DNA from: Thermoanaerobaculum sp.
GTDB taxonomy: Bacteria > Acidobacteriota > Thermoanaerobaculia > Multivoradales > UBA5704
Direction: 5' to 3'
NCBI GenBank assembly: GCA_021154885.1
Contig: JAJKHS010000159.1
Location: forward strand, 1 to 64,000
Length of the DNA: 64,000 bases
Positions 1-64,000 of this stretch are shown here, piece by piece (within the stretch, counting starts at the first letter, position 1; the number at the start of each line of letters is the position of its first letter). The notes beneath the pieces were generated by a model. It was not told the DNA's origin. It made no database searches and saw only the letters and a list, made by a program, of their open reading frames with translations. A program made the position numbers and the translations under genes.

Positions 1-1
1 G

Positions 2-3000
2 CTGGCCGGCGAGCCGGAGGACGCACCGCGGACGCCGCCCCGCAATCCCGTCGAGGAGGTGATCGCGGGGATCTGGGAGGATCTGCTCGGCCTGGGCGAT
101 CCGGTCGGCGTCGACGACGACTTCTTCCACCTCGGCGGCCATTCGCTCCTCGTCATCCGCCTGCTGTCGCGCCTCCGCCAGGCCTTCGGCGCCGACCTGC
201 CGGTCCAGCGGGTGTTCGCGGCGCCGACGGTCGCCGGCCTCGCCGCGGCGATGGCGGCGGCCGGCCGGCGGGAGGAGGCGTTGCCGCCCCTGCCGCCGAT
301 CATGCCGCTCCCGAGCCGGCACGGCGTGCTGCCGCTGTCCTACCCGCAGCGGCGGCTCTGGTTCATGGACCGGCTGGCGCCGGAGAGCCCGACCTACAAC
401 ATCCCCTCGGGTTACCTCCTGCGCGGGCCGCTCGCGCCGGCGGCGCTCGCCGCCGCCCTGGCCGAAATCGTCTGCCGCCACGAGGTGCTGCGCACGCGGA
501 TCGTCGCCGTCGCGCACGGCGAGGCCGGGCAGGAGGTCGGCCCGCCGCCGACAGCCCCGCTGCCGCTCGCCGATCTCTCCGGCCTGCCGCCGGCGCGCCG
601 CGCGCCGGAGCTCGCCGCGCTCGCCGGCCGCGAGGCCCGCCACGGCTTCGACCTGCGGCGCGGCCCGATGCTGCGCTCCACGCTGGTGCGGCTGGAGGAG
701 GGCGAGCACGCCCTGCTCCTCACCCTTCACCACATCGCGTCGGACGGCTGGTCGGAGGGGGTGCTGCGGCGCGAGCTGTCGACCTTCTACGCCGCCGCAC
801 TGGCGGGGGAGCCGTCGCCGCTCGCCCCGCTGGCCCTCCAGTACGCCGACTTCGCGGCCTGGCAGCGCGCCTGGCCGGAGGAGGCGCTCGCGGCGCAGCT
901 CGCCCACTGGAAGGAGCGGCACGCCGGCACGCCGGCGCTCACCCTCCCCGCCGACCGCCCGCGGCCGCCGATCGCGAGCTTCCGCGGCGACTCCCTGAGG
1001 CTCGACCTGCCGCCGGAGCTCGCCGGCGCCCTCCGCCGCCTGGCGCGGCGCGGCCAGGCGACCGTCTTCATGACCGTCCTTGCCGCCTGGCACGCGCTCC
1101 TCCAGCGCCTCTCCGGGCAGACCGACTTCGCCGTCGGCACGCCGGTCGCGAACCGCATCCGGCCGGAGCTGGAGCCGCTCATCGGGATCTTCCTGAACAT
1201 GCTCGCCCTGCGCACGGATGGTGGCGGCGATCCGAGCTTCGCCGAGCTCCTGGCGCGGGTGCGGCACACGGCCCTGGCGGCGTACGATCACGCTGACGTC
1301 CCCTTCGAGCGCATCGTGGACGAGGTCAACGTCGAGCGCGACCGCAGCCGCCAGCCGCTGGTGCAGACGATGCTCGCGCTCAACAGCACGCCGGGGGTGC
1401 CGTTCGCCCTGCGCGGTCTCGCGGTCGAGCCGCTCGACACGTCCGCCCGGGTCTCCCGCTTCGACTTGAGCCTCGGCCTTTCCGACCAGGGGGGAGAGCT
1501 CGGCGGGGGGCTCGAGTACAGCACCGACCTCTTCGACCGCACCACGATGGCGCGCCTCGCGGGGCACCTCGTCCACCTGCTGGCGGCGGTGGCGGACGAC
1601 CCGTCGCGCCGCGTGGCGGCGATCGAGCTGCTGTCGCCGGCCGAGCGGCAGCAGGTGGCCGTCGAGCTGAACGACACGGCGGCGGACCTCGCGGCGGTGT
1701 TCGGCGGGTCCGGCGGCGGCGAGCCCCTGCTGCACCGCTGGATCGAGCGGCAGGCGGCACTGACGCCGGACGCCACGGCGGTCGTCGGCGAGAGCGAATC
1801 GCTCACCTACCGCGAGCTCGACGCCCGCGCCAACCGCCTGGCCCGCCGCCTGCGCCGGCTGGGGGTGCGGGTCGACGAGCCGGTCGCGATCTGCGCCGAG
1901 CGCTCGCCGGCGCTCGTCGTGGGTCTCCTCGCCATCCTTAAGGCAGGCGGCGCCTACCTGCCGCTCGACCCGTCCTATCCGTCGGAACGGCTGGCCTTCA
2001 TGATCGAGGACGGGCTCGACGGCCTCGCGAAGCCGGTGCTCCTGGCGCAGGTCGACCTCCTCGCCGCGTCCGTGGCGGGGGCCGGCGCCCGCCTGGTCGA
2101 CCTCGACGCCGCGGCCGGCCCGGCGGGCGACGCCGACGGCGCCCCGCTCGACGGCGGTGCCGGGGCGGACAACCTCGCCTACGTCATCTACACCTCGGGC
2201 TCGACGGGGCGGCCGAAGGGAGTCATGAGCACCCACCGCGGCATCGTCAACCGGATCGCCTGGATGCAGCGGGCCTACGGCCTCACGCCCGCCGACCGCG
2301 TGCTGCAGAAGACCCCCGTCTCCTTCGACGTGTCGGTTTGGGAGCTGTTCTGGCCGCTCGCCGTCGGCGCGCGGCTGGTGCTGGCGCGGCCGGGCGGCCA
2401 CCGCGATCCGGCCTACCTGATGCGGCGGATCGAGGAACAGGCGGTGACGACGCTCCACTTCGTGCCGTCGATGCTGCAGGCCTTCCTCGCGCACCTCCCG
2501 CAGGCGGGCCTCGGCCGCTGCCGCTCGCTCCGGCGGGTGATGGCGAGCGGCGAGGCGCTGCCGGCGGAGCTCGCGGCGCGCTTCCACGAGCTCCTGGGAG
2601 GCGCGCTCGGGACTGCCGAGTTGCACAACCTCTACGGTCCCACCGAGGCGTCGGTCGACGTGACGGCGCACAGGACGCTGCCGGGGCCGGCACGGCGCGC
2701 GGTCCCCATCGGCCGCCCGATCGCGAACTTGGGGCTCTGGCTGCTCGACGCGGAGCTCCAGCCGGTGCCTCTGGGAGTGCCCGGCGAGCTCTACATCGGC
2801 GGGACGGGCCTCGCGCGCGGCTACCTCCGCCGGCCCGGCTTGACGGCGGAGCGCTTCGTCCCCCATCCGCTGGGCCGACCCGGCGAGCGGCTCTATCGGA
2901 CGGGCGACCTGGCGCGCTTCTCGGTCGACGGCGAGATCGAGTTCCTCGGCCGCACCGACGACCAGCTGAAGCTGCGCGGCTTCCGCATCGAGCCGGGGGA

Positions 3001-3580
3001 GATCGAGGCGGCGCTGGCCGCCCATCCGGCGGTCCGCGAGGCGGCGGTGGTGGCGCGGGAGGAGGGGCCGGGGGAGGTGCGGCTCGCCGCCTACGTGGTG
3101 CCGGCGGGACCAGGGCCCGGGCCGGAGGCGGGGGAGCTCCGCGAGGCCCTCCGCCGCGTCCTGCCGGAGCATATGGTGCCCGCCGACTTTGCGCTCGTCG
3201 ACGCCCTGCCGCTCACCCCGAGCGGCAAGGTGGACCGCGGCGCCCTGCGCGCCCGCCTCCCGGCCGACGAGCTGGCGCCCGCGGCCGAGCCCGGCGGCGA
3301 TCTGGAGACCGAGATCGAGCAGCTCGTCGCCGGCATCTGGCAGGACCTCCTGAAGCGCGGGCCGATCGGCCTCGACGACAACCTCTTCGACGTGGGGGCG
3401 CACTCGATCCTCGCCATTCAGTTCACCTCCCACGTCTACGACGCCCTGGGCCTCGAGATCCCCCTGCGCCTCCTCTTCGAATCCCCCACCGTCCGCCGGC
3501 TCGGCGCGGCGATCCAGGAGCTCTTGATCGAGCAGATCGCCAGCCTCACCGACGAAGAGGCCGAGCTTCTGGCGGAGTGA
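2..3580 (+). CDS. Non-ribosomal peptide synthetase, 3' end (T-C-A-T), predicted to load serine
   Basis: The reading frame is open from the first bases, so the 5' end lies outside the window. The domains visible in order are: a carrier domain (LGGHSLL, Ser codon 143-145); a condensation domain with HHIASDG at about nt 728-748; an adenylation domain with YTSGSTGRPKG at about nt 2190-2222, FDVSVWE and NLYGPTE; and a second carrier domain with GAHS (Ser codon 3404-3406). No thioesterase or reductase follows. Read by eye against the GrsA/EntF pocket, the specificity residues are D-V-W-H-M-S-L-V-D-K, close to the EntF serine code; the serine call is therefore an inference. The product would sit in the cytosol and extend a peptidyl chain by one residue. 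The lack of a release domain means chain release must happen in trans or on another protein. The stop lies 1 bp before the next gene, which implies co-transcription. Confidence 0.93.
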   Translation: MAGEPEDAPRTPPRNPVEEVIAGIWEDLLGLGDPVGVDDDFFHLGGHSLLVIRLLSRLRQAFGADLPVQRVFAAPTVAGLAAAMAAAGRREEALPPLPPIMPLPSRHGVLPLSYPQRRLWFMDRLAPESPTYNIPSGYLLRGPLAPAALAAALAEIVCRHEVLRTRIVAVAHGEAGQEVGPPPTAPLPLADLSGLPPARRAPELAALAGREARHGFDLRRGPMLRSTLVRLEEGEHALLLTLHHIASDGWSEGVLRRELSTFYAAALAGEPSPLAPLALQYADFAAWQRAWPEEALAAQLAHWKERHAGTPALTLPADRPRPPIASFRGDSLRLDLPPELAGALRRLARRGQATVFMTVLAAWHALLQRLSGQTDFAVGTPVANRIRPELEPLIGIFLNMLALRTDGGGDPSFAELLARVRHTALAAYDHADVPFERIVDEVNVERDRSRQPLVQTMLALNSTPGVPFALRGLAVEPLDTSARVSRFDLSLGLSDQGGELGGGLEYSTDLFDRTTMARLAGHLVHLLAAVADDPSRRVAAIELLSPAERQQVAVELNDTAADLAAVFGGSGGGEPLLHRWIERQAALTPDATAVVGESESLTYRELDARANRLARRLRRLGVRVDEPVAICAERSPALVVGLLAILKAGGAYLPLDPSYPSERLAFMIEDGLDGLAKPVLLAQVDLLAASVAGAGARLVDLDAAAGPAGDADGAPLDGGAGADNLAYVIYTSGSTGRPKGVMSTHRGIVNRIAWMQRAYGLTPADRVLQKTPVSFDVSVWELFWPLAVGARLVLARPGGHRDPAYLMRRIEEQAVTTLHFVPSMLQAFLAHLPQAGLGRCRSLRRVMASGEALPAELAARFHELLGGALGTAELHNLYGPTEASVDVTAHRTLPGPARRAVPIGRPIANLGLWLLDAELQPVPLGVPGELYIGGTGLARGYLRRPGLTAERFVPHPLGRPGERLYRTGDLARFSVDGEIEFLGRTDDQLKLRGFRIEPGEIEAALAAHPAVREAAVVAREEGPGEVRLAAYVVPAGPGPGPEAGELREALRRVLPEHMVPADFALVDALPLTPSGKVDRGALRARLPADELAPAAEPGGDLETEIEQLVAGIWQDLLKRGPIGLDDNLFDVGAHSILAIQFTSHVYDALGLEIPLRLLFESPTVRRLGAAIQELLIEQIASLTDEEAELLAE

Positions 3581-3581
3581 C

Positions 3582-4373
3582 ATGACCCACGACTACCCCA
3601 TCCTCGAATTCGATCCGGAGAGGTCGGCGCTGATCGAGCCCCAGCGCACGATCACACCGGTCTCGATCCCGGAATTGGCGGTGGCGTGTTTCTTCAAGGA
3701 CGTCGTGGACGACATCGTCCTGCGCGACAACCTGGTTCCGCTGACCACGCAGCGCAGCGAGATGGGGCAGCACCCCATCTATGAGATCACCTATCGCAAG
3801 CGCCGCATCGCCTTCTTTCATGCCGGCTCCGGAGCGCCCCTGGCCGCCGGCCTGCTCGAGGGGGCGATCGCTCATGGCGCCCGAGTGATCATCGCTTGCG
3901 GCGGCGCCGGGGTGCTCGATCCGGCGATCCCGATGGGGCAGATCATCGTTCCCACCGCCGCGATTCGTGACGAGGGCACCTCGTATCACTACCTCCCGCC
4001 CAGCCGCGAGGTGGCGGCGAATCCCTTGGGCCTCGAGATCCTCCGGGAGGTGCTCGAGTGCCAGGACCATCCGTACCTGTTCGGCAAGACCTGGACGACC
4101 GACGCCGTCTTCCGCGAGACGTGTTCCAAGATCCAGGCGAGGCGGGCCGAGGGGGCGATCGTCGTCGAGATGGAAACCGCCGCGCTCTTCGCTATCGGCG
4201 ACTTCCGCAACGTCCTCGTGGCCCAGCTTCTCTACGCGGGAGACAGTGTCGGCGGCGAGAGCTGGGACCATCGAGAGTGGAGCGCGCAGAGATCGATCCG
4301 GAAGTCGCTCTTCTTTCTCGCTTGCGACGCCTGCTGCGACGCGCCGAGCGTCGGGACCGGTGCAAAGACTTAG
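3582..4373 (+). CDS. Nucleoside phosphorylase, PNP/UDP family
   Basis: A 263-residue protein with the PNP_UDP_1 hallmarks: a glycine-rich phosphate region (HAGSGAPLAAG, then IIACGGAGVL) and the family signature VVEMETAALFAI near residue 195, where the ME pair contacts ribose. The C-terminal YAGDSV is also typical. The family cleaves nucleosides with phosphate to free base and ribose-1-phosphate; uridine phosphorylase-like proteins are the nearest match by eye, but the base specificity cannot be read. The ATG is 1 bp after the NRPS stop, so the two are probably translated together. That is unusual for a salvage enzyme and may mean it supplies or removes a nucleoside in the peptide product pathway. 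An extended N-terminus of about 75 residues precedes the core. Confidence 0.88.
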   Translation: MTHDYPILEFDPERSALIEPQRTITPVSIPELAVACFFKDVVDDIVLRDNLVPLTTQRSEMGQHPIYEITYRKRRIAFFHAGSGAPLAAGLLEGAIAHGARVIIACGGAGVLDPAIPMGQIIVPTAAIRDEGTSYHYLPPSREVAANPLGLEILREVLECQDHPYLFGKTWTTDAVFRETCSKIQARRAEGAIVVEMETAALFAIGDFRNVLVAQLLYAGDSVGGESWDHREWSAQRSIRKSLFFLACDACCDAPSVGTGAKT

Positions 4374-4472
4374 CAGAAGCGTGACCGTGAGGAGGGAGCA
4401 TGAGGTACTCTTGTCCGTCACCGGATACGCTTTCGTCCCCGAGGCCGATCGAGGGCGCGACGGAGGTTGCTG

Positions 4473-6566
4473 ATGGCGATGACGAGACGGCAGGCGATCA
4501 AGAGTGCGGCGGCGTTCGGGGCAGCGCTGGCGTGGCCTTCTATGGTCTTGGGTAAGGGACGGGCGGGGGATGGCAAGCGCGGCGCGGTCGAGCGGCGGGA
4601 CCTTTTTCCGCAGGGCGTGGCCTCGGCCGATCCCCATCCCGACAGCGTCATCCTGTGGACCCGCCGGCCGCCGGTCGGGGAGAGCCGGGCGGCGCTCCTC
4701 GCCGTCGAGGTGGCGGAGGACGCGGCGTTCGCGCACGTCGTCTCGCGCACCCGCGCGGCGCTCTCGGCCGACGCCGACTGGACCTGCCGCGTGCTCGCCG
4801 CGGGCCTTCGTCCGTCGCGGGTCTACTGGTACCGCTTCGTCGACGAGCACGGCTTCGCGAGCCGCACCGGCCGCACGATGACTGCCCCGGCGGAGACCGA
4901 CGGGCAGCCGGTGCGCTTTGCCTTCGTGAGCTGCCAGAACGTGACGCAAGGCGCCTCGAACGCCTATCGCCGGATGATCTGGGAGGACGAGCGCGCCGCC
5001 GAGGCCGACCGGCTGGGCTTCGTGCTCCACTTGGGCGACTTCGTCTACGAGATCGTCTGGTACCCCGAGGACCGCCCGCAGGGGATGTACGACCGCCGCA
5101 TCCGGGACGTGGTGCGCTATCCGAACGGCGAGAAGATCGAAGACTTCCACGTACCGACCGACCTCGAAGACTACCGCGCCCTCTACCGCGGCTACTTGAC
5201 CGACCCCGACCTGCAGGACGCCCGCGCCCGCTGGCCGTTCATCTGCATGTGGGACAACCACGAGTTCTCCTGGAAGGGTTGGCAGAGCCAGCAGAACTTC
5301 GGCAGCGGGGTGCGCCCGGCGCAGACCCGCAAGGTGGCGGCGAACCAGGCCTGGTTCGAGTACCAGCCGGCACGGGTGGAAAAGGTGCCGGGAGCCGCCG
5401 CCGGCGCCGACCGCTTCGCCGCCCCCGCCGTCCGCAACGTGCCGATCGAGCGCTTCGACGACCACGGCCTCGGCCTCGAGGACGGCAACCTCGCCGCCAT
5501 CTCGAGTCTGAAGCTCTACCGCGCTTTCCGCTTCGGCGCCAACGTCGAGCTCCTCCTCACCGACAACCGCTCGTTCCGCTCCGAGCCGATGGGCGACCAC
5601 CCCGAGGTCGCAGCCTTCGATCAGCCGAACGTCCCCTACTTCGACTCGCTGGAGATCGCCGAGGTCCTGGATGCCGGGCGCAGCTTCGCCGGCGGCCGGC
5701 CGCCGGCGACGATCCCCTTCGGCGGCGCCGAGAAGGCGAACCCGCGGCGCACGGCGCCGCCGCAGTCGATGCTGGGCGCGGAACAGAAGGTCTGGTTCCT
5801 CGCGCGCCTGCGCGCCTCGACGGCGCGCTGGCGGCTGTGGGGCAACTCCGTCGCCATGCTCGACTGGCGGACCGATCTGCAGAACCTGCCGCCGGAGCTG
5901 CGGGCGAAGTGGCCGTTCGCCGGCTACGGCCTCATGGGCACCGGCGACTGGGCCAGCTATCGCACCGAGCGCAACGAGATCCTGGACCTCGTTCGGCACG
6001 AGAACCTCGCCGGCTTCGCGACGCTCGCCGGCGACCGCCACGCCTTCGCCGCCGGCCTCCTCTCGGCGGCACTGCCGCCGTCGCCCCTGGCGCCCGCCGG
6101 CGTCGAGTTCATCGTCGGCTCGATCTCGGCCCCCGGCCTCTTCGAGGCGATGTCGTACAAAATCTCCAAGGACCACCCCCTGCGCGCGCTCTACCTCCAC
6201 CAGCCGCCGGCCCCGGCACCCCTCGAGCCGGCGATCAACTGCACGCTCCTCCACGGCGTCCGCGCCAGCCTCGAGCTGCAGCGCACCCACGACCGCGAGC
6301 AGGCCTTGAAGGCGAGCAACCCCGAGGTCGCGCCGCACCTCGCCTTCACCGACGTCGGCGGCCACGGTTACGCCGTCGTCCGCGCCGGCGCCGACGACCT
6401 CGAGGTCGAGTTCGTCTGCGTCGTCCGCCCACTCGAGAAGAGCGACCGCCCCGACGGCGGCCCGCTCGCCTACCGCATCACCCACCGCGCCCGGCGCTGG
6501 GCCGGCGGCGCCGCGCCGCGCCTCGAGCGCACGCGGGTCGAGGGCGCGCTGCCGCTCTCCGTCTGA
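4473..6566 (+). CDS. PhoD-family alkaline phosphatase/phosphodiesterase, Tat-exported
   Basis: A 697-residue protein. I chose ATG 4473 because GGAGG ends 6 bp upstream; an in-frame TTG at 4467 lies directly on that site. The N-terminus carries a twin-arginine signal (TRRQAIKSAAAFGAALAWP). It is followed by the PhoD N-terminal domain (FPQGVASADPHPDSVILWTR, written by this family around residues 40-60) and the metallophosphatase core: LGDFVYE, WDNHEFSW and GDRHAF, whose Asp, Asn and His residues bind the Ca/Fe centre in characterised PhoD. It would hydrolyse phosphate esters in the periplasm. The gene lies 100 bp after the phosphorylase and converges with the permease gene. There is no visible Pho box. 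Confidence 0.92.
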   Translation: MAMTRRQAIKSAAAFGAALAWPSMVLGKGRAGDGKRGAVERRDLFPQGVASADPHPDSVILWTRRPPVGESRAALLAVEVAEDAAFAHVVSRTRAALSADADWTCRVLAAGLRPSRVYWYRFVDEHGFASRTGRTMTAPAETDGQPVRFAFVSCQNVTQGASNAYRRMIWEDERAAEADRLGFVLHLGDFVYEIVWYPEDRPQGMYDRRIRDVVRYPNGEKIEDFHVPTDLEDYRALYRGYLTDPDLQDARARWPFICMWDNHEFSWKGWQSQQNFGSGVRPAQTRKVAANQAWFEYQPARVEKVPGAAAGADRFAAPAVRNVPIERFDDHGLGLEDGNLAAISSLKLYRAFRFGANVELLLTDNRSFRSEPMGDHPEVAAFDQPNVPYFDSLEIAEVLDAGRSFAGGRPPATIPFGGAEKANPRRTAPPQSMLGAEQKVWFLARLRASTARWRLWGNSVAMLDWRTDLQNLPPELRAKWPFAGYGLMGTGDWASYRTERNEILDLVRHENLAGFATLAGDRHAFAAGLLSAALPPSPLAPAGVEFIVGSISAPGLFEAMSYKISKDHPLRALYLHQPPAPAPLEPAINCTLLHGVRASLELQRTHDREQALKASNPEVAPHLAFTDVGGHGYAVVRAGADDLEVEFVCVVRPLEKSDRPDGGPLAYRITHRARRWAGGAAPRLERTRVEGALPLSV

Positions 6567-6594
6567 CGGCCCGCGGGTGCCGGCGTTTGATGTC

Positions 6595-8991
6595 TCATTC
6601 CTCCCGCAAAGCCACCATGGGATCGACAACAGCAGCCCGCCGGGCGGGGATGAAGCAAGCCGCGAGCGCTACCGCCGTCAGGATCGCTGCTACCACCAAG
6701 TAGATCTTCGGATCGCGCACTCCAACGCCATACACGAGGCTCTCCACCGTGCGGCCCAAGGCGAGTCCGCCGGCCAATCCGATCACCAGGCCCAGCAGCA
6801 CGATGCGCATGCCCTCCGAGACGATCAATCCCTGGACGCGGCGCGGCGTTGCGCCCAGTGCCATGCGGAGGCCGATCTCGCGCGTACGCTGGCTGACGGA
6901 GTAGGCGAGCACGGCATAGATCCCGATCGCAGCGATGAGCAGCGCGACCCCGGCAAAGGTGCCGAGCAGGATGCTGGTCAGCCGCGGCTGCGCGGCGCTG
7001 GTCGTGAGCCATTGCTCCATGGTCTTCACGTTGGCCATCGGCAGGTCAGGGTCGAGCGCTTTGATCTGCTTGCGGATGGCGGGCAGCAGTGATTCCGGAG
7101 ACGCGTCGGTCCGCACCACGACGTCCATCAACGGCATGGTCCGCGTGGTGATGGAGTAGTAGAAGGCAGGTGACTCCTGACTCAGTTGGGTGCTGCGCAC
7201 GTCACCGACCACGCCGACCACGGTGAAGGGAGTTTGGGGGTCGGCCGAGCGGCGAAGGGTGCGTCCGAGAGGATTTTTGTCTCCCCAGAAGGTGCGGGCG
7301 GTGGCCTGGCTCACGATGATGATGTTGGGCGTGCTCGCGTCGGAGTACTCGAACTCGCGGCCCAGCAGCAACGGGATGTGCATGGTCTTGAAGTATCCGG
7401 GGTTCACGATGCGCCAATCGACGGGGACTTTGGCGTCGGGCGGAAGGATGGAGTTTTCGGTCGCCATCATCGGGTGGCTGTACAACGCGCCCGCGCCAAA
7501 CGGGATGCCGCTCGAGACCGACGCACTGCGCGCGCCCGGCAGCGCTGCCAATGATTCGATCATCTCGCGGAAGAACAAGGGCGCCCTAGTCTTGGCGGGA
7601 TACTTGCCCGGAGGAAGCGACACTTGAAAAGTGATCAGGCCGTGCGGTTCGAAGCCGAGCTTCACACGCTGCAGATTGACCAGGGTCTGGATGAACAGGC
7701 CCGCTCCGATCAGCAGCACCGTCGCAAGAGCCAGCTCGATCGCCACCAGGGTGTTGCGCATGCGCGTGCGAATGCCGCCGGAGCCGGCGCGTCCACCGGT
7801 CTTGAGCACTTCATCGACCTTCACCTTCGCCGTACGCAGGGCAGGCACGATGCCGAAGATGAGCCCGGTCAGCACCGTAGTCCCCAGCGCGAACAACAGA
7901 ACACGGGAATCCACTTCGATCGTGGGGATGGGCAGCGTGTTCGGCGGGAGCCACTGATTCATGGCGCGTACCGACCACCAGGTCGCCAGCAGTCCGGCAA
8001 GACCTCCGCCGCAGGAGAGCGTCACGCTTTCTATCAGGAGTTGGCGCACCAGCCGGCCCTGGCTGGCACCCAACGCCGTGCGCACCGCCATCTCGTGTTG
8101 CCGGGCCGCGGTCCTCGCCAGCAGAAGATTGGCGATGTTGGCGCAGGCGATGAGCAGCACGAAGCTGACGGCGGCCAGCAGCACCAGCAATTCGGTCTTG
8201 AGCTGCGGGTTGACGAACCCATCGAGCATGCTGATCGGATTCACGCCCCAATCGCGCAGCTCCGGATATTGCTGCTTCATTCCGTCGTAGATGGTGTTCA
8301 TCTCCGCCTTCGCCTGCTGGCTGGAAACGCCGGGCTTGAGCCTTCCGACGACAACGAGGGCGTGGCTCAGGCGCAGCTCCTTGGCAGGGTCGATGGTCAA
8401 CGGGGTGTAGATGTCTCCGGGCTCCAGGAGGTCCAGAGTGGCAGGGGCGATGCCGACGATGGTGGTGGCGTTGCCGTCGAGCTCGATGGTGCGGCCCAGG
8501 GCGTTGGCGTCCTTGCCGAAGTGGCGTCGCCAGAACGCCTCTCCGAGGATGGCGACCCGTGCCGCGCCGGGTTTCTCCTCCTCGGGGGTGAACGGCCTTC
8601 CCGCGATCAGAGGGACCCCGAGAACGCGCGGCAGCTCCGGGCTGATGCGGTTGCCGGTGAGCTGCTCGGGGTCACCCATTCCGGTGAGGATGTAGTTGTT
8701 GGGACTGACCGCGCCGAGGTCGAAGCTTTTCGTCTGGGCCCGCCAGTCGAGAAAATTCAGTACCGAGACGTTGTAGATCGGCGCGTTCAGCTTGTCGTTC
8801 TTCTCGAAGACAAACAGCAGCCGGTCCGGATCTTTGAAGGGCAGCGGCCGCAACATCTGGGCATTCACCACGCTGAAGATGGTGGCGGTGGCGGCGATGG
8901 CCAGGCCAATGGTCAGCACCACGGCTGCGGTGAAGAGCGGGGCCTTGCGCATGAGCCGCAAGGAATACGCAACATCCTGGGTGATCGACAT
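6595..8991 (-). CDS. Duplicated FtsX/MacB-type ABC permease without ATPase (ADOP type)
   Basis: A 798-residue protein containing two copies of the MacB periplasmic domain plus FtsX permease unit. An N-terminal helix (residues about 18-40) is followed by a large periplasmic domain, three helices in the middle, a second helix-periplasmic-three-helix unit, and the C-terminal signature REIGLRMALGATPRRV...DPMVALREE. This layout and length match the acidobacterial duplicated orphan permeases. The start was taken at MSITQDVAYSLRL because GGAGG lies 5 bp upstream; in-frame starts at 9003 and 9051 are less likely. No ABC ATPase or adaptor is adjacent, so its partner must be encoded elsewhere, or it acts alone. 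The insertion sequence lies about 110 bp upstream of the start and may separate the gene from its original promoter. Confidence 0.9.
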   Translation of the reverse strand: MSITQDVAYSLRLMRKAPLFTAAVVLTIGLAIAATATIFSVVNAQMLRPLPFKDPDRLLFVFEKNDKLNAPIYNVSVLNFLDWRAQTKSFDLGAVSPNNYILTGMGDPEQLTGNRISPELPRVLGVPLIAGRPFTPEEEKPGAARVAILGEAFWRRHFGKDANALGRTIELDGNATTIVGIAPATLDLLEPGDIYTPLTIDPAKELRLSHALVVVGRLKPGVSSQQAKAEMNTIYDGMKQQYPELRDWGVNPISMLDGFVNPQLKTELLVLLAAVSFVLLIACANIANLLLARTAARQHEMAVRTALGASQGRLVRQLLIESVTLSCGGGLAGLLATWWSVRAMNQWLPPNTLPIPTIEVDSRVLLFALGTTVLTGLIFGIVPALRTAKVKVDEVLKTGGRAGSGGIRTRMRNTLVAIELALATVLLIGAGLFIQTLVNLQRVKLGFEPHGLITFQVSLPPGKYPAKTRAPLFFREMIESLAALPGARSASVSSGIPFGAGALYSHPMMATENSILPPDAKVPVDWRIVNPGYFKTMHIPLLLGREFEYSDASTPNIIIVSQATARTFWGDKNPLGRTLRRSADPQTPFTVVGVVGDVRSTQLSQESPAFYYSITTRTMPLMDVVVRTDASPESLLPAIRKQIKALDPDLPMANVKTMEQWLTTSAAQPRLTSILLGTFAGVALLIAAIGIYAVLAYSVSQRTREIGLRMALGATPRRVQGLIVSEGMRIVLLGLVIGLAGGLALGRTVESLVYGVGVRDPKIYLVVAAILTAVALAACFIPARRAAVVDPMVALREE

Positions 8992-9102
8992 AGAGACCTC
9001 CATGAGACGCACTGCCGGGCGCGAGTTTAGCAAAGCGATCGGCGCCTGCAACGGCTATGAAGACAACTTCAGCAAAAATTGAGAGCGCGGAGGTGGGGGA
9101 AG

Positions 9103-10490
9103 CGAGGTACCCTCAAAAGGTGTGGAAATGGGCTGAAGGCGGCATAACCTTCCCGGTCAGCTGATGACCGGCCGGGAAATCCGGCCAGGAAGGAGACACC
9201 GCCATGCTAGAGAAGAGCACCGAGGGGGCTTTCGGGTCAAGGACGGTCTGGGAGGAGTTGGAGGCCATGGCACGGTAGCGGATCCAGGGGTTCGTCCAAG
9301 ACCTCTTGGAGGAGGAAGTCACGGCACTGGTGGGGCGTCGCAAGAGCGAACGCCGGGTAGGGGTAGACGCCCCGCCGGTGTATCGCAACGGCCACGGCAA
9401 GCCGCGCAAGCTGGCGATGATGGGGGGCACGCTGGCGGTGCGCCGGCCGCGGGTGCGCGGTCTGGAGGAGCGGTTCGAAAGCCGCATCCTGCCGCTGTTC
9501 CGGCGTCGCACCGAGGCGGTTGGCGAGCTGCTGCCTCAGCTGTACCTGCACGGGCTTGCCCAAGGGGATTTTGAGTTGGCTTTGCGCGGCTTGCTGGGAG
9601 AGGGGGCGCCGTTGTCGGAGAGCTCCATCGAGCGGCTGCGTGGCAAGTGGGTGGCGGAATTCCAGGCTTGGCGCCAGCGCAGCCTGCGGGGTCAGGAGCC
9701 GGTGTATCTGTGGGCGGACGGGATCTACGTCAAGGCGGGCTTGGAGAAGGACAAGGCCTGCCTGCTGGTGATCGTGGCGGGCCTTCGGGATGGGCGCAAA
9801 GTGGTGCTGGCGGTAGAGAGCGGATACCGCGAATCCGCCGAGTCCTGGGGTCGGCTGCTGCGGGAGCTTCGGGGACGTGGGATGAGCGCGCCGCGGCTGG
9901 TGGTCGCCGATGGCCACCTGGGGATCTGGGCGGCGCTGGCAGCGGTCTTTCCCGAGGTGGCCGAGCAGCGGTGCTGGAATCACAAGATCGTCAACGTGCT
10001 CGATGCCCTACCGAAGAAACTGCAAGTGGAGGCCCGGGAGCTTCTTTGCCGCCTGCCGTATGCGCCGACGCGGCGCGAGGCCTTGAGGCAGCGCGAGGAG
10101 TTTCGGTCGCGCTACGGCCAGCAGCAGCCCAAGGCGGTCGAGACGCTCGAACGGGATTGGGAGCGTCTGGTCGCCTTCTACGCGTTCCCGAAGGAGCACT
10201 GGAAACACCTGCGGACAACCAATCCGGTGGAGTCGCCGTTCGCGGTCGTGCGGCTGCGCACAGCGGCGGGCAAGCGGTACAAGAAGGTGGTCAACGCGAC
10301 GGCGCTGATCTGGCGGTTGCTGATGGTGGCCGAGAGATCGTTCCGCCGTCTTGACCACCCGGAGCTTCTCCCCGAGGTTGCCGAGGGAGCCACCTTCGAA
10401 GACGGCGTACGAGTCCTGCGAGAAGAAGTCAACTCCGCCACCGAGGAGGCCGCCGCCTGAACGCGTTTACACACCTATTGACGGGACCTC
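9103..10490 (+). mobile_element. IS256-family insertion sequence with inverted ends and 8-bp target duplication
   Basis: The element is about 1388 bp. The left end (9104-9128, starting GAGGTACCCTC) and the reverse complement of the right end (10466-10490, starting GAGGTCCCGTC) match at 21 of 25 positions. The 8-bp sequence GGGGGAAG is present immediately outside both ends, at 9095-9102 and 10491-10498, which is the size expected for IS256-family target duplications. It sits between the permease gene and the 3' end of the propeller gene without interrupting either. The exact left boundary is uncertain by 1 bp. Confidence 0.88.
9204..10460 (+). pseudogene. IS256-family (mutator-type) transposase with an in-frame amber codon
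   Basis: From ATG 9204 (AGGAG 8 bp upstream) the frame reads 24 codons, meets TAG at 9276-9278, and then continues unbroken to 10460. The residues on both sides of the stop fit the family (LEAMAR, then IQGFVQDLLEEEVTALVGR), so the stop replaced a sense codon. Catalytic DDE features are present after it: WADGIYVKAG, VVADGHLGIW and the C-terminal NPVES motif, along with RCWNHKIVNVLDALPK. A TTG at 9306 could give a protein that lacks about 34 residues. Alternatives are amber read-through or a sequencing error. The terminal repeats and target duplication still look fresh. Confidence 0.85.
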
Positions 10491-10518
10491 GGGGGAAGAA
10501 GAGCTTACACTGTGGCCC

Positions 10519-12150
10519 TTACTGGCCCGGAGCGCTCAATGTGAGATCGAAGATCCCATGGCCCGAGGTGGCGATGTGCAGCGTCTGCGGCTCTGCGGAG
10601 TCGATGGCCAGTTGGGTCGGCTGGTAGGGGAGACCCTGTACCGGCGTCCAGCTCGTCCCGCCGTCGATGGTTCGTAACAATCCATTGGCGATGGCGTAGA
10701 GGACGTCCGGGTGCTGCGGATCGAGGATCAGGTTGGAGATCCCTGCCGAAGGAAAGCCGGAGTCGGCTGGATTCCAGGTCATTCCGCCGTCAACACTCTT
10801 GAAGAGCCGGGAGCTGGAGACGTAAAGAGTGAGGGGGCGGCGTGGATCCACCACCAGGAGATAGGGAGATCCGAGGTCGAAGGGACGCCGGGTCCAAGTC
10901 TCGCCCCGATCGGCGCTGAAGAACAGGCCTGTATGCGTGGTGAGGAAGAGGCTGCCGGGCTGTGCCGGAACGACGGCCACGTGATCCACGTTCGGTCTTA
11001 GCCCTGTTCCGGGCGTCCAGATCAGCGACCAGGTCTCCCCCCGGTCCATGCTGCGGAACAGTCCGTCTTCGGTGGCGGCGTAGAGAGTCTCGTGCGGGCC
11101 CGGCTCCCGGGCAAAGTCGCGGAGCATGTTTCGGAGCCCGCCGAGACGGCGCCAGGTCCGCGCCCCGTCCGTACTCTGGAATACCCCGCTGGTCGTGCCG
11201 GCGAAGATGGCCGGCGACGGCGCGGGAGCGACCAGCAGCGAATCGACGTACCAGGCCTTGGGTCCGGCCGCCTGCGAGCTCCAGGTCTCGCCCCGGTCGG
11301 AGCTCGTGTAGACCCCGCTGAGGGGGGCACTGGCGTAGACCCGGCGCGGGTCCGAAGGGTCGACCGCGAGGGAATCAACGTCCAGGAAGGACAGCCCCCG
11401 ATTCGCGGTGGACCAGGTCTTGCCCCGGTCGGTGCTCTTCCAGACCCCGCCCTGAGAGCCGAGGAACAGCGTCGAGCGGTGGTCCGGATCGAAGGCGAAG
11501 CCGTTCACCCAGACTGTGTAGGGAAAACGCGTCGCCTTGCTCCAAGTGGTTCCGCCATCGGTGCTCCGGTAGATCCGCACCCCGTCGTTGGTATCGACGG
11601 CGTAGACGGCCGACGTCACGGGATCCACGGCGACGGCGCATATCCACCAATGAGTCTTCATCTCACGGGCAAGGAAAGTCCAGGTGTAGCCGCCATCGAG
11701 GCTGCGGAAGAGGCCGTAGTAGGTTCCGGCATAGAGGCGGCGGGGATGGACGGGATCGACCGCCAGAGCCAGCAGAGACGGCGCATTGCCCATAAGGGCC
11801 AGCCTCCAGTGGGCCCCATCGTCGCTCGTCCCGTACAAGCCGCCATCGCCGCTGGCGTAGACGAAGCCGCCCCGCGCCGGATCGGCGACGACAAACCCGG
11901 TGTTCCTGTAGGGAAATCCTCCTCCAACGTGCGACCAGTGGATGCCGGCGTCGCGGCTGACGTAGAGTCCTTCCGAAGACGTGATCCAGATCGTTTTGGG
12001 AGCCGCCGGCGAGAGGGCGATGCTGGAGACCTGACCGAGATCGAAGCCGGTCTCCACCCGGTACCAGCTCGCGCCCGCATCGATGGTCTTATACAGCCCG
12101 TCTCTAGTCCCGGCGAAGAGGGTATCGGGAGCTTCGGGATCGCCGGTCAA
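10519..12150 (-). CDS. 5'-truncated Asp-box (BNR/VPS10-like) beta-propeller protein
   Basis: Twelve Asp-box motifs (S-x-D-x-G-x-T-W), such as RSTDGGTTW, KSTDRGKTW and TSSDRGETW, recur about every 40-45 residues, which predicts one or two beta-propellers of the kind found in secreted glycosidase-like or sortilin-like proteins. The frame stays open upstream of the TTG at 12150 and a thirteenth box (SLDGGRSW) can be read up to 12222. A TGA at 12223-12225 then stops it, and no signal peptide or good start exists. The real 5' end has therefore been lost, and the break coincides with a 21-bp periodic array. The surviving part is probably not properly expressed or exported. No catalytic residues are recognisable. 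Confidence 0.75.
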   Translation of the reverse strand: MTGDPEAPDTLFAGTRDGLYKTIDAGASWYRVETGFDLGQVSSIALSPAAPKTIWITSSEGLYVSRDAGIHWSHVGGGFPYRNTGFVVADPARGGFVYASGDGGLYGTSDDGAHWRLALMGNAPSLLALAVDPVHPRRLYAGTYYGLFRSLDGGYTWTFLAREMKTHWWICAVAVDPVTSAVYAVDTNDGVRIYRSTDGGTTWSKATRFPYTVWVNGFAFDPDHRSTLFLGSQGGVWKSTDRGKTWSTANRGLSFLDVDSLAVDPSDPRRVYASAPLSGVYTSSDRGETWSSQAAGPKAWYVDSLLVAPAPSPAIFAGTTSGVFQSTDGARTWRRLGGLRNMLRDFAREPGPHETLYAATEDGLFRSMDRGETWSLIWTPGTGLRPNVDHVAVVPAQPGSLFLTTHTGLFFSADRGETWTRRPFDLGSPYLLVVDPRRPLTLYVSSSRLFKSVDGGMTWNPADSGFPSAGISNLILDPQHPDVLYAIANGLLRTIDGGTSWTPVQGLPYQPTQLAIDSAEPQTLHIATSGHGIFDLTLSAPGQ

Positions 12151-12231
12151 ATAGGTCGGCCCGAATTCTGGTAACCCCTGAGAGGCGGGAAGCCAGCTCC
12201 GCCCACCGTCAAGGCTCTCGCTTCATAGGAC

Positions 12232-12378
12232 ATGCCCAGTCTTAAATCGGGCATGCCCGATGCTCCATCTGCCATGCCCGATGGTCCGCCTGCCAGGTCC
12301 GGTATTCCACCTGTCACGGCATGCCGGCCGCCTGCCGCGTCCGGCACGACGTTGGACACATCCGGCAAGACACAAGAC
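12232..12378. repeat. Degenerate 21-bp tandem array A (7 units)
   Basis: Units begin at 12232, 12253, 12274, 12295, 12316, 12337 and 12358, all exactly 21 bp apart. The first three begin ATGCCC; the shared core drifts toward TCCGG in later units, and many units end GCC or GAC. The array fills the gap between the truncated propeller gene and the methylase gene. The minus-strand frame is open through it and gives short Gly/Pro/Asp-rich heptads, but no start or signal supports a protein. Confidence 0.75.
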
Positions 12379-12424
12379 CTCTTCGACTCTTGATACAGAG
12401 GGGCGCGCAACTCCGGCGCCGGGT

Positions 12425-14764
12425 CTAATCCAGCAGAGATCCCTGGGCGCCGTCGTCTTTCGCCTTGCGTCCGCGCTTCGTCGCAGCCTTGACCGGCTTC
12501 GCAGTGATCTGCCGCTTCTCCTCTTCGGCCCTCTGGGCGTTGAGAACGAAGAGGCGGTCGATCACCTCGTCCTCGAAGGCTTCGAGAGCGCGGCGCTCGG
12601 CGTCCGTGGCCGGGGTGCCGTACGGGGGGACCGGAATGTCGTCCCACCCATAGGCGGCGAGCACGGCGCGGTCCATCTCCTCGTGCAGCCGCCGCAGCTC
12701 CTCAATGCGTGGATCGTGGCAGTCGGGGTCCTTGAGGAGGTTGTAGGTGGTGGTCAGGCCCTGCTGGGTGTCCAGCATGAACGGCGGATTTCCCACAAAC
12801 GCATCCATCCAAGCCGACCCGTTCGGCCGACCTCCATCTAGAGGGTCCGGCCGCTCCGCGTAAAACACCTCCGGAAACTCAATCATCCAATGAAACACCG
12901 GAATCCGTTCCCGGATCTCGTTCTGCATAACGATCAGCTCGGTTGGAATCTCCCGACCTCCAGCCTTCAGCCACTCGGTGACTAACTGCAACCGACGCCC
13001 GAGCTCCTTCTGTCGCTCGCGATCGTTCTCGGCCGAGAAGAAGGCGCCGACGATCAGGTCCGCGATGAGGCGGACGCGAAGAAGAGCGTCCTCCGCGTCG
13101 TGGAGTAGCCACTCTTTCTCCCGCTGGGCCCACGGGGACGGGTCCGCCGCCAGCTCCTGAATCTTGCGGCGCTCGACGATCGCATCCTCCAGGGCCACGG
13201 TCAGCTCGTCCGTCGCGAAATCGATCTGCGCGGTCGGCTGCCAGTGGAACCCTTGAATCTGCTCGAAGGTCAGGCCGACCAGCGAATCTCCCCAGCGCAG
13301 CGCGTGATCGAGAAAGGTGAACGGAAGATCGCGGGCCATCGTCTCCAGCCAGAGCGAGAGCTTGGCAAGACCGACCGCCAGACGGTTCTTGTCCACGCCG
13401 TAGAGACACGTCTGGGCCACCAGACGGCGGGCGTGGAGGTTCACGTCCTCGTGAGGCGAGGCCACCAGCTCGGCACGGCCCTCGCGAGTCCACGCGGCCA
13501 CGAGCTGATCGGCGAGAAAGCGGCAGGCTTCCACCAGGAACGCCCCGGACCCCATGGCGGGATCGCAGACGCGCAACGAGAGGATCAGCTCGGACGGCGG
13601 CTCGGGACCCATCGCCGCCAGAAGGGGCTCCAGCGTGCGGCGGACGATGGGCGCCGTGAGGCTCTTCGGCGTGTAGTGGCTGCTCGTGCGGCGGCGCTCC
13701 TCGCCGGGCTGGATGACGAGCTGGTTCGGACGCGCCCGCGTGGTGTTTTTCACCCGCACCGTCTCCAGGGCCGCGAGCACCTCCTCCGGATTCGCAGCGG
13801 CCTGCACGGCGGCGGCGAGCTTCTCGGCCTGGGCCTTCGCCAGGCCGGTCGCCTCCTGAAGCCACTTGGCGCGGCGCGAGGCCGGCGGCTCGAGCACCTC
13901 CTCGGCGGTCAGCCAGACGCGGTCCGGACGCACGCAGACGGCCGGATGGTAGACGCGTAGCACGTGGTAGCCCATGAGGCGCTCGTAGACGCTGCCGATC
14001 TGCTCGACGTCGAGGGAGCTGTAGGAGAGGCGCTGGCCGCCGAGAAAGACGAGCTTGCGGAGGACTTCGAAGATCGTGCCGTCGTCGACCGAGGGGACGC
14101 GCACCGCGGCGCGGCGCACGTCGTCAACCGGAGCGCTGCTGCCGGAAGACCAGCCTTCGAGAAAGGAGTAGGCGTCGGGATCGAAAAGCTCGCCGCGCCG
14201 CGGCGGCAGATGCAGATCGCCATGATGGACGCCGCCATAGACGGCGCGAAACAGGGCGAGCAGGCGATCCCAGGAGCCGAAGCGGCGGGCCATGGAGTCG
14301 GGATGTTGCCCGGCGTCGTCCTGGAGCTGCCCGAAGAGGCCGAAGACGCTCAGATGCCCCTGATAGAGAGGATGCTCGACGGGAAGCAGCCCCTTGTCCT
14401 CGGCATAGAGCAGGACGACCAGGTGGAGGAGAACGGTGAGAAGGCCGCCATAGAGATGGTCGTCCTCGACGCGGGAGGCTTCGTTGAGGAGATTGGAGCC
14501 ATCGCGCTCGGCGGCGGCCTCGAAGCCATGCAGAAGGATGTCGAGAGCCTGAAAGACCTGCTCGGCCAGCTCGTTGGTGACGTTGGCCTGGCGCCGGCGG
14601 CTGTCCGCCAGAAGAGCCGGGAACTGGTGCTCGCGGGCGACCGAGAAGAACCGCCGCACGGAGAGGAGCATGACGAACGCATCGAGAAGGGGCCGGCCCG
14701 CCGACCGAGGCCATGTCGTTGAGGCGGAACGTGAGGGAGCCGCTCGATTCGCCATGAGGCGCAT
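12425..14764 (-). CDS. Adenine-specific DNA methylase (Eco57I/DrmMI-like), internally deleted and frameshifted
   Basis: The central region carries N6-adenine methylase motifs: SSHYTPKSLTAPIVRRTL, then DPAMGSGAFLVEACR (motif I, SAM binding), and VGNPPFM (motif IV, catalytic NPPF). The N-terminal part (RPLLDAFVMLLSVRRFF) matches the family, but its true beginning continues in another frame, in the upstream fragment. Directly after NPPF the sequence jumps to a C-terminal end (EELRRLHEEMDRAVLAAYGW), so the several hundred residues normally lying between, including the target-recognition region, are missing. The neighbouring DrmD-like fragment suggests DISARM DrmMI. The start shown (14764) is only where the frame opens. 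Activity is doubtful. Confidence 0.8.
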   Translation of the reverse strand: MRLMANRAAPSRSASTTWPRSAGRPLLDAFVMLLSVRRFFSVAREHQFPALLADSRRRQANVTNELAEQVFQALDILLHGFEAAAERDGSNLLNEASRVEDDHLYGGLLTVLLHLVVLLYAEDKGLLPVEHPLYQGHLSVFGLFGQLQDDAGQHPDSMARRFGSWDRLLALFRAVYGGVHHGDLHLPPRRGELFDPDAYSFLEGWSSGSSAPVDDVRRAAVRVPSVDDGTIFEVLRKLVFLGGQRLSYSSLDVEQIGSVYERLMGYHVLRVYHPAVCVRPDRVWLTAEEVLEPPASRRAKWLQEATGLAKAQAEKLAAAVQAAANPEEVLAALETVRVKNTTRARPNQLVIQPGEERRRTSSHYTPKSLTAPIVRRTLEPLLAAMGPEPPSELILSLRVCDPAMGSGAFLVEACRFLADQLVAAWTREGRAELVASPHEDVNLHARRLVAQTCLYGVDKNRLAVGLAKLSLWLETMARDLPFTFLDHALRWGDSLVGLTFEQIQGFHWQPTAQIDFATDELTVALEDAIVERRKIQELAADPSPWAQREKEWLLHDAEDALLRVRLIADLIVGAFFSAENDRERQKELGRRLQLVTEWLKAGGREIPTELIVMQNEIRERIPVFHWMIEFPEVFYAERPDPLDGGRPNGSAWMDAFVGNPPFMLDTQQGLTTTYNLLKDPDCHDPRIEELRRLHEEMDRAVLAAYGWDDIPVPPYGTPATDAERRALEAFEDEVIDRLFVLNAQRAEEEKRQITAKPVKAATKRGRKAKDDGAQGSLLD

Positions 14765-15278
14765 AGATCAGCCGCACCTCGCGGCGGTTGGTCAGCAACC
14801 CGATGGGGACGCGGACATGGCGCAGCAGGCGGTCGAACTTGGCGGCCGGAGGATAGTCCCAAAGGCCGGTGTCGGTTTCGGCCTTATCAGCCTGCTGCAC
14901 AAATCCTCTCTCTGGCCACGCCGCGGCGAACGCGCGCATGTACTTGAGATTGCGCGGCGAGAAGCCCTTCATGTCGGGGAATGCCTCGCGCAGATCCGCG
15001 GCCAGCCGGTCAATCACCTTGGCCCCCCACCCCTCGTGCACCTGCCGCTCCAGGATCATCTGGCCAATATCCCAGTAGAGCGAAATCATCGCTGCGTTGG
15101 CGGCAAGAATGACCCGCAGGCGTTCTTCCTGGATGCGTTGCTTGATAGCGCCGAGAGCGTCCGCATACTCCTTCGGCAGGCTTGCCTTCGCGGGGGTCGC
15201 CGGAAAGCGAGCCTCCTCCGACTCTTGGCCCCGGGAGAGCCGGTTCTCCAGTTCGTCGCGCTGACGCTTACGAGCCAT
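14704..15278 (-). pseudogene. DUF1016 (YhcG-type) N-terminus fused to the start of the methylase
   Basis: ATG 15278 has GGAG 8 bp upstream. Residues 1 to about 130 look like a DUF1016 N-terminal domain (GWGAKVIDRLAADLR, FPDMKGFSPRNLKYMRAF). After FVQQA the sequence switches to a methylase N-terminus (TDTGLWDYPP, then VPIGLLTNRREVRLIYAPHG) that belongs with the next gene. Around 14692-14703 one extra C appears to shift the frame: the same strand continues as GRPLLDAF in the other frame. The original frame runs on as nonsense to 14124. The DUF1016 3' half and the methylase 5' end have thus been lost in one junction. If the extra C is a sequencing error, the pair would be one chimeric protein of about 950 residues. 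Confidence 0.7.
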
Positions 15279-15392
15279 ACTCGAGACTCCTTCGAGCCGA
15301 TGTTATCGCGACGCTATAAGGGCTCGGCACTAGCAAGGACAGCAGGGACAAGAAGATACCGGACTTGGTATCATCGTTCATGACTTCAAGCC

Positions 15393-16481
15393 CTACCCCC
15401 GCACCGCCGGCCACAGGTACACCATGCCCACCGGCTCGCGCCGGGTGAGCACGACGCGGTAGAGATCCTGGATGGCCGCCGGCTCGGTTTCGATCTCACG
15501 GTCGATATCGATCAGGCGGCCTTCCATGTAGTCGCGGTCCTGCTCGATCTGGCGGATCTGCTCTCGGGCCTTGGGTGCAGTGGGGGAGAAGGCCAGGGTG
15601 AGCTGCGGCAGCTTGCCGATGGCCTTCTGGATGGCGCTGCGCTGGTTGCGGAGAATCCCCCGCAGAGCTTCCGACTCGGTGGCGCCTCGCTCGGCCAGCT
15701 TGCGCTCGGCCTCGTGGGCGAGGGCCTCGGCTTCGGCCTCTACGTGCGGCCAGAGAGCGGCGAAATCTTTCGGGGCCGAGGCGTGGAGGTCGTGCGCGCC
15801 GTAGCCCTGGGCCAGGAAGCGCGAAAGCAGGCGCTGGACGAAGGGATGTTGGAGGTGCAGATGCACCCGCGAGCCGTCCAGGCGGTCCATGGCCTCGAAG
15901 ACCACGGGCAGGAGCGGGCGCTTGCGCCAATCCCAGAAGGGCTCCTCTTTCCCTCGCGGCGGGCGCAAGGTGTCGAGCGTGCCCTGCCAGGACTCGGGTA
16001 GATCGGGAAGGAGATAGGCGGCGGGAGCGTTTCCGCGATCCCCGGCCAGCGGTTTCAGGGGATCTGCTCCGGCGAGGACGAGCGCGGCGTCCACGGTCTC
16101 CCGCAAAAGGCCGGGATCGAACTCCAAGGCCTTGCGGGAGCGGTCGAGAATTCCGCCGGCTTCGTCGATCTCCCTTTTGAGCTTCTGAATGTCGGAGCGC
16201 TCCGACTCCAGCTCTTCGCGGACGATTTCGCGCCGGCCGCCGATCTGGCTGGCTTCTTCGAGCTCGGCCTCCGAGGTTGGGGCGATCCCCCGGTCGAGAA
16301 TCTCCGTGTAGCGCTCCATGAACACGGCGGAGAGCGACCCCGGCTCCTTCTGGATGGTTTGCACCTTGCGGACGACCACATCCAGAACCCGGTCCTCCTC
16401 CCGCTGTTGATAGAAGAAGTACACCCACACGCTGACCAATTCGGGCAAGAGCCCGGCGCGGCTGGTGACGGTGGAATTCAA
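15393..16481 (-). CDS. C-terminal fragment of a DrmD-like SNF2 helicase (DISARM)
   Basis: A 362-residue frame starting at a TTG with no RBS. It begins where helicase-C sequences end (FFYQQREEDRVLDVVVRKVQT, then KEPGSLSAVFMERY). It contains HPFVQRLLSRFLAQGY and a coiled-coil tail (EALAHEAERKLAERG, RNQRSAIQKAIGK), and finishes with EPVGMVYLWP, an ending I associate with the DISARM helicase DrmD. No Walker A, DEAH or helicase core is present, so all of the ATPase is missing. The sequence between FLAQGYGAHDL and APKDFAALWPHV also looks shortened. It lies upstream of the methylase on the same strand, as drmD does relative to drmMI in class 1 DISARM. The family assignment is from memory and needs a profile search. 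Confidence 0.6.
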   Translation of the reverse strand: MNSTVTSRAGLLPELVSVWVYFFYQQREEDRVLDVVVRKVQTIQKEPGSLSAVFMERYTEILDRGIAPTSEAELEEASQIGGRREIVREELESERSDIQKLKREIDEAGGILDRSRKALEFDPGLLRETVDAALVLAGADPLKPLAGDRGNAPAAYLLPDLPESWQGTLDTLRPPRGKEEPFWDWRKRPLLPVVFEAMDRLDGSRVHLHLQHPFVQRLLSRFLAQGYGAHDLHASAPKDFAALWPHVEAEAEALAHEAERKLAERGATESEALRGILRNQRSAIQKAIGKLPQLTLAFSPTAPKAREQIRQIEQDRDYMEGRLIDIDREIETEPAAIQDLYRVVLTRREPVGMVYLWPAVRG

Positions 16482-16614
16482 GCCGGGCGACGCGCAGCCC
16501 TAGCCCAACTTCGGCGGTTTTTCTGAGGAATCCTCGGGATTTTGGCGGAGGTTTTCGTCACTATCCCTGGGGGTCCCCCTTGCCGCGCTCGAGTCGCGTG
16601 GCGGCGGTCCCGCG

Positions 16615-16887
16615 AGTCAGGTCCTCTGCAACTCGGATGAGATCTCTCAATCCGCGGATGAGATGACCTGCAATTCGGATGAGGACCCTCAATCCGCGGA
16701 TGAGGTCACTTGAAACCCGGATGAGGTGATCCGCAACCCGGATGAGATGACCTGCAATTCGGATGAGGTCCTCTGCAACTCGAATGAGATCCCTCACTCC
16801 GCGGATGAGATCGCCTGGAGCTCGAATGAGGTCATCCGCAACTCGGATGAGGTCATCGGAAACCCGAATGAGATGACTACCGACGAG
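16615..16887. repeat. Strict 21-bp tandem array B (13 units, GATGAG core)
   Basis: Twelve cores at 16636, 16657, 16678, 16699, 16720, 16741, 16762, 16783, 16804, 16825, 16846 and 16867 are spaced exactly 21 bp. Each is GATGAG or AATGAG, and a degenerate first unit starts at 16615. The remaining 15 bp vary, although two units (16657 and 16741) are identical, as are the variable parts at 16621 and 16768. Most units end in CG. The array fills most of the 430-bp gap from 16482 to 16911 and ends 24 bp before the acetamidase start. The minus-strand frame is open through all units and encodes a seven-residue repeat (R-x-x-x-D-L-I); the plus-strand frame contains a TGA. Confidence 0.9.
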
Positions 16888-16911
16888 TCCCTTGTGGTAG
16901 CGTGCGTCGCC

Positions 16912-17955
16912 ATGCGAACCCATGTCGCCGTCGCCGCGTCCGTCGTCCTGTTCACCGCTGTCGTCGCGACCGCCCAGCCAGCGCAGGGGCCGAAGACGCA
17001 CCGCCTTGAAGCCACGCCGTCCACCGTCGCGTACGGCTATTACTGGTCCGAGGCGAAGCCCGCGCTGCGCATCGCGTCGGGCGACGTCGTCGACGTCGAC
17101 ACGCTGTTGACGAACAACCCCACGGGGCTGCAGCGCGCCGGCGTGCCCGACGACAAGGTCCAGAGCTCGCTGAAGGCGATCGTAACCGAGGTCACCGGCG
17201 ATCGCCGCGGACCGGGCGGGCACATCCTCACCGGCCCGGTGTACGTCGAGGGTGCGCAGCCGGGCGACGTGCTGGAGGTGAAGATCCTGGCGATCGATTT
17301 CCCGATCGATTACGGCTACAACGGTTGCAACGGCTTCCTGCCGGAGAATTGCGATCGTTCCGCCGCCGCGCGCATCCTCCCCATCAATGCGAAGACGATG
17401 ACCGCGGAGTTCGCGCCGGGCATCGTGATCCCATTGCGTCCTTTCTTCGGCAGCATGGGCGTGGCACCGGCGCCGGAACTCGGCCGGGTCAGCAGCAACC
17501 CGCCGGGGAAGCACGCGGGCAATCTCGACAACAAGGAGCTGGGCGTCGGCTCGACGTTGTTCATTCCCGTCTTCGTCCCTGGCGCGCTGTTCGAGGTGGG
17601 CGACGGCCACGCCGCGCAGGGCGACGGCGAGGTCGATCAGACGGCGATCGAGACGTCCCTGCGCGGGCGGATTCAGCTCACCGTCCGCAAGGACATGAAG
17701 CTCACGTGGCCGCGCGCCGAGACGGCGACCGATTACATCAGCATGGCGACCGATCCGGATCTCGCCGTCGCCACCAAGGTCGCGATCCAGGAGATGATCG
17801 ATTTCGTCGCGTCGACGCGGAAGATGACGAAGCACCAGGCGTACCAGCTCGTGAGCATCGCCGGCAACGTCGCGGTGACGCAGCTCGTCGACCAGCCGAA
17901 CGTCGGCGTCCACGTGCGGCTGCCGAAGAGCATCTTCACCGGCGCGCGGCCGTAG
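16912..17955 (+). CDS. Secreted acetamidase/formamidase family protein
   Basis: A 347-residue protein starting MRTHVAVAASVVLFTAVVA, a signal peptide cut near TAQ. The FmdA/AmdA fold is suggested by HRLEATPSTVAYGYYW, TGPVYVEGAQPGDVLEV (a hallmark of the family), PLRPFFGSMGVAP and a C-terminal AYQLVSIAGNVAVTQLVD. Family members hydrolyse formamide or short amides to ammonia and the acid; the exported form is common in environmental bacteria but its substrate is unknown. There is no clear Shine-Dalgarno sequence, and the start is 24 bp after the 21-bp array, so that array lies where the promoter or leader should be. It converges with the decayed decarboxylase gene. Confidence 0.87.
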   Translation: MRTHVAVAASVVLFTAVVATAQPAQGPKTHRLEATPSTVAYGYYWSEAKPALRIASGDVVDVDTLLTNNPTGLQRAGVPDDKVQSSLKAIVTEVTGDRRGPGGHILTGPVYVEGAQPGDVLEVKILAIDFPIDYGYNGCNGFLPENCDRSAAARILPINAKTMTAEFAPGIVIPLRPFFGSMGVAPAPELGRVSSNPPGKHAGNLDNKELGVGSTLFIPVFVPGALFEVGDGHAAQGDGEVDQTAIETSLRGRIQLTVRKDMKLTWPRAETATDYISMATDPDLAVATKVAIQEMIDFVASTRKMTKHQAYQLVSIAGNVAVTQLVDQPNVGVHVRLPKSIFTGARP

Positions 17956-17989
17956 CGGCGGCGGCGACTGGCGCGGGATCGCTGATCGG

Positions 17990-18288
17990 TCCGGTGGTAC
18001 TTGCTGAGCTCCGGTGGCGCCTGGGCCAGCCGGGCGAGCTGGGGCGCCAGGTCCTTCTGCGGAATCGCCACCTCGACCAGCGCCGGCACGTCGTTCAGCT
18101 CCTGGAGCGCCGCCAGCACGCCGGCCAGCCCAGGCGGCTTGGGCGACGAAGCTGTCGGGCGGCAGGCCGAAAAGGTTTCCGAAGACGTACAACGAGGTGC
18201 TCTCTCCGAGCACCAGGGTCACCGAGCCGAGCAGCCCTGCACTCTTGAGAAAGCCGGCCAGCTCGCGGAAGAAAACGTTGTAAGACAA
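17990..18288 (-). pseudogene. Remnant of a TPP-dependent 2-keto acid decarboxylase
   Basis: The first part (SYNVFFRELAGFLK, then LGESTSLYVFGNLFG, DSFVAQAAW) resembles the start of the TPP-binding domain of pyruvate/indolepyruvate decarboxylases. Near 18130 the frame shifts and the C-terminal end of the same family follows at once (VPALVEVAIPQKDLAPQLARLA). Everything between, including the TPP-binding GDG...N segment, is absent. An N-terminal PYR domain is also missing. It follows the amine oxidase remnant on the same strand, a plausible pair for amino acid to keto acid to aldehyde conversion. The assignment is by eye and moderate. Confidence 0.5.
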
Positions 18289-18339
18289 GGGATCGCCCGC
18301 CTGCGACGGGATCGGCGGCTCCGCGGGTACGTGCGGGAG

Positions 18340-19640
18340 CTAGTAGGCGCGCGGCCCTCCCGGCGCCGCCCGGAACCGCGACAGCAGGGCCTCGAGAAAG
18401 TCCTGCATTGCCACCTGCCGGTAGTGCCGGTAACCGATGCGAGCTTCGGTGTCCGTGACCTCGATCATCTCGCCGAAGCTCGACTTCATGATGTCGAGAT
18501 ATCGTCGGTGATGATCGTGCCGAGGGCGATCGGGCAGCCCGTGGCCTCCATCACGACCCTGGTGATCGCCGGGGACGCGGGACCGGCATAGGTGCCCAGG
18601 AACTTCGGCTGCGCTTCGTCGAGCACGTCTTGCCGAGGTTGGTGGTGGTGAAGTACAGGCCGCTGGCGTCGAACGCCCTCGACGGGTTTGCGCATCCGGC
18701 ACATGACCTCGTCCAGGCGATAGGCGGCCTTCCACTCGTGCCAGCCGCCGCCGTAGGGGTCCTCGCTCCACGTATGGTAGACGGCGGAGTAGGGCATGGG
18801 CAGCTCCGGCAACGCGTGGAGCGCCGCCACCTGCTTGTTGGCCACCTCCACCATCTGCTCGGTGGCCGGGAACTCCATCTGCGGCAAGATGCGGTTCACC
18901 CCCGGCTCCAGGCACGAGGGCCGGTACCCCTCATACGGCGTGCCGAGGTCGAGGCCCTTCCAGAACGGCACCGTGCTGATGTCGTTGTACGAGGCCATGA
19001 GCAGCGAGTTCATGAACGGCAGCCCACCCTCCTGCTCGCATTCGGTGCCGAAGTAGTACGTCTGGCGGATCGGGAGGTCGGTCACCGAGCGGCCCGCCAC
19101 CAGGCCCAGGGCCCGCCACCACGGGCTCTCATAGGCGAAAGCGAGCTTGAAGGCGCTCTGGATCAGCACGGAGCCAAGGTTGACCTGCAGCCAGGGATCG
19201 TCGAAGAAGGTGCTGTCGATCAGCTCCAGGGACCGGCGGGGCATCGCCAGGATGACCTTCTTGGCCCGCACCAGGGTCGGCTCGGCGCCCTCGACCTTCC
19301 GCGTGCTGCCGGACACGGTGACCGTGGGCTCGAAGCGGAGCGTGTAGGGATACTCTCCCGAGCCGATCACGATTTCGGCGAGGCGATGGTTCATCCGCAC
19401 CCGCTCGCCCTCGGGCAACCCGCCGGGCATGGCTCTGTTGAACCGATCGGCCAATTGGATGGGCAACTGATCGTAGCCGTCGGCCAGGGTGAGGAATTTC
19501 GTCTCGTCGCTGTATTCGGTGGCGGGGAGCTGGGTGACGGCATCGGCGTTGGCGACGTTGGCATCGTAGCCGCCGGCGTCCTTCATGAACTGGTAACCCT
19601 CGTTGCTCAGCGCCTTGAACATCAGGTCCCAGAAGCCCCA
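18340..19640 (-). pseudogene. Decayed flavin-containing amine oxidase
   Basis: The intact middle (about 18700-19620) resembles flavin monoamine/L-amino-acid oxidases: KVILAMPRRSLELID, SAFKLAFAYESPWWR, TDLPIRQTYYFGTE and WSEDPYGGGWHEWKAAY. The N-terminal FAD-binding GxGxxG region is missing: the frame opens only 80-odd bp before TWQWGFWDLMFKAL and a TGA lies upstream. Near the 3' end, coding sense moves through other frames: FDASGLYFTTTNLGKT, then QPKFLGTYAGPASPAI, and finally IMKSSFGEMIEV to the TAG at 18340-18342. At least two frameshifts are therefore needed. It cannot make an active enzyme unless the shifts are sequencing errors, and even then it lacks the FAD site. Confidence 0.75.
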
Positions 19641-19697
19641 CTGCCAAGTTGGGTTCGGGAAGTCAATCTCTCTCCCGCAGCCTGCGGCGCCTTCTCT

Positions 19698-19722
19698 GAT
19701 ATCGTCCGCTCAGGACGATATC
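19698..19722. promoter_or_regulatory. Perfect 10-bp inverted repeat upstream of the four-helix-bundle gene
   Basis: GATATCGTCC and its exact complement GGACGATATC are separated by 5 bp. The structure ends 25 bp before the GTG start and overlaps the likely transcription start or leader. It could be an operator for a dimeric regulator or an RNA hairpin. It has no T-run, so a terminator is less likely. Confidence 0.5.
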
Positions 19723-19747
19723 GTCTCCAGAAGGACCAGGAGGGATC

Positions 19748-20383
19748 GTGAGGAGCGACGAGTCGCTGATTCCAAAGCACGGCGGGTATCGGAAGCTGAA
19801 GAGCTTCCAGGTGGCGCAACTGGTCTACGACGTGACGGTACGTTTCTGCGAGCGATACGTCGAACGCCGGAGCCGTACCCGCGACCAGATGGTGCAGGCA
19901 GCGCGCAGCGGAGTGCAAAACATTGCCGAGGGGAGCCAGGCGTCGGGAACTTCGAAGAAAACTGAGCTCAAGCTGACCAACGTGGCGCGGGCGAGTCTGG
20001 AGGAGCTGCGGCTCGACTACGAAGACTTCCTGCGGCAGCGGGGGCTGCCCCTTTTGCCACCGGATCACCCGTCCCTGGTGCGCTTCAAGGCGAGGCGCTG
20101 CGCGACGGTGGAGGAAGTGCGCCTCTGGGTTGAGGACGAGCAGGGACGGACACGGACGAGCAAGGACAAAGAGGCCGGAACTTCGTCTGTGCCGGTCGGT
20201 GGAAGTCGTTGTCCGTCCGTGAGCTCTTCCACCCTGGTGGCCAACGCGGCCCTCTCTCTGCTGAACCTTGGCTGCTACCTGCTGGATCGCCAGTTGGCGG
20301 CCCAGGCCCAGGCTTTCGAAAACGAGGGTGGCTTTACGGAGCGCCTGTACCGGATCAGGAACAAGAGGAGAAGGAGCGGATGA
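19748..20383 (+). CDS. Four-helix-bundle protein (23S rRNA intervening-sequence type)
   Basis: A 211-residue protein from GTG 19748, with AGGAGG ending about 5 bp upstream. Residues 15-130 match the four-helix-bundle family first seen in 23S rRNA intervening sequences: KSFQVAQLVYDVTVRFCERY, RDQMVQAARSGVQNIAEGS and KTELKLTNVARASLEELRLDYEDFL written in separate helices, with the typical IAEG motif. The last 80 residues form a variable extension with a hydrophobic stretch (STLVANAALSLLNLGCYLLD). Proteins of this family are common in genomes with mobile DNA, but their function is not established. No rRNA gene is nearby. Confidence 0.85.
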   Translation: MRSDESLIPKHGGYRKLKSFQVAQLVYDVTVRFCERYVERRSRTRDQMVQAARSGVQNIAEGSQASGTSKKTELKLTNVARASLEELRLDYEDFLRQRGLPLLPPDHPSLVRFKARRCATVEEVRLWVEDEQGRTRTSKDKEAGTSSVPVGGSRCPSVSSSTLVANAALSLLNLGCYLLDRQLAAQAQAFENEGGFTERLYRIRNKRRRSG

Positions 20384-20409
20384 ACCCTTTCCTCAGGCAG
20401 CGCCCGGCT

Positions 20410-21273
20410 TCAAGTCGCCCCTTCGAGCAAGACGCTGACCTTGTCGGCGCTCAGTCCTGACTTCTCCAGGCCAGACCGGAGCCGTTTGAGGCAGCGGTCG
20501 CGACGGGAGTAGAGCTCCCTCTGCGGTCTGCCCAGGAGACGTGAGATCGCGGCGATGCTGAGGCTCTCCCGGTAGTGGAGCTTGAGCAGGAGGATGTCTT
20601 CGGGTGGGAGCGCCAGGAGTAGCGGAGTCAGTGCTTCGCGAAGACAGGCCGTGGCGCGGGCGCGTTCCTTGTCTTCGAGGCGAGCCTCGACTTTTCCATC
20701 CACGGGAATCCGGTGCAGCTCCTCTTCGCCGACGCTACGCCGTCCGGTACGCTGGGGAAGGTGGGCGGCGATGCGCTCCAACTCTTCAGCGGGGAGTGAG
20801 ACGCTGTGCTCGGTCTGGATCTTCACTATGGCTTCGGCCAGAGAGAGGCCATCCCTGACCAGGAGACGTTCGAGCAGGATGGCCTCAGCTCCCTCGTGGC
20901 GAGCCGCCGCGGACGGCCGCCACTTGCCCCAGACATGGATGCGATAGTCTCGTACGAGGTTGACCAGGACCACGGTCAGATAGGTGGAGAAGGAACTGCG
21001 GCCCTCCCAGCGGCCGAGGATCCGATAGTCGTCCTCGACGAGCTTGAACAGGGCCCAGGAGCGGAGCTCCTCGGCCTCATGGGCGGGGAGGCCGCTGCGC
21101 TGGCTCAGGCGTTCGATCTTTGTCCGCACGAGATCGAAGTGGGTCTCGAGGAGCGATCTCCCCCGGGCAGCCGGAGAGGGGGCAGGTTGGGAGCGGGATG
21201 GACCGTCGAAGGTGGGAAGGTTTCTTCCTGTGTCTTCCAGGAGCGGTGTGGCGAGGACGGCGTCGCAGACCAT
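20410..21273 (-). CDS. ECF-type RNA polymerase sigma-70 factor
   Basis: A 287-residue protein; ATG 21273 has GGAGG 6 bp upstream. Region 2 is at about residues 45-130 (HFDLVRTKIERL, then SSFSTYLTVVLVNLVRDYR), and region 4 at about residues 215-275 (LPPEDILLLKLHYRESLSIAAISRLLGRPQ written across the helix-turn-helix). About 40 poorly conserved residues precede region 2. It would direct RNA polymerase to a set of promoters not identifiable here. No anti-sigma gene is adjacent. It is divergent from the winged-helix/TPR regulator, with 172 bp between the starts, so the two may be co-regulated. Confidence 0.88.
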   Translation of the reverse strand: MVCDAVLATPLLEDTGRNLPTFDGPSRSQPAPSPAARGRSLLETHFDLVRTKIERLSQRSGLPAHEAEELRSWALFKLVEDDYRILGRWEGRSSFSTYLTVVLVNLVRDYRIHVWGKWRPSAAARHEGAEAILLERLLVRDGLSLAEAIVKIQTEHSVSLPAEELERIAAHLPQRTGRRSVGEEELHRIPVDGKVEARLEDKERARATACLREALTPLLLALPPEDILLLKLHYRESLSIAAISRLLGRPQRELYSRRDRCLKRLRSGLEKSGLSADKVSVLLEGAT

Positions 21274-21445
21274 CGTTGACCTCCGGGGTGCAAGCCGCGG
21301 ATCTGCCGCGGCCCTGACCGGAATCTTGACGGGCAGGGTCCTCTCCGTCTTTTGGGAAGACTCAGGAAAGTCTCAGGAATCCCTCAAGAGAGCGCACTAG
21401 AATGGAGAGACCCCCGGGACGTCCCCTGGCGCCGGGGCTCGGTTC

Positions 21446-23647
21446 ATGACGGAGCGAGAATCGGAGATGGACATCCCGGAGCTCAGCGATTTCCGATTGG
21501 GCGAGTGGTCGGTTTGCCGGGCCGAGGGCACCCTCAGCGCGGGCGGCCATTCGGTTCGGCTGGAGCCCCGGGTGATGGACGTTCTCGTCTTTCTGGCAGC
21601 CCAATCAGGGAAGGTCGTCTCCAAGGATGAGCTCCTCGAGAGGGTCTGGGGCGGCACCTTTGTGGAAGAGGGGGTGCTTTCGCAAGCCGTCCACAGCCTC
21701 CGCAAAGCGTTGGGTGACGATGCCCGCCAGCCCCGCTATATCCAGACCATCCCCAAGCGAGGGTACCGGTTGGTGGCCTCGGTCAGCCCGGCGCAGAGCG
21801 TTGGATCCGCGGCGGCCTTGGAGTCCTCTCCTCCGCCCCGCCCGGAGCCCGAGCGCGCGGTCCCCGTCTCCCTGCCGCGACTCCGCATCGCGAGGCTCGT
21901 CCTGCTCCTTCTCGGCATGGCAGCCGCGGCGTTCTGGCTCGCCTGGAACCGCTTCGGCACGGACCGGCGCACCCCGGAGCAGCATCAAACCACGGAGCAC
22001 GGAATGCGCATCGTCGTCCTCCCCTTCGAGAACCTCGGAAAGCCCGGCGACGAAGACGCCTTCTTCGCTGACGGTCTGACGGAAGAGATCACGAAGGACC
22101 TGGCCTCGCTCTCGTCCCTCCAGGTCATCTCGCGGACGAGCGCCGTGCGGTACCAGGGAGCTCACCGACCTCTCCCGGAGATCGGCCGGGAGCTCGGCGT
22201 CGACTACGTCCTGGAGGGGACAGTCCGTTGGGCCCTCGGTCCGGAGGGGCTGCCAAGGGTGCGTATCACCCCCCAACTCATCCGGGTGGCCGACGATACC
22301 CACGTCTGGGCCGGCTCCTTTGACGGCCAGGTGAAGGACATTTTCGCGGTGCAGACGGAGATCTCCCGCCGGGTGATTGGCCAGTTGGGGATCTCCCTTC
22401 TACCGGAGGAAAAGCGGACGGTCCAAAAACCACCGACCGACAACCTGGAAGCGTACCGGGCGTACATTCGCGGTCTGGAGCTGAAGAACCAGCCCTTCTA
22501 TTCAGAAGACCACCTTTTCCGGGCGATCCCCATGTTCGAAAGGGCAGTGCGGCTGGATCCCGGCTTTGCCGCCGCTTGGGCGGAGCTGTCCCAGACCCAC
22601 TCTCATCTTGCCTTCAACACGGACTCGTCGCCCGACCGGGTGGAGAAGTCCCGGCAGGCTCTGGCACGGGCCCTGGAGATCGACCCCGATCTGCTGCCGG
22701 TTCGTCTCGCCCAGGTTTATTTCACCTACCGCTGCCTGGAAGACTACGCCACGGCACAGCAGCAGCTCACCGCCGCGGCACGGCGCTTCCCGAACAATGC
22801 CGAGCTCCTGGAGTCGCTGGGTCTGGTGCTTCGCCGCAGGGGACGGCTGACCGAGGCGATCAGCTCGTTCCGGGCCGCTTTCGGGCTGAATCCACGGGAG
22901 GTCCGGCTGCCCTGGTGGATTGCGGAAACCTACCGGGCGTCGCGCGAGTACGAACAGGCGGACCACTACTTCGACCAGGCGATCTCGATGGCGCCGGACG
23001 AGGCGGTCTACTGGGCCGAGAAGGCGCAGAACCGGCTTGCCTGGACGGGCGATCCGGACAAGGCCCGCGCGGTGCTCACGGCCTCGCCGGTGGCGGAGAG
23101 CCCCGCCCTGGCCATGGTCGCGTTCCAGCTCGACCTCTACCAGCATGACTATAAGCGGGCACTCGCGCAGTTCACCCCCGAAACCCTGAAGCAACTGGCG
23201 CCACAGGTGGAGAGCCGGATTGCGGTACTGGCGGTCGTCGCGCGAGAGCGGCTCGGTGATCGCAACGGAGCTCTTGCCGCCGCCGAGGCCAATCGGCGCC
23301 TGCTGGAGGAGCGGGTGGTCCGCTTCCCGAAGGAGGCGTTCTTTCGGGCCTACCTGGCCGCGACGCTCGCCCACCTCGATCGCGGCGCTGAGGCCCGCGC
23401 GCAGGTGGAGCGAGCCGTGGGCGAGACAAGCAAAGATGCGTTCAGCGGGCCTCGAATCCTCGAGATCCAGGCCATGGTCGATGCGATCCTGGGGCGTCAC
23501 AGCGAAGCTGTCGCCGGCCTGTCGCGGCTCCTCGCGACGCCCTACCAGTCCTCGATCTCTGTCGTGGACCTCCGGCTCAATCCGGTCTGGGACCCCTTGC
23601 GCGAGGATCCTGGCTTCGTCGACCTCCTCAGGCGTTTTCGCGGTTGA
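21446..23647 (+). CDS. CadC-like winged-helix regulator with TolB-like and TPR domains
   Basis: A 733-residue protein. The N-terminal OmpR/CadC winged helix is at about residues 12-110 (LEPRVMDVLVFLAAQSGKVV, WGGTFVEEGVLSQAVHSLRK, PRYIQTIPKRGYRLV). A single membrane segment lies near 148-168 (RLVLLLLGMAAAAFWLAW). A TolB-like/adenylate cyclase-associated domain follows (VVLPFENLGKPGDEDAFFADGL in two parts), and the C-terminal 350 residues are TPR repeats. This is the architecture of membrane-bound one-component regulators that bind DNA from the membrane. ATG 21446 is used; ATG 21467 is an alternative and neither has a strong Shine-Dalgarno sequence. Its target genes are unknown; the divergent sigma factor is the nearest candidate. 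Confidence 0.9.
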   Translation: MTERESEMDIPELSDFRLGEWSVCRAEGTLSAGGHSVRLEPRVMDVLVFLAAQSGKVVSKDELLERVWGGTFVEEGVLSQAVHSLRKALGDDARQPRYIQTIPKRGYRLVASVSPAQSVGSAAALESSPPPRPEPERAVPVSLPRLRIARLVLLLLGMAAAAFWLAWNRFGTDRRTPEQHQTTEHGMRIVVLPFENLGKPGDEDAFFADGLTEEITKDLASLSSLQVISRTSAVRYQGAHRPLPEIGRELGVDYVLEGTVRWALGPEGLPRVRITPQLIRVADDTHVWAGSFDGQVKDIFAVQTEISRRVIGQLGISLLPEEKRTVQKPPTDNLEAYRAYIRGLELKNQPFYSEDHLFRAIPMFERAVRLDPGFAAAWAELSQTHSHLAFNTDSSPDRVEKSRQALARALEIDPDLLPVRLAQVYFTYRCLEDYATAQQQLTAAARRFPNNAELLESLGLVLRRRGRLTEAISSFRAAFGLNPREVRLPWWIAETYRASREYEQADHYFDQAISMAPDEAVYWAEKAQNRLAWTGDPDKARAVLTASPVAESPALAMVAFQLDLYQHDYKRALAQFTPETLKQLAPQVESRIAVLAVVARERLGDRNGALAAAEANRRLLEERVVRFPKEAFFRAYLAATLAHLDRGAEARAQVERAVGETSKDAFSGPRILEIQAMVDAILGRHSEAVAGLSRLLATPYQSSISVVDLRLNPVWDPLREDPGFVDLLRRFRG

Positions 23648-23713
23648 CACAAGGGTTGGATGTCTGTTACTACTAGAGCTGTTCCCGAACAACAGTCCTA
23701 TCAAGGAGGGGCA

Positions 23714-23986
23714 ATGTTCAATTTCCAGGACTTGGTTTTTTCGATCGACGTTCAGGGGGACCATCGCGAGAAGGCCCAGATCAAGTTGGACGACGGAGTC
23801 AATCAGTTGATTGTCGGTTTCGTCACATGCGGTAAGACAAATAAACAAGTAAACGAATTCGAAGCGGATTCCGAGTTTGCCGTCCAATTTGCGGACAATG
23901 ACCAGCTCGAAAAGCTCAAGACCGCCTTGAGCGAGGTTCTCGATCAACTGAAGGCCATCTCAACAAAACCCGCACCAAATCCGTAA
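23714..23986 (+). CDS. Small hypothetical protein (90 aa), first gene of an unknown cluster
   Basis: ATG 23714 is preceded by AAGGAGGGG at 5 bp, a very strong ribosome-binding site. The protein is soluble, without a signal peptide, and has predicted beta strands (LVFSIDVQG, AQIKLDDGVNQLIVGFVT) followed by an amphipathic helix (NDQLEKLKTALSEVLDQLKAI). I do not recognise the family. Base composition is less GC-rich than its neighbours. It precedes the next gene by 51 bp on the same strand, and the strong RBS suggests high expression. Confidence 0.6.
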   Translation: MFNFQDLVFSIDVQGDHREKAQIKLDDGVNQLIVGFVTCGKTNKQVNEFEADSEFAVQFADNDQLEKLKTALSEVLDQLKAISTKPAPNP

Positions 23987-24037
23987 AGATGAGCGGGGGA
24001 GACGCTTCGCTGAGGAGTAACGATTGAGGGAGATGCT

Positions 24038-24919
24038 ATGCCGCTTGTGGTGACCCTGCACGTCTATTCCCAGCGTCGCGACCCCAGTTGGATCCTCGCT
24101 GACGACCAAGCTCAAGACTTCCTGGAGCGCGTCCGCGCGCTTGAAATTCGCACTCCTCTCAAGGCGAGAGGATTTCCGAGCCGCCTGGGATATCGGGGCT
24201 TCTCGGTGACCGCCGTCCCAGGCTCGCTGCTTGGCGGGCCGAGGCTTGCCGTCAGAGACGGGATCGTGGACCCGGGGGAGAGCCAGGCCAGTTTCTTCGA
24301 TCCCGATCGGAGCGTTGAGAGATCGCTCCTGAGCACCGCTGCCGGCGGGGAGGTCGGAATCGCCGCGCTAGACGTCGAGGAGTCCCTCGCTCGTCCGGCT
24401 GACGAACTGATCCAGGAACAGGCCGAGGCTCTCGTCTTGCAGCCACCCGTGCCAAACTGCACACCCAAGGCCGCCGACGCTCCGCTGTTTGATCCAAGCG
24501 CCTGGAACGTCGCTCCTTTCCTGGACGACAATAATTGTTACAACTATGCCAACAACCAGCGCCTCATGGACTTCTCCGTGCCTGGACTGGCTCATAGTTT
24601 TAAAATCAAGAACGCTTGTGACAGTGCTCTCCAGGGAGCCTTGAAGGACGGCCTGCTCAAAGTGAATGACTTTTCCGCTCAGCTCCAGCCAGGGGAGGGA
24701 TGGTACGTGGCCCTGGCCGTCCGGCCGGGCCACGACTGCCACTGGTATCGGCAAGATGCCAATGGTTGCTGGTCCCACAAGCCGGGCGTGGATGAGGCTA
24801 CAAATCTCGACAACAGCAAGAATATCATTACGGATCCGAGCCTGACTAGCTGTGATCGAGGCCCCTACACGGATTTCTGCGGGTTTATGGTTACCAAGAA
24901 GGGCGTCGTCATCCACTGA
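24038..24919 (+). CDS. Uncharacterised two-domain protein with a C/H/N motif set (possible papain-like fold)
   Basis: A 293-residue protein with GAGGGAG upstream. The N-terminal domain (residues 1-120; VTLHVYSQRRDPSW ... LGYRGFSV) belongs to an uncharacterised family that typically reads DVFSGRPNPSW. The C-terminal domain (about 150-293) has DDNNCYNYANNQ, GHDCHWYRQDANGCWSHKPG, DNSKNIITDP and YTDFCGFM. The arrangement of an invariant Cys near the start, then His and Asn/Asp, resembles NlpC/P60 or papain-like folds; this is an inference from motif order only. No signal peptide is seen. It sits between the 90-residue protein and a stand-alone copy of its own N-terminal domain. Confidence 0.6.
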   Translation: MPLVVTLHVYSQRRDPSWILADDQAQDFLERVRALEIRTPLKARGFPSRLGYRGFSVTAVPGSLLGGPRLAVRDGIVDPGESQASFFDPDRSVERSLLSTAAGGEVGIAALDVEESLARPADELIQEQAEALVLQPPVPNCTPKAADAPLFDPSAWNVAPFLDDNNCYNYANNQRLMDFSVPGLAHSFKIKNACDSALQGALKDGLLKVNDFSAQLQPGEGWYVALAVRPGHDCHWYRQDANGCWSHKPGVDEATNLDNSKNIITDPSLTSCDRGPYTDFCGFMVTKKGVVIH

Positions 24920-24932
24920 GGCCGGAGTTGGC

Positions 24933-25277
24933 ATGGCCGTAGAAGTCGTGCTGAACATCTTTTCGGAGACGCCCAATCCGACATGGTTTCTCGATGAAAC
25001 CGAGGCGAGCGAGCTCCGCCGCCGGCTCGCGAATCTCTCGCAGCCTACGGAGCAGAAGACGGAGCGAAGGCTGGGGTACAGGGGCTTTTTGATTCGCGGC
25101 GAGCCCGCCGTCACGGCGGGAGGACGCATTCGGGTCTTTCGGGGTATCGCAGAGCTCCCCGGACAGTCATTCCTCGATGTAGACCGGAAACTGGAGCGCT
25201 GGCTCTTGGCGAGCGCGAGAGTGGAGATCCCCTCGGATCTCCGCTCGGAAATCCTCGAGGATCTGAAGGAGAGGTGA
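24933..25277 (+). CDS. Stand-alone homologue of the N-terminal domain of the preceding protein
   Basis: A 114-residue protein; ATG 24933 has GGAG 5 bp upstream and lies 13 bp after the preceding stop. It aligns along its length with residues 1-115 of the preceding gene product: VVLNIFSETPNPTWFLDE against VVTLHVYSQRRDPSWILAD, RRLGYRGFLI against SRLGYRGFSV, and FLDVDRKLERWLLASA against FFDPDRSVERSLLSTA. The two genes therefore share a module; one carries an extra catalytic-looking domain and the other does not. An immunity or decoy partner is one possible reading, but nothing here proves it. Confidence 0.6.
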   Translation: MAVEVVLNIFSETPNPTWFLDETEASELRRRLANLSQPTEQKTERRLGYRGFLIRGEPAVTAGGRIRVFRGIAELPGQSFLDVDRKLERWLLASARVEIPSDLRSEILEDLKER

Positions 25278-25391
25278 ACGAGGCTCGTGCGGGGCGGCGG
25301 TATGGACCTACCCCGTGGCGAGCTCGCGCCGACTGCCTCTCCGGGTCAGGCTCGGCCCCGGGCGGGACTCCGCCTGCCCCGGCGTCGAATC

Positions 25392-25652
25392 CTAGCCTTC
25401 ACAGGAGCCGTAGCTGAGGCAATACTGGATTCCGATTCCCCCTCCAGTCTCCACGTACGCCTCGCCCCAATAGCCACACAGAGAGCGGAAAAGGTCGCAG
25501 CAATTGGAATACCCTGGTGGAACAGGGCCATTCCAGGAGTCGCCATTGCAACACGAGACGTGACAATCCCCTACGGCCGCTTTGGCAACGGGGAGGTTCG
25601 ACAGCAGGACGATGACGGTAAGGCCGAGTGTTCGGAACACGAATTTTTTCAT
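25392..25652 (-). CDS. Small secreted Cys-rich peptide (86 aa)
   Basis: ATG 25652 has AAGGAGGA immediately upstream. The first 26 residues are a signal peptide (MKKFVFRTLGLTVIVLLSN, cut near AKA-AV). The mature 60 residues contain eight cysteines, including CHVSCC, NCC and a C-terminal YCLSYGSC, and are rich in Gly, Ser and Tyr. I do not recognise the family. The predicted product is a disulfide-stabilised exported miniprotein. Two more genes of this general kind lie at 28372 and 37328, with different sequences. Confidence 0.6.
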   Translation of the reverse strand: MKKFVFRTLGLTVIVLLSNLPVAKAAVGDCHVSCCNGDSWNGPVPPGYSNCCDLFRSLCGYWGEAYVETGGGIGIQYCLSYGSCEG

Positions 25653-25870
25653 GGCTCCTCCTTGGCAACTCGGAGGAGAACACGAGTTGCGATATCTGTC
25701 AAGCGCTGGTGCGCGGTGGGTGCTGCAGGGTGGGTGCCGGGCACTTGTGCCAGCCGTGCCATCCGCGGTTCGAGGTTTCTCTCCTCTACTGGCAGGCCAC
25801 CGGCTTCGACTCCCGCGCCCCCCGCTTCTCCGGGGGGCGTTGCGGTTCGGCACAGCTAGGCTGTCCGGTT

Positions 25871-26392
25871 CTATTGACCCGCGGCCGGCGGTGGCGGAGG
25901 CGCTGTCGCCGCGGCCGTCTCCTGGTGATAGATAGCGAGCCATTTTCCATCGCGATTCGCCCACGCCGTAGCTGCCCGATAGGGACCCGGTGGGACTGGG
26001 AAGCCTTTGTAGGTTCCCGTATGGACCACTGTATAGACGACGATGAAGGCGTCTTTGTCGATGGACAACGTTTTCCAATCGGAGAACGTGACGTCTGTGA
26101 TGTTGACGTCCTTAATGGACGCGAGGACGCTGGCCTTGTCATGGACGCCGTCCGCCGTGACTTCGGTGTAATCGCTGGCCCGCATGTTGCCAAACGCCTC
26201 GTAGTCCTTGGTCTTGAGTGTGTCCCAGGCCGCCTTCTCTTTGGCCGTCATGTCCGCCTCGGACACGGTTGCTGCTGGTGTTGGTGTTGGTGCTGGTGTT
26301 GCGGAATTGTTTGCCGTCTCCTGGTTCGCCGACGGAGCGCCGCAGGCCGCTGCGAGAACCAACAGAGGGAGGAGCACGAGAATCTTTTTCAT
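25871..26392 (-). CDS. NTF2-like (DUF4440/SnoaL) lipoprotein
   Basis: A 173-residue protein; AAGGAGG lies 7 bp before ATG 26392. The signal peptide ends in a lipobox (LAAAC), so the protein should be lipid-anchored. A Thr/Pro/Ala-rich linker (TPAPTPTPAA) follows, then an NTF2-like domain at about residues 50-155 (AWDTLKTKDYEAFGNMRASD, VTADGVHDKASVLASI, YRAATAWANRDGKWLAIYHQET, each part typical). Such domains bind small hydrophobic ligands or act as scaffolds; no catalytic residues can be assigned. The end is a short proline tract. Confidence 0.8.
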   Translation of the reverse strand: MKKILVLLPLLVLAAACGAPSANQETANNSATPAPTPTPAATVSEADMTAKEKAAWDTLKTKDYEAFGNMRASDYTEVTADGVHDKASVLASIKDVNITDVTFSDWKTLSIDKDAFIVVYTVVHTGTYKGFPVPPGPYRAATAWANRDGKWLAIYHQETAAATAPPPPPAAGQ

Positions 26393-26500
26393 GACCAGGC
26401 CTCCTTGGCCGGACTTCGAAATAGAGCGTGTGCTTGCTTTCTATGCCAAAACAGGTCGGCAGTCAAGACGGGCCAGGACGCTCGGGGCGCGCCTCATCGT

Positions 26501-28084
26501 CTACTTCGCCGCCGTGCGGACGTACCGGCCCACCTGCTCGCGGGTCCGTTCGGCGGCGTCGGTCTTGCCGAGGGCCTGCTGGGTGCGAAGGAGGCCCTGG
26601 AGTGACTGGGTGCGGCCGGGGGCGCGGGTGAGGGCCGACTGGTACGCCTGTTCCGCTTCGGCATTGCGGCCCAGCGCCTGGAGCTCATCGCCGAGCAGTT
26701 CATAGGTTGGCTTGGCGATGGCGGGGGGACCGAACTCCAGGGCCATGGCGGTCTCCGCTTCCGCCGCCTTCCGCAGCCGGGCGATCCCTTCGTCCTTCTT
26801 GCCCTCTCGGATGAGCTCGAGGGCGTCGATCTGCTGCACCAGAATCTCCGCGCGCTGCCGGTCGGCGGGATTGGTCTGTTTCCGCTTCACGATCTCCGCG
26901 AGGAAATCCTTCTGCCGTTCGCGGAGCCGCGCAGCGGCGGTGTGGAGCGTCGAGAGGTCCCCGCCCGCCGCTGCCAGTGCCTCGCCATAGGCCAGGGTGA
27001 ATTTCGGCTCCACGTAGGAGGTCTGCGGCAGGACGATGGGATCCGCGGCGTCCCACCGCCCCGTGGCGAGCGCGTGATGGACGCGCATCTGCGCGAAGTC
27101 ATAGACGGACTCAGTATCCCCCTGAGACGCCTTGGCGCTCGCCAGCTCGGCCGTCACCATCTGCCGGCAGGCGTCGAGCTGCTGCTTCGCGTCGTCGAAC
27201 CGCCGCTCCTGCAGGTAGGCGTAGTGCAGCCACGTGACGTAGTGGCCGCAGGTCTTCGGCGGCTGGCCGTGAGCCGCGCGTTGCTGATTGACGACGCGCA
27301 TGGCCTGCTCGTTGGCGGCGATGACGTCGTCCCACAGGCCGAGGGCGACGAAGATGTGGGACGTCATGTGCAGCGCATGACCGGCGTTCGGCGCCACCTT
27401 GCCATAGAGCCGCGCCGCCCGCATGCCGAGCGGGGCGTGGATCGGATCGTCATAGGAGTGGATCAGGTAGTGCAGCACGCCCGGATGACGCAGGTGGGTG
27501 GGGAGGACCTCCTCGAGCAGCGCCGCCGACCGCATGTAGGTCGCGAAGTCGCGCCCCTGGTGCGCCGTGCCGAGGAGGGAGAGGGCGTAGAAGGCGGTGG
27601 CGTCGACGTCCTCCGGATAGCGTTGGTGGAGCGCGGCCATGGCGTCGGAGTAGCGGAAATCGCGCTCCTCCTTGGAGCCGCTCCCGTAGAGGACCTCCAG
27701 GGTGCGCAGATAGGCGCGCTCCCGCTCGGTCTTCGCCTTGGCCAGCCGCGCCTCGGCGGTGGCGCCGAGCCGGGCCAGAACGGCGCGCGCCGCGTCGAGG
27801 TCCTGCTGCATCCACACCGGGTGGGTGAAGGTCATGGCCTCGCCCCAGAAGGCCATGGCGAAGTCCGGGTCGATCTTCTGCGCCGCGCGGAACTGCTCCG
27901 CCGCGTCGGGGTACTCGAAGTTGTGCAGCAGCGCGAGCCCGCGCAGGAACGGCTCCTGAGCCGCCGGCGAGCCGGAGTTGGCGAACGACACCTCGCCCAG
28001 CTCGCTCATCGCGGTCTGCCCCGCGGCGGGGCCGGCGACGACGAGGAGGGACACGATCAGCGACAGGAGCACGGTTGGACGCAT
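26501..28084 (-). CDS. Exported tetratricopeptide repeat protein
   Basis: A 527-residue protein. ATG 28084 was chosen because GGAGG lies 7 bp upstream and a signal peptide follows at once (MRPTVLLSLIVSLLVVAGPAAGQ); the frame extends further upstream without support. It contains TPR units throughout (RGLALLHNFEYPDAAEQFRAA and its equivalents) and the family segment LHYLIHSYDDPIHAPLGMRA...AGHALHMTSHIFVALGLWDD, which is seen in many environmental periplasmic TPR proteins of unknown role. Repeats at the C-terminus (GRNAEAEQAYQSALTRAPG) are canonical. It is likely a periplasmic scaffold. It stands alone, with 287 bp upstream in which I see no gene or strong promoter. Confidence 0.82.
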   Translation of the reverse strand: MRPTVLLSLIVSLLVVAGPAAGQTAMSELGEVSFANSGSPAAQEPFLRGLALLHNFEYPDAAEQFRAAQKIDPDFAMAFWGEAMTFTHPVWMQQDLDAARAVLARLGATAEARLAKAKTERERAYLRTLEVLYGSGSKEERDFRYSDAMAALHQRYPEDVDATAFYALSLLGTAHQGRDFATYMRSAALLEEVLPTHLRHPGVLHYLIHSYDDPIHAPLGMRAARLYGKVAPNAGHALHMTSHIFVALGLWDDVIAANEQAMRVVNQQRAAHGQPPKTCGHYVTWLHYAYLQERRFDDAKQQLDACRQMVTAELASAKASQGDTESVYDFAQMRVHHALATGRWDAADPIVLPQTSYVEPKFTLAYGEALAAAGGDLSTLHTAAARLRERQKDFLAEIVKRKQTNPADRQRAEILVQQIDALELIREGKKDEGIARLRKAAEAETAMALEFGPPAIAKPTYELLGDELQALGRNAEAEQAYQSALTRAPGRTQSLQGLLRTQQALGKTDAAERTREQVGRYVRTAAK

Positions 28085-28371
28085 GCATGACCTCCGGATC
28101 GGGCGGAGAGCGGCCTCGGGACGGGGCGCCCGAGCGCGGTTTGTCCACCTCTGGATGATACGGGATTGCGGCGGATCGGTGTGCAATGAACCCGGGCGGG
28201 TACGGTGTCCGGCCGCGTTGAGAAGCCGGGCAACCGTCTCGCCGGTCCCGGTGCGCTTCTCGACGAGGAGGCGAGGCCACGTTCTCCTCAATAGGCTGAG
28301 AGTCTGGGCCTGGGAAGTACCTGCGAGATTCCATGTTATGCTACTATACATCATGACTTAAGGAGGAAGTG

Positions 28372-28692
28372 ATGAAGAGCCTGTCTCTGGTCGTTGCCTC
28401 AGTCTTGACACTCGCCGCACCGCTTCTCGCTCAAAGTGTTGTTTGCCAAGTCGACTGCAGCCCATATGGATCATGCCAAGCCCATCGAGTCGGGTATATC
28501 TGCTGTTGCCGTCCAGGTCCCTACTGTGGGCCGAATTTCATAGGTGCCTGCGACAGTCTCGGAGGCGTGAACTCTTCCCACGCCACGGGCAAGGAGGCCA
28601 GTACCTTCACCGACATTTGGACTCAACTGGGGGCGGCTCAGGAAGGGGGAGCGGGTAGCTCGACCCTCCTCTGCTTAGAGAACGGTAGGTAA
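28372..28692 (+). CDS. Small secreted Cys-rich peptide (106 aa)
   Basis: AAGGAGGA lies 5 bp before ATG 28372. A signal peptide (MKSLSLVVASVLTLAAPLLAQ) leads to a mature region whose first 40 residues hold eight cysteines (VVCQVDCSPYGSC, ICCCRPGPYCG, GAC); a Ser/Gly/Thr-rich tail with one more Cys follows. I do not recognise the family. The 3' end overlaps the convergent ArsR remnant by 18 bp. It is comparable in design, not in sequence, to the peptides at 25392 and 37328. Confidence 0.55.
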   Translation: MKSLSLVVASVLTLAAPLLAQSVVCQVDCSPYGSCQAHRVGYICCCRPGPYCGPNFIGACDSLGGVNSSHATGKEASTFTDIWTQLGAAQEGGAGSSTLLCLENGR

Positions 28693-28914
28693 GCAGGTTG
28701 AAGGCGAGTTGGTGAACGCGTCGAAGACCAGGTGGCGTGGCGCGTCCTTGGAGATGGCGGGCTGACTCATCGCGAACGGCTCGGCCAGCTCCATCACCGA
28801 CGCCTCACCCGACGCGAGCCGGGCGAGGATCGCCCGTCGGGTCGGGTCCGCGAGCGCCGCGAACGTCGCGTCAAGGCGATCAGGGGCCACCTGTCCATAA
28901 CCTGTGGGTTCCAT
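28675..28914 (-). pseudogene. ArsR-type repressor N-terminus fused to an SRPBCC fragment
   Basis: Residues 12-56 are a typical ArsR helix-turn-helix (LDATFAALADPTRRAILARL, then ELAEPFAMSQPAISK). The recognition helix should continue as HLKVLE; instead, the sequence reads DAPRHLVFDAFTN, which is how SRPBCC/AHSA1 proteins begin. ArsR and SRPBCC genes are commonly adjacent, so one in-frame deletion has removed the end of one gene and the start of the other. The remaining 12 residues are unrelated. An 11-bp sequence (ACAGGTTATGG) is repeated around the start codon. Confidence 0.65.
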
Positions 28915-28948
28915 AACCTGTAGGTTGTCTCAGGCGCCGAGGGTTGTC

Positions 28949-28976
28949 AAGCCCGCGGGCCTCTGTTGGCGGGTTT
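28949..28976 (-). terminator. Possible terminator of the cardiolipin synthase gene
   Basis: AAGCCCGC and GCGGGTTT form an 8-bp stem with one wobble pair around a 12-bp loop, about 60 bp after the stop of the minus-strand gene. There is no T-tract, so the call is tentative. Confidence 0.3.
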
Positions 28977-29036
28977 AAAGCTGAGACAGGCCGGGGAGCG
29001 GCCTTTGGAAGGCGTCCAGGTGTAAGGCGCCGGGCT

Positions 29037-30317
29037 TCAGTACAGGGGCTCGAAGAGGCCCGAGACGAGCTCGGCGAGGCGCTGCTCGAAGCCGCGCCGC
29101 TTCCAGCTCTGGTAGGTCACTTCGCGGCAGTATCTCTCGTCGTCGGCGAAGGTCGCGTCGAGCCGCGCCGCGAAGTCGCGGTCGTAGAAGGCGAGGCTGT
29201 CCTCGGCGTTCGCGCGCAGCGAGCGCCCGTCGAAGTTGATCGAGCCGATGAGGCTGAAGAGGCCGTCGATGACGGCGCCCTTCTGGTGCATCATCGTGCG
29301 GTTGTACTCCAGGATATGGACGCCCGCTTTGAGGAGATCGCCGTAGTGGAGGCGGGAGGCCATGCGCACGAGCGGCATGTCGATGTGCCGGCCGGGGACC
29401 ATGATCCGCACGTCGACGCCGCGCCGCGCCGCCTCGATGAGCGCCTCGCGGATCTGCGCGTCGGGGACGAAGTAGGCGTTCTGGATGTGGATCGATTTCT
29501 CTGCCGACTTGATCGCCACCACGTAGAGGATCTCGGCGAGCGAGGACGAGTCGCCGCGCGACACCTTGATCGCCTGCGCCTCGACCCCTCCCGCCGGGGC
29601 GATCCGTGGGTAGAACTTGTCGCCGGCCAGGATCTCGCCGGTCGTGTAGGTCCAGTCCTCGCTGAAGATCGCCTGCATCTGCGCCGAGACGGGGCCGGTG
29701 GCACGCACCATCATGTCCCGCCACTCCTTCGGATTGCGGGCGTTGCCGAGCCAGTTGTCGGCGATGCAGAAGCCGCCGGTGAAGCTGACGGCGCCGTCGA
29801 CGACCAGGATCTTCCGGTGGGTCCGCCAGCCGATGTCGTAGAGGCTCCACAGCCCGATGGGGTGGAACACGTAGACCTTGGCGCCCGCCTGCCGCATGCG
29901 GTCGAGGATGGGCCCGGAGTGGCTGCTGCCCGTGCCGTCCACCAGCACGCGCACCTGGACGCCCCGCCGCGCGGCGGCGATCAGCGCGGCGGCGAAGATC
30001 TCGCCCGCCTTGTCGTTCTTGAAGATGTAGGACTCGAGGTTGACCGTCACCTTGGCGTCGCGGATCGCGCCGGTCATCGCGGGGAAGATCTCGTCGCCGT
30101 TGTTCAGGATCTCGGCGCGGTTGCCCCCCACCATCGTATTGCCGAAGGTGTCGAGCGAACGGCGAAAGGCGCCGTCCGCCACGGCGAAGGGGTGGTCGAA
30201 CTGGTAGACGCTCCGCTTGAGCGAGATCAGGGTGCACCCCTGGCCGAGAAGCGCCACGGCCGCGCAGCCGGCGAGGAGAAAACCACGCCAAGACGGTCGC
30301 TGTGATCCTTTTTCCAT
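29037..30317 (-). CDS. Cardiolipin synthase-like phospholipase D family protein
   Basis: A 426-residue protein with two HKD motifs: HRKILVVDGAVSFTGG near residue 167 and HQKGAVIDGLFSLIGSINFD near residue 348, in which His, Lys and Asp form the two halves of the active site. The N-terminus is a membrane or lipoprotein-type signal (FLLAGCAAVALLGQGC). The layout matches ClsB-like enzymes, which join phosphatidylglycerol with another phospholipid at the inner membrane. It is divergent from the sialidase-like gene with 133 bp between the starts. It does not resemble DISARM DrmC, which is soluble and lacks this signal. Confidence 0.88.
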   Translation of the reverse strand: MEKGSQRPSWRGFLLAGCAAVALLGQGCTLISLKRSVYQFDHPFAVADGAFRRSLDTFGNTMVGGNRAEILNNGDEIFPAMTGAIRDAKVTVNLESYIFKNDKAGEIFAAALIAAARRGVQVRVLVDGTGSSHSGPILDRMRQAGAKVYVFHPIGLWSLYDIGWRTHRKILVVDGAVSFTGGFCIADNWLGNARNPKEWRDMMVRATGPVSAQMQAIFSEDWTYTTGEILAGDKFYPRIAPAGGVEAQAIKVSRGDSSSLAEILYVVAIKSAEKSIHIQNAYFVPDAQIREALIEAARRGVDVRIMVPGRHIDMPLVRMASRLHYGDLLKAGVHILEYNRTMMHQKGAVIDGLFSLIGSINFDGRSLRANAEDSLAFYDRDFAARLDATFADDERYCREVTYQSWKRRGFEQRLAELVSGLFEPLY

Positions 30318-30450
30318 GCCCTTCCTTCCTCGTCCTGGGAAGACGTGCCTCGAGATCCGGACTGCTGGCTCGCGACGGATGCACGGAGCGTGCCGATTCG
30401 ATTATGGCGCTATGCGACTTTGGCGTGGTACTCTCCCCGATCGCACTTCT

Positions 30451-33339
30451 ATGAAGACACGATCGCTTCTCCTCCTGCTGGCCCTCGCCATAGTCCTTCC
30501 CGCCAGCGTGGAGGGCGCCGGGCTCGTTTGGCCCAAGCTCTCGGAGCAGCTCCGGGCCGACGCCGTGATGCCCCGCAGCGCGCTCGAGGCGCTGATCGCC
30601 GCCAATCAGGACTTCTCGCTGCTGCGGCCCGAGGAGGTCAAGGACCAACTCCGCATTCCGCTCTGGCTGCGGGTGATCTGGCGCCGCGCGCACCCCGAGA
30701 TGGTCTATTCCGCGGCCGACCCGACGGGCGGCTATCCGCTGGTCCTCAAAGAGGTGCACGAGTGGATGCTGTCCCACCAGGACCTTGTGCCCGGCCTGCC
30801 GGAGAAGGACGCGGCGCCCGCCGGGGAGAAGGCTGCCGCGGTCGCCGGCGAGGAGCGGGTCTCGGGCCTCCAGACCGGGCCGCGCAGCGAGTCCGACATC
30901 CGCGTCAACTACTGGGAGCCGATGAAGATCATCGGCGCCTCGAACAACATCTCGGGGAGCAGCCAGGCGCAGTTCTACTCGACCGACGGCGGCGCGACCT
31001 GGGGCCAGACGGTCCTGCCGCTGCAACCGGGCGACGCCTTCCACTCCGACCCGACCGTCGAGTGGACGTCGGACGGCACCGCCTGGTCGACCACGATCGG
31101 CATCAACTCCGGCGGCTCGGTGCTCCAGATGCGGGCCTACAAGTCGGTCGACAACGGCGCCACCTGGACCTTCGACGCCACCTTCTCCGCCGCCCAGACG
31201 AGCGCCGACAAGCAGATGATCTGGGTCGATCACAGCGCGACGTCGCCGTTCAAGGACAATCTCTACGCCATCTGGCACAACGGCAATCCGGCCTTCATGA
31301 GCCGCCGCACCGGGCCAGCCGGTTCGTGGCAGGCGCCGATCCAGGTGAGCGGTGCGGAGTCGAGCGGGACGGCGATCGGTGCCGACGTGAAGACCAACGC
31401 CTTCGGCGACGTGTTCGGGTTCTGGCCGGCGACGGGAAACCGCAAGGTCTTCGTCGTCAAGTCGACGAGCGGCGGCGCCTCGTATGGCACGCCCGTCCAG
31501 GTCGCCACGACGTTCGGCAGCTTCGAGATCGGCGTGCCATCCTTCAACACCCGCAAGCTGCTCATCTACGTCTCCGGCGGCGCCTACCGCACGGCGAGCA
31601 AGGACCTGGTCTACGCCTCCTGGGCCGACCTGAATTCGGCGTGCGTGGCGCCAGGGACGAGTGTGACGTCCACCTGCAAAACCCGCATCTGGTTCTCGCT
31701 CTCCACCAACGGCGGCGCCACCTGGTCGACGCCGGTGATGATCAACAACCAGGCGTCGCTCAACGATCAGTTCAACCAGGCGCTGGTGGTCGACGAGACG
31801 ACCGGAGCGCTGGAGATCATGTACTACGACACGGTCGGCGATCCCGGGCGGCTGAAAGTCGACGTCTGGCACCAGTCCTCCTTCGACGACGGCGTCACCT
31901 GGTCGCCGGCGGTCAAGGTGACCTCCGCCCAGACGGACGAGACGGTCGCGGGCTCCAACCTGGGCAACCAGTTCGGCGACTACAACAGCCTGTCGGGCAT
32001 CGCCGGCCAGTTCTTCCCCTCCTGGACCGACCGGCGGAGCAACGCGCGCGAGGAGATCTGGACGGCGAAGGTGACGGACACTCCCTGCACGCCTCCAGGG
32101 GCTCCGGCCATCGGCACGGCCACGGTCTCCGCCCCGAACCAGATCCAGGTCACCTGGGGCAATGGCACGCCGGCCGCGACGACCTTCAACGTCTACCGGG
32201 CGTCTGGTACCTGCGCCGCGCCCGGCAGCTTCAGCCGCATCGCCAGCTCCGTCGCCGGCTCCCCGTACACCGACAGCACGGTCTCGGGCGGCTCCACCTA
32301 CGCCTACCGGGTCAAGGGCCTCGACGCCAGCGGCAACTGCGAGTCCGGCGCGTCGGGCTGCGTCGAGGCCACGGCGACCGGCGCCTGCCGGCTGCCGCCG
32401 GCCTTCGCGGGGCTCACGAGCGTCACCAACCCGGCGGCTGCGATCTGCGGTCTCACCCTGGCCTGGACGGCCGCCACGCCGGTCTGCGCCGGACCGGTGA
32501 CCTACAACGTCTACCGTTCGACGTCGCCGGGTTTCACGCCGGGCCCTGGGAACCGGCTCGCCAGCGGCGTCGCCGGCACCGGGTACAGCGACGCCTCGGG
32601 GACGCTGACGAGCGGCGCGACCTACTTCTACGTCGTGCGGGCGGTCGACAGCTCGAACGGACAGGAGGAGGGCAACTCGGTCGTGCGCAGCGCCGCGCTC
32701 ACCGGTACGTTCACGAGCACGCTGACCGAGACCTTCGAGGCGGCCGGCGGCTTCGACAACCCGGGCTGGTCGCACGCCGCGCTCACGGGGGCCACGGACT
32801 GGGCGTTGTCGACGGCCGTGGCGAAGTCGCCCACGCACTCCTGGTTCTCCGCCAGCGAGGGCGACGTCTCCGAAAGGGTCCTGGTCTCCCCGGCGTTCGT
32901 ACCGCAGGCGAGTTCCACCCTCTCGTTCTGGCACACTTTCTCCTTCGAGAGCCCGAGCACGTGCTTCGATGCCGGCACGCTGGAGATCTCGACCGACGGC
33001 GGCTCGTCGTGGTCGGTGGTGCCGGATGCGGCCTTCACGACGGGAGGCTTCAACGGTACCGTGATCACCGGCTTCAGCAACCCGCTGGCCGGGAAGCGGG
33101 CGTGGTGCAGCGGCACCTTCGGCGCGATGACGCAGGTCACCGTCGACCTCTCTTCCTTCGTCGGCTCCACCGCCACCAGGATCCGCTGGCACGAGGGCGA
33201 TGACCTCAGCACCACTTTGAACGGCTGGTGGATCGACTCCGTAACCCTTGCCAACGTGGGCACCTGCAGGCTGAACGCCATCTTCAGCGATGACTTCGAG
33301 AGCGGCACCACGAGTGCCTGGAGCGGCACGAGCCCTTGA
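30451..33339 (+). CDS. Secreted sialidase-like (BNR) protein with FN3-like domains, copy 1
   Basis: A 962-residue protein from ATG 30451, with a signal peptide (MKTRSLLLLLALAIVLPASV). The propeller part (about residues 130-540) carries Asp-boxes (STDGGATWG, SVDNGATWT, STNGGATWS, SFDDGVTWS). Two FN3-like domains follow (PGAPAIGTATVSAPNQIQVTW and CGLTLAWTAATPVCAGPVTY, starting near residues 547 and 670), then a jelly-roll-like domain (FDNPGWSHAAL ... VDLSSFVGSTATRIRWHEG), and the tail IFSDDFESGTTSAWSG. No complete sialidase active site (Arg triad) was found, so a binding or adhesive role is possible. No strong RBS is seen. Confidence 0.8.
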   Translation: MKTRSLLLLLALAIVLPASVEGAGLVWPKLSEQLRADAVMPRSALEALIAANQDFSLLRPEEVKDQLRIPLWLRVIWRRAHPEMVYSAADPTGGYPLVLKEVHEWMLSHQDLVPGLPEKDAAPAGEKAAAVAGEERVSGLQTGPRSESDIRVNYWEPMKIIGASNNISGSSQAQFYSTDGGATWGQTVLPLQPGDAFHSDPTVEWTSDGTAWSTTIGINSGGSVLQMRAYKSVDNGATWTFDATFSAAQTSADKQMIWVDHSATSPFKDNLYAIWHNGNPAFMSRRTGPAGSWQAPIQVSGAESSGTAIGADVKTNAFGDVFGFWPATGNRKVFVVKSTSGGASYGTPVQVATTFGSFEIGVPSFNTRKLLIYVSGGAYRTASKDLVYASWADLNSACVAPGTSVTSTCKTRIWFSLSTNGGATWSTPVMINNQASLNDQFNQALVVDETTGALEIMYYDTVGDPGRLKVDVWHQSSFDDGVTWSPAVKVTSAQTDETVAGSNLGNQFGDYNSLSGIAGQFFPSWTDRRSNAREEIWTAKVTDTPCTPPGAPAIGTATVSAPNQIQVTWGNGTPAATTFNVYRASGTCAAPGSFSRIASSVAGSPYTDSTVSGGSTYAYRVKGLDASGNCESGASGCVEATATGACRLPPAFAGLTSVTNPAAAICGLTLAWTAATPVCAGPVTYNVYRSTSPGFTPGPGNRLASGVAGTGYSDASGTLTSGATYFYVVRAVDSSNGQEEGNSVVRSAALTGTFTSTLTETFEAAGGFDNPGWSHAALTGATDWALSTAVAKSPTHSWFSASEGDVSERVLVSPAFVPQASSTLSFWHTFSFESPSTCFDAGTLEISTDGGSSWSVVPDAAFTTGGFNGTVITGFSNPLAGKRAWCSGTFGAMTQVTVDLSSFVGSTATRIRWHEGDDLSTTLNGWWIDSVTLANVGTCRLNAIFSDDFESGTTSAWSGTSP

Positions 33340-33349
33340 GGAGCCGAGC

Positions 33350-36256
33350 ATGACGAAACGGTCGCTTCTCCTCCTGCTGGCTCTCGCCCTCGTCCCTGCC
33401 GCCGGCGCGGAGGGTGCCGGGCTCGCCTGGCCCACGCTCGGCGACCAGCTCCGGACTGACGCCGTGGTGCCCCACAGCGCGCTGGAGGCGTTGATCGCCG
33501 CCAATCAGGACTTCTCGCTGCTGCGGCCCGACGAGGCCAGAGACCAGCTCCGCATCCCGCTCTGGCTGCGGGTGATCTGGCGCCGCTCGCATCCCGGAAT
33601 GGTCTATTCCGCGGCCGACCCGACAGGCGGCTATCCGCTGGTCCTCAACGAGGTGTACGAGTGGATGCTGTCCCACCAGGACCTCGTGCCCGGCCCGCCG
33701 GAGAAGGACGCGCCGCCCACGCGGGAGAAGGCGGCGACGGTCGCCGGCGAGGAGCGGACCTCGGGCCTCCAGGCCGGGCCGCGCAGCGAGTCCGACATCC
33801 GCGTCAACTACTGGGATCCGATGAAGATCATCGGCGCCTCGAACAACATCTCGGGCAGCGGTACGCAGGCGCAGTTCTACTCGACCGACGGCGGCGCGAC
33901 CTGGGGCCAGACGAACCTGTCTCTGCAGCCGGGCGACGCCTTCCAGTCGGACCCGACCGTCGACTGGACGTCGGACGGCACCGCGTGGGCGACCACGATC
34001 GGCGTCAACGCCGGCCGCACGGTGCTCCAGATGCGGGCCTACAAGTCGATCGACAACGGCGCCACCTGGACCTTCGACGCCACGTTCTCCGCCGCCCAGA
34101 CGAGCGCCGACAAGCAGATGATGTGGGTCGACCACAGCGCGACGTCGCCGTTCAAGGACAACCTCTACGTCATCTGGCACAACGGCCAGCCGGCGTTCAT
34201 GGCCCGGCGCACCGGGCCGGCCGGTTCGTGGCAGACGCCGATTCAGGTGAGCGGCGTGGAGACGAGCGGGACGGCGATCGGCGACGACGTCAAGACCAAC
34301 GCCTTTGGCGACGTCTTCGGGTTCTGGCCGGCGACGGGGAACCGCAGGATCTTCGTCGTCAAGTCGACCAACGGCGGCGCCTCCTACGGCGTGCCGGTCC
34401 AGATCGCTACGACGTTCGGCAGCTTCAACCTCGCCCTGCCGGCCATGAACAACCGCTTGGCGCTCATCTACGTCTCCGGCGGCGCCTACCGTACGGCGAG
34501 CAAGGACCTGGTCTACTCCGCCTGGACCGACCTGAGCGGTGCGCCGGGGTGCACCTCGGGGTCCAGCGCGCCGGGGTCCAACACGGCGTCCACCTGCAAG
34601 AGCCGCGTCTGGTTCTCGCGCTCCACCAACGGCGGCGCCATCTGGTCGGCGCCGGTGATGATCAACAATCAGGCCTCGCTCAACGATCAGTTCAACCAGT
34701 GGCTGGTGGTCGACGAGACGACCGGGGCCCTGGAGATCGTGTATTACGACACGGTCGGCGACCCCGGCCGCCTGAAGGTCGACGTCTGGCACCAGTCCTC
34801 CTTCGACGACGGCGTCACCTGGCTGCCGGCGGTCAAGGTGACCTCCGCCCAGACGGACGAGACGGTCGCGGGCGCCAATCTCGGCAACCAGTTCGGCGAC
34901 TACAACAGCCTGTCGGGCATCGCCGGTCAATTCTTCCCCTCCTGGACTGACCGGCGGAGCAACGCGCGCGAGGAGATCTGGACGGCGAAGGTGACGGATA
35001 CCCCCTGCACGCCGCCGGGAGCGCCGGCCATCGGCGCCGCTGCGGCCAGCGGCCCGAACCAGGTCCAGGTCACCTGGGGCAACGGCGTGCCCGCCGCGAC
35101 GACCTTCAACATCTACCGCGCGGCCGGCACCTGCGCCGCTCCCGGCGGCTTCACCCGCATCGCCAGCTCCGTCGCCGGTTCCCCCTACACGGACAACACG
35201 GTTTCAGGCAGCGTTACCTATGCCTACCAGGTCAAGGGGCTCGACGCCACGGGCAACTGCGAGTCGGCCGCGTCGGGCTGCGCCGAGGCCACGGCGACCG
35301 GTACCTGCACGCTGCCGCCGGTCTTCGCGGGGCTCACGAGCGTCGCCAACCCGGCGACGGCGACCTGCGGGCTCGCCCTCTCCTGGACGGCCGCCACGCC
35401 GGTCTGCGCCGGACCGGTGACCTACAACGTCTACCGTTCGACGTCGTCGGGCTTCACGCCGGGCCCCGGAAACCGGCTCGCCAGCGGGGTCACCGGCAGC
35501 GGGTACAGCGATACCTCGGGGACGCTGGCGAGCGGCGCGACCTTCTTCTATGTCGTGCGGGCGGTCGACAGCTCGAACGGGCTCGAAGAGGGCAACTCCG
35601 TGGAGCGCAGCGCCGCGCCCACCGGCCCGATCCCGGGTACGGTGACCGAGACCTTCGAGGGGGTGGGCGGCTTCGACAACCCGGGCTGGACGCACGCCCT
35701 GCTCGCGGGGGTCAACGACTGGACGTCATCGACGGCGCAGTCGAAGTCGCCCACACACTCCTGGTTCTCCGCCAGCGCGAGCACGACCTCCGAAAGGGTC
35801 CTGGTCTCCCCGACCTTCGTGCCGCAGGCGGGGTCCACCCTTTCGTTCTGGCACACCTTCTCGTTCGAGGACTCGATCACGTGCTTTGACGGCGGCACGC
35901 TCGAGGTTTCGACCAACGGCGGCGGCTCGTGGTCGGTGGTGCCGGACGCGGCCTTCACGGCGGGAGGCTTCAACGGCACCGTGGCCGCCGGCTCGAACCC
36001 GCTCGCCGGGAAGCGGGCGTGGTGCAACGGCACCATCGGGGCGATGAAGCAGGTCACCGTCAACCTCTCGTCCTTCGCCGGCTCGACCACCACCCGGCTG
36101 CGCTGGCACGCCGGCGATGACGCCGCTTCCACGAGGACCGGGTGGTATGTCGACTCCGTGACCCTGTCCAACGTGGGGACCTGCTCGAGCAATCTTCTCT
36201 TCGGCGACGGCTTCGAGAGCGGCACCACGAGCGCCTGGAGCGGCACGACGCCCTGA
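33350..36256 (+). CDS. Secreted sialidase-like (BNR) protein with FN3-like domains, copy 2
   Basis: A 968-residue paralogue of the preceding gene; start ATG 33350 with GAGGAG 6 bp upstream, 10 bp after the previous stop. Long stretches are nearly identical in DNA as well as protein, and the domain order is the same: signal peptide, Asp-box propeller, two FN3-like domains, jelly-roll-like domain and the tail LLFGDGFESGTTSAWSG. Differences cluster in the propeller loops, for example an 8-9 residue insertion (CTSGSSAPGSNTAST), and in the C-terminal domain. This is a recent tandem duplication, and the pair is presumably one transcription unit. The shared C-terminal tail may be a sorting signal. 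Confidence 0.8.
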   Translation: MTKRSLLLLLALALVPAAGAEGAGLAWPTLGDQLRTDAVVPHSALEALIAANQDFSLLRPDEARDQLRIPLWLRVIWRRSHPGMVYSAADPTGGYPLVLNEVYEWMLSHQDLVPGPPEKDAPPTREKAATVAGEERTSGLQAGPRSESDIRVNYWDPMKIIGASNNISGSGTQAQFYSTDGGATWGQTNLSLQPGDAFQSDPTVDWTSDGTAWATTIGVNAGRTVLQMRAYKSIDNGATWTFDATFSAAQTSADKQMMWVDHSATSPFKDNLYVIWHNGQPAFMARRTGPAGSWQTPIQVSGVETSGTAIGDDVKTNAFGDVFGFWPATGNRRIFVVKSTNGGASYGVPVQIATTFGSFNLALPAMNNRLALIYVSGGAYRTASKDLVYSAWTDLSGAPGCTSGSSAPGSNTASTCKSRVWFSRSTNGGAIWSAPVMINNQASLNDQFNQWLVVDETTGALEIVYYDTVGDPGRLKVDVWHQSSFDDGVTWLPAVKVTSAQTDETVAGANLGNQFGDYNSLSGIAGQFFPSWTDRRSNAREEIWTAKVTDTPCTPPGAPAIGAAAASGPNQVQVTWGNGVPAATTFNIYRAAGTCAAPGGFTRIASSVAGSPYTDNTVSGSVTYAYQVKGLDATGNCESAASGCAEATATGTCTLPPVFAGLTSVANPATATCGLALSWTAATPVCAGPVTYNVYRSTSSGFTPGPGNRLASGVTGSGYSDTSGTLASGATFFYVVRAVDSSNGLEEGNSVERSAAPTGPIPGTVTETFEGVGGFDNPGWTHALLAGVNDWTSSTAQSKSPTHSWFSASASTTSERVLVSPTFVPQAGSTLSFWHTFSFEDSITCFDGGTLEVSTNGGGSWSVVPDAAFTAGGFNGTVAAGSNPLAGKRAWCNGTIGAMKQVTVNLSSFAGSTTTRLRWHAGDDAASTRTGWYVDSVTLSNVGTCSSNLLFGDGFESGTTSAWSGTTP

Positions 36257-36269
36257 GAACGGGCCTCGC

Positions 36270-37268
36270 TCAGCGCTCGCTGTCCAGCATCCGCATCTGG
36301 TGCTCGTCGTAGCGCGTGCCGGCGACGACGGAGGCTGGGACCGCCTCCTCGATGCGGGCCATCTCCGCGGGCGACAGCTCGACCCGGAGAGCGCCCAGCG
36401 ACTCCGCGAGCTGTGCTCGCGTACGGGCACCCACTACAGGCACGATGCGCCGGTCTTTGGCGAGCACCCACGCGATGGCGAGCTGCGAGGGAGAGACCCC
36501 CTTTTCCGCCGCGAGCGTCTGCAGGGCTTCGACCAGGCGCTGGTTGCGCTCGCGGTTCTCGCCGGTGAAGCGCGGCAGGCGGGCACGGAAGTCCCCCTGC
36601 GCCGCCGGCCGCGAGCCGCTGAGCAGCCCGCGCGACAGCACGCCGTAGGCGGTGACGTCGATGCCGAGCTCCGCGAGCAGCGGGAAGATCCGCTCCTCGG
36701 GGCCGCGGCTGATCAGGGAGTACTCGATCTGCAGGTCGCAGACGGGGTGCACGGCGTGCGCCTGGCGGAGGGTCTCCGGCCCCACCTCCGACAGCCCGAT
36801 GGCGCGGACATAGCCGGCCTCCACCAGCTCGGCGATGGCGCCGGCCGTCTCCTCGATGGGCACGGCGGGGTCGAGGCGGGCCGGGCGGTAGATGTCGACG
36901 TGGTCGACGCCGAGGCGGGTGAGGCTGTGGGCTAGGGAGTTCTTGACCGCCGCGGGGCGCGCGTCGAAGCCGAGCCAGCTCCCGTCCGGACCGCGGAGGG
37001 CGCCGAACTTCACCGACAGCAGGGCCTTACCCGGGCGGTCGCGGAGCGCCCGGCCGATGAGCATCTCGTTGTGCCCCATGCCGTAGAAGTCGCCGGTGTC
37101 GAGCAGCGTGACGCCTTGGTCCAGCGCCGCATGAATGGTGGCGATGTTCTCGCTCTCGTCGGCCGGGCCATACATCCCGGACATGCCCATGCACCCGAGA
37201 GCGAGCGGAAAGACGGTGGGACCGGTGGAACCCAGTTGGCGGGGCTGGCTGAGGTCTGGTGTCGTCAT
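36270..37268 (-). CDS. Aldo/keto reductase
   Basis: A 332-residue protein. ATG 37268 begins MTTPDLSQPRQLGSTGPTVFPLALGCMGMSGMYG, the usual start of the AKR13-like class. Catalytic Asp and Tyr are in TLLDTGDFYGMGHNE; the Lys is in LLSVKFGAL, and the usual His (QLH) is replaced by YRPARLD. C-terminal NADPH contacts occur in VPVVGARTRAQLAESLGAL. The enzyme would reduce aldehydes or ketones in the cytosol; the substrate is unknown. The His substitution may change activity. The RBS is weak. It converges with the second sialidase-like gene, with only 13 bp between the stops. Confidence 0.88.
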   Translation of the reverse strand: MTTPDLSQPRQLGSTGPTVFPLALGCMGMSGMYGPADESENIATIHAALDQGVTLLDTGDFYGMGHNEMLIGRALRDRPGKALLSVKFGALRGPDGSWLGFDARPAAVKNSLAHSLTRLGVDHVDIYRPARLDPAVPIEETAGAIAELVEAGYVRAIGLSEVGPETLRQAHAVHPVCDLQIEYSLISRGPEERIFPLLAELGIDVTAYGVLSRGLLSGSRPAAQGDFRARLPRFTGENRERNQRLVEALQTLAAEKGVSPSQLAIAWVLAKDRRIVPVVGARTRAQLAESLGALRVELSPAEMARIEEAVPASVVAGTRYDEHQMRMLDSER

Positions 37269-37327
37269 GCTCGCAAGGTAGAGCAGGCGGGTGCCCTTGG
37301 CAAGAGGGCACCCGCAGGCGGTCCGCC

Positions 37328-37528
37328 TCAGTTGCCGCAGGACGGCGGCGGGGCGCAGTCGAGGTCGATGCAAATTCTGCCGCAGCACTGGCGGGAACAG
37401 CACGTGTAGCCGCACGCATCCGTCGAGCAGTAGGTGACGCAAGTATCGGCCACGACCGGGGGCGGGGAGTACAGACCGGCCACGGCGGCGACCAGGGCCA
37501 ACGTCACGATCAGCATGAGCTTGCGCAT
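37328..37528 (-). CDS. Small secreted Cys-rich peptide (66 aa)
   Basis: GGAGG lies 7 bp before ATG 37528. The signal peptide is MRKLMLIVTLALVAAVAGL, with a cut near VVA-DT. The mature part of about 38 residues contains ten cysteines (CVTYCSTDACGYTCC, RQCCGRIC, DLDC, SCGN), enough for five disulfides. I do not recognise the family. It is the third exported Cys-rich miniprotein in this window. It is co-directional with the aldo/keto reductase gene, 59 bp upstream of its start. Confidence 0.6.
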   Translation of the reverse strand: MRKLMLIVTLALVAAVAGLYSPPPVVADTCVTYCSTDACGYTCCSRQCCGRICIDLDCAPPPSCGN

Positions 37529-37654
37529 TTCCAGACCTCCGTTTGAAGAGTTGTCAGGAGCCAGACCCTACCTTATATAGGAACGTCGGAGAACGGGGAA
37601 TCCCTCACCGAGGCTCCAACCGGGTCGAGGCGGCGGTCCGTATAGACTCCTCCC

Positions 37655-38851
37655 GTGCCCGCGCCCCGTCTCCGACTCTCGCGCCGCTTGCCCTGGGAGC
37701 ACCCGCAGAACCGCCTGACGCAGGCGGTGGCGAAGCGGGCGGCGAGCGGCTTGCCGGTGATCGACCTCACGGAGACGAACCCGACGCGGGTCGGGCTGCC
37801 GTATCCGGAGGAAGAGCTGGCGGAGCTTCTCCGCCGTGGCGCGGCTCCGGAGTACCCGCCGCACCCGTTGGGAATCCGCGCGGCGCGGGAGGCGCTGGCC
37901 GCCGCTCTCTCCACGCCGGGCGACGCGGTGTCGCCGGACGACCTCGTCCTCACGGCCTCGACGAGCGAATCCTATTCCTACCTGTTCAAGCTCTTCGCCG
38001 ATCCCCAGGACGAGGTGCTGACGGCTGCTCCCTCGTATCCTCTCCTCGACAGCCTGGCGGCCCTGGACTCTCTCGTCCTCGGCCACGTTCACCTGGCGCC
38101 CGGGCGGGGCTTCGCCCTCGATCCGGAGGCGGTGGAGCTCGCGCTTTCCCCGCGCACGCGGCTCCTCGCCTTGATTCATCCGGGGAACCCGACCGGCCGC
38201 TTTCTCTCAGCCCAGGAGCGGGATGCCGTCGATGCCCTGTGCGCATCCCGCAGTCTGCCGCTGATCTCGGACGAGGTCTTCGCCGATTATTCGTTCCTCG
38301 CCGATCCTCACCGCGCCGGCCCGGCGGCGGCGTCCGGGGAGGCCCTGTCGTTCTCGCTCGGCGGGCTGTCGAAGAGTGCCGGCCTGCCCTCCTGGAAGCT
38401 GGGCTGGATCCGGGTCGGCGGTCCCCCCAGCCTGCGGCGTCAGGCCCTCGCCGCCCTGGAGCTGGTGGCCGACAGCTATCTCTCGGTGGCCATTCCGGTC
38501 CAGCGGGCTCTCGCGGGCGTGCTGGCCCTCGCGCCGCGCATCCGGGCCGCGATCCTCGGCCGGGTGCGGGAAAACCTTGAGGTGCTCCGCGCGACGCTGG
38601 CGGGTCATCCGGCGGCCGAGCTCCTGGAGCCCGAGGGCGGATGGTCGGCCGTGCTCCGCGTCTGCAAGCCGATCTCCGATGAAGAGCTGGTCCTGGAACT
38701 CCTCGACCGCGCCGGAGTCCTCGTCCATCCCGGTTATTTCTTCGACTTCGCGACCGAGGACTTTCTCGTCGTCTCCCTGCTCCCGGAGCCCACCCGTTTC
38801 GCCGAGGGTGTCCGCCGCCTCGCCGGGTATCTTGAACAGGGGCCTCGATGA
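37655..38851 (+). CDS. PLP-dependent aminotransferase, class I/II
   Basis: A 398-residue protein from GTG 37655. The fold-type I features are a substrate-binding N-terminus (IDLTETNPTRVGLPYPEE), a cofactor region (LTASTSESYSYLFKLFADP), the Asn/Pro segment (LIHPGNPTGRFL), ISDEVFADYSFL with the pyridine-binding Asp, and SLGGLSKSAGLPSWKLGW with the Schiff-base Lys. It would transfer amino groups between an amino acid and a keto acid; the substrate is not readable. It is the first gene of a tight operon (1 bp before the ligase), which suggests a role linked to aromatic amino acid or phenylpropanoid metabolism. Confidence 0.87.
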   Translation: MPAPRLRLSRRLPWEHPQNRLTQAVAKRAASGLPVIDLTETNPTRVGLPYPEEELAELLRRGAAPEYPPHPLGIRAAREALAAALSTPGDAVSPDDLVLTASTSESYSYLFKLFADPQDEVLTAAPSYPLLDSLAALDSLVLGHVHLAPGRGFALDPEAVELALSPRTRLLALIHPGNPTGRFLSAQERDAVDALCASRSLPLISDEVFADYSFLADPHRAGPAAASGEALSFSLGGLSKSAGLPSWKLGWIRVGGPPSLRRQALAALELVADSYLSVAIPVQRALAGVLALAPRIRAAILGRVRENLEVLRATLAGHPAAELLEPEGGWSAVLRVCKPISDEELVLELLDRAGVLVHPGYFFDFATEDFLVVSLLPEPTRFAEGVRRLAGYLEQGPR

Positions 38852-38852
38852 C

Positions 38853-40748
38853 ATGAACAAGATTCCTTTCAAATCGCTCCGGCTCGCTCCCGTGGCCATC
38901 GAGACACGGTCGCTTCCGGATGGCGGCCTGGTGTTGCGCTCGCGGCATGAGCTGCAGCCGTATCCGCGGTGCCTCGGCGAGCTTCTGCATTCCTGGGCCC
39001 AGGCCGCGCCGGACCGCACGTTCCTCGCCGAGCGCGATGTGAGCGGCGACTGGCGCCGCGTCAGCTACGGCAACGCCCTGGAGGCGGTCGAGCGGATCGC
39101 CAGCGCGCTGATGGAGCGCGGCCTCGATCGGGACCGGCCGGTGGCGCTCCTCTCCGACAACGGCATCGATCACGGCCTGTTGCAACTCGCCGCGATGCAG
39201 GTGGGAATCCCCGCCGTGCCGATCTCGCCCGCCTACTCGCTGCTGGCGGAGGACCATGCTCAGCTCCGCTACATCCTGGGGCTGATCCGTCCCGGCCTTG
39301 TCTACGCCGCCGACGGGGGCCGGTTCGCGAAAGCCTTGGCGACCGTCGCCGCGACCGGCCCTGTCGAGCTCGTGGTCAGCTCGAACCCACCGAGCGATGT
39401 CAAAGCGATGGGCGCGACACTCTTCGGCGCGCTTCCGGCCACGGCGCTCCACCCTGCCCTGGAGGACCGCTTTGCCGCGGTGGGCCCGGACACGGTCGCC
39501 AAGATCCTCTTCACCTCGGGGTCGACGGGCAAGCCCAAGGGAGTTATCAACACGCAGCGCATGCTCTGTTCGAACCAGCAGGCGCTGGCGCAGGCGTGGC
39601 CCTTTCTGGAAGACCGGCCGCCCGTGATCGTGGACTGGCTGCCCTGGAGCCACACCTTCGGCGGCAATCACAACTTCAACCTGACGCTGCGCAACGGCGG
39701 CACGCTTTACATCGACGGCGGCAAACCGGCGCCGGGATTGATCGAGACGACGGTCCGCAATCTGCGGGAGGTGCCATCGACCCTCCACTTCAACGTGCCG
39801 CGCGGCTATGAGATGCTGATCCCGTTTCTCGAACGGGACCCCGACCTGCGGGAAACCTTTTTCCGCGACCTGGACGCGGTCTTCTATGCCGCCGCGGCGC
39901 TGCCGCAGCACCTGTGGGAGAAGCTGGAAAAGCTTTCGATCGCGGCGACGGGCCAGCGCGTCGTCATGCTCTCGGCCTGGGGCTCCACCGAGACGGCGCC
40001 GAGCGCCACCCAGATCCATTTCCTGATCGAGCGCGCGGGCGTCATCGGTCTGCCCGGAGCGGGCACGGAGATCAAGCTGGCGCCGGTGAACGGCAAGCTG
40101 GAGCTGCGGGTCAAGGGTCCCAACGTCACTCCCGGTTATTGGCAACGGCCCGAGCTGACGGGCGAGGTGTTCGACGAGGACGGATTCCTCAGGACGGGAG
40201 ACGCGGGCAAGCTCGCCAATCCGAACGACCCTGCGCAGGGCATCCTCTTCGACGGCCGGCTCGCCGAGAACTTCAAGCTGACGTCGGGCACCTGGGTCCA
40301 CGTGGGCGAGCTGCGGCTGGAGGTGATCACGGCCTGCGCGCCCGTGGTTCAGGACGTGGTGGTGACGGGCCATGACCGGGAGGAGGTCGGGCTGCTCGTC
40401 TTTCCCAACCCGGCCGGCTGCCGCTCGCTTTGCGGCGACGTGGCCGAAGACAGGCCGCTCGCCGAGTTGATCCGCCGGCCCGAGGTGCGCGACCGGCTGA
40501 CGGCCGGCCTCGTCGCCCACAACGCTACGAACCGCGCGAGCAGCCGGCGCATCGCCCGCGCCCTCCTGCTCGCCGAGCCGCCTTCGATCCAGGCCGGCGA
40601 AGTCACCGACAAAGGATACGTCAATCAGCGCGCCGTGCTCGATCGCCGCGCCGTGCTCGTCGATCAGCTTTATGATGGCGCGGATGGCGTGGATGGCGCG
40701 CCGGCTCCCGAGCTGATCCTGCTGGCGGAGCCGCACGAGGAAAGATGA
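38853..40748 (+). CDS. Feruloyl-CoA synthase-like acyl-CoA ligase
   Basis: A 631-residue ANL-superfamily enzyme. The AMP-binding loop is [13 protein letters not shown] (near residue 220); the substrate pocket segment is [15 protein letters not shown], and the motif [12 protein letters not shown] follows. The C-terminal hinge has [12 protein letters not shown] and [21 protein letters not shown]. The length and the [12 protein letters not shown] and LAENFKL motifs fit the feruloyl-CoA synthase branch, which activates ferulate or related aromatic acids with ATP and CoA in the cytosol. The catalytic Lys near the C-terminus ([14 protein letters not shown]) is present. It begins 1 bp after the aminotransferase stop and overlaps the transporter gene by 4 bp. 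Confidence 0.87.
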
Positions 40749-42412
40749 AGCCCATGGTCCAACCGACGAAGAAGCCGCTGCCGGCGAACGAGCCTGAACC
40801 CACGGGGCTGCGCAAGTGGGGGAGCCTGCTCGTCCTCTCGCTGGCGCTGGCGATCATTATCATCGACACCACGCTGCTCAACGTGTCGCTGGAGACGCTC
40901 ATCCGCGAGCTGCACACGACGCTCCAGAGCCTGCAGTGGGTCATCTCCGCCTACTCGCTGACGCTTGCCGCGCTGACGGTCACTGGCGGACGCCTCGGCG
41001 ACATCTTCGGCCGCAAGCGGATGTTCCGGCTCGGCGCGTTCCTTTTCGCCATCGGCTCGTTCATCGCCTCGATCAGCCGCTCCGTGCCGACGCTGATCCT
41101 GGGCGAATCGATCATCGAAGGGATCGGCGCGGCGCTGATGATGCCGGCCACCGCCTCGCTGCTGGTGGCGAAGTATCGCGGCCACGACCGTGCCATCGCC
41201 TTCGGCATTTGGGGAGGCGTCGCCGCGGCGGCCTCCGCGGTGGGGCCGATTCTCGGCGGCTTCCTGACCACCCACTTCAGTTGGCGCTGGGGCTTCCGCA
41301 TCAACGTCGGCGTCGTCGCCCTGCTGCTGGCCGGTTCCTCGATCCTCGGCGACGAGCCGGCGGCCGGCCGGAAGACGATCGACTGGGTGGGCGTCTTCCT
41401 CTCAGCGCTCGGGCTCTTTGCCATCGTCTTCGGCATCATCGAGGCGTCTTCGTACGGGTGGCTCCACGCGCTCAAGCCGTTCGCCGTCGGCGGCTGGGAG
41501 CTCGACCTCGGCGGCCTCTCGATCGTCCCCTTCTCCATTTTCGCCGGGCTGCTGATCCTTGCCGGCTTCGCCGTCTGGGAGTGGCACGTCGAGCGCGGCG
41601 CCGGCGTGCCGATCGTCTCGCTGCGTATCTTTCAGAACCGCAGTTTCGTCGCCGGCGCCTCGGTCGTCGGCGTGATGATGCTGGCCCAGAACGGCGTCAT
41701 CTTTTCCTTGCCGGTCTTCCTGCAGTCGGTGCGGAACCTCGACGCCTTTCACACCGGGCTCATGCTCCTGCCGATGTCGCTCCTGCTGCTCATCGTCTCG
41801 CCGAGCGCCGCAGTGCTGACGAAGAGAGTTCCTCCCAAGCGGCTGGTGCAGGCCGGTCTCGTCGTCAACTGCATCGCTCTCCTTGCATTGCGGTGGGCGC
41901 TCGGCGTCGACACTCCCCTGACGGCGCTCGTCCCAGGCCTGGCACTCTATGGGATCGGCCTGGGGCTCGTGCTGTCGCAGATCAACAACCTGACCCTTTC
42001 GTCCGTGCCGGTCGCGGAGGCGGGCGAGGCCTCCGGCGTCACCAACACGTTCCGCCAGATCGGCTCGTCGCTGGGCGCGGCGATCATCGGCTCGGTCCTC
42101 CTCACCTCGATCGTCGTCGACCTCCAGGCGGCGGTGGGCGCGAGCCCGCAGATCCCGCCGTCCGCCAAGCCGGCGATCGACAGCATGCTCCGCCAGCAGT
42201 CCTCCAGCCTCGCCTTCGGTGCCGGCGGCCTGTTCGATCAGCTGCCGCCCGCAATGCGCGACGAGATGATCGCCGCCCGCCGCGTCGCCACGACGAACGG
42301 CAACCGCAAGGCACTCCTCTACGGCGCCGGTTTCATTCTCCTTGGTCTCCTCGTCTCGACCCGGCTCCCGCTGCGTGTGCCGGAGCAGGAAGGGCGGCCC
42401 CCGAAAGCCTGA
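40745..42412 (+). CDS. MFS transporter, DHA2 (EmrB/QacA) drug-efflux type
   Basis: A 555-residue membrane protein with about 14 predicted helices. Motif A is GGRLGDIFGRKRMFRLG (loop 2-3), the motif D-type start is IIIIDTTLLNVSL in helix 1, and motif C-type glycines occur in helix 5 (AVGPILGGFL). This matches proton-driven drug or metabolite exporters of the inner membrane. The ATG overlaps the ligase stop (ATGA), so translation is coupled. It probably exports the product, or a toxic precursor, of this operon. The central loop between helices 6 and 8 is typical for the 14-helix group. Confidence 0.9.
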   Translation: MKPMVQPTKKPLPANEPEPTGLRKWGSLLVLSLALAIIIIDTTLLNVSLETLIRELHTTLQSLQWVISAYSLTLAALTVTGGRLGDIFGRKRMFRLGAFLFAIGSFIASISRSVPTLILGESIIEGIGAALMMPATASLLVAKYRGHDRAIAFGIWGGVAAAASAVGPILGGFLTTHFSWRWGFRINVGVVALLLAGSSILGDEPAAGRKTIDWVGVFLSALGLFAIVFGIIEASSYGWLHALKPFAVGGWELDLGGLSIVPFSIFAGLLILAGFAVWEWHVERGAGVPIVSLRIFQNRSFVAGASVVGVMMLAQNGVIFSLPVFLQSVRNLDAFHTGLMLLPMSLLLLIVSPSAAVLTKRVPPKRLVQAGLVVNCIALLALRWALGVDTPLTALVPGLALYGIGLGLVLSQINNLTLSSVPVAEAGEASGVTNTFRQIGSSLGAAIIGSVLLTSIVVDLQAAVGASPQIPPSAKPAIDSMLRQQSSSLAFGAGGLFDQLPPAMRDEMIAARRVATTNGNRKALLYGAGFILLGLLVSTRLPLRVPEQEGRPPKA

Positions 42413-42415
42413 GTC

Positions 42416-42805
42416 GTGCCAGAATACCGTATGGCCAAAGATCCGCTCGAAGCCCTGCGAAAGCTTTGTCTGGCCCTGCCGGAGACCACTGAACGGATCA
42501 GCCATGGCGAGCCGGCATGGTTCGTGCGTGGCAAGAAGACGTTCGTCATGTATGCCAACCATCACCACGACGACCGGCTGGCGTTCTGGTGCGCGGCGCC
42601 GGACGGCGCGCAGGAGGCGCGAGTCGGCGCGAGCCCCGAGCGGTTTTTCGTTCCCCCCTACGTTGGTCACCGCGGCTGGCTCGGCGTGTTTCTGGACGTG
42701 CCGGTCGACTGGGATGAGGTGTCTGACCTGGTGACGGATGCCTACCGCGTGGTCGCCCCCAAGCGGTTGCTGGCCGAGCTGGACGCGCGGGAGGCGTCGC
42801 GTTGA
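42416..42805 (+). CDS. MmcQ/YjbR family DNA-binding-like protein
   Basis: A 129-residue protein, from GTG 42416 or ATG 42431; neither has a clear ribosome-binding site. It has the family features ALPETTERISHGEPAWFV near the N-terminus, a Lys/Phe/Met strand (GKKTFVMYANHHHDDRLAFW), and YVGHRGWLGVFLD, ending with a helix (DLVTDAYRVVAPKRLLAEL). The fold resembles the double-wing domain of CyaY/YjbR proteins; the biological role is poorly known. Its TGA overlaps the TTG start of the next gene. In this operon it may be a passenger. Confidence 0.82.
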   Translation: MPEYRMAKDPLEALRKLCLALPETTERISHGEPAWFVRGKKTFVMYANHHHDDRLAFWCAAPDGAQEARVGASPERFFVPPYVGHRGWLGVFLDVPVDWDEVSDLVTDAYRVVAPKRLLAELDAREASR

Positions 42806-43263
42806 ACGCCGTGACCGTATCGCCGGACGCTCCGGGCCCCACGCCCGGACGCTTCCGGGTCAGCGAGTACGTGCGCTGGGGCGACGTCGACCTCGCCGGC
42901 ATCATCTGCTACGGCGCCTACGTCCGCTTTTTCGAGATCGCCGAGACCGAGCTCTTCCGCGCCATCGGCTTTCCCTTCTCACAGCTCTTCGAAAGGTTTG
43001 ATTTCTGGCTGCCGCGAGCCCAGCTCCACTTCGAGTTCCGCCGGCCCGCTCTGCTTGACGAGCGGCTCGACGTCGAGGTATGGATCGGCAAGATCGGCAA
43101 CTCGTCTTTGCGTCTCCAGTTCGAGGTGCGCAAGACCACTCCGGAGCGCGAGCTGACGGCCGAAGGCTACGCCGTCCTGGTGGCGGTGGCGAGGCGCGAC
43201 CTGCGGCCGATCCCGCTGCCGCCGGATCTCGTCGCGGCGCTCGCGCCCTATCGCGCGGATTGA
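42802..43263 (+). CDS. Acyl-CoA thioesterase, 4HBT (hotdog) family
   Basis: A 153-residue protein starting at TTG 42802, within the TTGA overlap with the previous gene. The hotdog fold is recognisable: VRWGDVDLAGIICYGAYVRFFEIAE, in which the Asp of WGDVDLAG is the catalytic acid of the 4-hydroxybenzoyl-CoA thioesterase type. The remainder is strands (LHFEFRRPALLDERLDVEVWI, SLRLQFEVRK) typical of YbgC/FcbC. It would hydrolyse an acyl- or aroyl-CoA, perhaps the CoA ester made by the ligase two genes upstream. It is the last gene of the operon; a stem-loop follows. Confidence 0.88.
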   Translation: MNAVTVSPDAPGPTPGRFRVSEYVRWGDVDLAGIICYGAYVRFFEIAETELFRAIGFPFSQLFERFDFWLPRAQLHFEFRRPALLDERLDVEVWIGKIGNSSLRLQFEVRKTTPERELTAEGYAVLVAVARRDLRPIPLPPDLVAALAPYRAD

Positions 43264-43267
43264 AATA

Positions 43268-43290
43268 GCCCTGGGGCAAGCTCCCAGGGC
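43268..43290. terminator. Stem-loop between two convergent genes
   Basis: GCCCTGGG and CCCAGGGC form a perfect 8-bp stem (9 with a wobble) around a 7-bp loop, starting 5 bp after the thioesterase stop and about 20 bp from the end of the convergent gene. There is no T-run. It could serve both directions. Confidence 0.45.
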
Positions 43291-43312
43291 CTCGTCTCCA
43301 TTGTCAAACTGT

Positions 43313-44200
43313 TCAACCGGGCGGTAGGAACGTGCCCTTGGCCACCGGTACGCAGAGCTTGTGCGAGCTGGTGACGAGAACGGTTTCCGTCGGCAACCCC
43401 ATGGCACGCAGCACGGGATTGAGATGGGTCAGCGTGAGGGTCTTGTTGAGCGCCAGACCGTCGATGTTGTAGCACAGGACGTCGGAGTATTGGATGATCT
43501 GGAATACGGTCGTCGGCGGCTGCTGCATGTTCTTGGTCACCGGCACGCAGAGTTGGACCGGGTTGGGCGGCGCCAGGAAATTCACGGTCTCGAGGGGAAG
43601 GGTGCTGAAGAGCGGGTTGAGGTGGTTCAGGTTGACCCGCTTGCCGCTCGGGTTCGCCTGGCTGTCGATGCGGTAGCACTTGACGTCCAGATTGGAGACG
43701 AGCGGCAGGACGGACGAAGGAGGAACCACGTTGTTCTTCTGCACCGGTACGCAGAGCTGCTGCGGCTCGCGGACGGTGACGTCATCCGTCGGGCCGAGCA
43801 GGCTCGCGATCACCGGATTGAGCTGCGTCAAGTGGACCGGCAGGTTGAGAGGGGAGCCGGTGATGCCATAGCACTTCCAGTCGACGAACTGGATGAAGGG
43901 CCGGGAGGTCGACGACGGCGGCGTCGAGTTCTTGAAGACGGGAACGCAGAGGTCCTGCGGCTCCTTGAGGGTCACGATCTCGAAGGGCACGTGTTGCTGG
44001 ACGAAGAATGGATTGAGGTGATCCAGCCGCAGGCTGATGTTCAGGGGCGGCTGATTGGGGATCTTGTAGCACCGGACGTCGAGGTTGCTGACGAAGTCCT
44101 TCGGCGTCGGCAGCGGCTGGCCACAGATCGCGGCCGGGAGAGCGACGAGCGTCAGGAGGAGAAATCCTCCTGTCGTGATCTGACGGATGAGCTTGCTCAT
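43313..44200 (-). CDS. Secreted protein of four repeated domains (DxxCYxI...LCVPVxK)
   Basis: A 295-residue protein; ATG 44200 has GGAGG 4 bp upstream. A signal peptide (LIRQITTGGFLLLTLVALPAAICG) precedes four repeats of about 65 residues. Each opens with D-x-x-C-Y-x-I (LDVRCYKI, VDWKCYGI, LDVKCYRI, SDVLCYNI), has a middle L-x-x-LNP (DHLNPFF, TQLNPVI, NHLNPLF, THLNPVL) and closes with LCVPVxK (DLCVPVFK, QLCVPVQK, QLCVPVTK, KLCVPVAK). Two cysteines per repeat probably pair. I do not know a function. The regular design suggests an extracellular binding or structural protein. Confidence 0.75.
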   Translation of the reverse strand: MSKLIRQITTGGFLLLTLVALPAAICGQPLPTPKDFVSNLDVRCYKIPNQPPLNISLRLDHLNPFFVQQHVPFEIVTLKEPQDLCVPVFKNSTPPSSTSRPFIQFVDWKCYGITGSPLNLPVHLTQLNPVIASLLGPTDDVTVREPQQLCVPVQKNNVVPPSSVLPLVSNLDVKCYRIDSQANPSGKRVNLNHLNPLFSTLPLETVNFLAPPNPVQLCVPVTKNMQQPPTTVFQIIQYSDVLCYNIDGLALNKTLTLTHLNPVLRAMGLPTETVLVTSSHKLCVPVAKGTFLPPG

Positions 44201-44385
44201 ACCACCTCCTTGCTGCTCCGGGGGAGCAGCAGTCGAACAGGTTGTAGAGGTGGCCACCTTCTGACTTCAGAGATCTCTACAAAAGTATTGGTGCTGCTGC
44301 GCGGTGAAAGGGGACAACGCGAGCCGCGCCGCCGCGCCGGTCGAGGACCCGGCGGGCGGCGTTCGACCGCAGCACGAGCCTGAGG

Positions 44386-44754
44386 CTAACGCAGGCCGGG
44401 TTTCAGATACCGCCGTTGCAGCTCCGGCACCGTCATCGGCCCCAGCCGCACGAGGAGCGCGGTGGAGCCTCCGGCGGTGTCCTGCCGGTAAGTGATGTAG
44501 CCGGTATCGCCGGTGCGCAGGTCCGCCAGCCGCAGGGGCTTGCCCTGTTCGTCGCGGTAGGCGGTCTGCGCGGTCACCTGCATCAGGAGCGTCACCTCGG
44601 TCGGGCGCTTGAGCACGATCCGGCCGTGGGCCGCGTCGATCGAGGAGAGGATGAAGAACTCCTCGCGATCGGTAGGGACCGGAGCGGCGGAGACCGCCGT
44701 CTCAAGGCCGGTCCCGGCCAAGAGAAGGAACGCGATCAGGAGGCGGCTCTTCAT
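44386..44754 (-). CDS. Small exported hypothetical protein
   Basis: A 122-residue protein with a signal peptide (MKSRLLIAFLLLAGTGLETAVSA). The mature part is beta-rich, with the pattern FILSSIDAAHGRIVLKRP, TAQTAYRDEQGKPLRLADL and DTGYITYRQD; this resembles the small OB-like domains (DUF5666-like) that accompany efflux adaptors. The similarity is weak. Its ATG overlaps the stop of the adaptor gene (ATGA), so it is translated with that gene and probably acts with it in the periplasm. Confidence 0.6.
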   Translation of the reverse strand: MKSRLLIAFLLLAGTGLETAVSAAPVPTDREEFFILSSIDAAHGRIVLKRPTEVTLLMQVTAQTAYRDEQGKPLRLADLRTGDTGYITYRQDTAGGSTALLVRLGPMTVPELQRRYLKPGLR

Positions 44755-46139
44755 CGTGCTCTCCCGCCGGCCTGCCCCGGCGTCCTGGGCGGTTTCGGTC
44801 CGCCCTTCGCATTGGCGGAGCCCGGGGTCACGGCGCCGGTGATCAGGACATCTCCTTCCTTGAGATCCCCCTGCACGAGCTGCGTGTCGGCGTAGTCGGA
44901 GATCCCGATCTTCACCGCCACCGGCTCGAGCTTGTCGCCGTTCACCAGCTTCCAGACGACCTGCTGGCCGCCGAGATGGGAGGTCCTCGCGGCATCGGGG
45001 ATCGCGAATTTGCGGTAGAGCGGGTCGAGGTCCGACGCCGGCAGGTCGGGCGTGTAGGTCAGGGCGGCGTTGGGGATCTCCAGGGTGTCCTCGGCGTGAC
45101 CGGTCGGGATCGTGACGTAGGCTGTCTCGCCCGGGAGGAGCCGCTCGTCGAGGTTTTCGAAGTCGATCACCGTGTCGTAGGTGACGACGTTCTGCACGAT
45201 GTAAGCGTTCAGGCGGATGGCGCTCACCCGGCCGTGGAACAATTCGTTGGGAAAGGCGTCGACCTGGAAGGTGGCGTCGCCGCCGACCTTGATGAAGCCG
45301 GTGTCCGATTCGTCCGTCTTGGCGTAGACCTGCATGCGCTTCAGATCCTGGGCGATGGTGAAGAGGTTGGGCGCCTGGAGCGAGGCGGCGACGGACTGGC
45401 CGACCGTAACGTTTTTGGCCACCACCGTACCCTCGGTGGGGGAGACGATCGTCGTATATCGCAGGTTCGCTTCCGCCTGCTGCAAGGCCCCCTGCATCGC
45501 CGCGACCTCGGCCCGCGCCTGCTCGACCTGTGCCACCGCCTCTTTGTACTGGGCCTTCGCCTGGTTCACCTGGGCCTTGGCCGCCCGGGTGGAGGCCTCG
45601 GACTGGTCGAGCGTCGACTGGCTCAGATCCCGCTGGTCGATGGGGATCAGCCCCTGGCCGTAGAGCTTGGCGAGGCGCTGGGAGTTGGCCCGCGCGTAGG
45701 CGGAGTCGGCCTGCATCTTGGCGACGTTGGCCTCGTCCGTCTCGATCTGCGCCTGGCTGGAGCCGAGGCCCGCCTGGAGGTGCCGCAGATTCGCCTCGGC
45801 GCTGGCCAGATTGCCGCGGGCCGTGACCATCTGCGCCTCGTAGACGGCCGGGTCGAGCTGCGCCAGGACCTGCCCGGCGCGCACCCGCGTGTTGAAATCG
45901 GCGAAGACGAGCTTCACGGTCCCCGAGACGTAGGAGCCGACGGGGACCGTGGTCAGTGGATTGATGGTCCCCGTGGCCTCCACCGCCGAGGTGAGGGAGC
46001 CGCGCTGCACCGGAGCCGTGAGGTATTGCGGCGGCTGCGACCTGCCCCCGATCCAGAAGCCGAGGAGGAGGATGGCGGCGAGAGCGCCGGCGGCGAGGAG
46101 GACGAGGCGCCGCGAAAGGCGTGGGATTGCGCTGGACAT
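44751..46139 (-). CDS. MacA/HlyD-like periplasmic adaptor of an efflux pump
   Basis: A 462-residue protein with one N-terminal membrane helix (LVLLAAGALAAILLLGFWI). A barrel-sandwich (lipoyl-like) half follows (TVPVGSYVSGTVKLVFADF, RAGQVLAQLDP), then a long alpha-hairpin of about 150 residues rich in Ala/Gln (AQMVTARGNLASAEANLRHL ... KAQVNQAKAQYKEAV), the second half (IVSPTEGTVVAKNVTVGQSV), and beta-barrel and membrane-proximal domains. It should link an inner-membrane permease to an outer-membrane channel. The gene is divergent from the MacB-like permease, with 20 bp between the starts, so the two very likely share one control region. Confidence 0.9.
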   Translation of the reverse strand: MSSAIPRLSRRLVLLAAGALAAILLLGFWIGGRSQPPQYLTAPVQRGSLTSAVEATGTINPLTTVPVGSYVSGTVKLVFADFNTRVRAGQVLAQLDPAVYEAQMVTARGNLASAEANLRHLQAGLGSSQAQIETDEANVAKMQADSAYARANSQRLAKLYGQGLIPIDQRDLSQSTLDQSEASTRAAKAQVNQAKAQYKEAVAQVEQARAEVAAMQGALQQAEANLRYTTIVSPTEGTVVAKNVTVGQSVAASLQAPNLFTIAQDLKRMQVYAKTDESDTGFIKVGGDATFQVDAFPNELFHGRVSAIRLNAYIVQNVVTYDTVIDFENLDERLLPGETAYVTIPTGHAEDTLEIPNAALTYTPDLPASDLDPLYRKFAIPDAARTSHLGGQQVVWKLVNGDKLEPVAVKIGISDYADTQLVQGDLKEGDVLITGAVTPGSANAKGGPKPPRTPGQAGGRAR

Positions 46140-46159
46140 GGGGGTATCATACCCAAACC

Positions 46160-47377
46160 ATGGACCTCGGCACCCTTCTCCCCGAAGCCTTGGGCGCGAT
46201 GGCGTCCAACAAGCTGCGCACCGGGCTCACCATGCTCGGCATCACCATCGGCATCGCCGCGGTCATCTGCACCGTCGCCATCGGCGAGGGAGGCTCGAAC
46301 CGGGTGCGCGAGCAGTTCCAGGGTCTGGGCGACAACTTCATCTGGGTCGAGGCGGGCAGCCGCAACTTCCAGGGGGTGCGCACGGGCTCCGGCAACACCA
46401 AGACCCTGACCGTGCGGGACGCGCAGGCGATCCGCGAAGCCATCCCGCTGATCAAGAGCGTGGCGCCCAACGTCGACGCCCGGGTGCAGGTGGTCTATGG
46501 CAATCAGAACTGGTCCACCGGTTATCGCGGGGTCTCGCCGGAGTACCTGGCCATCCGCCGCTGGACGGTGGCGAAGGGCGCCTCCTTCACCCACCAGGAC
46601 GTGACGCTCTCGGCCAACGTCTGCCTGCTCGGCCGCACCACGGCCGAGGCGCTCTTCGGCGGCGCGGACCCGATCGGTAAAAAGATCCGCCTCGGCAATC
46701 AGCCGTTCCGGGTGATCGGCATCCTCGCGCCCAAGGGGGAGACCGCCACGGGCCAGGACCAGGACGACACGATCCTCATGCCTTTCACCACGGCGCTGCA
46801 CAAGCTCAAGGGGACCAGTTGGCTCGACGACATCGTGTGCTCGGCAATCACGCCAGAGGCCATCCGCCCTGCCAAGGAGCAGATCGTCCGCCTGCTGCGC
46901 CAGCGCCACCACCTGCGTCCCGGAGCGCCCGACGACTTCAACCTGCGCAGCCCCGAGGAGATCCTCCAGGCGCAGCAGGAGACGAGCCGCACGTTCACGC
47001 TGCTCCTGGCGAGCATCGCCTCGGTCTCGCTGCTGGTGGGCGGCATCGGAATCATGAACATCATGTTCGTCACCGTCACCGAGCGCACCCGGGAGATCGG
47101 CGTCCGCCGCGCCGTGGGGGCGACGCGGGGAAGCGTTCAGACGCAGTTCCTGCTCGAGGCGGTGCTGCTCTGTGCCCTGAGCGGCACCGTCGGCGTCCTG
47201 CTGGGCGTCGTCGCCTCCAGCATCTTTTCGAACGTCCTCGGCTGGACGATGATCATCCCGCCACGCGCCATCCTCATCGCCGTCGTTTTTTCCTGTCTGA
47301 TCGGTATCGGCTTCGGCTTCTACCCGGCCCGCAAAGCGGCGCTGCTCGATCCGATCGACGCTTTGCGCTACGAGTAG
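46160..47377 (+). CDS. MacB-type ABC transporter permease
   Basis: A 405-residue protein: an N-terminal helix (LRTGLTMLGITIGIAAVICTV), the MacB periplasmic core (about residues 45-250), three C-terminal helices, and the FtsX/MacB signature TERTREIGVRRAVGATRGSV, ending DPIDALRYE. It lacks the ATPase domain of MacB, and no ATPase gene is adjacent. It would transmit ATP-driven movement to the adaptor encoded divergently, exporting a peptide or small molecule. A short remnant of a second copy of this gene lies at 48661-48726. Confidence 0.9.
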   Translation: MDLGTLLPEALGAMASNKLRTGLTMLGITIGIAAVICTVAIGEGGSNRVREQFQGLGDNFIWVEAGSRNFQGVRTGSGNTKTLTVRDAQAIREAIPLIKSVAPNVDARVQVVYGNQNWSTGYRGVSPEYLAIRRWTVAKGASFTHQDVTLSANVCLLGRTTAEALFGGADPIGKKIRLGNQPFRVIGILAPKGETATGQDQDDTILMPFTTALHKLKGTSWLDDIVCSAITPEAIRPAKEQIVRLLRQRHHLRPGAPDDFNLRSPEEILQAQQETSRTFTLLLASIASVSLLVGGIGIMNIMFVTVTERTREIGVRRAVGATRGSVQTQFLLEAVLLCALSGTVGVLLGVVASSIFSNVLGWTMIIPPRAILIAVVFSCLIGIGFGFYPARKAALLDPIDALRYE

Positions 47378-47387
47378 GTGAAGGGCC

Positions 47388-47424
47388 CTCTCATGAAGAG
47401 GATTTGTCTTCGAGCGCAGCGCTG
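47388..47424 (+). pseudogene. Remnant of a YoeB-like toxin start
   Basis: CTCTCATGAAGAGGAT followed by GTCTTCGAGC is shared with the start of the toxin at 49025-49049, except for one extra T. The frame is therefore broken after four codons and no further toxin sequence is recognisable. No antitoxin gene precedes it. It marks one edge of the rearranged segment that carries the DUF6236 gene. Confidence 0.55.
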
Positions 47425-47456
47425 TACATTGTGGGAGATTGTGGAGGAAATAGCCA

Positions 47457-48650
47457 GTGTCAACAGAACCTTCGCAGACAAACTATGGCGAGGCTCTCTA
47501 CCATCCGCATATTCACGTCAGAGACGTGGACTGGTTGAAGTCCGCAATACTCTACTGGGATAGCGTGCGTCGCATCGTGCCGGCGAACTTTCCTCCCGAT
47601 GAGGCCGACCCGGACTTGGACAAGGATGTTCGTCGATTGGTGCTGGAGCGGCCGGATCTCCTCCCCCGAACACCTCCGACGAAGTACGTAGACGCCGCGA
47701 TAGCGAAATTCATCGACTGCTCACGTCACTTCCAAGGACCACCAGGCACCCAGCTGGATCAGTCCGGTAGGAGTGCCATCTTCGACATGGTCCAGGGGGC
47801 ATATCAGCGCATCACGGGTGCCAAAGAAATGGACCGTAGTGGCCTCAAGGAATTGCTTGATAATTTGTTAAAAGATAGTCGAGGCAGCGCGGAAGTAGAC
47901 ATGTGGGACAGCAAGATGAGTGGTGAGTTCGGAGCCTTACTACGGGAAGCAGGCTTGCTGCGCGACGACGATACTACAGGCTATGTCTGGGTACAGAAGG
48001 CCGCCGCCGACCTCTACATGATCTGCCTGGCAACAGTAATGAGCGAGAACATATGTTCTCCGCTGATAACCTACAAACCGGAGTACGCGGATGTTGGCAA
48101 GTACTTAGACCTTGGGGTGCCACAACAGCCACAGGACTCCCGAATCAGCATGCTTTTGGAGCTCGATCTTCCTTTCCCGGCGCGGGAAGAACTACATGAG
48201 ATATCGCTCTCAAGAATCCTGCAAGTGCATGATAAGACAGAAACCGAACGCAGGAATTTCCGGAAGGCGGTCGAGGACTTACTCGCGGAAGGCTCCAGGG
48301 CTCAAGGGGACGAGTACCGATACGAGGGATTTTTGAAGGACAAGAAAAAAGATTTGGCCGAAGAATTCAGGCAGTACAAAGAAAAAATGGAGAGCTTAAG
48401 CATTAGGAGTGTCGGATCCTTACTGAGGATAAGTGCGCCGACGGCAGTCTCAACGATCTTGACTGCCGTAGCGACTTTGGGTTTTCATGTCGACCCGTTT
48501 ACCGCCACAGCGCTCGCGGGCACCGGAGCAGCCCTGTCTGGCGTAACGTGGTGGGGTGAAGTTCGGCAACAGCGTCGTGAAGCGATCGAGAATTTCCCTT
48601 ACCATTATCTTTTAACGCTCGAAAAGGAACTACCACCTTCGCACTCTTAG
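47457..48650 (+). CDS. DUF6236-like hypothetical protein
   Basis: A 397-residue protein from GTG 47457, with GGAGG about 11 bp upstream. The start YGEALYHPHIHVRDVDWLKSA followed by LLYWD-type sequence (ILYWDSVRRIVPANF) is typical of DUF6236, an uncharacterised family often found in accessory regions. The middle is helical and charged. A hydrophobic segment near residues 315-350 (SAPTAVSTILTAVATLGFHV) could be a membrane hairpin. GC content is visibly lower than in the neighbouring genes. It is flanked by duplicated pieces of MacB and toxin genes, which fits arrival by transfer or recombination. A role in defence is possible but not shown. Confidence 0.65.
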   Translation: MSTEPSQTNYGEALYHPHIHVRDVDWLKSAILYWDSVRRIVPANFPPDEADPDLDKDVRRLVLERPDLLPRTPPTKYVDAAIAKFIDCSRHFQGPPGTQLDQSGRSAIFDMVQGAYQRITGAKEMDRSGLKELLDNLLKDSRGSAEVDMWDSKMSGEFGALLREAGLLRDDDTTGYVWVQKAAADLYMICLATVMSENICSPLITYKPEYADVGKYLDLGVPQQPQDSRISMLLELDLPFPAREELHEISLSRILQVHDKTETERRNFRKAVEDLLAEGSRAQGDEYRYEGFLKDKKKDLAEEFRQYKEKMESLSIRSVGSLLRISAPTAVSTILTAVATLGFHVDPFTATALAGTGAALSGVTWWGEVRQQRREAIENFPYHYLLTLEKELPPSHS

Positions 48651-48660
48651 CATTCCAAAG

Positions 48661-48726
48661 GAGACGAGCCGCACCTTCACCATCCTCCTGGCGAGCATCG
48701 CGATCGACGCGTTGCGGTACGAGTAG
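48661..48726 (+). pseudogene. Internally deleted copy of the MacB-type permease (last 22 codons)
   Basis: ETSRTFTILLASIA, matching residues of the intact permease encoded from about 46978, is joined directly to IDALRYE and a stop, matching its extreme C-terminus at 47357-47377. Nearly all of the gene is missing, including the three C-terminal helices that should lie between these two segments. It is evidence that the permease was once present twice. Confidence 0.8.
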
Positions 48727-48792
48727 GCGGACGAGATCTAATGGTGACAAGTGATTTGCGACGTCTCGGAACCGGTCCAGGGAGAACCAACA

Positions 48793-49032
48793 ATGTACAC
48801 GATCTACAAGCTTCGCGCTGACGAGCTTGATCAACGTTTCCTCGACACGCTCAAGCATCAATTCCAGGACCGCGAAATTGAAATCCTCGTCGCCGAGGCG
48901 GCCGATGTCGCGGAGGACGAGACGGCATACCTCCTTCGCTCTCCCGCCAATCGCGAGCGGCTGTTGCGAGCAATCGAGAACGTATCCCAAGGGCGGAATC
49001 TCGAAGTGGTCGATCTCGGCGAACTCTCATGA
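48793..49032 (+). CDS. Antitoxin of a YoeB/Txe-type module
   Basis: A 79-residue acidic protein; ATG 48793 with GGGAG about 8 bp upstream. YKLRADELDQRFLDTLKHQF and EDETAYLLRSPANRERLLRAIENV are features of Phd/Axe-like antitoxins that pair with Txe/YoeB toxins. The stop overlaps the next ATG (ATGA), the usual arrangement in such modules. Because the toxin downstream has lost its middle, this antitoxin now appears to be an orphan; it may still repress its own promoter. Confidence 0.7.
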   Translation: MYTIYKLRADELDQRFLDTLKHQFQDREIEILVAEAADVAEDETAYLLRSPANRERLLRAIENVSQGRNLEVVDLGELS

Positions 49033-49109
49033 AGAGGATCGTCTTCGAGCGGAGCGCGTTTGATCAGGATTCAGTGACGATCATCGCCTGCAAGTACCAC
49101 TACCTCTGA
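49029..49109 (+). pseudogene. Internally deleted YoeB/Txe-like toxin (26 residues)
   Basis: The frame reads MKRIVFERSAFDQ, the normal N-terminus of a YoeB-type mRNA interferase, and then DSVTIIACKYHYL, the normal C-terminus ending in the conserved K/R-Y-H-Y. About 55-60 residues that should lie between, including the catalytic Glu and Arg, are missing, and the deletion keeps the frame. GAT occurs at both sides of the junction. The product cannot be an active ribosome-dependent RNase. Confidence 0.78.
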
Positions 49110-49136
49110 GCCGTATACTCCTCCCGGAGGACTCTT

Positions 49137-49493
49137 ATGCGAGGACGACACGCAAAACGCGCCGTGCTGGTGTTTTCGCTTTTCCTGCTGTGCTCTGCGG
49201 GCAGTCTGAAGTGTGCGCCGGTGGCCGCCCCCTTCTTCGTGGCGGAGGCGCAGGCCGGGCAGAGCGGGACGTGCATGACCAACCAGCAGTGCGCCAAGGA
49301 CGAGTTCTGCGCCAAGCTCTACGGCAGTTGCGGCGAGAGCGGCAAGTGCGAGGCGCGTCCGCAGGACTGCACCGAACACGGAAAGCTCCTCGTCAAGCCC
49401 GTCTGCGGCTGTGACGACAAGACCTACGACAACTTCTGCCTGGCGGCAAGCGCGGGAGTCAACGTCAAGCAGGAGGGGAAATGCCCGCCTTGA
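49137..49493 (+). CDS. Secreted Kazal-type domain protein
   Basis: A 118-residue protein with a signal peptide (RAVLVFSLFLLCSAGSLKC). A first Cys-rich stretch (CMTNQQCAKDEFCAKLYGSC) leads into a Kazal-like domain: CTEHGKLLVKPVCGCDDKTY, then DNFCLAASAGVNV and a last Cys. The PVCGCDxKTYxNxC pattern is the Kazal signature; proteins of this family can inhibit serine proteases. The reactive-site loop is not typical of known inhibitors, so activity is inferred. GGAGGA lies about 9 bp before ATG 49137. Related domains occur twice in the gene at 52961. Confidence 0.83.
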   Translation: MRGRHAKRAVLVFSLFLLCSAGSLKCAPVAAPFFVAEAQAGQSGTCMTNQQCAKDEFCAKLYGSCGESGKCEARPQDCTEHGKLLVKPVCGCDDKTYDNFCLAASAGVNVKQEGKCPP

Positions 49494-49602
49494 CCCAAGG
49501 CGATTGACACGCATCTTCATCGTGTAACGCCCCCGGGGTTCGCCACGCCCAAGGATGTGCTAACGTTCAGGAAATCCCTGAATCCGTCCGGAGGGAGGCC
49601 TT

Positions 49603-52600
49603 ATGGCGTTGCGTGAGCTTGCCGTCGAGCTTGAATCAGACCCGGTGGTCTTCGAGCTCGGGAAAGAAGGGGGAAGCGACCAGGGGGACGTGGTGCTCAA
49701 GGTCTGGGGCGCCACGGGGCGGACGCAGGAGCTGCGGGTGCAGACCGGGGCGGTGCCCGACGCCGGGGCGTTCCGTTTCACGGTCGCCGCAGCCGAGATC
49801 GTCGACCGCTCGGACGATCCCGAGCTGCCGGTCCGGGTCCGCATTCCGGTGACCTGCAGCGGCGGCGCCGAGGGCCAGGAGGCGGCCTCCGCGCTGGAGG
49901 TCACCGTGAGCTTCGCCGGCGGGCCGGCCACGGTCCACCGGGTCGGTCTCGCCGCGTCGGTCAATCACGCCCTGCCGCTCTGGCAGGTGCTGCGCGAGGA
50001 GTATGCGGCGCTGAAGCCCGGCTGGCGCGCCGAGCTCGCGAGCGATCCCGTCCTCGCCGATCCGCAGCGCAGCTCCGGGGACAAGCTGGCGGCGCTGTTC
50101 GCTCTGGTCCATCGCCGGGCCGCGGCGGGGGACGACCTCGCCGGGCTCAGCCTCTCCGGCGGCGGCATCCGCAGCGCCACGTTCAACCTGGGAGTGATTC
50201 AGGGTCTCGCCCGCATCGGCGTCCTGGAGAAGTTCGACTACCTCTCCAGCGTCTCCGGCGGCGGCTACATCTCGAGCTGGCTGAGCGGCTGGATCTACCG
50301 CGCCGGCGGCCTCGACGCGGTCCTCCCGGAGCTGCGCAGCGCCCAGCACAGTCCGGACCAGCCCGAGGCCGAGCCCGTCACCCACCTGCGCCAGTACAGC
50401 AACTATCTCACCCCGAAGCTGGGCTTCCTCTCGGGAGATACCTGGACCGCGGTGGCCGCCGTCGTCCGCAACCTCATGCTCAACCTGCTCGTGCTGCTGC
50501 CCGTGCTGGCCGCGGCCCTCGCGCTGCCGCTGGTGGCGGTCTCGAAGACGGTGTGGATTCAGCGGCTCATCCCCGGTCCGGACTTCCTGTACTGGACGGC
50601 GGTCCTGCTCTGCGGTGTCGCGCTCTTCTTCATGAGCCTGCTGCGGGCGAGCGCGCGGCCGTCGCACAAACCCGAGGAGGCTCCGCCGCAACGGCGGTTC
50701 TTCAAGCTCGGGCTTCTCTCGCCGCCGCCGTTCCTCAAGCTCGGTCTCCTGCCGTTGCTGGCGGCGGTCCCCCTCATCCTGCTGGCCATTTTCGAGTACG
50801 GCCAGCGGCGCCCCGGGCACCTTCTCTATACGCCGGAGGTCGTCGTCCGCTGCCTGATCTGGACGATCGTGATGCCGATGATCGCCCTGGCCGCCTCGGT
50901 GCCCGCTCAGCGGCGGGTGATGGGCCGGCAGATGTCGTCGCTCAAGGTCGACCTCATCGCGCTCTTCTTCTCCGGCGCGGTCGAGGCGGGGATCTACATC
51001 GGGATCCTCAAGGGATGGATGCCCTGGCTCCTCGACGCGCCGCACCAGCTTTACGAGATCCTGGGACCCGGTCTCGTGCTCGGGCCGATGCTCCTCGCCA
51101 AAACGCTGTTCATCGCCTTTTCGAGCGTCATCGAAGGCCAGCGGTTCTATCCCTCCGAGCTGGGCGACGCCGACCGCGAGTGGTGGGCCCGGTGGTCCGG
51201 CTGGGTCCTGCTCGCGGCACTGCTCTGGATGTTCGCCGGCGCCCTGGTCTTCCTCGGGCCTCTCCTGCTGCAGACCGTCGCGGCCAAGGTGACGGCGGCG
51301 GTGACGGCCGGCGGGCTCGGCGGCCTGGTGAGCCTGATCGGCAAGGGGGTCGGGACCCCGGCCAGCCCACAGGGCGGGAAGGCCGAAAGCCCGTGGCGCG
51401 GCGTGGTGCTGGCTCTCGCGGCACCCCTGTTCTGCCTGGCTCTCCTGCTCCTCGTCTCGGTGGGGACTCAGGCCCTTCTCCGGGCCCTGCCGCATGCCTG
51501 GACGGGCTCGGTGGGTGAAGCGCCCGAGCCGTTCCGCGGCTACACCGTCTTCGTCCTCGCCGCCGTCGCCGTGCTCTTCGCGTTCGGCGTCCTGATGGGG
51601 CGCTTCGTCAACGTCAACCGTTTCTCGCTCCAGGCCACCTACCGCAACCGCCTGGTCCGCGCCTATCTCGGGGCCAGCAACAAGCAGCGGCGACCGAACC
51701 TGTTCACCGGTTTCGATCCGCACGACAACCTGCGGTTGCACGCCCTGCGCGACAACCGGCCGCTGCCGCTGATCAACATGGCGCTCAACCTGGTGGCCGG
51801 AGAGGATCTCGCCTGGCAGCAGCGCAAGGCGGAGAATTTCACGGCGACGCCGCTGCACTGCGGCAGCAGCCGGCTCGGCTATCGCCGGTCGCAGAGCTAC
51901 GGCGGAAACCGGGGGATCTCGCTGGGCACCGCGGTGGCCACCTCGGGAGCGGCGGCCAACCCCAACATGGGAGCCAACTCGTCCCCCGCCATCACCTTCA
52001 TCATGACCCTCTTCAACGCCCGCCTGGGCATCTGGCTGGGCAACCCGGGGCCTCTCGGGCGCGACAGTTGGACGCGCAGCGGCCCGGTGAACTCGGCGTC
52101 GATGATCCTCGACGAAGCCCTGGGCTTCACCGACGCCCGCCACCCCTACGTCAACCTTTCGGACGGTGGCCATTTCGAGAACCTCGCCCTGTACGAGATG
52201 GTGCGGCGGCGCTGCCGTTTCATCGTGGTGGGCGACGCCGGCGGCGACCCCGGCTACGCCTACGACGACCTCGGCAACGCCATTCGCAAGATCCGCATCG
52301 ACTTCGGGATCTCCATCGATTTCGCGGATCGCATCAACATCTTTCCCAAGAACCTGGACAAGGCGAATCCGGCGGCGCGCTACTGCGCCGTGGGCAGCAT
52401 CCACTATCACGACGTGGACGGCCCCGACGCGCCGGACGGCATCCTGATCTACATCAAGCCGGCGATCTGCCAGACCGAGCCCTACGACATCTACAACTAC
52501 GCCCGCTCGTCCCTGACCTTCCCCCACGAAAGCACGGCGGACCAGTGGTTCAGCGAGTCGCAGTTCGAGAGCTACCGCGCTCTCGGCCGCGAGGCGGTCC

Positions 52601-52767
52601 TCACCATGGTGCGCAATGGACCCCACCACGGCCTCCCCTTGAGCTTCGCCGAGCTCCAGGCGGACGTGGAGGACTACATCCGCCGCGGTCCGGCGCCGGT
52701 GCCGCAGGTCCTCGTCGGCCCGGCGGCGCCCGCCGGCAAGGCTCTGCCGCCGGCGGCGGCGATCTGA
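49603..52767 (+). CDS. Patatin-like phospholipase with a multi-helix membrane domain
   Basis: A 1054-residue protein; GGAGGGAGG ends 5 bp before ATG 49603. An N-terminal domain of about 130 residues is followed by the patatin core: oxyanion-hole SLSGGGIRSATFNLGVIQGL (near residue 185), nucleophile SVSGGGYISS (near 220) and, after a long insertion, the catalytic Asp in NLSDGGHFENLALYE (near 855). The insertion, about residues 285-670, holds roughly eight to ten hydrophobic helices, so the lipase halves are joined across a membrane domain. It would hydrolyse acyl esters of lipids at the membrane. It is flanked on both sides by Kazal-type genes. Confidence 0.87.
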   Translation: MALRELAVELESDPVVFELGKEGGSDQGDVVLKVWGATGRTQELRVQTGAVPDAGAFRFTVAAAEIVDRSDDPELPVRVRIPVTCSGGAEGQEAASALEVTVSFAGGPATVHRVGLAASVNHALPLWQVLREEYAALKPGWRAELASDPVLADPQRSSGDKLAALFALVHRRAAAGDDLAGLSLSGGGIRSATFNLGVIQGLARIGVLEKFDYLSSVSGGGYISSWLSGWIYRAGGLDAVLPELRSAQHSPDQPEAEPVTHLRQYSNYLTPKLGFLSGDTWTAVAAVVRNLMLNLLVLLPVLAAALALPLVAVSKTVWIQRLIPGPDFLYWTAVLLCGVALFFMSLLRASARPSHKPEEAPPQRRFFKLGLLSPPPFLKLGLLPLLAAVPLILLAIFEYGQRRPGHLLYTPEVVVRCLIWTIVMPMIALAASVPAQRRVMGRQMSSLKVDLIALFFSGAVEAGIYIGILKGWMPWLLDAPHQLYEILGPGLVLGPMLLAKTLFIAFSSVIEGQRFYPSELGDADREWWARWSGWVLLAALLWMFAGALVFLGPLLLQTVAAKVTAAVTAGGLGGLVSLIGKGVGTPASPQGGKAESPWRGVVLALAAPLFCLALLLLVSVGTQALLRALPHAWTGSVGEAPEPFRGYTVFVLAAVAVLFAFGVLMGRFVNVNRFSLQATYRNRLVRAYLGASNKQRRPNLFTGFDPHDNLRLHALRDNRPLPLINMALNLVAGEDLAWQQRKAENFTATPLHCGSSRLGYRRSQSYGGNRGISLGTAVATSGAAANPNMGANSSPAITFIMTLFNARLGIWLGNPGPLGRDSWTRSGPVNSASMILDEALGFTDARHPYVNLSDGGHFENLALYEMVRRRCRFIVVGDAGGDPGYAYDDLGNAIRKIRIDFGISIDFADRINIFPKNLDKANPAARYCAVGSIHYHDVDGPDAPDGILIYIKPAICQTEPYDIYNYARSSLTFPHESTADQWFSESQFESYRALGREAVLTMVRNGPHHGLPLSFAELQADVEDYIRRGPAPVPQVLVGPAAPAGKALPPAAAI

Positions 52768-52960
52768 AGACGCGCCGCTGCCTTGACGGGAGGGCCGAGC
52801 CAGGTATATTTTAGAGCTACACAGAGAATACGACATGAGAGCGATATGGCAGCGGGCCGCTCATCGATCACCTGGCGGGTGTGCCGGCGGGTGGGAGATC
52901 GGCGGCGGAAACGCGCCGTGGGCGCTCGAGCGTCCTCGGCCTTGGCGCTGGAGGTGCGCA

Positions 52961-53632
52961 ATGCAAGCACGATGTCGCAAGTCGCTGATCTGGATCGGTG
53001 TACTGCTGATGGTGGCGCTCGTGAGTTGGGGCGGAGCCTGGAGAGCCGAGGCGAAGGCCCTGGACGTTCCGGATCTCTCCTGGCTCCAGGACGATTCGTG
53101 TGCCGAGGGGGTGGCCGTCGCGTCGTTGGATACTCCCGACTGGATGGAAGCCGCGCCCCAGGCGTCCGATACGGCGAAGCCGGCCGGCAAGGAATGCATG
53201 GCCAATGGGCAATGCAAGGGGAAGCAGTATTGCGCCAAGGCGGTGGGCGACTGCAAGGGCAAGGGGAATTGCACCGCCCGGCCCGATGTCTGCATCGAGA
53301 TCTTCAAGCCCGTCTGCGGCTGCAATGGCAAGACTTATAGCAATGCCTGCTTTGCGGCGGCGGCGGGGGTGAACGTGGCCTCCGAGGGCGCCTGCAAATA
53401 CAAGGACGCCGTCAGGACCTGCAAGACGAACAAACAGTGCCCGGCCGGCGATTACTGCGCCAAGGACACTGGCAAGTGCGACGACGAGGGCGTCTGCGCA
53501 CAGAAGCCGCAGATCTGCCCGCTGGTCGTGGCACCGGTCTGTGGCTGCGACAACAAGACCTATAACAATGCCTGCATGGCGCACCGGGCCGGCGTGAACA
53601 TCAAGCACGACGGGAAGTGCGAGAAGATGTAG
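52961..53632 (+). CDS. Secreted protein with two Kazal-type domains
   Basis: A 223-residue protein; ATG 52961 with GGAGG 6 bp upstream. The signal peptide is SLIWIGVLLMVALVSWGGAW. Two similar halves follow, each with a spacer (ECMANGQCKGKQYCAK; TCKTNKQCPAGDYCAK) and a Kazal-like end (KPVCGCNGKTYSNACFAAAA; APVCGCDNKTYNNACMAHRA). Both halves resemble the single-domain protein at 49137, so the two genes are paralogues by duplication. They may inhibit extracellular proteases. The gene is followed by a strong stem-loop. Confidence 0.83.
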   Translation: MQARCRKSLIWIGVLLMVALVSWGGAWRAEAKALDVPDLSWLQDDSCAEGVAVASLDTPDWMEAAPQASDTAKPAGKECMANGQCKGKQYCAKAVGDCKGKGNCTARPDVCIEIFKPVCGCNGKTYSNACFAAAAGVNVASEGACKYKDAVRTCKTNKQCPAGDYCAKDTGKCDDEGVCAQKPQICPLVVAPVCGCDNKTYNNACMAHRAGVNIKHDGKCEKM

Positions 53633-53651
53633 AGCCTGCGTACCGCAGTAG

Positions 53652-53681
53652 GCCGGGGAGGCCCTCTCGGGCCTTCCCGGC
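53652..53681 (+). terminator. Stem-loop after the Kazal gene
   Basis: GCCGGGGAGGCCC and GGGCCTTCCCGGC pair over 13 bp with one mismatch around a 4-bp loop, 20 bp after the stop. It is a strong GC-rich hairpin without a T-run, likely a transcription terminator. Confidence 0.55.
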
Positions 53682-53848
53682 GCGGCAAGCCGACGACCGC
53701 TGCCGCAAGTGACGACGCCCACCGGATCGTTCCCGAAGAACCCGCGTGGTATAATCCTTTGACAAACATCAACAGTCTCCACGGAAGGTGTGCTTATTTC
53801 TAATCTTGCATCGATTAAATCCACCGCTGCGGAACAGACGGAGGTGAG

Positions 53849-55642
53849 ATGTCAAAGAGCGAGCCGAAATCGAATGCAGGATCGAAAGAGAGCAAGGAAA
53901 GCCCGTCGGGCAGTTTTCTGACTGCCAATGCGACGCTGGTTTCCTGGCTGATCTTCCTTGGCTTTGGAAGCGCCGTTCTGACCTCCTATTACGCGCACAT
54001 TCATTACTTGCCGGAGCTGAAGTGGGAAGAGTCTTTTTCCTATCTCGCCGCGGTGACCGTCCTTGGCGGCGGCATCGTTGCGGTATATGCCCTGCTTCTC
54101 TATCTTCCTGGCTGGATCTGGTCCGAGTTTCTGATCTTCGACTCGGAGCTTCAAGGATCTTTGTGTTACCTGGGTCTCGATGGAAACAAGCCTGAGCCCT
54201 GCTTCTGGAGCATAGTGAAAAAGGTCGTTCTACCTTTCGCCTTTCTTATGGTTGTCATTCACCTCGCCATGTTTGCGGATAGCGTTCCTCTGATGGCCGT
54301 TGCCACGGTCGTCGGTCTGACAGGATTGGCGTGGTATTCGCGTTGTGAATTTCTCTCCCATAAATCGCTAAAAACTCATGCCACGCGGCGCTCGCTGCTC
54401 ATGAAGTACACGGTGACCTCCGTCGTCGCTGCTCTGGCGGGTATCGTGTCTCTTTTCATCCTTCGCCAGATCATCGATCCGCAGAAACATTCTGGGAAAC
54501 TGCTTCTGACCTGTACCGTCGCTGTCATCGTTTCGAATCTCCTGGTGGCGGTCCAGTTTCGAAACAAACCGACGCGGGCTGTCCTGACAGGTATCATTGC
54601 AGCAATCACACTTCTCATCTGCGGCGAAACCTTTTCGGAAAGTCACCAGTCACAGTCGGAAGGGATCATGAGGCGCTTTGGTGTTGGCGATGAGGCGTTC
54701 AAGATCAAGCTGTCTGTAACGGATGAGGGACGGAAGCTGCTTGCGGACAACAAATTGTCGGCCGATGGAGCTCTGGTTCTCCGGTCTCGCCTTGGCGAAG
54801 AGTATCTCGTTGAGGGAGATAACGAGCAACGAGTCGCGATTCCGAAGAGAATGGTCAATTTCTGGTCGAGCGTCCACGATATCAGGAAAGATCCCCCTAA
54901 GACCTATGAAAGGAGCGATTATCAAGTCGCTGCGGCCGTCGCCGACTGTGTTTTCCTCGGCCCCGTAGCCGTGTGGCTCCTCTACGGCGTCGTCGGCGTC
55001 ATCCATTCCCGACTCCGAAGCCGGCGGGCGGCGCATCTGTGGAGGGCCTTCAGAGCTCGCAGGACTCGAATCGTCATCGGGAGAAGCGAAGAGTCTTGTC
55101 GGATCGGCTTGGGAGATGCCGTGGCCGTCACGGAAATCCAGGACTTCTTTGCGCGGCTGAGGCTTTCCAGGCCAGAGCTGGTCACCGCGGATCGACTCAC
55201 CCAGGAGGATTTGAATTTCAATCTCATCCTGCTTGGAGGGCCGGACACCAACGAAATCTCGAAGTGCCTCTCGGCCGGCATTGGCGCAACCATGAGGTTT
55301 GGGATCTGCAATGCCCTCGGATGCACCGTCCTGGATCTCTTGGAGCAGAGGATCTTCCATCCTAGCTGGGTCGACCAGACAAGAGACGTGTTCCACGACT
55401 ACGTGCTGATCTATCGGATGAACAATCCTTCCAATCGAAAGGCACAGATCCTTCTGATCGCCGGCAGTCCAGGCCACGGCGCCCGGGTGGGCATTCGTCA
55501 TCTACTCTCGGAGTCGTTTTGTGAGAAGGACATGTCTGAAAAGCAAGGCCCATTCGAGCTGCTTTTGAAAAGCGAGGTTCACTATGGAGTGCCGCAACCA
55601 CCTGCCTCTCAAGTAGTCCTTCGGCCCCTTCGCGCCTGGTAG
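53849..55642 (+). CDS. Large membrane protein with an unrecognised C-terminal domain
   Basis: A 597-residue protein; GGAGG lies 3 bp before ATG 53849. The N-terminal 40 residues are hydrophilic. About seven hydrophobic segments lie between residues 30 and 265, a soluble stretch follows (270-360), then one more helix (CVFLGPVAVWLLYGVVGVI), and a soluble C-terminal domain at about 400-597. The latter has IRFDIG-like strands (RIVIGRSEESCRIGLGDAVA), LNFNLILLGGPDTNEISKCL, VFHDYVLIYRMNNP and ILLIAGSPGHGARVGIRHLL. The glycine-rich GGP and AG-x-x-GHG turns hint at a nucleotide-binding Rossmann-type fold, but I do not recognise it. GC is lower than in neighbouring genes. A signalling role is only a guess. 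Confidence 0.65.
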   Translation: MSKSEPKSNAGSKESKESPSGSFLTANATLVSWLIFLGFGSAVLTSYYAHIHYLPELKWEESFSYLAAVTVLGGGIVAVYALLLYLPGWIWSEFLIFDSELQGSLCYLGLDGNKPEPCFWSIVKKVVLPFAFLMVVIHLAMFADSVPLMAVATVVGLTGLAWYSRCEFLSHKSLKTHATRRSLLMKYTVTSVVAALAGIVSLFILRQIIDPQKHSGKLLLTCTVAVIVSNLLVAVQFRNKPTRAVLTGIIAAITLLICGETFSESHQSQSEGIMRRFGVGDEAFKIKLSVTDEGRKLLADNKLSADGALVLRSRLGEEYLVEGDNEQRVAIPKRMVNFWSSVHDIRKDPPKTYERSDYQVAAAVADCVFLGPVAVWLLYGVVGVIHSRLRSRRAAHLWRAFRARRTRIVIGRSEESCRIGLGDAVAVTEIQDFFARLRLSRPELVTADRLTQEDLNFNLILLGGPDTNEISKCLSAGIGATMRFGICNALGCTVLDLLEQRIFHPSWVDQTRDVFHDYVLIYRMNNPSNRKAQILLIAGSPGHGARVGIRHLLSESFCEKDMSEKQGPFELLLKSEVHYGVPQPPASQVVLRPLRAW

Positions 55643-55686
55643 GGTTGGCGGTGATGCAGTACAGTCTCCCGACGAAGGAGGTCTTC

Positions 55687-55872
55687 ATGGCAACGTCAGC
55701 CCACTGCCACCAGCCGGCTCACCCCGAGCCCAAGACGGAACGCCTCGAGCCTGAACGCATGGTGCTCCTCGGTGCGGACCGGGAGGCCTTCCTGGACGCC
55801 GTGCAGAATCCGCCCGAGCCGGCCGAGAAGCTGGTGGCGGCGCTGAGACGCCATCGCGCAGTCGTGGGGTAG
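55687..55872 (+). CDS. Short DUF1778-like antitoxin remnant (61 aa)
   Basis: ATG 55687 has AAGGAGG 6 bp upstream. The C-terminal half (MVLLGADREAFLDAVQNPPEP, followed by EKLVAALRRHRAVVG) matches the C-terminal toxin-neutralising part of DUF1778/TacA antitoxins. The ribbon-helix-helix DNA-binding part that should precede it is missing, replaced by a His/Pro-rich stretch. No acetyltransferase toxin follows. It may be a decayed orphan or a small independent protein. Confidence 0.5.
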   Translation: MATSAHCHQPAHPEPKTERLEPERMVLLGADREAFLDAVQNPPEPAEKLVAALRRHRAVVG

Positions 55873-55965
55873 GGACTGCTTGCACCTCCGAATCCTCAGC
55901 GGTACTATGACCGCCGGCCAACACGCATCCTGCGGCCGGTGGGCAAAACCTGGAAGGGGAGGTTC

Positions 55966-58810
<2,845 letters not shown>

Positions 58811-58814
<4 letters not shown>

Positions 58815-59614
58815 GGAATTTCGAGTTCCATCGTCCGCAGTCGGTGGCCGACGCGGTCACGCTGCTCAAGGGAAACGATGCCGCGAAACTGCTGGCCGGC
58901 GGGCAGAGCCTGCTGCCCATCCTGAAGCTCGACCTGGCGCAGCCTTCCGACCTGGTGTCGCTCGCCAAAATCCCCGGCCTGAAGGAGATCCGCTCCGAGG
59001 GGGGTGATCGCGGGGATCTGGTGATCGGCGCGCTCGTCACTCACGACGAGGTGGCGAGCTCGCCCGAGGTGCGCCAGCGCATCCCGGGGCTGGCCGCCCT
59101 CGCCGGCGGGATCGGCGACGCGCAGATCCGCAACCGCGGCACGATCGGCGGCTCGCTCGCCCACGCCGATCCAGCCGCCGACTATCCCGCGGCCGTGCTC
59201 GCCTTGGGGGCGACGATCGTGACCGATCGCCGGAGCATCGCGGCCGACGATTACTTCACGGGCCTTTTTCAGACGGCGCTTGGGGCCGACGAGATCATCA
59301 CCGCCGTGCGCTTCCCGGTGCCGGAGCGCTCGGCCTACGCCAAGTTTCCCCATCCGGCTTCGAAGTACGCGGTGGTGGGCGTGATGGTGGCGAAGACGGC
59401 GGGCGGCGTGCGCGTCGCGGTGACGGGGGCCGGTTCCAAGGTGTTCCGCCTCACCGCGCTGGAGCAGGCGCTCACCGAAAACTTCGCGTGGCGTGCCGCC
59501 AGCGCCGTGGAGGTTCCGCCCGGAGATCTGCGGACGGGCGGCGAGTCGAGCCCGGAGTACCTGGCACACCTCGTCCAAGTGATGGCGAAGCGGGCCATCC
59601 AGGCTTGCCAGTAA
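58811..59614 (+). CDS. coxM: Molybdenum hydroxylase FAD-binding medium subunit (CoxM-type)
   Basis: A 267-residue protein overlapping the large subunit by 4 bp. The FAD-binding motifs of the family are present: [16 protein letters not shown] near residue 30 and [20 protein letters not shown] near residue 105, followed by the CO-dehydrogenase flavoprotein C-terminal domain ([12 protein letters not shown]). It accepts electrons from the iron-sulfur subunit and passes them to a quinone or other acceptor. The gene order S-L-M differs from the M-S-L order of carboxydotrophs. Confidence 0.91.
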
Positions 59615-59615
59615 G

Positions 59616-60502
<887 letters not shown>

Positions 60503-60503
<1 letters not shown>

Positions 60504-61708
60504 TGTCGAAGGTCATGTCGCAGCCGGGGTCCTCGAAGCTGGCGGAGAACGTCGTCCACTTCACCCGCCTCCTGCGCGGCGCGGGCCTGCGGCTCGGGCC
60601 GGCGAGCGCTCTCGACGCTCTCGCCGCCGCGTCCGCCGTGGACGTGATCCAGCGCGACGAGCTGTACTGGGCGCTCCATGCCGTCCTGGTCAAGCGGCCA
60701 GAGGATTTCGAGCTTTTCGATCAGGCTTTCCGCCTCTTCTGGCGTGACCCCATGGGCGCCGACTCGGCGCTGGCGCAGCTCCTGCCGCACGTGCGCATGC
60801 CGCGGGCGCAGACGGTTTCGCGGCGGGTCGCCGAAGCGTGGCGCCCGCCGTCGTCCACGGGGAAGCCGCTTCCCGAGCGCACCGAATTCGACGCCGCGCT
60901 CACCTTCTCCGCCGACGAGCTCCTGCGCACCCGCGACTTCGACCAGATGAGCGCCGGCGAACTCGCCCGCGCCAAGAAGATCGTCGCCCGCATGGCGGCG
61001 GCGCTGCGGCCCGTCCGCACGCGGCGGTTCGCCCCCGATCCCCACGGCGCGAGCATCGATCTCGCCCGCACGGTGCGCGAAAGCCGCAAGACCTTCGGCG
61101 ACCTGGCGCCGCTGCGCTTCCGCTCGCGCGTCTCCCTGCCGCCGCCGCTCGTCGTCCTGTGCGACATCTCGGGGTCGATGGGCCGCTACTCGGAGATGAT
61201 GCTTCACTTCCTGCACGCCCTGCTCGACGCCCGCGACGTCCGCAGCCCCGTCCACGCCTTCCTGCTCGCCACCCGGCTGACCAACGTGACGCGCATCCTC
61301 CTGCGCCGCGACCCGGACGAGGCGCTCGCGCGCTGCGGCCGGGAGGTCCAGGACTGGCAGGGAGGAACGCGCCTGCGCACCTGCCTGCATCAGTTCAACC
61401 GGGAGTGGTCGCGGCGCGTTCTCGGCCACGGCGCCGTGGTGCTGCTGGTCACCGATGGTCTCGACCGCGACCCCGAGCCGGGCCTCGCCGCCGAGGCGGA
61501 GCGTCTCCACAAGTCCTGCCGCCGGCTGATCTGGCTCAATCCGCTCCTGCGCTGGGAGGGGTTCGAGCCGAGGGCGCAGGGGATCCGCGCGCTCCTTCCC
61601 CACGTCGACGAGCACCGGCCGGTGCACAACCTGGACAGCCTGGAGGCGCTGGGGCGGGCGCTGGGGGAGCGGGCAATTGCGTGGCGAGAGGGGACGGTGT
61701 CTCGCTGA
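60503..61708 (+). CDS. coxE: VWA-domain protein (CoxE-like)
   Basis: A 401-residue protein. The von Willebrand A domain begins near residue 210 with the MIDAS sequence VVLCDISGSMGRYSEMML, continues with the Thr (GGTRLRTCL) and ends with LLVTDGLDR; these residues bind Mg. The N-terminal 190 residues are helical (CoxE family). MoxR and VWA proteins act as pairs, and both genes sit directly after the enzyme genes. No coxF/xdhC follows. A 50-bp piece of this gene (61511-61560) is repeated at 62305-62354. Confidence 0.9.
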
Positions 61709-61760
61709 GCGTGTCCGAATGAGGCGAGGGCAAGCGAGGCGCTGTGCTAAGATCGAGGCG

Positions 61761-62045
61761 GTGAGAGTCGACGAAGTCATCTGGCTTAGGCAGGTCGTCG
61801 ACAAGTTGGCCGACAAACATGGTGTCGAGACATTTGAGGCCGAAGAAGCACTGAACAACAAACCAAAGATACGACTTGTCGAGAAGGGAAAGCGCAAGGG
61901 AGAGGATGTCTATATCGCTTTGGGCCAGACAGATGCGGGACGATATCTCGCAATCCTGTTCATAGACAAAGGGAATCGAGAAGTCTTACCTCTAAGTGCT
62001 CGGGACATGGCCGATAAGGAGCGAAGAAGATATGGCCGCAAATAG
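61761..62045 (+). CDS. BrnT-like toxin candidate
   Basis: A 94-residue basic protein from GTG 61761. VDEVIWLRQVVDKLADKHGV at the N-terminus and VLPLSARDMADKERRRYGRK at the end match the BrnT/DUF4258-like type of RelE-fold RNases. The centre (GEDVYIALGQTDAGRYLAIL) forms predicted strands. It overlaps the next gene by 14 bp, with toxin first and antitoxin second, as in brnTA. GC is lower than in the cox operon, consistent with acquisition. Confidence 0.75.
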   Translation: MRVDEVIWLRQVVDKLADKHGVETFEAEEALNNKPKIRLVEKGKRKGEDVYIALGQTDAGRYLAILFIDKGNREVLPLSARDMADKERRRYGRK

Positions 62046-62295
62046 AAAGGACTTCCTGTCACGAACGGATTCGCTCGACGAGCTCGTGAATTTTTTCGAC
62101 ACGCACGACATGGGAGAATATTGGGATCAGATGCCGGAAGCGGAGCTCGAAATCGATATACGCCGGCGTAAGCACTTGGTCGCTCTCGATGACGATCTCG
62201 CCGGTAAGGTTGCGACGATTGCCCGCTCGCGGCATGTGTCCTCGGAGTCTCTGATCAACTCCCTCCTACGGGAAAAGCTGGCCGATGCGATCTAA
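62032..62295 (+). CDS. CopG/BrnA-like antitoxin
   Basis: An 87-residue protein beginning inside the toxin gene. The family-typical N-terminal part is DELVNFFDTHDMGEYWDQMP, followed by a ribbon-helix-helix segment (EIDIRRRKHLVALDDDLAGK, then IARSRHVSSESLINSLLREKL). It would bind DNA as a dimer, repress the pair and neutralise the toxin. GAAG at 62025 may be its ribosome-binding site. Confidence 0.78.
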   Translation: MAANRKDFLSRTDSLDELVNFFDTHDMGEYWDQMPEAELEIDIRRRKHLVALDDDLAGKVATIARSRHVSSESLINSLLREKLADAI

Positions 62296-62304
62296 TCGCG
62301 AGTC

Positions 62305-62354
62305 AAGTCCTGCCGCCGGCTGATCTGGCTCAATCCGCTCCTGCGCGGGGAGGG
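62305..62354 (+). repeat. Direct repeat of a coxE internal segment
   Basis: These 50 bp match 61511-61560 inside coxE at 49 positions, in the same orientation. The toxin-antitoxin pair and the coxE tail lie between the two copies, which are 794 bp apart. The copy here encodes nothing and immediately precedes the TGCGG array. Confidence 0.85.
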
Positions 62355-62439
62355 GGATCGGGCGAATCTCCGTTGACGTCCTCGACGGACAGCTCCACGC
62401 TCCTGGACTTCCTGTGAAGCCACGGGATCCAGGCCCAAG

Positions 62440-63150
62440 CCGCCAGATATTGCGGCGTCGCCCATGACTCTGCGGCAGCTCCAGCAAAGTTGCGGTAAAG
62501 GTAGAAGACGACGGTATGGCGCGACGGACCGTGCCGCAACTTGCCCCCGACACATTTTGGAGGAGTTGACGTTGCAGCGGAGTCTGTAGACTCCAGACCG
62601 GCGGCGCTCAAGAATGCCGCGGTGTCGAGCCGGCCGGGGCGGATCTCCAGAAATTTTGCGGCATTTGTTATGAATCGTACCGCAGCGTCGTATAGAACTG
62701 CGGTGGAGAAATCTGCGTCGCGGTGGATGTCGATAAACGCGGATACGGTTCGGCGGCGTTGCGGCGATGTTTGGAGAGGTTGCGGTGTGTATCCCGGAGT
62801 GGCGGCGAAATCGTCTTGCGTCGCGGCAACGTTCCCTTGCGATGCAGCGAAGCCGCAGAATATGCGGCAATGTTTGTCTGTGCTGCGATAAAATCCGGCA
62901 CGCTCTTTGGGTGTTGGAGCGCACTCTGGGATCTCTGGCAAGTGTTGCGGTAAATTTCGAGGAGTCGCCGGAACATAATTCTATTCTGCGGTGGGGTCGG
63001 TAGACGCACTGCAACGCCTGAAGACGTTGCGGCGTGTCTGTAGGCCCTGCGGTGTGTCTGGGAGCGTTGCGGCGGATGCGGAGAGGTTGCGGCGAAGTCT
63101 TTCGGCTTCGAACCGCGTCGGGCCAAGTTGCGGCGATGTCAGGCGAGTTA
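62440..63150. repeat. Long degenerate 20-21-bp array C (about 34 units, TGCGG core)
   Basis: This fills most of the 870-bp gene-free gap between the antitoxin and the barrel protein. Cores reading TGCGG, CGCGG, GGCGG or TGCAG recur at 62451, 62471, 62491, 62638, 62657, 62699, 62719, 62738, 62760, 62781, 62801, 62822, 62843, 62863, 62884, 62946, 62987, 63028, 63048, 63068, 63088 and 63129. The steps are mostly 20 or 21 bp, with single missing beats giving 41 or 62. The remaining bases of each unit differ. Because the step mixes 20 and 21, no reading frame is kept, so a protein product is unlikely. Confidence 0.8.
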
Positions 63151-63167
63151 AGTCTTGTCAATGCGCC

Positions 63168-64000
63168 TCACGGCACCCAGGCGTACCCCAGCTTCAGGAA
63201 GAAGGTCCGGTCGGTCCGCGTCAGGTCGATCCGCTGGTCGGCGGCGGAGGTGTCGGAGTAGCCGAGGAAGAGGACGGTCTGCGGGTTCAGCTTGTAGGAG
63301 AAGAGGAGCTGGCCGAACAGCGCCGCCGTTTTCTTGTCGACCGCGGCGAGGTAGAGGGCCGGGTTGCGCTGGACGTCGGTGTACTGGAGGATGGCGCGCA
63401 GGAAGGTGCGCACGTTGAGCTGATAAACCGTGGAGAGCTGCGTCAGGTTCGCCGTGAAGAGCTCGCCGCCCCGGACGTCGAGCCGCTGGTAGACGTGGGA
63501 GAGCTGAGTCCGCAGATGGCGGCCCAGGTCGTACCGCACGGTCGGAGAGATCTGCACGAGGTCCCCCGCGCGGGTGTTGACGAAGTCGATCTCGCCGCCG
63601 TAATTCAGGGAGAGGCTCAGGAAGAGGTCCCCGCTCGGCTGCATCTCGGAGTAGAGGGAGGAGAACGTATCCCGGAACGTCGCGCCGTTGAAGAACCGAT
63701 CGCGCCGGGCCACGTTCAGCGACGTGAACGACTGCCGGGGTCCGTTGCAGTCGGCGGTGACCTCCACCAGTTGCTCGAGGCGCTGGCCGCGCTGGTCCTC
63801 CCGGCGGTCCCAGTCGCTGCTGAGGCTGGCGCGGGTGAAGCCTCGCCAGTTGCCGTTCCAGACGTGCCCGCCCCCCGCGAGCAGGAAGTTGTAGTCGACC
63901 CGCGGCAGGAAGCCCATGTCGGCGCGAAAGCCCCGGCCCACGTTCTCGTAGCGGCCGAAGGCGAACCAGTCGCGGGAGTCGTGGTTGTAGGCGATCTGGT
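63168..64000 (-). CDS. C-terminus of an outer-membrane beta-barrel protein (DUF5916-like)
   Basis: The frame is open to the right edge, so the N-terminal part lies beyond the window. The visible 277 residues are alternating amphipathic strands (SLYSEMQPSGDLFLSLSLNY, LVQISPTVRYDLGRHLRTQL, KTAALFGQLLFSYKLNPQTV) and end YAWVP. NPQTVLFLGYSD and DRTFFLKLGYAW are typical of DUF5916 barrels, which usually carry an N-terminal family 9 carbohydrate-binding-like domain. It would be located in the outer membrane; its function is unknown. The stop is about 20 bp from the end of array C. Confidence 0.8.
   Translation of the reverse strand, partial: QIAYNHDSRDWFAFGRYENVGRGFRADMGFLPRVDYNFLLAGGGHVWNGNWRGFTRASLSSDWDRREDQRGQRLEQLVEVTADCNGPRQSFTSLNVARRDRFFNGATFRDTFSSLYSEMQPSGDLFLSLSLNYGGEIDFVNTRAGDLVQISPTVRYDLGRHLRTQLSHVYQRLDVRGGELFTANLTQLSTVYQLNVRTFLRAILQYTDVQRNPALYLAAVDKKTAALFGQLLFSYKLNPQTVLFLGYSDTSAADQRIDLTRTDRTFFLKLGYAWVP

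Follow-up and report, generated by a model that had tools for sequence, protein, structure and literature searches.

A worn 21-bp repeat array beside an amidase gene in Thermoanaerobaculum sp. is probably a member of a dispersed satellite-like repeat class

The window considered here is a stretch of 64,000 nucleotides from Thermoanaerobaculum sp., lying on contig C159 of a host genome assembly (G000) of 8.2 Mb in 161 contigs. Between an ORF on the minus strand and a gene for an acetamidase/formamidase family protein it carries a tandem array of a short RATGAG core, and the locus could be delineated as follows, together with two further arrays elsewhere in the window.

12170..12397, plus strand: second array of period 21, of a family unrelated to that of the amidase-side array (CATGCCCGATGCTCCACCTGC); it resembles the array that follows a family-A unit in L014 (C41:82268)
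15393..16481, minus strand: upstream divergent ORF of 362 aa without a Pfam match, neighbour of the window array
16581..16614, plus strand: left edge ('head') shared within family A, consisting of what is left of the final TPR-gene codons (..P-A-A-L-E, without the stop) and then a degenerate 21-bp unit; matches to other copies begin at query base 22-23, that is at 16581
16615..16635, plus strand: first unit, degenerate and in phase, with AGTCAG replacing the core 21 bp ahead of the first RATGAG
16636..16872, plus strand: array proper, in which the RATGAG core comes 12 times, always exactly 21 bp on, in a mosaic of unit subtypes (..CTGCAACTCGGATGAG, ..CTCAATCCGCGGATGAG and others)
16873..16911, plus strand: right boundary; nothing is left here of the distal segment (~190 bp, with TCAAGAGnCCTCTTGA and a promoter-like site) found in L004, L005 and L007
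16912..17955, plus strand: downstream acetamidase/formamidase family protein (PF03069, E = 9.4e-39) with a signal-peptide-like N terminus; start inferred by eye
62451..63134, plus strand: third, degenerate array with TTGCGGCG-like cores at a spacing of ~20-21 or 41 bp, with indels

The array beside the amidase gene is far above chance. Its RATGAG cores lie at 16636, 16657 and onwards to 16867, with all 11 steps equal to 21 bp, and the local autocorrelation reached z = 11.4 at lag 21 and z = 12.5 at lag 42, while outside the 12.2- and 16.6-kb arrays every lag in the window stayed at z <= 6.1. The pattern RATGAG-N15-RATGAG-N15-RATGAG gave 31 matches in the genome against 0 for the reversed control. 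An earlier sequence-only reading had proposed 13 units at an exact 21-bp step with an invariant (G/A)ATGAG core; the step stands, as do 12 of the units, but the thirteenth is the degenerate AGTCAG, and the core is not fully constant in the wider family (G16/A16; G19 replaced by C in 26 of 114 units). Its figure of 24 bp for the gap between the array, which it ended at 16887, and the amidase ATG holds. Of the two further gaps to which it had assigned the same period with unrelated cores, that at 12.17-12.40 kb bears it out (period 21, z 8.4-9.5); the array at 62.45-63.13 kb, with TGCGG cores, is real but looser, its score in the scan staying under z = 6. At 45.4-45.8 kb a lag-21 signal was discarded as an array, since it comes from a coding heptad repeat (by eye an HlyD-like coiled coil); it offers a contrast to the arrays. 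We also noted the remains of a restriction-modification locus at 12425-15278 with a minus-strand Eco57I/N6-methylase-like ORF, which is overlapped by a minus-strand frame at 14124-15278 resembling, by eye, a YhcG-type nuclease that is fused or frameshifted.

A search of the genome with the window array recovered the same family, family A, at about 11 further places, and the array is hence not confined to one locus. When oriented alike, the copies have a common left edge ending ACTCGCGAGTCAG or similar. In the copy on C120 (L009) the TPR gene that supplies this edge as its 3' end is still intact (397 aa, ...YFRRHWVKPAAFEQ-stop), and the array begins a few bases past the stop; the TPR 3' end then shortens progressively through L005, L002, L007, L003, L004 and the window as a nested truncation, other copies keeping ~85, 60, 40 or just 18 bp of it and the window ~18 bp. 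Three copies (on C36, C144 and C89) have in common the distal segment of ~190 bp, whose palindrome TCAAGAGnCCTCTTGA occurs at five places only in the genome when one mismatch is allowed, and in the C144 copy (L005) this segment holds a promoter-like TTGACA-18-GATTAT pointing into the array. The window copy is worn and truncated at both ends. The TPR protein family concerned has ~70 paralogs in the genome, many of them ending NPELRFE-like. A general association of arrays with TPR genes was rejected, given that an array lies directly downstream in 3 of the 30 paralogs fetched (C120, C154 and C55), which is near chance, and the TPR link is confined to family A, by way of its common edge. Searches for plasmid, phage or viral homologues of the array found none. 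Just past the family-A array on C75 (L003, about 1960-2180) we recognized by eye the C-terminal part of a tyrosine recombinase, integron-integrase-like, apparently cut where the array element ends.

Arrays of this kind are not restricted to family A. An autocorrelation scan of 854 kb of the genome (lags 5-60, window 105, z > 6) gave intergenic fundamental lags of 21 (16 arrays), 20 (3) and 42 (1), besides 9 (11) and 15 (1), and an order-2 Markov simulation of the same 854-kb set yielded no array. Since about 6 of the 20 arrays belonged to family A, which had guided the choice of contigs, we place the density at 14-20 per 854 kb, from which the total extrapolates to roughly 130-190 arrays per genome or one every 40-60 kb. 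The genome holds several families, with units unrelated between them: family B (CAGCAGTCGCTGCTGGGCCGG) occupies about 15 places in it, family C (CGTCGTATGGATACGACGG) four. The refined periods in the host genome are mostly 21.0 bp, but also 20.0, 20.33, 20.67 and 21.33 bp, some arrays drifting with indels. Relative to genes, as called by a home-made finder on which these positions rest, arrays favored convergent gaps (15 of 37 arrays, compared with 43 among 287 other gaps; p = 0.0005) and were scarcer in divergent ones (5 of 37 against 95 of 287, p = 0.014, with the window array moved by hand to the divergent class). A second intergenic class was seen on inspection among the eleven 9-bp repeats, in the form of inverted foldback arrays, (CAGGGACNN)n ... 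(GTCCCTGNN)n, at the following places in G000.

C144:237261-237561, 9-bp foldback array
C144:314948-315097, 9-bp foldback array
C143:5696-5837, 9-bp foldback array
C41:120085-120248, 9-bp foldback array

The period is found again in other genomes of the acidobacterial class Thermoanaerobaculia. A genome of the same family (G003) has five arrays of 21 or 42 bp in 168 kb, that is every ~34 kb, and one from a distant genus, of another family (G046), has 11-12 in 200 kb, every ~17 kb, most with a homogeneous middle and worn edges; in a congener of the latter (G047) the periods were 21, 21 and 21.67. By the same pipeline G014, G023, G058 and G137 gave one weak array or none at ~21 bp, and in G007, which belongs to a sister family within the window's own order, the periods were 15, 14 and 10 bp. 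Given ~21 bp in G003, G046 and G047, 14-15 bp in G007 and next to nothing in the other families, the period is lineage-specific. The autocorrelation of intergenic DNA in this genome and its relatives that the sequence-only reading had proposed thus came out in its favor, with ~21 bp recurring under other cores in the 854 kb here and in G003 and G046, and so did its argument for a common generating or binding mechanism, which is needed because the same period recurs with unrelated cores.

Arrays also come and go between congeners, as seen at two sites compared between G046 and G047 or G048, neither of which is the window array. At G046:C1:230261 the orthologous gap in G047 measures ~30 bp and has no array; at G046:C1:226881-227288 (L255, about 6881-7288) inverted heptamer arms enclose a 21-bp array in their loop, ~25 bp ahead of what reads as the gltX (glutamyl-tRNA synthetase) start, and the orthologues in both congeners have the 7-bp foldback repeat only. 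The foldback arrays of G046 and G047, equivalent to the 9-bp class of G000, have 7- or 8-bp units. Other observations from G046 include an array at C1:287347-287818 with a period of 42 made of two unrelated 21-bp halves (adjacent units 0.22 identical, alternate units 0.88), and short dispersed repeats at L255:8773-8868 and 16091-16145 with dozens of matches in G047 and G048, often on both strands, these repeats being palindromic. Clean 21-bp arrays in other phyla stood among the matches listed for a 21-bp-locked pattern, namely L055 2035-2250 (Nostoc sp. JL33, CCTTTTAGCCTCGACGATGAG) and L064 3996-4310 (Kuenenia, GAGGAGAGGCACCTGAATGAG), in a pan-bacterial set of listed matches that mixes coding and heptamer repeats.

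For the amidase gene the array is probably of no consequence. Control of this gene by the array, as the sequence-only reading had suggested, fits poorly with the rarity of arrays in divergent gaps and their frequency in convergent ones, with the many amidase-free sites of the family, and with the gap between array and gene, where a scan detected no promoter-like site. The assemblies of the congeners (G001 and G002) are fragmented: the amidase contig of G002 ends within the gene, and the homology of G001 to the window locus ends just beyond the amidase stop, so that neither provides an empty site for the window array.

Several features of the arrays point to their mode of growth. Units farther apart are less alike in 26 of 46 arrays, and L004, L006 and C41:82268 show block periods of 2, 4 and 5 units; decay with distance and block periods are together the mark of tandem duplication. 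In family A most columns vary among the 114 units collected genome-wide, with a unit divergence of ~36%, and 94 of 101 steps equal 21 bp, five equal 42 and two (30 and 41) are not multiples of 21. Similarity in this family does not decay with unit distance (r = -0.07, p = 0.31), and this flat profile along with the near-absence of off-21 steps would also fit selection on spacing. The reading we prefer, to which we assign a probability of about 0.6, is that the window array, itself worn, belongs to a class of dispersed, satellite-like repeats that do not code for protein, a class of several families, nearly all with ~21-bp units, that grow by duplication and turn over fast; this account has the best support. 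The arrays have grown in part through duplication in register, of single units as well as of 2-, 4- or 5-unit blocks, and family A was copied along with part of its original flank, consisting of the TPR 3' end and, in three copies, also the distal segment. The strict spacing would then be an outcome of in-register duplication and not of any need of the amidase, dispersal may have proceeded by segmental copying or some copying activity, and the arrays could be nearly neutral at their sites. No transposase or recombinase was found linked to the arrays.

Growth by duplication does not by itself account for the preference for ~21 bp. As unrelated sequences and non-codon lengths (20.0-21.7 bp) converge on this value, we suspect a physical ruler in the generating step, which might be helix phase, a DNA-binding or DNA-processing protein, or hairpin-assisted slippage. 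Two helical turns are the natural coincidence here; the non-codon lengths near 21 favor the helix, whereas the clade with 14-15 bp opposes a universal helical rule. A bolder formulation, which we offer only tentatively, is that a host activity with a fixed two-turn ruler makes and spreads ~21-bp arrays from arbitrary seeds, or that a structure-reading protein keeps their phase. If true, this would amount to a bacterial genome-wide satellite system in which the host sets the unit length but not the sequence.

Protein binding might hold the spacing in another way, by placing the core or dyad of each unit on one face of the DNA so that a nucleoid-type or family-specific protein coats the arrays to wrap, bridge or insulate, mostly at 3' ends. 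The period near two turns across unrelated families, untied to multiples of 3, the nearly indel-free condition of family A, and the convergent-gap bias, which would suit insulation or termination, are all in keeping with this, and dyad symmetry beat column permutations in 11 of 41 arrays at p < 0.05 (combined p = 8e-8, although the families are not independent), an excess that hints at a structural or binding role. However, the many unrelated sequences per genome exclude a single sequence-specific protein, and the arrays of family C, with indels, drift at 20.67 bp. Within the same order G007 has 14-15 bp instead, one genus can gain or lose arrays, and no binding protein came to light; we regard this explanation as rather unlikely. 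The strict helical phasing of the sequence-only reading is weakened: the period does lie near two turns, but some arrays drift over 20.0-21.3 bp with indels and the sister family departs from it altogether.

It is more doubtful that the arrays act as RNA, be it as strings of small 3'-end hairpins with a part in termination or transcript stability, or as promoter-driven repeat RNA in the complete copies. Both strands fold better than their dinucleotide shuffles (z = -3.85 for the minus and -2.37 for the plus strand), but repeats with partial dyads fold well by construction; the promoter-like site of L005 is directed into the array, but the window copy is without the promoter segment; and the convergent-gap bias, which would agree with a role at 3' ends, is set against a scan that found no terminator-like site and a search that found no Rfam match in the window. 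Covariation was weak (1 of 3 tested pairs in family B) and does not support a hairpin function.

The sequence-only reading had also raised the possibility that a heptad repeat, given there as R-x-x-x-D-L-I and here read as D-L-I-R-V-A-x, is encoded on the minus strand, its reading frame setting the spacing. Variable core columns of family A are indeed synonymous in the DLIRVAx frame, the relative N/S of which is ~0.56 as against 1.4-4.6 for frames with other third positions, stops occur in just 4 of the 114 units, and the window array shows a 3-bp periodicity at p = 0.04. Yet the +1 frame of the opposite strand, having the same third positions, scores 0.49 despite 32 stops, at least one family-A array (C143:50084) lacks any open frame, there is no conserved start or leader, L003 differing from L005 by a 2-bp indel ahead of the array, and the heptads lack a convincing match to a protein family or structure. 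Across the set of 41 arrays, variation was not significantly periodic at 3 bp (combined p = 0.09), stop-free frames are no commoner than in column-permuted arrays, and arrays of 20 and 20.3 bp exist. Heptad coding as the cause of the spacing is accordingly very improbable and in its strict form is rejected, with a weak codon-like signal remaining in family A only.

Bacterial genomes are thought to be poor in satellite-like DNA. Here is a clade in which a genome carries, by extrapolation, on the order of 100 dispersed arrays or more, with one unit length across unrelated sequences where sister families have another or none. It allows one to ask whether the length of bacterial repeats is set by an enzyme acting as a ruler or by selection on DNA phase, and it bears on annotation, through false heptad ORFs, as well as on assembly breaks in environmental genomes. 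The open-access papers searched hold no description of a class of ~21-bp arrays, and the dispersed class is apparently undescribed.

Among known systems, CRISPR arrays were rejected, in that the variable bases are recurring subtypes and not unique spacers and the unit is 21 bp. Plasmid iterons are tandem direct repeats with a spacing of about two helical turns. The present arrays differ from them in numbering >100 per genome (extrapolated) with unrelated sequences, and no replication initiator gene was seen beside the window copy, whose neighbours are the amidase and the 362-aa ORF. Minisatellites (VNTRs) are alike in being intergenic head-to-tail repeats, of 10-100 bp, with in-register tandem growth and with turnover between relatives, which we noted at the two sites above. 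VNTR units come in mixed lengths within one genome, whereas the present non-coding arrays, short foldback repeats aside, have hardly any period but 20-21 (or 42) bp. REP, BIME and REPIN elements (for REPINs, PMC3116915) are multicopy, short intergenic repeats that contain palindromes, and the host genome has Y1_Tnp/RAYT-like genes; however, the arrays described here are head-to-tail direct arrays of 10-30 units, with dyads in some of them. No clear link to RAYT emerged, the association not exceeding chance: Y1_Tnp has 12 matches in the genome, and an array lay within 1.5 kb at 2 of the 10 loci fetched against about 0.75 expected.

The nearest published relatives are the intergenic heptamer direct repeats of Cyanobacteria (STRR), of Beggiatoaceae, with TAACTGA (PMC4679880), and of Xanthomonas and Nostoc, with GGGNATC (PMC4692102). 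Like the ~21-bp arrays, these are dispersed, mostly intergenic and lineage-specific, and occupy many sites per genome. The GGGNATC repeats are moreover under-represented between divergent ORFs (PMC4692102), and the ~21-bp arrays are likewise rare there. The two differ in that heptamer repeats have a 7-bp unit with one sequence per lineage, while the units here are of ~21 bp, degenerate and of several unrelated families, which places them outside the STRRs proper.

Follow-up and report, generated by a model that had tools for sequence, protein, structure and literature searches.

The window considered in this study is a stretch of 64,000 nucleotides from a contig of Thermoanaerobaculum sp., and its features are shown in Table 1 together with related arrays from elsewhere. 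Toward the right end of the window lies a gap free of genes, bounded on one side by the genes of a BrnT-type RNase toxin and a CopG-type antitoxin and on the other by the 3' part of a large gene with homologues in Acidobacteriota and other groups. The Pfam match of the toxin was made on the open reading frame 61677-62045, and the start given in the table comes from a gene call based on codon usage. Between the toxin-antitoxin pair and the array that occupies the gap sits a duplicate of a small piece of a CoxE-like gene, the source of which lies upstream of the pair. Since the piece is duplicated across the pair, the locus appears to have been rearranged or inserted into. I will treat the pair as a neighbour of the array and at most a putative member of the array system.

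Table 1 Features of the window and related arrays. Positions refer to the window unless another contig or locus is named.
Feature	Position	Strand	Remarks
Weaker third candidate array	12187..12395		10 units of 21 bp, between two genes
Second array	16608..16879	+	13 units of exactly 21 bp, core CGGATGAGGT; same general class
BrnT-type RNase toxin gene	61761..62045	+	Pfam PF04365, E 3.5e-10; start by codon-usage call
CopG-type antitoxin gene	62032..62295	+	Pfam PF12441, E 2.1e-6; 150 bp from array
Gene-free gap holding the array	62296..63167		872 bp, from stop of the CopG-type antitoxin (62295) to next gene (63168)
52-bp piece	62304..62355	+	98% identical to 61510-61561 inside the CoxE-like VWA gene
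TGCGG ladder (window array)	62450..63147	+	About 34 units, steps mostly 20 or 21 bp, mean 20.5 bp (spacing-constrained parse)
Large gene, 3' part	63168..63998	-	No Pfam match; convergent, ends 20 bp from array
Ladder with the same core, contig C48	6045-6812		37 units
Ladder with the same core, contig C107	72855-73155		15 units of exactly 20 bp
AT-rich array of genome G147	L234 5-213 (contig C424)		21 bp, GATTAAAACGTTTAAATGGAC-like; directly before family-B homologue

The preliminary description, made from the letters of the sequence, had set aside a coding explanation for the repeat, and rightly so: a coding repeat could not mix steps of 20 and 21 bp, and no gene call based on codon usage falls within the gap. 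A reading frame of 289 amino acids on the minus strand was considered and rejected, as it matches no Pfam family and has no support from codon usage.

The same description proposed a ladder of about 34 TGCGG units with a beat of 20-21 bp, and the beat is real, far exceeding shuffled controls. Autocorrelation and TGCGG counts in the segment 62431-63160 were compared with those in 500 dinucleotide shuffles. The autocorrelation stands out at lags of 41 bp (z 5.8), 61 bp (z 3.8) and 20 bp (z 3.5), and the exact word TGCGG occurs 16 times, as compared to a mean of 2.5 and a maximum of 8 in the shuffled sequences. The periodic-chain score of the array is 204, while 40 dinucleotide-shuffled copies score 56 +/- 10, with a maximum of 76. 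The number of units holds if they are counted as positions on a grid and not if they are counted as exact words: TGCGG is found at 16 of the 34 positions, and the remainder carry a degenerate core or a reversed core (CCGCA, the core on the other strand). The mean step is near two helical turns, as had been noted, at a measured value of 20.5 rather than 20.3 bp.

The preferred unit is approximately TTGCGGCGnnGTC plus 8-9 loose bases. Conservation is focused in the former part and is uneven over the columns (chi2 68, 19 d.f., p 2e-7), in keeping with the initial picture of a tiny conserved core and a looser remainder. An alignment by MAFFT of overlapping four-unit windows was excluded from the unit model, since the windows were aligned by their overlap and not by unit. 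Where cores are missing, the beat is indeed kept, with intervals between cores of 41, 42, 61, 82 and 83 bp. The suggested constraint on phase, however, is not borne out by the window array taken alone: the order of its steps is no more regular than that of shuffled steps (p 0.2-0.6), and active control of phase in this array was rejected on that ground. Step order in other arrays looks regular, with a median p of 0.03, a value to be read with the knowledge that misplacement of a single unit in the parse can mimic regularity.

A BLAST search found no DNA-level copy of the whole window array in the rest of the genome or in 58 related genomes. Two ladders that have the same core but no similarity to it at the DNA level, on contigs C48 and C107, were found by searching for spaced triplets of the core and by scanning with a profile. 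Another candidate from the search for core trimers, on contig C142, turned out to be merely a short cluster of four cores.

The genome was also scanned without reference to any motif, for any period from 9 to 36 bp, with a correction for codon periodicity. About 39 of the 51 periodic regions found in this way share a period of 20-21 bp, despite their unrelated cores, examples of which are GGGAAAnnTTTCCC, GTCTnnAGAC, GGAnCGnTCC and CGGATGAGGT. A dyad within the unit stands out from column-shuffled controls in about half of the arrays. In 0.816 Mb of this genome, from contigs picked regardless of arrays, there are 22 arrays of about 20-21 bp, and as a few of them overlap gene calls, the total for the genome may be put at roughly 150-220. 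The same scan found no such arrays in codon-shuffled DNA. Arrays of that period were equally lacking in three sets of other DNA: 0.16 Mb picked at random from G003, which belongs to the same family, 0.226 Mb representing other families of the order, and 0.545 Mb of loci belonging to other lineages. In loci L126 (10933-11442) and L089 (9301-9803) the repetition is of a higher order, with blocks of four units (about 82 bp) and of five units (105 bp), so arrays also grow by block duplication. Stretches related to the second array of the window, with core CGGATGAGGT, are present in about 13 places in the genome (including L011-L021). Two long regions with a period of about 33 bp (L073, 14221-19920, and L090, 7141-7920) are unlike the 20-21-bp class and are possibly coding repeats.

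The window array is thus a member of a genome-wide class, a fact missed by the preliminary description, and that class is tied to genes for small proteins. Paralogous small proteins beside arrays were first seen on inspection of flanking genes. Whole genomes were next searched with the protein sequences of each family, independently of arrays, and the matches were afterwards checked for 20-21-bp periodicity. Family B (with a query of 145 amino acids) has 23 matches in this genome. Three other members of the same bacterial family yield 10, 17 and 13 matches, and 55 other genomes of the order yield none. Family A (about 165 amino acids) has 19 matches, in the same four genomes. An array lies directly upstream of 14 of the 15 full genes of family A, no more than 60 bp from the start codon in 12 of them, and downstream of none. 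In family B, the array lies 34-181 bp downstream of 19 of the 36 parsed genes. Five more distant family-B genes have an array 227-304 bp upstream, and about one third of the genes of this family, mostly the more distant ones, have no array. In family C (about 145 amino acids), the array is downstream in 10 of 14 cases and overlaps the end of the gene in two. Calculated at the background density of arrays and without the two loci that seeded each family, the probability of such linkage by chance is 1.7e-17 for family A, 6e-17 for family B and 8e-12 for family C.

The gene-linked arrays have 5-60 units and mean steps of 19.8-21.1 bp, so that a period of about two helical turns holds in a wider sense than first claimed: it applies to dozens of arrays, here and in related genomes, whose cores are unrelated. 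In all three families the divergence of the gene goes with that of the array, as a Mantel test of protein identity against array profile shows (r 0.45 for A, 0.58 for B and 0.63 for C; p 4e-4 for A and 2e-4 for both B and C). Co-divergence alone is no proof of recognition. Mere inheritance of gene and array as one unit would produce it too. Most arrays in the genome, the window array among them, have no adjoining gene of family A, B or C, and none of the CGGATGAGGT stretches was found beside such a gene.

A distant case of linkage comes from G147, an AT-rich genome from another class of Acidobacteriota, in which a weak, single-copy homologue of family B is preceded by an array of at least 10 units of 21 bp, ending 15 bp before the start codon. 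A sample of 107 kb from this genome holds no other array, and the homologue is absent from three other genomes of the same family that were searched. The case could represent vertical descent, transfer or an error of binning. It repeats the linkage of gene and array in DNA of quite different composition.

None of the three protein families matches a Pfam family above cut-off, and the search of NCBIfam with family B returned nothing that looked meaningful. The AlphaFold2 model of family A (mean pLDDT 82) consists of a helix of 60 residues (7-66) joined by a loose linker to a winged helix at the C-terminus, and its fold matches are moderate, mostly to winged-helix regulators (best Foldseek E-value 8e-3). 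The C-terminal domains of families A and C are related according to hhalign (E 1.2e-4, probability 54%), and that of family C has a weak profile similarity, below the Pfam cut-off, to the winged helices of Fur-type proteins and of the replication terminator protein (RTP). I know of no long tandem arrays of sites for either of these. The assignment as winged helices is weak by sequence and moderate by fold. The predicted fold of family B is a helical hairpin to which a short third helix is added, its tail is basic and proline-rich, and neither a fold match nor a recognisable DNA-binding domain was found for it. Five family-A proteins carry the motif ASDVLRR in the predicted recognition helix, and all five have a core of the CCGCA/TGCGG type in their array consensus, though the five constitute a single group of close relatives.

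The window array has the attributes of the arrays of family A, namely a period of 20-21 bp and a profile of the TTGCGG type. When its profile was compared with those of 52 gene-linked arrays, the 13 best matches all belonged to family A (Mann-Whitney p 6e-8), and the closest was that on C48 (0.86). A search by tblastn of the 85.6-kb contig with all proteins of families A, B and C gave only noise (best E 0.015). The window array is therefore considered an orphan, having a family-A profile but no gene of the three families on its contig. Other orphans were assigned by profile in the same manner: L098 to L160, L101 to L140, L126 to L132, and L123 to L165. It is quite likely that the window array belongs to the class described here, more so than that any particular mechanism is correct.

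In order to account for the ladder, I suggest that it is probably an orphan tandem platform, to be bound by family-A proteins encoded elsewhere, and that the system as a whole operates by protein on DNA. Each unit of about 20.5 bp would be the site for a protein dimer, as the dyads in about half of the arrays suggest, and the two-turn spacing would put successive dimers on one face of the DNA, where the long N-terminal helix may join neighbouring dimers into a filament or cluster. The DNA binding and the function of these proteins are predictions. For the gene-linked arrays of family A, autoregulation is suggested by the abutment of the array on the start codon, and the bound protein may repress its own gene. 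The orphan in the window would be bound in trans by a family-A protein, the closest genes being those on C48 and C107 of the same genome, and in its bound state it might silence, insulate or anchor the local DNA. The effect of the bound array is the least certain part of the proposal, and any specific output is less probable than the binding itself. Simple autorepression cannot explain families B and C, because the side of the array differs between families, and their downstream arrays would need some other role, perhaps insulating, terminating or anchoring.

More tentatively, and with rather less confidence than in the binding platform, the arrays may represent an undescribed class, in which several families of small proteins have many paralogues per genome, each with a co-diverging two-turn ladder of 10-60 sites. 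The proteins would act in cis at their genes and also in trans, on orphan ladders scattered along the chromosome (about 150-220 arrays). The result would be a multi-channel coating of DNA for silencing, insulation or chromosome organisation. Neither such arrays nor such proteins were described in the open-access full texts searched, which is weak evidence of novelty.

As far as the features examined go, the window array matches none of the repeat classes tested, and the earlier statement that its structure is unlike that of CRISPR, REP or VNTR sequences is upheld. REPs are dispersed palindromes of 20-40 bp with GTAG/CGTC tags, associated with a Y1 transposase, RAYT (PMC3733652). The arrays are similar to REP/BIME sequences with RAYT in that a repeat lies beside a dedicated gene and many intergenic orphans are present. 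It is conceivable, if unlikely, that the resemblance goes deeper, and that the module of gene and array and its orphans are selfish or drifting repeats that spread or persist with no function for the cell, the window array being a decaying relic. The expansion is restricted to one lineage, with as many as 23 copies of family B in a genome, numerous orphans and degenerate units; the blocks of four and five units amount to local block duplication; and orphans are often found near toxin-antitoxin genes. The arrays are nonetheless direct tandem ladders of fixed two-turn period, not dispersed palindromes, and have no tag, while the linked proteins have no nuclease or transposase domain above noise and no homologues in 72,556 plasmids or in viral contigs. 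Furthermore, core columns are conserved across arrays whose remainder has lost BLAST similarity, a pattern that pure decay would not yield.

A function at the level of RNA is more doubtful still. The array would in this case be transcribed, and the linked coiled-coil protein would bind the resulting chain, made up of small hairpins or of small RNAs. The window array folds better than shuffled sequences (z -3.8 for the plus strand and -2.5 for the minus strand), many units contain dyads, and family B has both a basic tail and a downstream array that could be a 3' UTR. The excess folding on both strands, however, comes from dyads and reversed cores and is equally expected of sites on DNA; the proteins of families A and C resemble winged-helix DNA binders; and a period of two helical turns is meaningless for single-stranded RNA. 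A search of Rfam gave no family, and a promoter-like site was looked for and not found. CRISPR and TIGR systems share with the present one an intergenic array with a linked protein gene. CRISPR arrays consist of near-identical repeats of about 23-47 bp and unique spacers of similar length, accompanied by cas genes, whereas here it is the degenerate 20-21-bp unit itself that repeats, with no identical repeats or unique spacers, and no Cas family was found above noise for the linked proteins. TIGR-Tas arrays have alternating edge and loop repeats with short spacers and a gene for a Nop-domain Tas protein nearby. The window array has one core per 20.5 bp and is parsed without an alternating second motif, and the search of its neighbours against Pfam gave BrnT, the CopG antitoxin, a VWA protein and one protein without a match.

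It is very improbable that the ladder is a site of partition or replication, that is, a centromere or origin bound by an adaptor resembling ParR or Rep, even though parC sites and iterons are arrays of direct repeats of 10-22 bp, and the combination of linked gene and cognate array shares its logic with the Rep-iteron and ParR-parC pairs. The parC-ParR systems (ParMRC) include the 20-bp repeats of pSK41 and the variants of Clostridium perfringens, and are linked to a cytomotive ParM, ParA or TubZ. The likeness consists of tandem repeats, a small DNA-binding adaptor (predicted here) and cognate paralogous variants, variant ParR proteins binding only their cognate parC arrays (PMC9426499). ParR, however, is a ribbon-helix-helix protein, as compared to the predicted winged helix or helical hairpin here, and the arrays here are numerous and chromosomal. 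The iterons bound by winged-helix Rep proteins (R6K, pPS10, RK2, P1) are tandem direct repeats of 17-22 bp, and binding is cooperative and abolished by displacement of half a turn (PMC4980987). The arrays at hand share with them direct repeats in tandem and a nearby gene for a winged-helix protein (predicted here) and, of the helical phasing on which cooperativity depends, the two-turn spacing itself. The iteron origins named in that paper have 2-7 copies and a Rep gene, in contrast to 10-60 degenerate units at many loci per genome, and the proteins linked to the latter contain at most one predicted winged helix and do not match Rep initiators. Dozens of arrays per genome with differing cores, on long contigs amid ordinary chromosomal genes, also argue against such a site, as does the lack of plasmid homologues of the linked proteins. 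By inspection, the flanks of about 35 arrays, taken as two genes to either side, showed no ParM, ParA or Rep gene.

Minisatellites (VNTRs) are head-to-tail copies with high mutual identity. Tandem Repeats Finder (TRF) sees just 2.7 copies in the window array (63020-63074), conservation sits in the core, and some sister arrays (such as L126 and L089) do contain block duplications. Local duplications and degenerate units notwithstanding, the idea that about 20 bp were neutrally duplicated in tandem and then decayed, with an incidental period, is the least credible of the explanations and scarcely to be entertained, given the one period common to about 39 of 51 regions with unrelated cores, the fixed side of the array in three gene families and the uneven conservation of columns.

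If the mechanism preferred here, a ladder of DNA sites occupied by protein dimers, is true, then one genome would possess dozens of parallel protein-DNA ladder systems distinct from one another, in each of which a DNA-binding protein is naturally paired with its cognate site. They would offer a ready-made set of orthogonal binding pairs and would constitute a new way of building long nucleoprotein assemblies on a bacterial chromosome. Now that gene, cognate array and orphan arrays have been identified together, the reason for the two-turn period shared by so many intergenic arrays would become directly testable.

An enrichment of toxin-antitoxin genes near arrays was not demonstrable from the 59 PIN-domain genes of the genome. 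Such genes (PIN/VapC, VapBC, HicAB, MazF, BrnT) lie within a gene or two of many arrays, among them those of L089, L112, L130, L103, L114, L086 and L126, as well as the window array with its pair at 61761-62295. Their nearness could reflect either a common residence in accessory regions or a functional link.
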